Under the pieces are notes generated by a model. That model was not told where the DNA came from. It was given only the letters and a program-made list of their open reading frames with translations, and searched no databases. A program made the position numbers and the translations under genes. DNA of 30,545 nucleotides from Candidatus Sumerlaeota bacterium (lineage in GTDB: Bacteria; Sumerlaeota; Sumerlaeia; JAFGJS01), in assembly GCA_016928995.1 (NCBI GenBank), contig JAFGJS010000138.1:1-30545 (forward strand), in the 5' to 3' direction. Shown here piece by piece: positions 1-30,545 of the stretch; positions within the stretch are counted from its first letter, which is position 1, and each line of letters opens with the position of its first letter.

Positions 1-45
1 GTCTCGCCGGCATGAATAAAATCAATGCTTTGCATTTCACAAAAT

Positions 46-74
46 GCCAGCGGGACGCTGGCGCTACCCTTTTT
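46..74 (+). repeat. Short palindromic repeat followed by a T-run
   Basis: A perfect 7-bp stem, GCCAGCG (46-52) and CGCTGGC (56-62), encloses a 3-nt loop and is followed by GCTACCC and five T (70-74). It could act as an intrinsic terminator for a gene lying left of the window. The layout (palindrome, then GCTACC) also matches a family I recall as an interspersed repeat in planctomycete- and verrucomicrobia-like genomes, where it translates to something like AGGTPALP. Seen directly: palindrome and T-run. Recalled, not checked: repeat-family membership. The rest of 1-205 holds no gene that I can see. Confidence 0.5.
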
Positions 75-205
75 CAACGGGCTGCTAATGATGCTAATTT
101 TCTGAAATTAATCGGCCGTTGACTCTTTTTTGCGAATATAGCTCCATTTATCAAATCCTTAAAATCGTATAGATCACTTACTGTGCAACAATATTAGGGG
201 GACTA

Positions 206-1312
206 ATGGCGATGGATAGAACAATGAACGTAGGGATCATCGGTTGCGGCAATATCAGCGACGCATATTTGAAAGCGGCCGCAGTATTTTCCGGCATACG
301 CATTGCCGCCTGTTCGGACATCAATATAACGGCGGCAGAAAGCAAGGCGCGTGAGTACGGCATCAGCGCTGCGCCAGTCGATGTGTTGTTGAGCGATGAT
401 ACAATTGATATCATTCTTAACCTCACCACGCCACAAGCGCACACCGAGGTGAATCTGAAAGCTCTGCAGGCAGGCAAGCATGTACATTGCGAAAAGCCGC
501 TGGCGATCGATCGGGAGGATGGCAGGAAAGTCATCGATCTTGCGAAAGAAAAAGGCCTGATGATCGGCTGTGCGCCGGATACATTTCTCGGCGGTGGAAT
601 TCAAACATGTCGTAAACTGATCGACGATGACAAGATTGGCAGAATCGTCGCCGGTACGGCGTTTATGATGTGCCATGGGCATGAGAGCTGGCATCCCAAT
701 CCCGGTTTTTATTACTTGAAGGGCGGCGGCCCAATGTTTGACATGGGACCGTACTATCTGACCGCGCTGGTCAATCTGATCGGCCCGATCAAAAGCATCA
801 GCGCCATGTCCGCCATGACATTCAAAGAGCGAATTGCCACATCAAAGGAGCAAAACGGCGTCGTTCTACCTGTGGAGATTCCCACGCACATCACCGGAAT
901 TCTCGAATTTCATAACGGCGCCCTGGTGACGCTGGCGATGAGTTTCGATGTCTGGCGTCACAGCAACCACAATATCGAACTGCACGGAGAAAAAGGCAGT
1001 CTGCAGGTTCCCGATCCCAATTGCTTCGACGGCGCCGTGCGCATCGCCCGACCCGGCGATGACGACTGGCAGGAAGTTCCTTTGACGCATGGTTACACTG
1101 ATAATATGCGCGTGATTGGCGCCGCGGATATGGCCAGTGCAATTCGCAACAAACGCAGGAATCGCTGCAGCGGGGAATTGGCTTATCATGTGCTCGATGT
1201 CATGCAGGCCTTTGATGAATCTTCAATTCAGGGGCGGCGCATTGTTCTGGAGGGCACGTGCGAACAACCCGCGGCCTTGCCGACCGGACTCGCGGATGGC
1301 GAGTTGGACTGA
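206..1312 (+). CDS. Gfo/Idh/MocA family NAD(P)-dependent oxidoreductase
   Basis: A cytoplasmic oxidoreductase of 368 residues, the usual family length. The N-terminal Rossmann fold opens with VGIIGCGNIS (residues 9-18), the nucleotide-binding glycine motif. The hallmark EKP triad is at 96-98 (HCEKPLAID), where the lysine is normally catalytic. The C-terminal half carries GGGPMFDMGPYY (173-184), typical of the substrate domain. Family members oxidise or reduce sugars, inositols and related polyols; the substrate cannot be read from sequence. AGGGGGA at 196-202 serves the start. ATG 206 is only 3 nt from it, so ATG 212 or ATG 224 (the latter beginning MNVGIIG) are plausible real starts. The ThuA-like gene follows after 23 nt, so the two are probably one transcript for carbohydrate use, a pairing often seen in PVC bacteria. 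Confidence 0.93.
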   Translation: MAMDRTMNVGIIGCGNISDAYLKAAAVFSGIRIAACSDINITAAESKAREYGISAAPVDVLLSDDTIDIILNLTTPQAHTEVNLKALQAGKHVHCEKPLAIDREDGRKVIDLAKEKGLMIGCAPDTFLGGGIQTCRKLIDDDKIGRIVAGTAFMMCHGHESWHPNPGFYYLKGGGPMFDMGPYYLTALVNLIGPIKSISAMSAMTFKERIATSKEQNGVVLPVEIPTHITGILEFHNGALVTLAMSFDVWRHSNHNIELHGEKGSLQVPDPNCFDGAVRIARPGDDDWQEVPLTHGYTDNMRVIGAADMASAIRNKRRNRCSGELAYHVLDVMQAFDESSIQGRRIVLEGTCEQPAALPTGLADGELD

Positions 1313-1335
1313 CTATCAATTTTAAAAGGTGTTGA

Positions 1336-1992
1336 ATGATGCAAAAGAACGCGTTAATCACCTGGGGTGGATGGGATGGGCATGAGCCTGAACAATGCGC
1401 AGAGATTTTTCAGAATGTGCTGCAGAATGAAGGATATCACGTTAAAGTGACTGCGACTCTGGATGTGTATCTGGATCGGGAGAAAATGAAATCGATGGAT
1501 CTGATCGTGCCAATCTGGACGATGAGCGAGATCACTCCCGAACAGGAAAGCGGTCTGCTGGAAGCGATCAAGGCGGGAACCGGCATCGGCGGATGGCATG
1601 GCGGGATGGCTGATTCCTTTCGCAACAACACCGAATACCAGTGGATGGTCGGCGGACAATGGGTCGCCCATCCCGGCGGCGTCATCGATTACGAGGTGAA
1701 TATTATCAAACACGATGATCCGATTGTAGCAGGTTTAAATGATTTTGCGATGCATTCTGAACAGTACTACATGCACGTTGATCCGGGCAATGAAGTGCTT
1801 GTCACCACCACCTTCAACGGAGAACACGGCGATTCCGCCTGGGTGACAGGAACCATTATGCCCGTCGTTTGGAAACGCATCTATGGCAAAGGGCGAGTGT
1901 TTTACACGTCTCTCGGGCACGTGGCTGCCGACTTTGACGTGCCGGAAGCCAGGGAAATCACACGACGTGGTCTGCTCTGGGCGACACGATGA
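1336..1992 (+). CDS. ThuA-like domain protein
   Basis: A protein of 218 residues that is essentially one ThuA (trehalose-utilisation, glutamine-amidotransferase-like) domain with no signal peptide. The start [18 protein letters not shown] is followed by the conserved [13 protein letters not shown] segment. The late segment [19 protein letters not shown] is the standard ThuA ending, and the length suits a stand-alone domain. The biochemical role of ThuA is not well defined; it is genetically linked to trehalose/sucrose and other sugar catabolism and often sits beside Gfo/Idh/MocA dehydrogenases, as here. AAAGGTG about 6 nt upstream is a reasonable ribosome-binding site. A second in-frame ATG directly follows the first, so the start is uncertain by one codon. 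Confidence 0.9.
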
Positions 1993-2358
1993 TTCAAGTT
2001 TGGAATTCGAATCGAGGAACGTATTTTAATCAATGAAACAAGATTCACTTTTTTACTCTTTCAACGGACTTAACGACTTCCTTGATGAAGGAGCGACCGC
2101 ATCGATTTGAATATTAATATGGATCCAAGTCCTGATAACGATGATAATGGATATTACGTTGTTTTTTTCGATATTTCACGTCATATTCGGCATAGCGTTC
2201 AACACGAGATCGTACGGAATCATGGAAGATGCGATTTTTTGAATCGTCGGCGTTGATCAAATCTGAAGACTGATGCAGAATTTATTTGATTCAACATCCT
2301 AAATTCGTCACTATTGAGCCAAGGATTTTCGGAACTACCTTTGGCAGGGGGCGATAAT
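1993..2358. other. Intergenic region with a weak promoter-like site
   Basis: About 365 nt, AT-richer than the flanking genes, with no convincing gene. A 25-codon open frame at 2033-2110 has a poorly spaced GAGGAA upstream and no recognisable product. The best promoter-like pair is TTGATC (2253-2258), 17 nt, CAGAAT (2276-2281), matching 4 of 6 sigma-70 consensus bases in each box and suitably placed for the response-regulator gene. I see no strong terminator after the ThuA gene. Confidence 0.3.
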
Positions 2359-3510
2359 ATGTCTCAGGCTTGGCGCATTTTAGTGGTGGATGATGAGGAG
2401 GACGCCCGGAAACTGATTCGCCTTTCATTGGGCGATGAGTATGAGATTGTCGAGGCGACCAACGGGCTTGATGTATTGGAGAAGATCGACGATGTCGAGC
2501 CGGATTTTATCATCATGGACATCATGATGCCGTTGATGGATGGGTATAAAGCCACCGAAGCGATTCGCAAAACTCAGAAATTCCAAAATATTGATGTTTT
2601 GTTTTTGACCGCGAAAACGGACACCGAGTCGATCAAGAAAAGTTACGCGGCCGGCGCGAATTTGTTTCTGAGCAAGCCCTGCGAACCGGAGCGTCTGAAG
2701 AAAAATATCGCCTTGTTTTTTAAGCAGTCTCCGCCGCGTCAGTACGAGAAACGGCATACGATCGAAGAACTGCAGCAAAGAGAGGATGAACGGCGCGAGG
2801 CGCGAAGAGCTTCGCCGCATTCACGGCAAGCGGGCGATAAGCATCAGCGTCCCCGCGGCGCGGATTATCCGACTCCGGCGCCGGATCATATCATTCCGCC
2901 GGATGAGCAGAGCAAAGAGCCCCCCAGAAATGTGTCCGTTGCGACTCCGTTGCCATCGGACATCAAGCCCAATGTCCGTCCGGCAGGCTCAACGCTGAAA
3001 GAGCCCTGGCGGGTGATGGCGATCGATTCGGATCCCGACATCTGCGATATGATCCGGCGAACTCTGGGCGGCGCCTATCATGTCAATGAGGCTGAGGACG
3101 GGCTTACGGCGATTGAAAAAATCGTGCTGTACGAGCCGGATTTGCTGATTGTGGACGCCCTGATGCCCAAACTCAGCGCGTTTCAACTTGTTCAAATGCT
3201 GCGGAAAAGCACCAAGTTTATGTCGCTGCCGATCATTGTGATTTCCGCGCGGGCCACGCACAAGGATCATGAGTACGCTCAGCAACTGGGCGCCAGCGAT
3301 TTCCTGTCCAAGCCTTTGGATCCGGCTCGGTTGCTCGCCTCCGTTGGGCAGCACATTCGGGAGCAACCCCGTATGCCCAAGCGTCATGCTTTAGCGGAAC
3401 TGAAGCGCATGGATGAAGAAAAGCGGCGTCAGGATGAGGAGAAAACCCGCCAGCGTCAATTGAAACAGGACTCCGTCAAGATCCAGGAAATTTTTCACGA
3501 AGAGGAATAG
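2359..3510 (+). CDS. Tandem receiver-domain (REC-REC) response regulator without output domain
   Basis: Two CheY-like receiver domains joined by a linker of about 90 residues rich in charge, proline and glutamine, 383 residues in all. REC1 (about 4-122) has the acidic pair D11/D12, phospho-acceptor D54 in IIMDIMMP and lysine K106 in LSKP. REC2 (about 216-334) has D223/D225, phospho-acceptor D266 in LIVDALMP and K318 in LSKP. Both pockets therefore look competent. The tail (about 340-383) is a highly charged helix, probably coiled coil. No DNA-binding, GGDEF or kinase domain is present, so it likely acts by protein contacts or as a phosphate relay or sink. ATG 2359 has AGGGGG 7 nt upstream; an upstream TTG at 2314 would add 15 residues outside the REC fold and was rejected. 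No histidine kinase lies nearby. Confidence 0.88.
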   Translation: MSQAWRILVVDDEEDARKLIRLSLGDEYEIVEATNGLDVLEKIDDVEPDFIIMDIMMPLMDGYKATEAIRKTQKFQNIDVLFLTAKTDTESIKKSYAAGANLFLSKPCEPERLKKNIALFFKQSPPRQYEKRHTIEELQQREDERREARRASPHSRQAGDKHQRPRGADYPTPAPDHIIPPDEQSKEPPRNVSVATPLPSDIKPNVRPAGSTLKEPWRVMAIDSDPDICDMIRRTLGGAYHVNEAEDGLTAIEKIVLYEPDLLIVDALMPKLSAFQLVQMLRKSTKFMSLPIIVISARATHKDHEYAQQLGASDFLSKPLDPARLLASVGQHIREQPRMPKRHALAELKRMDEEKRRQDEEKTRQRQLKQDSVKIQEIFHEEE

Positions 3511-3578
3511 GCCGGGCGCGCGTTTTTACGTGATGGCCTTGTCGAGGATGTTCCGCCAACCGGGGCATACTGCCGCAG

Positions 3579-5189
3579 ATGGATTTTGTTCAACGATCAT
3601 TAACACGAAGCGGGAACTGGAGCAGGCGCGGATGGATGCTGGGCGCCGGTTGCGCATTTGCCTTGGGCGTATGGCTCCGCTTTCATGATCTTGGGCGATG
3701 CAGCCTGTGGATCGATGAGATTTCCAGCGTGGAAAAAGCCGCGCTGCCGTTGGCTGACATCGCACGGGCGGTTCCGCCGGACAAGCCGCCGCTGGATTAT
3801 TGGATTTTGCATTTTTTCACGGGCGCGGGCGCCGTGGAGGAATGGATTGTGCGGCTGCCCGCGGCGGTCTTTGGCGCGCTTTCCATTGTCGCCATGGCCT
3901 GGCTCGGTTTTGCGGCAGGCGCGAATCCAGCGAGTCAAAATGAAGGACAAACGCGATGCGGAGCTCAATGGCTCGCGTGCGGCGCGGCGCTGTTGCTGGC
4001 TGCATCGGTGTTTCATGTGCGTTATTCGCAGGAGGCGCGCCCCTATTCCCTCTATTTCCTGCTGCAGACGCTGACGCTTGCCGCGGCGCTGGAATTGACG
4101 CGATCGCGTCCGGCGGATCGAACTGGTTGGACGCGCCGGAGCATCCCGTTTTTTTTAGCGCTTGTCATTTGCGGCGCGCTATCGCTTTACACGCTCTATG
4201 CCGGGATGATCGTTCTGACCGTGCTCATGCTGGATGCGGCTTGGGGCTGTATGAGCGCATTGGCGCAGTCCAGTCGAGATCGGCGCAAGGACCGGCTGAC
4301 TGTCGAACTGCTCTTGCTTTTGGGGTGTGCGCTGGCCGCACTATGCGGTCTTCCGCTGATTAAGCATTTTCACGCAGCGACTGGCGCGCAACCGGAATTC
4401 CCCTTTGATTTCAGCCTTGGCGCGGCGCTTTCCCTGCTGAATGTTTTCGGCTTTGCGCATCACGATTCTCAAGGGCTGTGGCTTGGATCAAAAATCCCCG
4501 GGGCGATTCTGACGCTGCCTTTCGCGTTTTGGGGCGTGCTCGCGCTCAGCCGCAGGTCGCCGCGCGCTGCGCGGATGCTGAGCTTGACCTTTCTTGCGTT
4601 ACTGGCTGTTCCGGGGGTTTATTGTTTAAAAAACCAGCATTGGCTGCCCGGACGGTACTGGTTGCCGGCGCTCAGCCCCTTTATTGTGCTGTTGACATCG
4701 GGATTGCTGGCCGCTGGACATGAATTGGCGAGACTGGCCGCGCAGCGGAAGGCATGGCGTCATACGCTGGCCTGGACTCCGCTGGCGCTTTGCATGCTGG
4801 CCGGATTGCTTTTCATCCACTTCCGCCCCCACACCAAGCCCGACTGGCGCGGAGCGGCGCGATGGCTGGAATCCGCGCAACCGTGTGCGGCCGTGGCCTG
4901 CGGCCCCATCACGCAGATCAGTCTGCGGCATCATCTGGCGCGGAGCGCGCCGCAAGTGAAGCTATACTACTGGGATGGCGCATCCGGCACGCTGATGGAT
5001 GCATGGTCCGCCGCGGCCTGGAGTCATGCGCAAGACCGTTGTTATTTGGTGAGTTTCATCGACGCACAGGGGCACAGTCCGAATTTGCAACAAGCTGGCT
5101 GGTCCTATCAAAAAATCTGGACGGGCCGCTATGGGCATGTCGGTATTTTTCGAGTTTCGATCACGGATCAATCGACGGATTCATCCTGA
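3579..5189 (+). CDS. GT-C membrane glycosyltransferase (GT39/PMT-like, ArnT/dolichyl-P-mannose type)
   Basis: A polytopic membrane protein of 536 residues with many hydrophobic segments. The first luminal/periplasmic loop contains LWIDEISSV with D46-E47, the acidic pair that GT-C enzymes use for catalysis. The next hallmark, YSQEARPYSLYFLL, is the conserved block of the PMT-2/ArnT-like family. Such enzymes transfer a sugar from a polyprenyl-phosphate carrier to protein, lipid A or glycan on the periplasmic face; acceptor and sugar are unknown here. The gene stands alone between the receiver protein and the 5.2-kb repeat element. No strong Shine-Dalgarno precedes ATG 3579. The C-terminal approximately 110 residues are soluble, which is common in the family. 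Confidence 0.85.
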   Translation: MDFVQRSLTRSGNWSRRGWMLGAGCAFALGVWLRFHDLGRCSLWIDEISSVEKAALPLADIARAVPPDKPPLDYWILHFFTGAGAVEEWIVRLPAAVFGALSIVAMAWLGFAAGANPASQNEGQTRCGAQWLACGAALLLAASVFHVRYSQEARPYSLYFLLQTLTLAAALELTRSRPADRTGWTRRSIPFFLALVICGALSLYTLYAGMIVLTVLMLDAAWGCMSALAQSSRDRRKDRLTVELLLLLGCALAALCGLPLIKHFHAATGAQPEFPFDFSLGAALSLLNVFGFAHHDSQGLWLGSKIPGAILTLPFAFWGVLALSRRSPRAARMLSLTFLALLAVPGVYCLKNQHWLPGRYWLPALSPFIVLLTSGLLAAGHELARLAAQRKAWRHTLAWTPLALCMLAGLLFIHFRPHTKPDWRGAARWLESAQPCAAVACGPITQISLRHHLARSAPQVKLYYWDGASGTLMDAWSAAAWSHAQDRCYLVSFIDAQGHSPNLQQAGWSYQKIWTGRYGHVGIFRVSITDQSTDSS

Positions 5190-5216
5190 CCGGCATCGAC
5201 GATCCGCTTGAATAGC

Positions 5217-5462
5217 TAAGGGCGCATCTTGATTTTGTGCTGTATCTTTTCCTACTCTTGCTCCTGCTCTTGCTCTCACTCTGATAAAGCGCTACGTAGC
5301 CGGGAATTGTATATTCATCGTTGCATGAGCCAGTTGAATCCGAATCCCGGATCAGGCTGCGAAAATCCAGCTGAGAGCAAGAGCAGGAGCGAGGGCAAGA
5401 GCCGGAAGACCAAGTACCGGATTTGCACGATATCCAACCGGATAGCTGATAATGCGCCTTTA
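5217..5462. repeat. Intergenic inverted-repeat element with CTCTTGCTCCTGC-type arms
   Basis: A gene-free stretch framed by inverted repeats. The inner arms are 19 nt and perfectly complementary: 5260-5278 (GCTCCTGCTCTTGCTCTCA) and 5372-5390. The outer arms at 5217-5227 (TAAGGGCGCAT) and 5452-5462 (ATGCGCCTTTA) match with one mismatch in 11. The central about 93 nt is unpaired. The hexamer-like CTCTTG/CTCCTG composition resembles intergenic repeats I recall from other environmental genomes. The whole could fold into a long stem or be a miniature, MITE-like element. No transposase is encoded in it and I see no clear target duplication. Confidence 0.6.
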
Positions 5463-5467
5463 AAGGG

Positions 5468-5496
5468 TTGACACATATCAAGAAAACGCAAAGAAT
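5468..5496 (+). promoter_or_regulatory. Sigma-70-like promoter for the TPR protein gene
   Basis: A perfect -35 box TTGACA (5468-5473) is separated by 17 nt from AAGAAT (5491-5496), which matches 4 of 6 of the -10 consensus. It begins 6 nt after the right end of the inverted-repeat element and would give an approximately 170-nt leader before ATG 5671. Confidence 0.45.
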
Positions 5497-5670
5497 ATTC
5501 AATAAACAGATGTTTAGCGGTATTTGAACGGATTGCGGTCAAACGCTGGCGATTGAAAAAATCGGAAGGCCGGATTGCACCGCCCTCGCGGTTTTAATGA
5601 CGCCGGTGTGGGGCGATGCGTTAAAGCGTCTGTTTTGGCTGCACATTTTTTGACCAGGGGCATTTCTCCA

Positions 5671-7962
5671 ATGCTGCAAAAATTCTCAATTCTATGTTTA
5701 TTGTGCGTCAGCATGACTCTGACTGCCGAGACTTTCGCGCAAATCGATGGACTTGAAGATGAGATCGTGCTGAAGGGCGGCCGTCGCTTCAAGGGCTTCG
5801 TGGTGCGAGAAGACGAGAAGAGCGTATATATTCGCATTGGCGGCTCGCTGGTGCCGTTTCGCAAAGATCAGATTGAAGAGATCGTCGGCGCTCCCACCTC
5901 CTCGCTGGTTGAGAAGGAAGCCGATATTCTGTATTGGGAAAACGCCCTGAACGACGCGATGACGAAATACACAGAGGCTTTGACGGACGCGAAAGACGAG
6001 GCCGCGCAGCTGCGCATCAAACGCAAAATGGACGAGTGCCGTCATAAAATACAGGAGCAATTCGAGCAGCGCTATACGACGTCTTTGAAGCGCGCGGAAA
6101 ACTTCGCCAGTTTAGGGGAATTTGAGCAAGCGCTGGAGGCGTATGATTTGATTCTCGGCGATGACGACATCAACGCAATATCCAAGTCTCTGATCGAACA
6201 GCGTATTTCCGAGGTGCATTGCAAGAAGGCGGAGAAATACATCGACCAGCTGAAAAATATCGAAGCGATCGCCGAGATCGACAAAGCGATTGATATCTGT
6301 CCGGATTATTATCGTTCGTATCTGCTGAAGAGCCGCATTCTGGAAGCGGCTAACAACCGCACGTCCAAAACCGCTGATCTCTTGATCCAGGCTTTGAATT
6401 TGGGCGAGGACGCTCTCAGCGACGCTAAAAAGCAGGAGATCAACCTGGATGTCGCGCACATCCTGCATAGCGAAGGCAAGGCGTCCAATGATCGCGTGAT
6501 TATCTGCAAGGCGCTTGAGTATTACGAGAAAGCGATTGGGTTGATGCCGGAAGACAGAAAGTCGGTCGATGAAGTCGTCGACACCTACCTGCAGCTCGGA
6601 CAGGATTTCGACACGCAGAGCCCTGAGGAACTGGAACTGACGGTTCAGGGATTGCAGCGCGCGATTGAATTGAAACCCAATCTTGAAGATGCGTTTTTAA
6701 TGCTGGGGCGGATTTATCTGCAACTCGGTCAATATGCGAACGCTGTCGAACAGTTCGAGAAGGTCATCGTGCTGAATCCCGGCGGAAAGGGCAACTACAT
6801 GCTGCTGGGCCGCGCGTACCTCAAGAACGGCGACCTGAGGGAAAGCGAGGAGGCGCTGCTGTCCGAGGTGAGCATCGATCCGCAAAATTTTGAAGCGCAG
6901 CTGACTCTGGCGGAAATCTACCTGAAGCAAAAAATTTACCTGAACGCCTTGAAGTACGCCAAGCAGGCGCTGGAACTTTCGCCGACGACGGAGCGTCCGC
7001 CTGAAATCATCGCCGCTTCATACTTCGGCGAGGGCGGGAAGAAATATCGTGAGGCGCGTCTGTGGTATAACCGAGTGCTGGAAAACCAACCCGGCGACAT
7101 GGAGGCGAGATTGCGCCTGGCTCAAATGGATATGGCCGAGGAGAATTACGACAGCGCGCAAAAGAGTTTCGAGGAATTAAGCCGGCAATTGACTCGTATG
7201 GATTCGGACACACCGGTTTTGGCGCAGGATTTAAGCGACGAATTGAAATATATCTATGCGGAATGCCAGACCAACTTGGGCGCGATTCAGCTCCGCATCA
7301 GTTCGAATCCCCGCGTCGCTTGCACATATCATGAAACGGCGCTCGAGGTGATGCCGGGATTCTCCAAGGCTTCCCGCAACCTGGGCATCACATACGCCTA
7401 CATGGAGGAATGGGGCAAGGCCGAGGAAAAATTCAATGACGCCATCAAGTTCGATCCGGACGACGCGGATAATTACATTCATCTCGGTAGTTTATACGAG
7501 AATTTGAAACAGCGCGAACTGGCCATTGAAAGTTACAAGCGCTACATCGCCAAGGGAGGCAGCGACTGGAACAGCGTCCGCTCCAAACTGATAGAAAACT
7601 TCAAGGCGCCCGAAGCGAGTATTCCCGAGTCGCCCCTGGCCGGTCTCATGGATCAAGAGGGGGGCGAGGCCGTCATCACAGACACCTTCACCAGCAGCGT
7701 CATGGTGCAAACGGAAACTTTTGCAACCACTACGGTTTTGGAGCAAATGGAGAGTTCCTCCACTGATGATTCCGGCATGTCGATGGAAGAAGATTTAATG
7801 ACGACAGACTCTTTGTCCGCTGCGGATGAGATGACGAGTCCTACGGCTACGGATGAGATTACGAGCCCGGTTGCGTTTGTGGACGATTCAACAAGCCCGG
7901 TTGCCTTTACGGACGACTCAACAAGTCCGGCTGTCGCGGCGGATGAAGCCGTTCAGGAATAA
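5671..7962 (+). CDS. Secreted tetratricopeptide-repeat protein
   Basis: A 763-residue exported protein. Residues 1-24 form a signal peptide (MLQKFSILCLLCVSMTLTAE, then TFAQ). Residues about 27-70 form a small beta domain (IVLKGGRRFKGFVVRED) of the kind often found at the start of PVC-type TPR proteins. A long alpha-helical array follows with clear TPR units such as AFLMLGRIYLQLGQYANAVEQ and ADNYIHLGSLYENLKQRELA. The last approximately 120 residues are Ser/Thr/Asp-rich and low-complexity, ending in a 10-residue repeat. It probably scaffolds protein assemblies in the periplasm or envelope; no partner can be named. The open frame extends upstream to TTG 5575, but ATG 5671 has AGGGG 10 nt upstream and begins the signal peptide. 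The lipoprotein gene follows after 44 nt, probably co-transcribed. Confidence 0.88.
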   Translation: MLQKFSILCLLCVSMTLTAETFAQIDGLEDEIVLKGGRRFKGFVVREDEKSVYIRIGGSLVPFRKDQIEEIVGAPTSSLVEKEADILYWENALNDAMTKYTEALTDAKDEAAQLRIKRKMDECRHKIQEQFEQRYTTSLKRAENFASLGEFEQALEAYDLILGDDDINAISKSLIEQRISEVHCKKAEKYIDQLKNIEAIAEIDKAIDICPDYYRSYLLKSRILEAANNRTSKTADLLIQALNLGEDALSDAKKQEINLDVAHILHSEGKASNDRVIICKALEYYEKAIGLMPEDRKSVDEVVDTYLQLGQDFDTQSPEELELTVQGLQRAIELKPNLEDAFLMLGRIYLQLGQYANAVEQFEKVIVLNPGGKGNYMLLGRAYLKNGDLRESEEALLSEVSIDPQNFEAQLTLAEIYLKQKIYLNALKYAKQALELSPTTERPPEIIAASYFGEGGKKYREARLWYNRVLENQPGDMEARLRLAQMDMAEENYDSAQKSFEELSRQLTRMDSDTPVLAQDLSDELKYIYAECQTNLGAIQLRISSNPRVACTYHETALEVMPGFSKASRNLGITYAYMEEWGKAEEKFNDAIKFDPDDADNYIHLGSLYENLKQRELAIESYKRYIAKGGSDWNSVRSKLIENFKAPEASIPESPLAGLMDQEGGEAVITDTFTSSVMVQTETFATTTVLEQMESSSTDDSGMSMEEDLMTTDSLSAADEMTSPTATDEITSPVAFVDDSTSPVAFTDDSTSPAVAADEAVQE
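7825..7941 (+). repeat. In-frame 30-bp tandem repeat (C-terminal tail of TPR protein)
   Basis: Four consecutive units at 7825-7851 (27 nt), 7852-7881, 7882-7911 and 7912-7941 (30 nt each) encode DEMTSPTAT, DEITSPVAFV, DDSTSPVAFT and DDSTSPAVAA. Units 2 and 3 are the most alike at the DNA level, suggesting slippage-type expansion. Being multiples of three, changes in copy number would keep the frame. Confidence 0.8.
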
Positions 7963-8006
7963 TCACCAGACGGCATTCTTGCGAGATCAGCCGCTTTAAT
8001 CGATTC

Positions 8007-8999
8007 ATGATGACACCGATCCGAACGATGCTCCAGTCGTTATCACGACAACTTTCGCTGCATCCGGCCGGGCGAAACCATCGCTGGCGCGGGCGGATTG
8101 CCGTCGCGCTCTTGGCTGCGGCGCCAATGTTTCTTGCCGGATGCCATTCCCGATACACGCAAAACCCTCGTTATGCTCCGCAGCAGACGCTGCTTGAAAT
8201 CATCGCCGACATGGAGCGTCATCGCAATCTGGATCCATATTGCTTCCCGCCGCCCAAGGATCTGTCGGGTCAAAATGTCTGGCGCGCGGCCTTGGTGCGG
8301 TTGACGAACTATGAGACGCTGCATCCGGACAGACATCGCGACATCGTGCTGTTCGCCCAAGCCGGAGCGTATGAGCGACTGCGGGATTACGCGACCGCTC
8401 GTGAGCGTTACTCCGCCGTCGCCGCGAGCGGCGGAGAATTAGCGCCAGAGGCAGTCCGGCGCGTGGAATGCCTTGAGCGATTGATTAGTGTTCAGCGCCG
8501 GCATGCGCCGCAGGACGCCTCGCTGAGGTTGTGGCTGGATTTCAAACAGGAACAGGCTGATCGCTGGCGCGAGCTGAGCCGCGAGGATGGCTTTCCCGAT
8601 CCGCTATACGTCAGTTTATGCAAAGTGGAATGGGAGAGCGCCGAATGTGAATGGCGCCGTTTGCTCTGGAAGAATCGCGACGTGATCGAAAACGGCGCGC
8701 AACGCGCCATGCAGGCGATGAACGGCGTGATTGAGCGGCACGCGCAAAGCCGGCTCGCCGAACAGCATCACCTGACGCTGGGCCTCTGGCAATTCGAACT
8801 CGCGCGCGAATATACGCAGGTTCATCCGCCGGAAGGCCTTGATTTCGATCCGGTCGATTTCAACCGTATCACCGCGCTGGCGCGGCGGGAGTTTCTCGGC
8901 GTCGAGAGCTGTTTCGGCAGCTCATATCGCCCCGAAGCGGAAATCCAGCGCGCCGCCCTCGATGCCTTCATCGAACGCATCCGCGAAGAAAGCCGTTAA
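8007..8999 (+). CDS. Predicted lipoprotein of unknown function
   Basis: A 330-residue protein I cannot assign to a named family. A basic N-region (residues 1-30) and hydrophobic stretch IAVALLAAAPMFLAGC end in a lipobox with C46, so it should be an outer- or inner-membrane lipoprotein. The n-region is long; a start at ATG 8028 (eighth residue) is possible. The mature part is helical and rich in Arg, Trp and Glu, with TPR-like stretches (LFAQAGAYERLRDYATARERY), suggesting a BamD/YfiO-like or general helical-repeat scaffold. It follows the secreted TPR protein by 44 nt and may work with it in the envelope. Its stop codon overlaps that of the convergent MscS gene within a TTAA palindrome. Confidence 0.75.
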   Translation: MMTPIRTMLQSLSRQLSLHPAGRNHRWRGRIAVALLAAAPMFLAGCHSRYTQNPRYAPQQTLLEIIADMERHRNLDPYCFPPPKDLSGQNVWRAALVRLTNYETLHPDRHRDIVLFAQAGAYERLRDYATARERYSAVAASGGELAPEAVRRVECLERLISVQRRHAPQDASLRLWLDFKQEQADRWRELSREDGFPDPLYVSLCKVEWESAECEWRRLLWKNRDVIENGAQRAMQAMNGVIERHAQSRLAEQHHLTLGLWQFELAREYTQVHPPEGLDFDPVDFNRITALARREFLGVESCFGSSYRPEAEIQRAALDAFIERIREESR

Positions 9000-10645
9000 T
9001 TCTTGTCGCCAGGAATCCCCGCATTCGCCTCGTTGATTAGATGCAACGTCTGGGTCGGGAAGGCGAATTCCACTCCGATGCGCCCGGCCAGTTTGATGAT
9101 TTCAAGCATCAGGTTATGCCGTTCGCGCAACTCGGCGCCCCAGTCCGGGACGTGGAAAAAGATATAAAGCAGGATGTCGAGCGAGTGCGCCCCAAACTGG
9201 TTGAGATAGATGTGGAAGTAATCATGCCGCATATGCGGATTATTCAGCACGAGCTGCTTGATGCCGTCGGTGAATTCCTGGATTTTTTCCGGCGGCGTGT
9301 CGTAGGTCACTTGGATGTACGTCTTGAAGCGGCGATACGTGCGCGCGCCCATGTTGTCGATGATTTTGTTACAGAGCACGGAGTTGGGGATGGTGACCTG
9401 CGAATTATAGAATGTGCGGATGCGGGTGGAACGGAAGCCGAGTTCCTCCACGGATCCCTCCGCGCCGTCCACAATCACCCAGTCGCCGACGTTGAATGGG
9501 CGGTCGGTGAGGAGCATCACGGAGCCGAAGAAGTTGGCGATGGTGTCCTTGGCGGCAAAGGCGAGCGCCAAGCCGCCGATGCCCAGTCCGGCGAGCAGAC
9601 TGTAGACGTCCTCGTATAAATTATCCGCGATAAACACGGCGCCGATGGCGACGACGAGAACCTTGAGCGATTTGCGCACCATGGGCACGAGCAGGTCGTC
9701 GAATTTATTCGCGGTTTTGCCGGCGCGTTCTTCGAGATAGCTGCACAGCACATCCACCATGCGGTAGACCGCCACGACGCTGGCGACGCAAATAATGATC
9801 TGCGCGAGAAACTGCAGGAAGGTGGCGATGTGCACCGGCAAACCGAGCCAGCGCACTCCGAACCACCAGACGCCGCCCATGACGATCAGTCCGAGCGCGC
9901 GCAGTGTCATCAGTTTGTGCTTTTCATGCAGTGCGATGCGCCCGGCGCTGGCCCAGCGCGTGGTCACGCCGTTGATCAGGAATTGCGCGATTTTGCTGGC
10001 GATGAATCCAAGCAGGATAATAATCAACAGTCCGATCCATTGCCAGTTTTCCAGAATGAGCGTTTGCCGCAGCATCGACTTGGGCAGGATGCCGCGAATG
10101 TAAAAACTGAGCGGCATGTCTTCATATTTATGTTGTTCCAAGCCTTCGACGATCTGATCGCCGCCGTATTGCTGGAAGAGATCGTCGATTTGCTCCATCG
10201 TGCGCGCGCTGAAAAGGAAGCGGCCGTTCGCTGCGCGTTCAATCGAGACGCGCGGCTCCTGCGGCATGAACCAGGCCTCATCCGCGCTGTCTGGAACCGT
10301 CTCCATTTCCACAATGGCGATGCGATCCAAGATTTGATTCAGTTTTAGCGCGATCTCACGCCCGTGCGCGCTGCGTTCCTCGGCGGTGAAATTTTCCAGG
10401 TTCAGACATTTCGCCTTGTCCGCGAGTTTTTCCGTTTCGAAGAAGGTTCGCAGCGTTTTGCGCGCAGTGGAATATTGCTCTGGTACGGGCAGCTGCGCTG
10501 GCGCGGCGGTTGCTGCTGTTTCGATGGCGGGAGAGTCAGCATCGGTCTGCGCCGGAGCATGCGCCGCATGGAGCATTAGAAACAGCATGGCAAGCAACGG
10601 CAGCCATGCTGTCGGCTTGATTTTACGGATGTCACTCATGCTCAT
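8996..10645 (-). CDS. Mechanosensitive ion channel, MscS family, with periplasmic N-terminal domain
   Basis: A 549-residue channel. Residues 1-32 form a signal peptide (MSMSDIRKIK, then LLAMLFLMLHAAHAPAQ). About 160 residues of predicted periplasmic domain follow, then several membrane helices. The MscS core is clear: pore helix LLAGLGIGGLALAFAAKD with alternating Gly/Ala, then FFGSVMLLTDRPFNVGD leading into the beta domain (VDGAEGSVEELGFRSTRIRT) and the C-terminal alpha/beta domain. Such channels release solutes under hypo-osmotic stress. The frame runs up to a GTG at 10696, but ATG 10645 has AAGGA upstream and starts the signal peptide. A hairpin at 10681-10707 separates it from the cyclophilin gene upstream, so it may have its own promoter or depend on read-through. 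Confidence 0.92.
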   Translation of the reverse strand: MSMSDIRKIKPTAWLPLLAMLFLMLHAAHAPAQTDADSPAIETAATAAPAQLPVPEQYSTARKTLRTFFETEKLADKAKCLNLENFTAEERSAHGREIALKLNQILDRIAIVEMETVPDSADEAWFMPQEPRVSIERAANGRFLFSARTMEQIDDLFQQYGGDQIVEGLEQHKYEDMPLSFYIRGILPKSMLRQTLILENWQWIGLLIIILLGFIASKIAQFLINGVTTRWASAGRIALHEKHKLMTLRALGLIVMGGVWWFGVRWLGLPVHIATFLQFLAQIIICVASVVAVYRMVDVLCSYLEERAGKTANKFDDLLVPMVRKSLKVLVVAIGAVFIADNLYEDVYSLLAGLGIGGLALAFAAKDTIANFFGSVMLLTDRPFNVGDWVIVDGAEGSVEELGFRSTRIRTFYNSQVTIPNSVLCNKIIDNMGARTYRRFKTYIQVTYDTPPEKIQEFTDGIKQLVLNNPHMRHDYFHIYLNQFGAHSLDILLYIFFHVPDWGAELRERHNLMLEIIKLAGRIGVEFAFPTQTLHLINEANAGIPGDKN

Positions 10646-10680
10646 GATTCTGTCCTTGCTGGTCTCGATGAATGATGAGA

Positions 10681-10707
10681 GAGCGGGGGCTAGCACAGCC
10701 CCCGCTC
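10681..10707 (-). terminator. GC-rich hairpin downstream of cyclophilin gene
   Basis: Perfect 11-bp inverted repeat GAGCGGGGGCT (10681-10691) and AGCCCCCGCTC (10697-10707) with a 5-nt loop, lying 10 nt past the stop of the minus-strand cyclophilin gene and just before the MscS start. There is no good T-run on the minus strand, so it may attenuate or stabilise mRNA ends rather than act as a classical Rho-independent terminator. Confidence 0.55.
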
Positions 10708-10717
10708 AAAGGCTGCA

Positions 10718-11233
10718 TCAGGCTTCTTGAATGGTGACTTTGTTGATCACAACGTCCTGTTTGGGGCGATCCATCGAGGCGGTCGGGGTTTTGGCGATTT
10801 TGTTCACTACGTCCATGCCTTCGGCGACTTTGCCGAACACGGCGTGCTTGCCGTCGAGCCAGGGCGTGGCCGCCACGGTGATGAAGAACTGGCTGCCGCC
10901 GGTGTTTGGGCCGCGATTGGCCATGGAAAGGACGCCCGGCGTGTCGTGTTTCAACTTCGGGTGAAACTCATCTTTGATTTCAAAGCCGGGACCGCCCGTG
11001 CCGTTGCCCAGCGGACAGCCGCCCTGGATCATGAAGTTGTCGATCACGCGATGAAAGATCAGCCCGTCGAAATAAGGACGGGTGGTTTCTGCTTTCGTGC
11101 GAGGATCCGTGAAGGCCTTCTCGCCCCTGGCCAATCCGATGAAGTTGCCTGTCGTGATCGGCGCTTCGCCGGTGAAAAGCCGGATTTTAAATGTTCCCAT
11201 GCTCGTCTCGAATACCGCATAAGTCTCTGCCAT
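10718..11233 (-). CDS. Cytoplasmic peptidyl-prolyl cis-trans isomerase, cyclophilin type
   Basis: A compact cyclophilin of 171 residues without signal peptide (MAETYAVFETSMGTFKIRLF). The conserved active-site blocks are all present: LIFHRVIDNFMIQGGCPLG with the catalytic arginine, GVLSMANRGPNTGGSQFFIT, and WLDGKHAVFGKV. It accelerates proline isomerisation during protein folding. ATG 11233 is preceded by AGGAGG at good spacing. It lies 31 nt after the exported cyclophilin (11265-12005), which it closely resembles, so the pair looks like a tandem duplication in one operon with one cytoplasmic and one exported product. A hairpin follows the stop. Confidence 0.95.
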   Translation of the reverse strand: MAETYAVFETSMGTFKIRLFTGEAPITTGNFIGLARGEKAFTDPRTKAETTRPYFDGLIFHRVIDNFMIQGGCPLGNGTGGPGFEIKDEFHPKLKHDTPGVLSMANRGPNTGGSQFFITVAATPWLDGKHAVFGKVAEGMDVVNKIAKTPTASMDRPKQDVVINKVTIQEA

Positions 11234-11264
11234 TCGTCAGCCTCCTGCGATTATTTGGCGTTTA

Positions 11265-12005
11265 TTATTCTTCCGTTTCCTGCTGTTCCGAGCCAGTCGT
11301 CGCCGATTCATCGGATTCGGTTTTTGGCGCTTCTTTCTCTGTCGTTCCGGCGCCCACGATCTTGACGCTGTTGATGACCACGGGCGTGAGCGGCATGTTG
11401 TTTCTCGGAGTGGTTTTCACCTTGGCGATTTGATACACGACATCCATGCCATCCACGACTTCGCCGAACACTGCGTGCTTGCCGTCCAGATGGGGCGTGG
11501 GCGCGACGGTGATGAAGAACTGGCTGCCGCCGGTGTTGGGGCCTGCATTGGCCATCGAGAGTATGCCAGGTTTGTTATGTCTCAATTCGGGATGGAATTC
11601 GTCCTTGATTCTGAATCCTGGACCGCCCCGTCCGTTTCCCAGCGGACAGCCGCCCTGAATCATGAAGCCGTCAATCACGCGATGGAAAGTCAGGCCGTCG
11701 TAATATGGCTTTTTCGCTTTTTCACCGCTTCCGGGATCGGTCCATTCCTTCGTGCCCTCGGCGAGACCGATGAAATTCGCCGTCGTGATGGGCGCGCGTT
11801 CGGTGTACAGCAGGATTTTGAAACTGCCCATCGAGGTGTCAAAAAGCGCGTATGTCTTTCCATCGTCGGGGTTCGCCGTTTCTTGCGCGATTTTCTCGCT
11901 GGCGGCGTTTTCACCTTCCGCGGAGCAAGAGCAAAGCGGCAGTGCAAGCACGCAAATGATGAAGGCCATCATACTGGACCAATTGACGCTACGATGTGAA
12001 AACAT
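11265..12005 (-). CDS. Exported (probable lipoprotein) cyclophilin-type peptidyl-prolyl isomerase
   Basis: A 246-residue protein. Residues 1-27 form a signal sequence (MMAFIICVLALPLCSC) ending in an imperfect lipobox with C27, or possibly C25. After a linker rich in Glu, Ala and Asn, the cyclophilin domain (about 50-215) has LTFHRVIDGFMIQGGCPLG with the catalytic arginine, GILSMANAGPNTGGSQFFIT and HLDGKHAVFGEV. The tail is a low-complexity Glu/Thr/Ser stretch. It presumably assists folding in the periplasm. The frame extends to 12128, but ATG 12005 has GGAGG directly upstream and begins the signal sequence. Divergent from the cyclophilin-FKBP fusion gene, with a shared control region of about 280 nt. 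Confidence 0.93.
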   Translation of the reverse strand: MFSHRSVNWSSMMAFIICVLALPLCSCSAEGENAASEKIAQETANPDDGKTYALFDTSMGSFKILLYTERAPITTANFIGLAEGTKEWTDPGSGEKAKKPYYDGLTFHRVIDGFMIQGGCPLGNGRGGPGFRIKDEFHPELRHNKPGILSMANAGPNTGGSQFFITVAPTPHLDGKHAVFGEVVDGMDVVYQIAKVKTTPRNNMPLTPVVINSVKIVGAGTTEKEAPKTESDESATTGSEQQETEE

Positions 12006-12181
12006 AGGTTCTCCTCCTGTTTTTTCCGCGTTCAAAAGACGCGGGCGCTGTTCTCTGGATTGTTTCCTGCGCTGATATGTGACGCAAGGAAGGCACATTC
12101 TACCCCCTGAAATTGAGGATGCAAGCACTTATCCACAGTGCGCTCATCCTGGAGACGCACGAAAGAGCCAGAGATTTTTAG

Positions 12182-12209
12182 TTGATTTCTGCGATGGGAG
12201 ATTCAGAAT
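12182..12209 (+). promoter_or_regulatory. Weak sigma-70-like promoter for the cyclophilin-FKBP gene
   Basis: TTGATT (12182-12187), a 16-nt spacer and CAGAAT (12204-12209), 4 of 6 matches in each box, placed about 80 nt before ATG 12289 in the divergent intergenic region. The same box types occur upstream of the receiver-domain gene (2253-2281). Confidence 0.3.
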
Positions 12210-12288
12210 AAGCGCTTGTTTGCGTGCAACCAGCCATGTCGTGCCGACGCGGCATGTTGAATTGAAACGGTCAGGAGAGACTCCATTG

Positions 12289-13392
12289 ATGAAAATGCTT
12301 TGCGTTTTATCGACATTGATTTTGCTGATGTTGGCGCCTTGGTGCGCCTTTGGTCAGCAGGATGCCACGGATATCGCCAATGATGCCACGAAGGGCGATC
12401 CGGCTTTGATGCTCAAAGCGTGCATCCAGACCAGCCTGGGGGATCTGACTTATCAATTGGACGGCAATGTGACGCCGATCGCCGTTTTGAATTTCTTGCA
12501 ATACGCGGAGTCGGGATTTTATCAAGGCACGGTCATCCACAAGATCAAGCCAGGGATCATGATCCAGGGCGGTTCGTATCTGCCCGATGGAACCATCAAG
12601 CAGGATGGGCTGAGGGAAGATGAACCGAACGATCGCGCGCATGGGCAGGCGCAACTGCGCGGCACGCTGGCTATGATGCATCAGCCGGGCAAGCCGGACA
12701 CGATTCGAAGCGAGTTCTTCATTAATCTGGCGGACAATATACAGCTGGAAAAGCCTGTTGATAATGCGCCGTATCCAGTGATCGGCCGGTTGATCGGGGG
12801 AGAGGACGTTCTGCAGCGCATCGCTGAAGTGAAGACGATGGAGCATCCAGGCGCATCGACCGGCAGGGAACTTTGGCCGGTTGAGCCGATCATCATCAAG
12901 GATGTCGAGATTATTGGCGATTATGACAAGGCGCGGTTGGAAGAACTTGCCGCGAGCAAGCGTGAATGGGCGAACATGCTGGCGCCGCTGGATGAAATGA
13001 AAGGCGCCGAACAGGCGGAGCGTTACGCGCAGTGGTATGCTCAGCAATCCGGGCTTCAGCCCGTCGCTTTGGAATCCGGCGTGCAATATTTCGTGCTCAA
13101 GCCCGGCGATGATGGGCGGGGACTGGAGCCGACGGACAAGGTCAAGGTGCATTATCGCGGTTTCTATGCGGATGATGAGGAGTTTGACAATTCCTATACG
13201 CGCGGTGAGCCGGCCACCTTCACGATCAGCCAGTTGGTGAAAGGCTGGGCGGAAGGAACCAAGGGAATGACGACAGGCGAGAAACGCCTGTTGATTATCC
13301 CGTCGTACCTTGGCTATGGATCGAGCCCTCCGCCAGGGATTCGCCCCGATGCATTGCTGTTATTCGAGGTGGAATTGATCGAGATTTTATGA
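12289..13392 (+). CDS. Exported dual-domain immunophilin: cyclophilin-like domain fused to FKBP
   Basis: A 367-residue secreted protein with signal peptide (MKMLCVLSTLILLMLAPWCA, cleavage near FGQ). Residues about 45-210 are a divergent cyclophilin: VIHKIKPGIMIQGG is recognisable, but the catalytic arginine of the usual FHRV block is lysine, and the GSQFFI block reads RSEFFIN. A charged linker (about 215-260) leads to a full FKBP domain (about 265-367) of the Mip/FkpA kind: VKVHYRGFYADDEEFDNSY, VKGWAEGTKGM, IIPSYLGYGS and LLFEVELIEIL. Cyclophilin-first fusions are known as rare dual-family immunophilins. FKBP activity looks intact; cyclophilin activity is doubtful. ATG 12289 has AGGAGAG at good spacing; the open frame from 12079 lacks support. 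It is divergent from the cyclophilin pair. Confidence 0.9.
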   Translation: MKMLCVLSTLILLMLAPWCAFGQQDATDIANDATKGDPALMLKACIQTSLGDLTYQLDGNVTPIAVLNFLQYAESGFYQGTVIHKIKPGIMIQGGSYLPDGTIKQDGLREDEPNDRAHGQAQLRGTLAMMHQPGKPDTIRSEFFINLADNIQLEKPVDNAPYPVIGRLIGGEDVLQRIAEVKTMEHPGASTGRELWPVEPIIIKDVEIIGDYDKARLEELAASKREWANMLAPLDEMKGAEQAERYAQWYAQQSGLQPVALESGVQYFVLKPGDDGRGLEPTDKVKVHYRGFYADDEEFDNSYTRGEPATFTISQLVKGWAEGTKGMTTGEKRLLIIPSYLGYGSSPPPGIRPDALLLFEVELIEIL

Positions 13393-13473
13393 AACGCCCG
13401 GACCTGAGAAAAATCCAGCGGCGTTCGATAAATTTCCTTTACAGCGAGTGAGGGATGCTGTTTATTCAATCCC

Positions 13474-13498
13474 GCTTTTGAGCGCAAATCTCAAAAGC
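13474..13498 (+). terminator. AT-rich hairpin between the immunophilin gene and tRNA-Gln
   Basis: Perfect 9-bp stem GCTTTTGAG (13474-13482) and CTCAAAAGC (13490-13498) with a 7-nt loop, about 80 nt after the immunophilin stop; TTTTT follows only after ATGTCG. A terminator or mRNA-end structure is possible but unproven. Confidence 0.35.
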
Positions 13499-13516
13499 AT
13501 GTCGTTTTTACATTGC

Positions 13517-13591
13517 TGGGGAGTCGCCAAGTGGTAAGGCACCGGGTTTTGGTCTCGGCATTCGCAGGTTCGAATCCTGCCTCCCCAGCCA
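13517..13591 (+). tRNA. tRNA-Gln (anticodon UUG)
   Basis: A full cloverleaf can be drawn. Acceptor TGGGGAG (13517-13523) pairs with CTCCCCA (13581-13587). The D-arm is GCC/GGC around AAGTGGTAA. The anticodon stem CCGGG/CTCGG, with one G-U pair, holds loop TTTTGGT, giving anticodon TTG at 13549-13551. The variable loop is CATTC and the T-arm is GCAGG-TTCGAAT-CCTGC. Discriminator G13588 is followed by encoded CCA (13589-13591). It reads CAA glutamine codons, and CAG by wobble. No integrase or repeated tRNA 3' end marks it as an attachment site within the window. Confidence 0.97.
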
Positions 13592-13602
13592 AATAATCTG
13601 TG

Positions 13603-13634
13603 GCGCCGCGCTGATTGCCAGCGCGGCGCTTTTT
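13603..13634 (+). terminator. Rho-independent terminator of tRNA-Gln
   Basis: Perfect 10-bp stem GCGCCGCGCT (13603-13612) and AGCGCGGCGC (13620-13629), 7-nt loop GATTGCC, then five T (13630-13634), beginning 11 nt after the tRNA CCA. A textbook intrinsic terminator. Confidence 0.92.
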
Positions 13635-13734
13635 CCAGTTCCTCCTGCCGGAATCATCGAAACCTCTTGACCCTTGCGGTCTTTCCGCCAAAAATTTGTC
13701 TTTGATTCGATTGAGCGAAAGCGGGCGTATTGTC

Positions 13735-14823
13735 TTGAAAATCAAGCGGAAACAGCGAAAGTTGACGAACACCTGGCGCGCAATCCGGGATGTGCTGGAA
13801 CGGCGCGCCCGGCTGCTTTCGCGTCCGTTGGCGCTGCATCTGGAGATCAACGACTTCTGCAACCTGAAGTGCTTCATGTGTCCGCGCGAGGCGGATGACA
13901 TCGAGAAGGACACGGCGAACATGCCGCTCGATGTGGTGCGCGCCGTTGAACCGTTGATGGAGCAGGCGCTTTACGTCGGACTGGTGGGCAACGGCGAGCC
14001 GTTCATCCATCCGGAATTATTTGATGTCATCGAGATGATTCAACGGCATGAAGCCGTGCCTACGCTGATCACCAATGGGACGTTGCTGCGCGAAAAGCAT
14101 TTTGACGCGCTGGTGGGCGATCGTCCGCTATTGCTGCAATTCTCCATTGACGGCGGCACGAAGCCGACCTTCGAGTCGATCCGCATCCGGGCCGATTTCG
14201 ACAAGGTTGTGGCAGGCATGGAGGCGCTGGTCGAGCGCAAACGCGCGAAGGGCGCCGTGTATCCTGTGCTGGCTTTCATCGTGTGCTTGATGAAGGAAAA
14301 CCTCTACGAACTCGATAAAATCGTCGAGCTTGGCGCGAAATTCGGAGTTGGCGCGATCAATGTGCAGAAACTATATCCTTACATCGATAGTGTGAAGGAG
14401 CATTGCATCGAAGACCACGCGGAATGCCGCCGGGTGGCGGCTCAAGCGCAGGAGCAGGCGCGCAAACACGGCATTGATCTGCGTTTCCAGGAAATGGGCG
14501 ACTCGATCGATGTGCGGCTGGCCGGGGAGAACGGCGGCCGTCCGGGCCGGTTTTTTTGCGAGTATGCCTGGCAGAAGATGCACATCGGACTCAAGGGCGA
14601 CGCGCGCGTGTGCTGTTTCTGGACGCACGGCGAACTAGGGAATGTGCTCGATACGGACGCCGCGGAGCTGTGGAACAACGAGGTCATGGTAGACGCGCGC
14701 CGGAAGATTCTGACCGGCGATTTTCCGCCGGATTGCGCGAAATGCCACATGGTCTGTCCGCATCGCCGCATACCGCTGGTGAAACAGACCTACGCCCAGG
14801 CGCATGACGTATGGAAACGCTGA
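13735..14823 (+). CDS. Radical SAM protein with SPASM-like C-terminal cysteines
   Basis: Radical S-adenosylmethionine enzyme, about 362 residues from TTG 13735. The CxxxCxxC motif FCNLKCFMC (C42, C46, C49) binds the catalytic 4Fe-4S cluster. The GNGEP-type glycine motif appears as LVGNGEPFIHPE. The C-terminal region has further cysteines (FFCEYAW, ARVCCFW, CAKCHMVC) as in SPASM/twitch proteins that bind auxiliary clusters. Substrate unknown; such proteins are frequent in surface-polysaccharide clusters, which fits the GT2 gene that follows. The frame is open back to 13615, inside the terminator. No ATG or GTG precedes the cysteine motif, so a TTG start (13735, or 13702/13711) is required; 13735 is chosen because family-like sequence begins there. 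Confidence 0.85.
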   Translation: MKIKRKQRKLTNTWRAIRDVLERRARLLSRPLALHLEINDFCNLKCFMCPREADDIEKDTANMPLDVVRAVEPLMEQALYVGLVGNGEPFIHPELFDVIEMIQRHEAVPTLITNGTLLREKHFDALVGDRPLLLQFSIDGGTKPTFESIRIRADFDKVVAGMEALVERKRAKGAVYPVLAFIVCLMKENLYELDKIVELGAKFGVGAINVQKLYPYIDSVKEHCIEDHAECRRVAAQAQEQARKHGIDLRFQEMGDSIDVRLAGENGGRPGRFFCEYAWQKMHIGLKGDARVCCFWTHGELGNVLDTDAAELWNNEVMVDARRKILTGDFPPDCAKCHMVCPHRRIPLVKQTYAQAHDVWKR

Positions 14824-14974
14824 CTCTAAAACGCAGAGGGCGATTTCGTGAAAAACGGGTGGGATATTGCATTCATATGCTCAGGAAGCTAAATGATTAT
14901 GATCGATATTCATTATAATGCGAACATTGATATAAAATGCATTGCGCGGACGATCGAGTTTGATCGCTTTCATT

Positions 14975-14998
14975 CTTTGCGTCTTCGCGCCTTTGCGT
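14975..14998 (-). repeat. Octameric CGCAAAG-type intergenic repeat
   Basis: Three contiguous 8-nt units on the plus strand, CTTTGCGT, CTTCGCGC and CTTTGCGT; on the minus strand they read as the CGCAAAG motif that I recall as scattered between genes of many environmental bacteria. It ends 13 nt before the GT2 start codon, where no Shine-Dalgarno is seen. A TATAAT sequence at 14914-14919 lies upstream, without a convincing -35 box. The repeat creates a spurious minus-strand reading frame across the GT2 gene. Confidence 0.6.
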
Positions 14999-15011
14999 TG
15001 AAAAAAACGGC

Positions 15012-15965
15012 ATGTCTATGATTCGTCGTCTTCGCACACGCCAGCCGGATTTCCCGCTCTTCGATCACGATCCTTTTTGCAGCATCATCCTGGTGACCTA
15101 CAATATCGCGGAAGACATGATCGCGCGATGCCTGCAGGCCCTGCGCGCGTTGGACTATCCGAGTTTTGAGACGATCATCGTGGACAACGCCTCTCACCAG
15201 GAAACGCAGGAAGCCCTGGGAAGGTTGTGCGGCGATGAGATTGTGATCTGGAACAAGACGAATCGTGGATTCTGCGGCGGATGCAATGACGGGGCAAAAC
15301 GGGCCAAGGGCGAAGTGCTGGTCTTTCTCAATGTGGACACTGAGGCGCGGTCCGATTGGCTGCGCGAGCTCGTCCGGCCGTTTCGCGAGAATCCCCGCGC
15401 CGCCGTGACGGGATGCAAGATGTATTATCCCGGCGGGCGGAAGTTGCAGCACGCCGGCGCCATCCTGCATGCCAACGCCATGACCGAGCATTATGCGTAT
15501 CAACAGGAAGACGCGGGCCAGGCGGACGAGGAGCGATCCGTGGATTGGTGCACCGGCGCGGCGCTGGCTGTCCGGCGCGAATTCATCGAGCGCAGCGGCG
15601 GCGACGCGTTTGACGAGAGTTTCTTTCCGGCGTATTACGAGGACGTCGATCTGTGCTATCGCGCGCGCTTGATGGGCTATGAGACGATCTACGTCCCTCG
15701 CGCGGTGCTGGTGCATTTCGAGTCGCCCGTAATCCCCAACACCAGCCGGCGTTTTTATCGTCTGTGTTACCGTAGCCGGATTATTTTTTGCCTGAAGAAT
15801 TACACCCTGCGCCAGTGGCTGTTTGAATGGCTGCCGCTTGAGTGCAATTGGTTGCGCGCGCCCTACAGCAAGGGTTTTCGCAAAAAGCAGCTGCGCGCCT
15901 ATCTCGATGGACTGCTCTTTCTTCTCGGCCGCCGTTTGGATCCTCAGAGCCTGCCGGACGAATAG
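15012..15965 (+). CDS. Glycosyltransferase family 2 (rhamnosyltransferase-like)
   Basis: A 317-residue GT-A fold enzyme without membrane anchor. The N-terminal block CSIILVTYN (residues 23-31) and VDNASH bind the nucleotide; LNVDTE with D109 is the DxD-equivalent metal-binding motif; FFPAYYEDVDLCYRARLMGYE is the acceptor-side ED motif of the WbbL/rhamnosyltransferase-like subgroup. It probably adds a sugar to a surface polysaccharide or glycolipid on the cytoplasmic face. It lies about 190 nt after the radical SAM gene. ATG 15012 is used; ATG 15018 is also possible. Neither has a visible Shine-Dalgarno because the repeat at 14975-14998 fills the leader. Confidence 0.92.
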   Translation: MSMIRRLRTRQPDFPLFDHDPFCSIILVTYNIAEDMIARCLQALRALDYPSFETIIVDNASHQETQEALGRLCGDEIVIWNKTNRGFCGGCNDGAKRAKGEVLVFLNVDTEARSDWLRELVRPFRENPRAAVTGCKMYYPGGRKLQHAGAILHANAMTEHYAYQQEDAGQADEERSVDWCTGAALAVRREFIERSGGDAFDESFFPAYYEDVDLCYRARLMGYETIYVPRAVLVHFESPVIPNTSRRFYRLCYRSRIIFCLKNYTLRQWLFEWLPLECNWLRAPYSKGFRKKQLRAYLDGLLFLLGRRLDPQSLPDE

Positions 15966-15998
15966 GCTCCATCGTTTTTTCATCGCGCCCTTCATTAT

Positions 15999-16026
15999 TT
16001 GACTTGTCAGTGGAGCATACTATTTT
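15999..16026 (+). promoter_or_regulatory. Sigma-70-like promoter for the GNAT gene
   Basis: TTGACT (15999-16004, 5 of 6 consensus), a 16-nt spacer and TATTTT (16021-16026, 4 of 6), ending 41 nt before ATG 16068. Its position after the GT2 stop and before the GNAT gene suggests the acetyltransferase is transcribed on its own, with the terminator at 16574-16595. Confidence 0.45.
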
Positions 16027-16067
16027 GTAACATTAATGAACGTCATTTGCCAATTGGAGCTCTGAAG

Positions 16068-16544
16068 ATGATAAACACGCCAGAGTGTCTGCTGAGGATT
16101 TACGAGGGGCAAGACGAGATGCCGGAGGATTTGAGATTCTCCTTTGAAAATGAGCGTGAGTTGTCAATCAAGCCATTGCCGAAGGATCGCGTGGATCCGG
16201 AGCATTGGAATTCGTTTTTTGTCTGCGCCGAGACATCGGCCAAGGAAGTCATCGGCGGTGTCTGTATCGATGTCGGACCGTTGAATTACGGTTCGATGCA
16301 GCATGGCAAGATGGGTTTCCTGGAATACGTCTTTGTTCATGCGGATCATCGCGGCAAGGGCATTGGCGAGAAGCTGATCCGGCGCGCGATGGAAGAGGCG
16401 CGCAATCGCCGTTGCCAGTTCATCCGTTGCGAGGCGGATTTAAGCAATGCGGCGGAGATGGCGCTTTACCGCAAGTGCGGCTTTGCGCTCGCCGAAACCG
16501 GCCAGGGAAGCGAATGTCTGGCCGTGAAGCCGCTGAACACATGA
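16068..16544 (+). CDS. GNAT-family N-acetyltransferase
   Basis: A single GNAT domain of 158 residues. Motif A is clear: VFVHADHRGKGIGEKLIRRA, with R-G-K-G-I-G forming the acetyl-CoA pyrophosphate loop. Motif B follows with NAAEMALYRKCGFA. It transfers an acyl group from acyl-CoA to an amine; the substrate is not deducible. The open frame reaches back to 15999, but ATG 16068 has GGAG 8 nt upstream, and the upstream codons overlap the predicted promoter. Flanked by its own promoter-like site and an intrinsic terminator, it looks like a monocistronic gene. Confidence 0.9.
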   Translation: MINTPECLLRIYEGQDEMPEDLRFSFENERELSIKPLPKDRVDPEHWNSFFVCAETSAKEVIGGVCIDVGPLNYGSMQHGKMGFLEYVFVHADHRGKGIGEKLIRRAMEEARNRRCQFIRCEADLSNAAEMALYRKCGFALAETGQGSECLAVKPLNT

Positions 16545-16573
16545 ACGCACGCAAAGAAATTGAGATCAGTGAT

Positions 16574-16595
16574 GGCGTCCACAGGGACGCCTTTT
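16574..16595 (+). terminator. Intrinsic terminator after the GNAT gene
   Basis: Perfect 7-bp stem GGCGTCC (16574-16580) and GGACGCC (16585-16591), 4-nt loop, then TTTT. It is 29 nt after the GNAT stop and marks the left boundary of the AT-richer cassette. Confidence 0.8.
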
Positions 16596-16755
16596 CTATT
16601 GCATGGCGCCGGTGAATGAGATCAGATATCCATATGTTTTGATGTTGCTAATGCATACAGGTATCCGTGTGCATGGCGTTGAAAAACTTGCTCGATGCCG
16701 CAACGTTTGCTGTGTATTCCTGAAAAACGTTGAATAATGTCAGAGAGGTGCATTA

Positions 16756-17754
16756 ATGTCCCCTTCTATCACTGATATTGCTGAAAAAGTTCTTGAATTT
16801 AATAGCCGTAAATATGAGCAAGGTTGGTCTTTTTCGCCTGTCGTCATTGAATCGTTGTTCAAATCTGATCGAATCGGAAATGATGAACGTAAAATTTTAA
16901 CGAGCCTGTTTTTGATGCAATTGGCTGACTGGACGAATCAATCCGCTGAATTGTTGGTTGAATCGTTACTTTTAACGAAGCATCATAGAAATATACTCTT
17001 ACCACATGCAAACAGGGGCATCCTTGAGCGTCTTTGCAATGTTGTTCTGGTCTCTATGGGTGAACAAAAGATGCGGGAGAATTTCTGTATTCATCTATAT
17101 CTTAAGGATTTGGAGCTTTATCGCAAGGCATGCGAATATGATCTCGAAGACCTCAATTTTAAATCAGACGATTCCTGCCAAAGCGCCAATAATACATGGC
17201 TTGGTGAGTTTGAAAAGTTTAAATCGTTGGCGATGAAATATGGATATAAAAACTCATCGCTTAGAGAGTACAATACTAATAAAAGCCAAGTGCTATATGC
17301 TTCAAAATTATTGGGTATGCCAAAGCTGGCTGGGTATTATTTCAAAGGGAATCAATTGGTTCACAGCGGATATATTAATTGCCGGTTACAGGATCATGGT
17401 TTGATTGTATTACGTGACCGTGGCGCAGGCACAGCTGGCATAATGACCACTTTACAAGAGGGAGTGTGCTTTTTTCTTTGTCACTTAACGGTCATTTTTG
17501 AAAATCTTTTGAATGATGCTGGAGGATTGGCAGAGCTCAAGCAAATCGATACGGAAATTTATGATGTATTCCTTCGCCCTGAACGTGAAAAGAGAGCAGC
17601 CGCGCGTAGAAAGAAGATGAAAACGAAAAAATCATCAGGATTTCAAGAGGCATATGAAGATGATTTGAAATACTGGCAAACGATGACACCAGAGCAAAGA
17701 CTTGATGTTTTTATAACCTTAAGGCGCGACGCTGAATTCTATCATGGGGTGTAA
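16756..17754 (+). CDS. Unknown protein partnered with a nucleotidyltransferase (DUF5677-like N-region, antitoxin-like C-tail)
   Basis: 332 residues, no signal peptide or membrane segment. I do not recognise the protein as a whole. Residues about 30-260 are helical, with HANRGILERL and YYFKGNQLVHSGY, features reminiscent of DUF5677/HEPN-like helical domains (low confidence). A Lys/Arg-rich hinge (EREKRAAARRKKMKTKKS) precedes the last approximately 30 residues, YWQTMTPEQRLDVFITLRRD. These resemble the short stand-alone YW-x-TPEERL proteins that I recall directly upstream of AbiEii/DUF6036-type nucleotidyltransferases. The nucleotidyltransferase starts 5 nt after the stop, so the two are co-translated. 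AGAGAGGTG precedes ATG 16756. G+C is visibly lower than in the neighbours, suggesting transfer. Likely the partner (antitoxin or sensor) of the downstream enzyme. Confidence 0.7.
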   Translation: MSPSITDIAEKVLEFNSRKYEQGWSFSPVVIESLFKSDRIGNDERKILTSLFLMQLADWTNQSAELLVESLLLTKHHRNILLPHANRGILERLCNVVLVSMGEQKMRENFCIHLYLKDLELYRKACEYDLEDLNFKSDDSCQSANNTWLGEFEKFKSLAMKYGYKNSSLREYNTNKSQVLYASKLLGMPKLAGYYFKGNQLVHSGYINCRLQDHGLIVLRDRGAGTAGIMTTLQEGVCFFLCHLTVIFENLLNDAGGLAELKQIDTEIYDVFLRPEREKRAAARRKKMKTKKSSGFQEAYEDDLKYWQTMTPEQRLDVFITLRRDAEFYHGV

Positions 17755-17759
17755 TAACG

Positions 17760-18224
17760 ATGCTGCCTGTTAGCGAGTTTGAAGATTTTATGCTGTGCCT
17801 GGAAAACAACAATGTCCGCTATCTTATCATCGGCGGAGTTGCGTTTATCTTTCATGTGAAACCGCGCTACACGAAAGACATTGATATTTGGATTGAATGT
17901 GAGCCTGAGAACATCAGGAATGTAAACAAGGCTTTAGTTGAGTTCGGAAGTCCGTGCTTATTCGATGAAGATGATACGGACGCAGTGCTGCAAGTCGGAG
18001 TAGAGCCTAACCGCATTGATTTGATTTTGAATGTTGAAGAAATGAATTTTGAGAAAGCATGGAAGGCAAGAGTCGTTAATAAATATGGCGCTGCGACTGT
18101 AAACTGGATTGGAATCCAGGATTTGTATGAAATCAAGAGCAAGATTGACCATCCCCGTCATCAGAGCGATGCGATGGATTTGAAGTGGGTGCTGGAACAT
18201 CCACCGGAAAAACCTGAGAAATAG
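17760..18224 (+). CDS. Minimal nucleotidyltransferase (AbiEii/MNT/DUF6036-like), probable toxin or effector
   Basis: A 154-residue Pol-beta-superfamily nucleotidyltransferase. The signature is complete: YLIIGGVAFIFH (the GG of motif I), then RYTKDIDIWIE with the DxD metal pair, then NRIDLILNVE with the third acidic residue. The family also includes AbiEii-type toxins and MNT antitoxins, which transfer nucleotides to tRNA or protein. With an intact active site, the enzyme is expected to be active. It starts 5 nt after the preceding gene and shares its AT-richer composition, so the two form a module. The gene encoding the inactivated transposase homologue starts 10 nt later but has different composition. 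Toxin, antitoxin or housekeeping role is inferred from family and pairing only. Confidence 0.85.
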   Translation: MLPVSEFEDFMLCLENNNVRYLIIGGVAFIFHVKPRYTKDIDIWIECEPENIRNVNKALVEFGSPCLFDEDDTDAVLQVGVEPNRIDLILNVEEMNFEKAWKARVVNKYGAATVNWIGIQDLYEIKSKIDHPRHQSDAMDLKWVLEHPPEKPEK

Positions 18225-18233
18225 CGACGAACG

Positions 18234-18827
18234 ATGTTTCCCAACGAGGCGCTGCGGAATTTTATACAGGATGAGCATCGGCCCCGGATGAGCGGCGCGG
18301 ATTTCTTGGAAGGGGAGGTCGCTGTTTTTCTGGCGCTTTGCGCGAAAGGGCTGTCCATCATGGGCGCGTCGCCATTGAGGCTTGCGCAATGCGAGATGCG
18401 GATTATCGGGGCGTTCAAGCGCCAGTGCATCGCGGTGCATGGCTGGTGTTTTTTGCCGGACTGTTATGCGGTCGTCGCGCAAGCGGAGAACGCGTCAGGC
18501 GCGGCGGAGTCGATCAAACGGTTTCACGGCAAATTAAGCGCGCAGTTCAACGCCGAAGACCGGGCGCCGCGCCGGGTCGTCTGGAGCAAGTTTCAAACGC
18601 GGCTGCTGGCGGACGAGAGCGCGCTATATGCGGCGCTGAACGCATTGCATCATGAACCGGTGCGGCGCGAGTATGTGCAGCGCTGGCAGGATTGGCCCTT
18701 TTCCAGCGCGCGGTTCTATCTGGAGCGCCTCGGGCGCGAGGAGACTGTCCGAATTTGGCGGCAATATCCTTGCGATGACGGCGTCTTTTTCGACGCGATG
18801 CACGGAAGTAAACAATCCACTCAATGA
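18234..18827 (+). CDS. Y1/RAYT-like transposase homologue lacking catalytic residues
   Basis: 197 residues matching the IS200-like/REP-associated tyrosine transposase fold: AVHGWCFLPDCYAVV, IKRFHGKLSAQFN, VVWSKFQTRLL, and LHHEPVRREYVQRWQDWPFS followed by SARFYLERLG. In active members the second strand reads PNHYHLL (HUH histidines) and the helix reads NYVHHNPV (nucleophilic tyrosine). Here these are PDCYAVV and NALHHEPV, so both histidines and the tyrosine are gone while the scaffold is kept. This points to a domesticated DNA- or RNA-binding protein rather than a decaying gene: there is no frameshift and the stop overlaps the next start as ATGA. G+C-rich, unlike the two genes before it. No terminal palindromes flank it as in a mobile element. 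Confidence 0.82.
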   Translation: MFPNEALRNFIQDEHRPRMSGADFLEGEVAVFLALCAKGLSIMGASPLRLAQCEMRIIGAFKRQCIAVHGWCFLPDCYAVVAQAENASGAAESIKRFHGKLSAQFNAEDRAPRRVVWSKFQTRLLADESALYAALNALHHEPVRREYVQRWQDWPFSSARFYLERLGREETVRIWRQYPCDDGVFFDAMHGSKQSTQ

Positions 18828-19483
18828 CTCTTGACAGGGATTGTTCAATTTGTGAACATCTATCCACCTTCATCTCACAGAGCAGCGCCGGAATGGAAGA
18901 AAGCCGCAAGACGATCAGTCAAAAAGACCGCGATTTGGAAATGCTTGAAATCATCGAGCGCTCGCAAGACGGCTCGATCAATCAGCGCGGGATCGCGCGC
19001 GAAACGCGCATGGCGCTTGGGCTGGTCAATTCCTGCCTGCGGCGGCTGGCGCGCAAGGGATTGGTCAAGGTCAAGGAAGCGCCGGGGCGGCGGTATCTGT
19101 ACTACCTGACGCCGAAAGGTTTCGCGGAAAAGAGCCGCTTGACCTATGAATACATCCGCTATTCGGTGCATTTTTACGGCGAGGCGCGCGAACGTTGCCG
19201 CAAGGCGATGGAGCAGCTGGCGAAGGAGCAGCGCACGCGCATCGCGCTGATCGGTGGCGGCGACCTAGCGGAAATCGCGTACCTGACCTTGCAGGAGCTC
19301 GGACTGGAGTTCGCCGGATTGTTCGATGATGAACGCGCCGGGCAGATGTTTTTCGGCGTCAAGGTGCGTCCGGTGCAGGAGGCTCAAACCGCCGCGTGCG
19401 ACGCCTGCATCTACACCGGGCTGCAGCATCCCGAGGAAAAAAAGCGTCTGCGCGAGCTCGATTATATCGAGATTTTCAGGTGA
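18824..19483 (+). CDS. Winged-helix regulator (EPS-associated MarR-like) with Rossmann-like C-terminal half
   Basis: 219 residues from ATG 18824, which overlaps the preceding stop by 4 nt; ATG 18893 (MEESRKTISQ) would give 196 residues and fits the family better. The winged helix (about 35-105) reads QRGIARETRMALGLVNSCLR (recognition helix), then RKGLVKVKEAPGRRYLYYLT. It resembles the MarR-type regulators found in exopolysaccharide clusters. The C-terminal half has RIALIGGGDLAEIAYLTLQE and GLFDDERAGQMFFGVKV, a glycine-rich Rossmann/CoA-binding-like fold close to the N-terminal domains of NeuD-type and redox-sensing proteins, so it may sense a nucleotide-type ligand. Its target is probably the flavoprotein and glycan genes that follow. 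Coupled translation implies function with the inactive transposase homologue. Confidence 0.8.
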   Translation: MTLDRDCSICEHLSTFISQSSAGMEESRKTISQKDRDLEMLEIIERSQDGSINQRGIARETRMALGLVNSCLRRLARKGLVKVKEAPGRRYLYYLTPKGFAEKSRLTYEYIRYSVHFYGEARERCRKAMEQLAKEQRTRIALIGGGDLAEIAYLTLQELGLEFAGLFDDERAGQMFFGVKVRPVQEAQTAACDACIYTGLQHPEEKKRLRELDYIEIFR

Positions 19484-19512
19484 GTGTTATGACGCCCACA
19501 CAATGGCAAATA

Positions 19513-19539
19513 ATCTTGTCGATCCTGTTCATCCCGTCA
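19513..19539 (+). repeat. 9-nt degenerate tandem repeat (ATCCTGTTC type)
   Basis: Three contiguous nonamers, ATCTTGTCG, ATCCTGTTC and ATCCCGTCA, followed by AAATAAA and the flavoprotein ATG at 19547. I recall ATCCTGTTAATCCTGTCAAAA-like strings as a widespread intergenic repeat (read as NPVNPVKK when translated). As at 14975-14998, the repeat sits where a Shine-Dalgarno would be expected. Confidence 0.6.
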
Positions 19540-19546
19540 AAATAAA

Positions 19547-20962
19547 ATGCAACCATCCCATCCAAAAATCTTGATCATCGGCGCCGGTCCAACGGGCTTG
19601 GGCGCGGCGCATCGTTTGCAGCAGCTCGGCCATGACGATTGGATGCTGTTCGAGCAATCCGGCGAGGCGGGCGGGCTGGCGCGCAGCGTGACCGATGAGC
19701 ATGGCTTCACCTGGGACATCGGCGGGCACGTGCAGTTTTCGCACTACAAGCGCTTCGACAATCTGATGGACGCGGCGCTCGGACCGGATGGCTGGCTGCA
19801 TCATGAGCGCGAAAGCTGGGTGCGCATCCTCGGCGTGTGGGCGCCGTATCCGTTTCAAAACAACATTCATCGTCTGCCGGAAACTGAGCGCCAGCGTTGT
19901 ATTGAGGGGTTGCGCCGTGCGGCGCAGCGATGCGCGCCCCAGGATGGCTATGCCAATTTCGGCGAGCTGATCGACGACTGCTTCGGCGAGGGCGTGGCCG
20001 CGCTGTTCATGCGGCCGTATAATTTCAAGGTCTGGGCCTATCCCCCGGAGCAGCTCGGCGTCAACTGGCTGGGCGAGCGGGTGGCGCATCCCGAGCTGGA
20101 GAAGATCGAGCGTTCGTTGCAGACGGGGGAGGACAACGTTTCCTGGGGGCCGAACAACACCTTTCGCTTTCCCCGGCATGGCGGCACGGGCGCAGTCTGG
20201 CGCGCCGTGGCGCAAGGTTTGCCGCAGGAGAAACTGCGTTTCAATTGCCCGGTCGCCGGGATCGACGCGGACAAGAAAATCGTGCGGCTGGAGAACGGCG
20301 AGGAGCATCCCTACGACTGGCTGATCAGCAGCATGCCGCTCGATCTCTTGATCGAAAAGGCGCGGCTGGAAAGCCTCGCCCCGCATGCCGCCCGGCTGCG
20401 CTGCTCTGCTGTACATATCACGGGCATCGCGTTAAAAGGCCAGCCGGGTCCGCAGGTCAACGGCAAATGCTGGATGTACTTTCCCGAAAGCAACTGCCCC
20501 TTTTATCGCGTCACGGTCTTCAGCAACTACAGTCCGAACAATGTGCCGGACATCGAGCGCTATTGGTCCTTGATGACCGAAGTATCCGAGTCGCCTGCCA
20601 AATCCGTGGACGTAGCGCGCGTCGAGGAAGACGTGATCCAGGGCGCGTTGAACGCCGGGCTGATCGAGAGCCGCGATCAGGTTCATCATACGTGGAGCAT
20701 CCGCGTGGGCCATGGTTATCCTACTCCTACGCTCGGACGCGACGAAGCGCTGAACGAGTTGCTCCCCGCGCTCGAACACCGCGGCATCCTTTCGCGCGGC
20801 CGCTTTGGCGCATGGCGCTACGAAGTCTCCAACCAGGACCACTGCATGATGCAAGGCGTCGAAGCCGTGCATCGCATCCTGTATGGCACGCCCGAACTCA
20901 CCGTCTGGTTCCCCAATATCGTCAACAATCCTCATCCTGCTTTCAGCCGGGATTGGATTTGA
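19547..20962 (+). CDS. FAD-dependent oxidoreductase, UDP-galactopyranose mutase/protoporphyrinogen-oxidase-like
   Basis: A 471-residue flavoprotein. The N-terminal dinucleotide-binding motif is KILIIGAGPTGLGAAHRL (residues 7-24), followed by FEQSGEAGGLARS, WDIGGHVQFSH and, late in the chain, GRFGAWRYEVSNQDHCMMQG, a segment characteristic of the UGM-like amine-oxidase-fold proteins in polysaccharide clusters. Such enzymes act on nucleotide-linked sugars or on polyprenyl-linked intermediates; the reaction is not certain. It lies 63 nt after the winged-helix regulator and converges on the minus-strand glycosyltransferase operon. No Shine-Dalgarno is visible; the 9-nt repeat occupies the leader. 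True UDP-galactopyranose mutase activity is unproven, as the sequence diverges from the classical enzyme. Confidence 0.85.
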   Translation: MQPSHPKILIIGAGPTGLGAAHRLQQLGHDDWMLFEQSGEAGGLARSVTDEHGFTWDIGGHVQFSHYKRFDNLMDAALGPDGWLHHERESWVRILGVWAPYPFQNNIHRLPETERQRCIEGLRRAAQRCAPQDGYANFGELIDDCFGEGVAALFMRPYNFKVWAYPPEQLGVNWLGERVAHPELEKIERSLQTGEDNVSWGPNNTFRFPRHGGTGAVWRAVAQGLPQEKLRFNCPVAGIDADKKIVRLENGEEHPYDWLISSMPLDLLIEKARLESLAPHAARLRCSAVHITGIALKGQPGPQVNGKCWMYFPESNCPFYRVTVFSNYSPNNVPDIERYWSLMTEVSESPAKSVDVARVEEDVIQGALNAGLIESRDQVHHTWSIRVGHGYPTPTLGRDEALNELLPALEHRGILSRGRFGAWRYEVSNQDHCMMQGVEAVHRILYGTPELTVWFPNIVNNPHPAFSRDWI

Positions 20963-20990
20963 AACAAGCGCATCTGTTTTAACCGGAAAT

Positions 20991-21674
20991 TCAAGCATCA
21001 AAGAAACGGCATTTGAAGAGGGTCCAGAGGGAGATGAAGCCGTCGGCCCAGTAGATTTTTTTGCCTTCGTAGCGGCCGCGCGGGACGTATTGGATCGGAA
21101 TTTCCTGGATGTCGTGTCCGGCTTTGATCAGTTTCGCGGTGAGCTCGATGGTGAAGGCGAAGTTGTTGTTGACGATCTGCATGCCGTCGAGCGCTTCGCG
21201 GCGGAAGACCTGATAGCAGGTCTCCACGTCCGTGAGGCGTGTGCCGTAGAGCAGGTTGCAGGCGATGTTCATCGCGCGATTGCCCCAGTATTGCAGGAAG
21301 GTCATCGTCGGCCTCCCGCGCAGAAAGCGCGAGCCGAACACGACATCAGTCTGGCCGGCTTCGAGCGGCGCGATGAGCGCGGGATAGTCCGCCGGATCGA
21401 GCTCAAGGTCGGCGTCCTGAAAGATCACGATGTCGCCCTGGGCGACGGCAAGACCTTCCTTCAGCGCGGCGCCGCGTCCGTTGCGGCGCTGTTGATATAT
21501 CACCTGCGTATCCTCGTTTTGCTCCTGCGCTTGCAGCAGCTCGCGCGTGCCGTCTTCCGACGCGCCGTCGACGATGATGATTTCCTTGTCAATCGGGACG
21601 CAGCGGACCTTATCGAGGATGATGTCGATGGTGCGCTTTTCGTTGTATACCGGGATGATCACGGAAAGTTTCAC
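20991..21674 (-). CDS. GT2 glycosyltransferase, dolichyl/polyprenyl-phosphate mannose synthase-like
   Basis: 227 residues with the DPM1-like fold: KLSVIIPVYNE at the N-terminus, IIIVDGASEDGT with D36, then VIFQDADLELDP with D87 and D89 as the DxD metal site, and GSRFLRGRP. No transmembrane tail is present, as in the short bacterial and DPM1-like forms. It would charge a polyprenyl phosphate with a hexose (mannose in the prototype), the donor used by GT-C enzymes. It is the last gene of a coupled operon: its ATG overlaps the stop of the DUF2723 gene as ATGA. It ends 29 nt from the convergent flavoprotein gene. Confidence 0.92.
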   Translation of the reverse strand: MKLSVIIPVYNEKRTIDIILDKVRCVPIDKEIIIVDGASEDGTRELLQAQEQNEDTQVIYQQRRNGRGAALKEGLAVAQGDIVIFQDADLELDPADYPALIAPLEAGQTDVVFGSRFLRGRPTMTFLQYWGNRAMNIACNLLYGTRLTDVETCYQVFRREALDGMQIVNNNFAFTIELTAKLIKAGHDIQEIPIQYVPRGRYEGKKIYWADGFISLWTLFKCRFFDA

Positions 21675-23497
21675 GGTTGTTGGAACTCCTGGATTTCATA
21701 GATTGAAGGATAAGGCAGACCGGGGCGCTCCGGTGTGTAGCGCATCACGCCGCTGTTGCGCAATGAAAGCAGATCGTATTCCCGGCTCTTTACGCCGGGA
21801 TAATTCGGCGGAAAAAGCGTATAAACGGGACGCTGACGCAGGTTCGGCAGGATGAATTCATGATAAAATTTTCTTGAGTCCTCCACGCGGCGGCGTTGCA
21901 CGTCGTCGGTTCGCGGATTGACGGGCGGCAGCTCGATCAGCGTCAGCGGCGCATCCGCTTCGCGCACGGGCGTGCGGATCGTTTCGTCGTGCCAGTCCAT
22001 GGAGAGGAAATTGCTGCCCACGATGTCGATGTCGGGTCTGCGTTTTTCGATCCAGCGCAGATGCCACAGCGTGTAGATATCGTTGTCGCCCGCCGTCACG
22101 AGCAGCGCGTTTGGTGCGGCGATGCGCAAGACCTCCGTTCCGTAATTCTCCACGGCGTATGCGCGATCGCCGATCAGTGAATATTCCATGTGCCTTGGCG
22201 CATAGTTGCATGGGGTGAAATTAAAGATGAATAAGATCACCGGAACCGCCAATAAGCTGTAAATGGCTGGAGCAATGGTTTGCCGCGGATCGCGCAGGAT
22301 CTTGCGCAGCGCGAAAGCAACGCCGCCGGGCGCCAGAATCAGCATCCAGGCGGCGAGGGGCATGAAGTAACCCTCGATGTCGGGGATATTGTAGGTCAGC
22401 ACAAAGAAGAGATTGAGTCCGATTGCGGCGCAGCTAGGCCAGAAAAGCGTCGAGGCGTGATAGAGCCGCCATAACGCGAGCAGCGGAAAAACGAGCATCA
22501 GCGCCCCGATGAGCAATGCAGGGGCTGGCGAACGATTTTCAATGGCGAAAGCTGGAAGTTCGCCTTGCAGCTCCCAGCGGACGAATTGGGCGCCGCGCTT
22601 TCCGGCGAACTTGAGCCATGTGGCGAGTGTGAATGGACGTTGCGGAGTTTCCATCATGAAACGCTGATGGCGATAGGCGCCGCCCCGGATCGTCTCCATT
22701 GTGCGTTCCATGTTAACCGGCGCGCCCCAGTTCATCGGCGGCTGGGCGTTGGCGCGGATGGGCAGATAAACGTACACGCCAAGCCCCAGCGCTCCGGTGA
22801 CGGCGCAGACTGCCATGCGTTTGACGAAGCGCGAGGTCCAATCTAGCCTGTGTTTTTCTTGCATCGAGCAGATGAGTATGGCGGCGAAGAGAGCTGCGGC
22901 AGCGCAGATGGCGAGCATCTGATTGCCCATGGCGAGACCGGCGAGCAGGGCTGCTGCGGCGAACCACCGGCTGTCGCGGCTGTCCATTCCGCGGATGATC
23001 AGCAGCATGGCGGCCATGATGGCGGCGGCGTTGAGCAGATACACTTCGCAGATGCCGGCCTGAAGCCAGATGCCGCGCGAAAAGGCGACGCAGGCGCCTG
23101 CGCCAAGCGCGATGTATTTTCGCAGCGCCGGATTCTGCGCGAACACCGGATCGAATTCGCGCAACATGCGCCACGCAACGTGGATGGAGCAATAGGCCAG
23201 GCTGGCGGCGGCGCATGCGCACATCAGGTTTAAGCGATAAGCGATCGTGCCGGCCGGCAGCATGGCGAAGAGTTTGCCCAGCAGCATGAACAGCGGATAG
23301 CCCGTGGGATGGGCCACGCCCAATACATGGCTGGCCGTGGTCAGTTCGATGCCGTCGCCCCAGTAGGCGCCGGGATTGGCCGTCAACAGATAGACCAGCA
23401 GGACCAGCGCAGCGCAAAGCACATCGCCGGGGCCGTGAAGGCGATCGGCGATGTCTGCTTTTTGAGCGGCGATCGAAGCGGATGCGGCGGCTTTCAT
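21671..23497 (-). CDS. DUF2723-type membrane glycosyltransferase (protein O-mannosyltransferase-like GT-C)
   Basis: 608 residues, with about ten hydrophobic segments followed by a soluble C-terminal domain. The diagnostic block comes after the first membrane helix: NPGAYWGDGIELTTASHVLG, then VAHPTGYPLFMLLGKL, with D48 and E51 as the likely catalytic acids. This is the DUF2723 family, common in Bacteroidetes and PVC bacteria and related to POMT/GT-C enzymes that glycosylate proteins or glycans at the periplasmic face. It is translationally coupled on both sides by ATGA overlaps (23494-23497 and 21671-21674), and with the polyprenyl-phosphate sugar synthase next to it forms donor-plus-transferase logic. 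Confidence 0.9.
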   Translation of the reverse strand: MKAAASASIAAQKADIADRLHGPGDVLCAALVLLVYLLTANPGAYWGDGIELTTASHVLGVAHPTGYPLFMLLGKLFAMLPAGTIAYRLNLMCACAAASLAYCSIHVAWRMLREFDPVFAQNPALRKYIALGAGACVAFSRGIWLQAGICEVYLLNAAAIMAAMLLIIRGMDSRDSRWFAAAALLAGLAMGNQMLAICAAAALFAAILICSMQEKHRLDWTSRFVKRMAVCAVTGALGLGVYVYLPIRANAQPPMNWGAPVNMERTMETIRGGAYRHQRFMMETPQRPFTLATWLKFAGKRGAQFVRWELQGELPAFAIENRSPAPALLIGALMLVFPLLALWRLYHASTLFWPSCAAIGLNLFFVLTYNIPDIEGYFMPLAAWMLILAPGGVAFALRKILRDPRQTIAPAIYSLLAVPVILFIFNFTPCNYAPRHMEYSLIGDRAYAVENYGTEVLRIAAPNALLVTAGDNDIYTLWHLRWIEKRRPDIDIVGSNFLSMDWHDETIRTPVREADAPLTLIELPPVNPRTDDVQRRRVEDSRKFYHEFILPNLRQRPVYTLFPPNYPGVKSREYDLLSLRNSGVMRYTPERPGLPYPSIYEIQEFQQP

Positions 23498-25152
23498 GGC
23501 TGCCTTGCCCTGCCGGCGCTCCGGCGTTTTTCGATGTAGTAGATTCGCGTGACGAAGTTCTGTTCAGTGTAGCGGTAAAACCAGGCCAGCGCGTTTTGGT
23601 TGGGATTCACTTGGCCGGCGGACGTTTGCATAATATCCGGAAAGAGCGGTATCAATTGAGACTGATATTCTTGAATCGGCCGCAGTTCATAGATCGCTTC
23701 GAGCGCCTCTTTCAATTCGACGACCTGATTCCATCCAGTGTATGCGCTGATGATGACGATATAGCTTTTTTCCGGCAGGTGTTCGAGGCTGAGGCCGTTG
23801 AGCGGCAGCGAAGTGATGTTGTAACCGGACCAGTAAGACATTTTGACCGCGCCGATTCCATGCTGGGCGTTGTAGATTTCATGACAAAAAATCGGCGTGG
23901 ACGAAGTGATGGGGAGTTCATGCGCTTTCAGATGCTCCGCCGCTTTACGCACGTCGCCCCATGCCTCGCGCTGGAGCATCAGCACCGCGGCGCTCCAGGT
24001 CAGCGCGTGCATCAAAATGAGCGCGGCGGTGATGGAGCGCAGAAGGCGGCCGGGCGCTGTCCCTCGACGAGACCAGCGTGTGAAGGCGAATGCGGCAAGG
24101 ATTGCGACGATGGGTATAACCGGCAGCAGATAACGTTCCTGAAAGGATTTGAACAAAGTCTGCATCAGCAGCAGCGCGATGATCAGGTACGCCGAGATCC
24201 AGCAGAATTGCTGATCGGAGTATTTGCCGGAACGCAGCATGGCGACCCAGCCCCAAACGATGAAGATGAACACCGGCAGCGTGACATAGTAGGGGAAGAG
24301 GTAGATGAAATCCTCGATGGTGTGGAGATTGGCGATGAGCCAGATGGCAAGGCGATGTCCCGCGCGCTCCGCGAACTGGTCTTGATGCGGACTTTGCAGA
24401 TACATATGGATGATGAGCGTCCAGCCGGCCAGCGCCACAAGCGGGAGCGCGATGGCTGATTCGCGCCGGCGAATCGGGCGCGAATAAAGCTTCCAGATGG
24501 CGTAAAGTTCCAGCGGAAGGAGCAGGAATCCCTGGTATCGCGTGAAACCCGCGAGGAGTCCGGCGATAATGGCATACGTGAGGATCTTGCTGGGCTCCGG
24601 CACGCGGCGGTCGACGAAGGCCTTGAGTTTGAAACGCGTGGCCTTTTCCGTTTCACGCAGAGCGTACAGCGTCACCCAGAGGCTGGTGACGAAAAAAAAG
24701 ACGAACAGCGAGTCGCTCATCACGCGGATCGACCAGCGCCAGGGGATCGGCTGCGCCGCATAAATCAGAATAGCGTACAGGGCGCAGAGCTTGCCGTCGA
24801 TCATGCGCGCGATCAGATAGATCGGAATCAGCACGGCGACCGAGGCGAAAATGCTGATCAGTTTTCCCGCGGTTTCAATGTCGAAGTTCAGCAGCGACAT
24901 GCCATATGTCAGCAGACCGTATAACGGCGGCCAGAAATGCGCGCCGCCGCTGAATTCCGGGTGGGTGTATCGTGTGATTTGCAGGATCCCGTCGGTGTAT
25001 TCGCCGGTGTTCAGATTGATCAGGCAGATCCGGATGATCAACAAGAGGAGGCAAATCGCGATCACAGCGGCTTGCTCGTGCGTGAATGCGATGATGCCGA
25101 AGTCGAATCGGTCTTCTTGAGCTAACTGGCCAGTTTCAGGCGCCGTGCGCAT
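23494..25152 (-). CDS. GT-C membrane glycosyltransferase (GT39/PMT-like)
   Basis: 552 residues, a soluble N-tail of about 25 residues and then about ten membrane helices. The first extracytoplasmic loop has NTGEYTDGILQITRYTHP with E51 and D54 as the acidic pair, then WPPLYGLLTYG, the usual GT39/ArnT-like start. SDSLFVFFFVTSLWV and GLLAGFTRYQGFLLLP are further family blocks. It is the first gene of the three-gene minus-strand operon. ATG 25152 lies about 120 nt from the divergent helicase gene. Substrate and acceptor are not determined. Confidence 0.85.
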   Translation of the reverse strand: MRTAPETGQLAQEDRFDFGIIAFTHEQAAVIAICLLLLIIRICLINLNTGEYTDGILQITRYTHPEFSGGAHFWPPLYGLLTYGMSLLNFDIETAGKLISIFASVAVLIPIYLIARMIDGKLCALYAILIYAAQPIPWRWSIRVMSDSLFVFFFVTSLWVTLYALRETEKATRFKLKAFVDRRVPEPSKILTYAIIAGLLAGFTRYQGFLLLPLELYAIWKLYSRPIRRRESAIALPLVALAGWTLIIHMYLQSPHQDQFAERAGHRLAIWLIANLHTIEDFIYLFPYYVTLPVFIFIVWGWVAMLRSGKYSDQQFCWISAYLIIALLLMQTLFKSFQERYLLPVIPIVAILAAFAFTRWSRRGTAPGRLLRSITAALILMHALTWSAAVLMLQREAWGDVRKAAEHLKAHELPITSSTPIFCHEIYNAQHGIGAVKMSYWSGYNITSLPLNGLSLEHLPEKSYIVIISAYTGWNQVVELKEALEAIYELRPIQEYQSQLIPLFPDIMQTSAGQVNPNQNALAWFYRYTEQNFVTRIYYIEKRRSAGRARQP

Positions 25153-25274
25153 TGGGGAAGTATCTTCTCGCCGTCAACCGGCGGTGGATTTACATTTTGC
25201 TGAACAACTCCTTGATTGACGTTACTCAAGCCGTGGATTATTGGTCAATTTCAATCTGGACGAATGAGCGGACA

Positions 25275-27719
25275 ATGGCTGAGGAAAAATCGGAATCACG
25301 CGTGCAGCAGACGCTGGCAGCGCTGAGGGCGTCGCCCGGCATACGGAAAAACATCGTGCATTGGCACAAGATCGAGCCGCGCCCGGCGCGATACGCTCCG
25401 TTTCCGGATTCCATCCCAGCGGAGTTGACCAGCGCGCTGAAACAACGCGGCTTCGAACAACTCTACACGCATCAGGCGCAGGCCATCAACCACGCGCTCA
25501 ACGGGCGGCACGTGGTCATCGTCACGCCAACCGCGTCGGGCAAGACGCTGTGCTATAACGCGCCGGTGCTGAAGAGCATCCTCGACGATCCGCAGTCGCG
25601 CGCGCTGTATCTCTTCCCAACCAAGGCGCTCTCGCAGGATCAGATGAACGAGTGCCACGAGCTCAGCGCGGCGCTCGGGCGCGACATCAAGGTCTACACC
25701 TACGACGGCGACACGCCGGCCAATGCGCGCCGCGCCATCCGCACCGCTGGCCACATCGTCGTGACCAATCCCGACATGCTGCACACCGGCATCCTGCCGC
25801 ATCACACGAACTGGATCAAACTGTTCGAAAATCTGAAGTACGTCGTGATCGACGAGATTCACCACTATCGAGGCGTGTTCGGCGCGCACCTGGTCAATGT
25901 TGTGCGGCGCTTGCGCCGGATCGCCAAGTTTTACGGCGCGAATCCGGTGTTCATCTGCTGCAGCGCCACTATCGCTAATCCGGCGGAACTGGCGCGCGAG
26001 GTGGTTGGCGAGGACTGTGAGCTGGTCGATGACAACGGCGCGCCGCAAGGGGAGAAGGCGTTCCTTTTTTACAATCCGCCGGTCGTGAACGCGGAACTCG
26101 GCATCCGGCGCAGCGTGCTCAGCGAAACGCGGCGGCTGGCCTCGCGCTTTTTATCCAAGGGCATCCAGACCATCGTCTTCGCCCGCTCGCGGTTACGCGT
26201 GGAAATCCTGACCACATACCTCAAGCGCAGCGCCGTTCGCTTGCGCATCGATCCCGAACGCGTCAAGGGCTATCGCGGCGGCTACCTGCCGCTGGAGCGC
26301 CGCGCCATCGAGCAGGGTGTGCGCGACGGCAGCATCCTTGGCGTCGTCTCCACAAACGCGCTGGAGCTCGGCATCGACATCGGCCGTTTGCAGGCCGCGA
26401 TCCTCGCCGGATATCCGGGCAACATCGCCAGCACCTGGCAGCAGGGCGGCCGCGCCGGACGCTCCGCTGGCGCATCGGTCGTGATCCTCATCGCCAGCAG
26501 CTCGCCACTCGATCAGTTCATGATGAATCATCCGGAGTACTTCTTCGGCGCATCGCCCGAGGCCGCCGTGGTCAATCCCGACAACCTCGCCATTCTCGCC
26601 AGCCATGTGAAGTGCGCCACGTTCGAATTGCCCTTCGAGGACGGCGAGGCGTTCGGCGACGTGAATCCCGAGCCGCTGCTGAACTACCTGGAGCGCGAGG
26701 AGATCGTGCGCCACGCCGCCGGGCGATGGTATTGGTCCAACGAGGCGTTCCCGGCGGAAGGCGTTTCGCTGCGCACGCCGGGCGTGGAGAACTTCGTCAT
26801 CATCGACGTGACGCAGGCCGGACAGCAGCGCACGCTGGGCGAGGTGGATTACGACTCTGCGCCCATGCTGATCCATGAAGACGCGATCTATATGCACCAG
26901 AGCCGGCCATACTTCGTCGAACGGCTCGATTGGGACGGACGTACGGCGTACGTGCGGCAGGTCAAGGTGGACTACTACACCGACGCGCAGTCCAAGAGCG
27001 AAATCCGCGTGATCGAAGTGGACGAGCACGAAAAGTTTGCCGTGCCCGATGTGGCGCAGCCCGGCGGCACGGACCGCACGGACAATGTGGCACAGCCGCC
27101 CTCGGCTGTGACCTCTGACGCTCAACTCCTCGCCGCGCTATGCAATCCCGGCATCGCGCGCAATTTCGGCGATGTCAGTGTGCAGACCGTCGTGGCGAAA
27201 TACAAAAAGATTAAATTCGAGACTCACGAAAACGTCGGCTGGGGCGACGTGCACCTGCCGCAGAGCGAAATTCAGACCGAGGCCTACTGGATCACCTTTC
27301 GCCCCGAACTCAAGCAGATTCTCAGTCAGGCCGGACTCGACATGGGCGCCGGGCTCAACGCGCTGGCGCATGCCGTGAACAACGCTGTGCCGGTCTTCGC
27401 CCTGTGCGATCCGCGCGACATCTTCACTGTGCCGATGGTCCGCGCGCCGTTCGACCAACTCCCCACGTTGTACGTCTACGACCGCTATCCCGGCGGCATC
27501 GGCCTCTCGCGCCGCGTGTACAGCATCGACGTTGACGTCTTCCAGGCTGCCCGCCGCATGATCGCGGATTGCCCCTGTTCCGAAGGCTGCCCCAGCTGCA
27601 CCGGTCCCGCGCTGGAAACCGGCTCTACCGGCAAGCGCACCGCCGCCCTGTTGCTCGACCAATTGCTGGAGCAAATAGCTGATCCCACGCTTCAGCATCA
27701 TACGGCAAGTGACGAATAG
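25275..27719 (+). CDS. DEAD/DEAH-type helicase with C-terminal zinc domain (MrfA/YprA-like)
   Basis: An 814-residue SF2 helicase. Q-motif-like QLYTHQAQAI (62-71), Walker A TPTASGKT (84-91), DEIH (193-196), SAT (230-232) and motif VI QQGGRAGR (389-396) are all intact. The C-terminal DUF1998/MZB region ends in C-x-C-x3-C-x2-C (C766, C768, C772, C775), the zinc site of MrfA, which with MrfB repairs mitomycin-type DNA damage. No MrfB-like exonuclease is adjacent. It is somewhat longer than MrfA (about 750 residues), partly through an inserted palindromic repeat at residues about 597-615. ATG 25275 begins the sequence conserved in the family; an upstream start at 25152 adds 41 unlike residues and overlaps the divergent gene. 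A weak promoter-like TTGACG (25216-25221), 17 nt, TATTGG lies upstream. Confidence 0.9.
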   Translation: MAEEKSESRVQQTLAALRASPGIRKNIVHWHKIEPRPARYAPFPDSIPAELTSALKQRGFEQLYTHQAQAINHALNGRHVVIVTPTASGKTLCYNAPVLKSILDDPQSRALYLFPTKALSQDQMNECHELSAALGRDIKVYTYDGDTPANARRAIRTAGHIVVTNPDMLHTGILPHHTNWIKLFENLKYVVIDEIHHYRGVFGAHLVNVVRRLRRIAKFYGANPVFICCSATIANPAELAREVVGEDCELVDDNGAPQGEKAFLFYNPPVVNAELGIRRSVLSETRRLASRFLSKGIQTIVFARSRLRVEILTTYLKRSAVRLRIDPERVKGYRGGYLPLERRAIEQGVRDGSILGVVSTNALELGIDIGRLQAAILAGYPGNIASTWQQGGRAGRSAGASVVILIASSSPLDQFMMNHPEYFFGASPEAAVVNPDNLAILASHVKCATFELPFEDGEAFGDVNPEPLLNYLEREEIVRHAAGRWYWSNEAFPAEGVSLRTPGVENFVIIDVTQAGQQRTLGEVDYDSAPMLIHEDAIYMHQSRPYFVERLDWDGRTAYVRQVKVDYYTDAQSKSEIRVIEVDEHEKFAVPDVAQPGGTDRTDNVAQPPSAVTSDAQLLAALCNPGIARNFGDVSVQTVVAKYKKIKFETHENVGWGDVHLPQSEIQTEAYWITFRPELKQILSQAGLDMGAGLNALAHAVNNAVPVFALCDPRDIFTVPMVRAPFDQLPTLYVYDRYPGGIGLSRRVYSIDVDVFQAARRMIADCPCSEGCPSCTGPALETGSTGKRTAALLLDQLLEQIADPTLQHHTASDE
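27091..27110. repeat. Palindromic repeat inserted in frame in the helicase gene
   Basis: CACAGCCG (27091-27098), loop CCCT, CGGCTGTG (27103-27110): a perfect 8-bp stem. In frame it encodes VAQPPSAV (residues 605-612). I recall VAQPPSAV as the translation of a very common interspersed palindrome in planctomycete- and verrucomicrobia-like genomes. The surrounding residues (about 597-615, Gly/Thr/Asp-rich) look like linker sequence added with it. Confidence 0.6.
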
Positions 27720-27751
27720 AAGAAGAGATAAATATTGAAGAAGAGAGATCA

Positions 27752-30196
27752 ATGGAAAACAAACGAACGACATTTTTGCTTGCGATCCTTTTTAAAGTTT
27801 TGCTGATTCCATCCGCACTGGTCGCTCAAATCCAGGATGGCATAGGTCCTGTGAACCCGAGCATTGATGACCATGCGATTTTCTATGCTTCACTGTATTA
27901 CTCGGACGAAGACGGCAATGGCGCTTCGGATTGCATGATTGGGCTGGCGCAAGGAAATCCGGGAGGATATTCATCGTATGCATGCATCATCCGCTTCCGG
28001 TCGGACATTGGATTTGTGGACGCACATAATGGCTCTGAATATACTTATGACGCCGCGAATCCCGTTCCCCTCGGCAAGGCATTCGGAGTGAAATACGAAG
28101 CATGGTTTGACGTGGATGTGAGAGCCGGCAGCTGGACTCCGTGGGTCAAAGGCCCCGGCATGGCCGCGCCGGTGAAAATTCTGGATCATGCCGGTTTCAG
28201 GGCTAAAAACATCTCTCGGCTGGATACATGGAAAGCCGTGCATCAAAACACGGGAGATGATGGACTGGATGTTAGAACGGTCGGCCGGGTGGCGGCTGTG
28301 GGCGATGTTCCGCCGTCCTATGATGAAGCCAGCATCGCCTCCGTCGAGATTCAACCGGACGGGCTGAACCAAGCCTGGGATACGGAGATGCGATCATACA
28401 CCGCCACATTCCCCAATGGAACGGCATACGTTGATATCTCGGCTGTGCCGCTGCAAAATGGAACGACGATCTCCGGAACAGGCAAAATGGATTTATCCGG
28501 CGGCAAGGGCCGATTGACTTTGACGGCCACCTCCGAAAGTGGCGCCGCCGCCAGGTCATACGTGATTGACTGGCGCTATACGGATCCAACCAAAGACGCG
28601 ACGCTAAGTTCGCTCAAAATCACGGATGCAGCGGGCAACATCGAATACGGTAAATTGCGCCCGGACTTTTCTCCAACGGTCGATGCGTACACCATCGATC
28701 TTCCTTATGGCTTAAAATCGATACGCGTGCAAGCAGCCGCTAGCGCTGCGTCGAACGGCGCTCGTGTTTCAGGCGCGGGTGTTGTGTATGTAGTTTCCGA
28801 TACGCAAACGGAAACTATCACGGTGACATCGGCAGATGGAACCGCCGCCAAGACATACCAGCTGCTATTATCCGCGGATAAAAAGCGCGTCTTTTTCGCA
28901 TCGAACATGGGAGACATGAACAACCCGTCCAATCAATGGCGCATGGAGCGCAGCAAAAAATCGGATAACTGGATCGTCTTCTGGGAAGCGGGATATGGTC
29001 TGAATCCAAATGACGACGCCGATGACGGACTCCGGGTCGATGTCGATAACCTGCTCGCGATAGCGGAAAAAAGTTACAAGATGTACAGCGACACATTGAA
29101 ATTCATTGAACCGGGCCGTTCCAAAGCAGATCAGTATAAAATGATGATCCTGCTGTATTATACCAAGGATTGGATCGCCAGCGGCTCCGGCGTCGATCAG
29201 ACCATCGGCCAATTAAACCTGAGCGCCTGGGGCGCCAGAGCCGGAGCGATCACCATCGCGCATGAAGTCGGCCATTGCTTCCAGTACCAGTCCGGCGCCG
29301 ATCAACATCCATTTCCTGCCGGCCAGACCGAAGCCGGTTGGAAATGGGGCCTTGGCGATGACGGCGAAGGCGGCAATGGCTGGTGGGAGCAGTGCGCACA
29401 GTGGCAGGCCTTTAAGGTCAATCCCGAACAACAATTCACCACCCATGAATTCAAGAGCTTTCTCGGAAAAGAACACACGCATCTGTTGCATGAAGACGGC
29501 CGGTATCAAAAGTACTTTATTCAGGACTACTGGACCTACCTTCACAGCTGGGATTTCATCGGCCGCATGTGGCGCGAGACGCGCTTCTCCGAAGACCCTG
29601 TGGAGACTTATCAGCGCCTCACCGGCGTGAGCCAGTCGCGGTTTAACGATGAAATGTACGAATGCGCCGCGCGCTTCGCCACCTGGGACATTCCGCATCT
29701 CGCGGAACTCGGCAAGAGCCATATCCTGGATCGCCCTGCCAATCCGCTTCTGCCCGCCGAGGACGGCCGCTGGATCGTCGATCCCAAGCAATGCATCGAA
29801 AATTACGGATATAATATCGTGCGCCTCAACGCGCCGGACGTCGCCACTCGGATCAGTGTGTTTTTCGAAGGCAAAGCCGGCATGGACGGCTATCGCGCGA
29901 TCAATGTGCAAGAAGCCGGATGGCGCTATGGCTTTGTCGCACTCTTGAAAAACGGCGCGCGGGTGTATAGCGACATGGCTTCAGCGAACTACGACCAGAT
30001 GAACAATTCCAATCCATCTGGCGCCTTGAATTTTGATTGCCCGGACGACTGCGAAGATCTTTGGTTCGTCGTTTCCGGCGCCCCACAACGCCACTGGCGC
30101 CACAAATGGGACGACGACGTCGCCAACGACGAACAATGGCCCTATCAAGTCAAGTTCGCCAACACCAACCCCTTCGGCGCCGCCAATCCAGATTGA
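27752..30196 (+). CDS. Large secreted protein with cadherin-like sandwiches and an HEVGH metallopeptidase motif (DUF6055-like)
   Basis: 814 residues. A signal peptide (residues 1-25, FLLAILFKVLLIPSALVA) is followed by an uncharacterised N-domain (about 30-190), then two beta-sandwich modules (about 195-277 and 282-375). The second has the Cadherin-like pattern LSSLKITDAAGN, DAYTIDLPYG and ETITVTSADGTAAKTY. The C-terminal half (about 378-814) resembles DUF6055: DNWIVFWEAGYGLNP, then HEVGH at 504-508 and WWEQCAQW with E546, arranged like a gluzincin zinc site (HExxH plus downstream Glu). It is probably a secreted or surface zinc peptidase, or an inactive adhesion relative. GAAGAGAGA lies just upstream of the ATG. 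No sorting tail is visible. It lies 32 nt after the helicase gene with no obvious functional link. Confidence 0.8.
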   Translation: MENKRTTFLLAILFKVLLIPSALVAQIQDGIGPVNPSIDDHAIFYASLYYSDEDGNGASDCMIGLAQGNPGGYSSYACIIRFRSDIGFVDAHNGSEYTYDAANPVPLGKAFGVKYEAWFDVDVRAGSWTPWVKGPGMAAPVKILDHAGFRAKNISRLDTWKAVHQNTGDDGLDVRTVGRVAAVGDVPPSYDEASIASVEIQPDGLNQAWDTEMRSYTATFPNGTAYVDISAVPLQNGTTISGTGKMDLSGGKGRLTLTATSESGAAARSYVIDWRYTDPTKDATLSSLKITDAAGNIEYGKLRPDFSPTVDAYTIDLPYGLKSIRVQAAASAASNGARVSGAGVVYVVSDTQTETITVTSADGTAAKTYQLLLSADKKRVFFASNMGDMNNPSNQWRMERSKKSDNWIVFWEAGYGLNPNDDADDGLRVDVDNLLAIAEKSYKMYSDTLKFIEPGRSKADQYKMMILLYYTKDWIASGSGVDQTIGQLNLSAWGARAGAITIAHEVGHCFQYQSGADQHPFPAGQTEAGWKWGLGDDGEGGNGWWEQCAQWQAFKVNPEQQFTTHEFKSFLGKEHTHLLHEDGRYQKYFIQDYWTYLHSWDFIGRMWRETRFSEDPVETYQRLTGVSQSRFNDEMYECAARFATWDIPHLAELGKSHILDRPANPLLPAEDGRWIVDPKQCIENYGYNIVRLNAPDVATRISVFFEGKAGMDGYRAINVQEAGWRYGFVALLKNGARVYSDMASANYDQMNNSNPSGALNFDCPDDCEDLWFVVSGAPQRHWRHKWDDDVANDEQWPYQVKFANTNPFGAANPD

Positions 30197-30270
30197 CTAT
30201 TATTTATTGGATTGGGGCGATGAAATAGAGGTCCGCGCATCATAATTTTCCCGAAAAAAATGGGTGGATC

Positions 30271-30300
30271 TTAAGGTGGGTATTACTCCGGGATTCGTTC
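30271..30300. repeat. Direct repeat, copy 1
   Basis: 30-nt segment beginning TTAAGGTGG, with CTCCGG in the middle and TTCGTTC at the end; 25 of 30 positions match copy 2 at 30490-30519 in the same orientation. An A-run followed by TGG precedes both copies, so the similarity extends a little leftward. The remaining 30197-30270 contains no gene that I can see. Confidence 0.6.
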
Positions 30301-30358
30301 ACAAGTCAAGCCAAATAGAAAGAAATAGAGTCATGGTCGTGTGATTCGTGCGACATCT

Positions 30359-30490
30359 TTATCGTGACCAACTAACTTTAATCCTTCGTCCTTTTAAGGG
30401 GACTCCGTTAAATTGTTCAATAATCTTTTGTCCAATCATCTCATTTTTAACTGTAATAAATATAATTGTCCCCAAAAACTGGACAGCCAT
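30359..30490 (-). pseudogene. Truncated RNA-recognition-motif (RRM) protein
   Basis: A short minus-strand frame, 43 residues from ATG 30490 to TAA. From about 30470 downward it reads IIFITVKNEMIGQK, then IIEQFNGVPLKGRRIKVSW, matching the second half of a bacterial single-RRM protein: strand beta-3 (RNP1 region), helix alpha-2 with the FNG turn, and strand beta-4. The first half (RNP2 and helix alpha-1) is missing. Upstream, the sequence changes to the string GTCCCCAAAAACTGGACAG and direct-repeat copy 2, so the gene appears to have been cut by an inserted element. Too short for typical gene calling. Confidence 0.45.
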
Positions 30491-30519
30491 TAAGGTGGAT
30501 TTTTCTCCGGTTTTCGTTC
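30490..30519. repeat. Direct repeat, copy 2, next to a possible insertion-element end
   Basis: Same orientation as copy 1 (25 of 30 identical) and 219 nt away from it. The adjacent GTCCCCAAAAACTGGACAG (about 30468-30486) resembles terminal inverted repeats I recall for IS3-family elements, which would continue beyond the right edge; no transposase is visible to support this. Confidence 0.45.
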
Positions 30520-30545
30520 GAAAATTCAGAGGAACGAAAAGGAGA

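Follow-up and report, generated by a model that had tools for sequence, protein, structure and literature searches.

Does the transposase-like gene at positions 18234-18827 of the window (the whole stretch of DNA that was analysed, 30,545 nucleotides from a 4.5 Mb draft genome split into 161 contigs) still encode a retained protein after losing its active site, and does that protein act together with the winged-helix regulator gene that follows it? The original prediction had joined the two genes, proposing a domesticated Y1/RAYT transposase that shares an ATGA with a regulator of the exopolysaccharide-associated MarR type and binds nucleic acids in the control of glycan genes. Our analysis separates them. 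We consider it probable that 18234-18827 is a single-copy, catalytically dead RAYT kept as a folded protein, and that the winged-helix gene is an independent unit and a mere neighbour. The features on which the argument draws are the following.

18234-18827, plus strand: catalytically dead RAYT/TnpA-REP homologue of 197 amino acids, with CYA for the HUH motif and Ala for Tyr137 (open reading frame, NF047646, alignment).
18462-18470, plus strand: TGT TAT GCG, encoding Cys77-Tyr78-Ala79 at the HUH position (alignment; second His in 63/63 relatives).
18642-18644, plus strand: codon GCA, Ala137, at the site of the nucleophilic Tyr (alignment; Tyr in 63/63 relatives).
18824-18892, plus strand: upstream extension of the winged-helix reading frame, probably untranslated (non-coding-like codon usage; missing from homologues).
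18831-18859, plus strand: candidate promoter/operator of the winged-helix gene, TTGACA, 17 bp, TGT-GAACAT with a weak -10 (suggestive, from the sequence).
18842-18858: palindrome TGTTCA-N5-TGAACA, inside the candidate promoter stretch 18831-18859.
18893-19483, plus strand: winged-helix MarR_EPS-like regulator with a C-terminal Rossmann-like stretch, 196 amino acids from the likely ATG at 18893.

The first gene is an uninterrupted frame of 197 codons, free of frameshifts as had been predicted. It matches the NCBIfam model for REP-associated tyrosine transposases (NF047646) with an E value of 8e-11 and 42 bits, below the curated cut-off of 80 bits, and comparison with intact members leaves the RAYT homology clear (E values down to 4e-36). 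Pfam gave no match for this protein and PADLOC returned nothing for it; a PDB sequence search produced no hit. An Alphafold2 model built from three sequences only reached a mean pLDDT of 55, with 69-78 in the best core blocks. Foldseek searches with this low-confidence model placed TnpA-REP (4er8) first (E 1.3e-5) and also recovered IS608 TnpA (E 7e-4), fold matches that are in line with the sequence homology.

Relatives were sought in about 820 genomes from its own phylum, represented by 40 genomes, and two other phyla. This search yielded a coherent RAYT subfamily across several bacterial phyla, recognisable by LPNHYHxL and ATxNYxHHNPVxHGY motifs, followed by WQxWPxSS and a conserved tail. 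Among the 63 members that we aligned and compared with the window protein, the second His of the HUH motif and the nucleophilic Tyr are present in 63/63 and the first His in 61/63. At these three columns the window protein carries Cys, Ala and Ala. The homologue alignment that the original prediction had called for thus bears out the substitutions it described, at positions kept in 61-63 of the 63 relatives. The Asn of the NP motif (N141) is also replaced, by Glu, giving A-x3-EP instead of Y-x3-NP. Of the features by which RAYT membership was judged, the protein lacks both the HUH motif and the nucleophilic Tyr in Y-x3-NP. Each of the three catalytic codons lies at least two base changes from any His or Tyr codon; the loss is therefore not a recent single hit. 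As His77 and His79, which bind the metal, the nucleophilic Tyr137 and the conserved N-terminal region have all been lost, established Y1 chemistry would leave the protein unable to cut or rejoin single-stranded DNA.

Within this alignment, all three catalytic residues are lost only in the window protein. The same genome holds four other RAYT/Y1 relatives with HUH and Tyr intact, and a second copy lacking both motifs was not found in the approximately 820 genomes; the dead copy, present in one genome, is a singleton. No RAYT relatives were found in viral contigs, plasmids or phage records. Two of the aligned relatives, L047 and L077, have lost the first HUH His alone (NYYH and NQYH, with Tyr and Gln, respectively) but still have the second His as well as the nucleophilic Tyr; they are possible early steps of inactivation.

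What the protein has kept is distributed unevenly. Hydrophobic columns are retained at 44/46 positions, a level typical of intact relatives, and conserved C-terminal columns at 13/14, whereas the columns around the HUH and Tyr motifs are retained at 11/24 and those of the conserved N-terminus at 5/17. The difference between C-terminal tail and active site is significant (Fisher p 0.005). Codon usage and GC3 resemble those of resident genes. In neutral simulations, the probability of encountering no stop was 0.0055 at 45% amino acid divergence, and the frame stayed open in 0/1500 runs in which all catalytic codons were required to have changed this far. The model used simple mutation with indels left out, so these figures overestimate frame survival; it also took the divergence to have come after the loss. 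A protein whose fold constraint was kept while its catalytic constraint disappeared fits these patterns best, and a retained, non-catalytic protein accounts for them better than plain neutral decay.

The strongest alternative is nevertheless ordinary decay, in which an inactivated RAYT drifts neutrally, without function, its frame open by luck. Its terminal branch in the tree is long, at 1.62 where the median is 0.38; of 40 near-invariant columns it has lost 18, the N-terminus is gone and the gene occurs once. Such losses have precedent. In the survey of Quentin et al. 2018 (PMC6006769), homologues without core motifs are described as probably non-functional, and about 200 of 924 were discarded on that basis, leaving 722 for analysis. 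The open frame and resident codon usage speak against drift, as does the erasure of the active site beside a preserved hydrophobic core and C-terminal tail, a combination that the neutral simulations fail to reproduce. Decay as the whole story is weakened by this result, and we regard it as unlikely. Some of the evidence cuts the other way: the branch length and lost columns would also suit relaxed constraint, and both the weak Alphafold2 model and the lack of an orthologue in the genomes searched count against a retained protein. Selection may also have been released only recently, after a long divergence.

A functional tie to the genes directly upstream is very unlikely. Positions 16756-18224 hold a gene for a 332-amino-acid protein and a DUF6036-like nucleotidyltransferase gene, both on the strand of the RAYT; 9 bp separate this stretch from it. 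With a GC content of 39-43% amid surroundings of 55-60%, they look like an acquired cassette. The RAYT itself has a GC content of 60%, which points to different histories, and no such neighbour accompanies any of the 63 relatives.

The link to the downstream gene turns in part on where that gene begins. The TIGR04176 (MarR_EPS) model matches the reading frame 18824-19483 from residue 35 only (E 7e-15). We found 31 homologues of the winged-helix protein, 30 from another phylum that include the C-terminal part and a more distant one from its own phylum. In 26 of these, the alignment starts at residue 28 or beyond. Their possible starts lie some 10-20 residues upstream of the first conserved motif, and in several a stop codon bounds the start region at about that distance. 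Over its first 23 codons the 18824 frame scores -0.43 bits per codon, whereas the remainder reaches +0.45. Given these N-termini and this codon usage, translation likely begins at ATG 18893, 15 residues before the motif, which would leave about 65 bp between the two genes. The ATGA overlap that had been taken as a gene junction is probably an artefact of choosing the first ATG, and translational coupling through it was rejected on the same grounds. RNA folding of the junction gave a z of 0.36.

The would-be intergenic stretch contains TTGACA, a 17 bp spacer and an extended but poor -10 box, which the promoter scan did not call. The palindrome within it occurs exactly at two places genome-wide. 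Together these elements are suggestive of the regulator's own putative promoter and operator, although one palindrome within so short a stretch does not make a strong case for an operator. An imperfect copy with two mismatches lies at 19526-19542, shortly upstream of the FAD oxidoreductase gene at 19547, and could be due to chance.

The regulator scores 54.9 bits against the TIGR04176 cut-off of 88. The proposed kinship with exopolysaccharide-associated MarR-type regulators holds as a relationship, in keeping with the glycan cluster around the gene, but not at the level of the curated family. GT2, TMEM260-like and FAD oxidoreductase genes lie beside it, and its homologues adjoin flippase, NAD-epimerase and GT2 genes; on this evidence it is truly linked to glycan genes, and this link does not depend on the RAYT. 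As a MarR_EPS-like gene within a glycan cluster it is ordinary, and it would act as a self-standing regulator there, with the RAYT as a neighbour only. PADLOC returned weak CARF-associated wHTH look-alikes for this protein, and its single-sequence Alphafold2 model was too poor for use. Eight homologues from another phylum (L098, L099, L102, L105, L108, L111, L114 and L117) have nucleotidyltransferase-like or HepT-like genes, of toxin-antitoxin type, downstream.

A winged-helix homologue was found in the flanks of 0/63 RAYT relatives and a RAYT in the flanks of 0/31 winged-helix homologues. The flanks spanned about 1.5 kb and some loci end at contig edges, so a few distant pairs could have been missed; a gene directly alongside would in most cases have been detected. 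No neighbouring family is common to more than two loci among the 63 relatives. This random mix of neighbours is the outcome that the original prediction had itself named as speaking against a regulatory partnership. The check it had proposed, whether dead versions always precede the winged-helix gene, meets one dead copy and no paired relative, and a conserved pair was rejected on these counts. A co-translated pair that binds DNA structures and controls glycan genes, suggested by adjacency on one strand and by the glycan clusters of the winged-helix family, is thus the least probable reading, highly improbable given the absent co-occurrence, an overlap built on a probably wrong start codon and a single known instance. 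The two genes most likely lie side by side by chance.

Of the domesticated-binder proposal, the loss of catalysis and the better fit of a retained non-catalytic protein stand, and the glycan-regulatory partnership falls away. The dead RAYT has kept its hydrophobic core and C-terminal tail, and we hypothesise that it most likely persists in a folded state in which it could still bind nucleic-acid hairpins without cutting them; perhaps it would exert weak regulation or compete with an active relative. A general repeat scan of its flanks showed no dominant REP-like hairpin. That selection maintains it as such a binder, either as a regulator recognising nucleic-acid structure or as an anti-RAYT, rather than as the winged-helix protein's partner, is a tentative proposal that we hold to be doubtful.

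The prevailing view of RAYTs is that they are transposase relatives which have been domesticated, occur in single copy and still work through cleavage of single-stranded DNA. In the classification of TnpA-Y1 proteins by Quentin et al. 2018, RAYT/TnpA-REP proteins form class 2 (PMC6006769). The window protein resembles this class (NF047646, 4er8) over its full length, with about 26-41% identity to intact members, and shares the core hydrophobic pattern, W117, N136, the PV of Y-x3-NPV and the C-terminal W-x2-WP-x-SS with its tail. Unlike them, it has CYA for HUH, Ala for Tyr and Glu for N141 of Y-x3-NP, lacks the N-terminal WRK/PWHRPPH region and scores below the NF047646 cut-off. Motif-less relatives are not new as such, having been recorded in that survey (PMC6006769); the retained core and tail are the less usual feature. 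The gene amounts to one inactive relative within a known family, not a new regulatory pair, and as one example only it is a lead rather than a system. The winged-helix domain of the downstream protein covers nearly the whole TIGR04176 model and shares the glycan-cluster location, but the protein scores 54.9 against 88 bits; it also has an additional Rossmann-like part at its C-terminus, common to the homologues found.

A further parallel is with laboratory mutants of Y1 enzymes, ISDra2 Y132F (2xo6) and TnpA-REP Y115F, the latter a catalytic-Tyr mutant used in vitro (PMC8266576). These likewise lack the nucleophile, and a DNA-bound structure exists for such a mutant. Their use in vitro makes binding without cutting plausible for the dead RAYT. 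Whereas they are engineered single changes, the window RAYT represents a natural loss of all catalytic residues. If our reading is true, a natural RAYT that has shed its catalytic residues and kept its core and tail separates binding from cutting and shows a second step of domestication.
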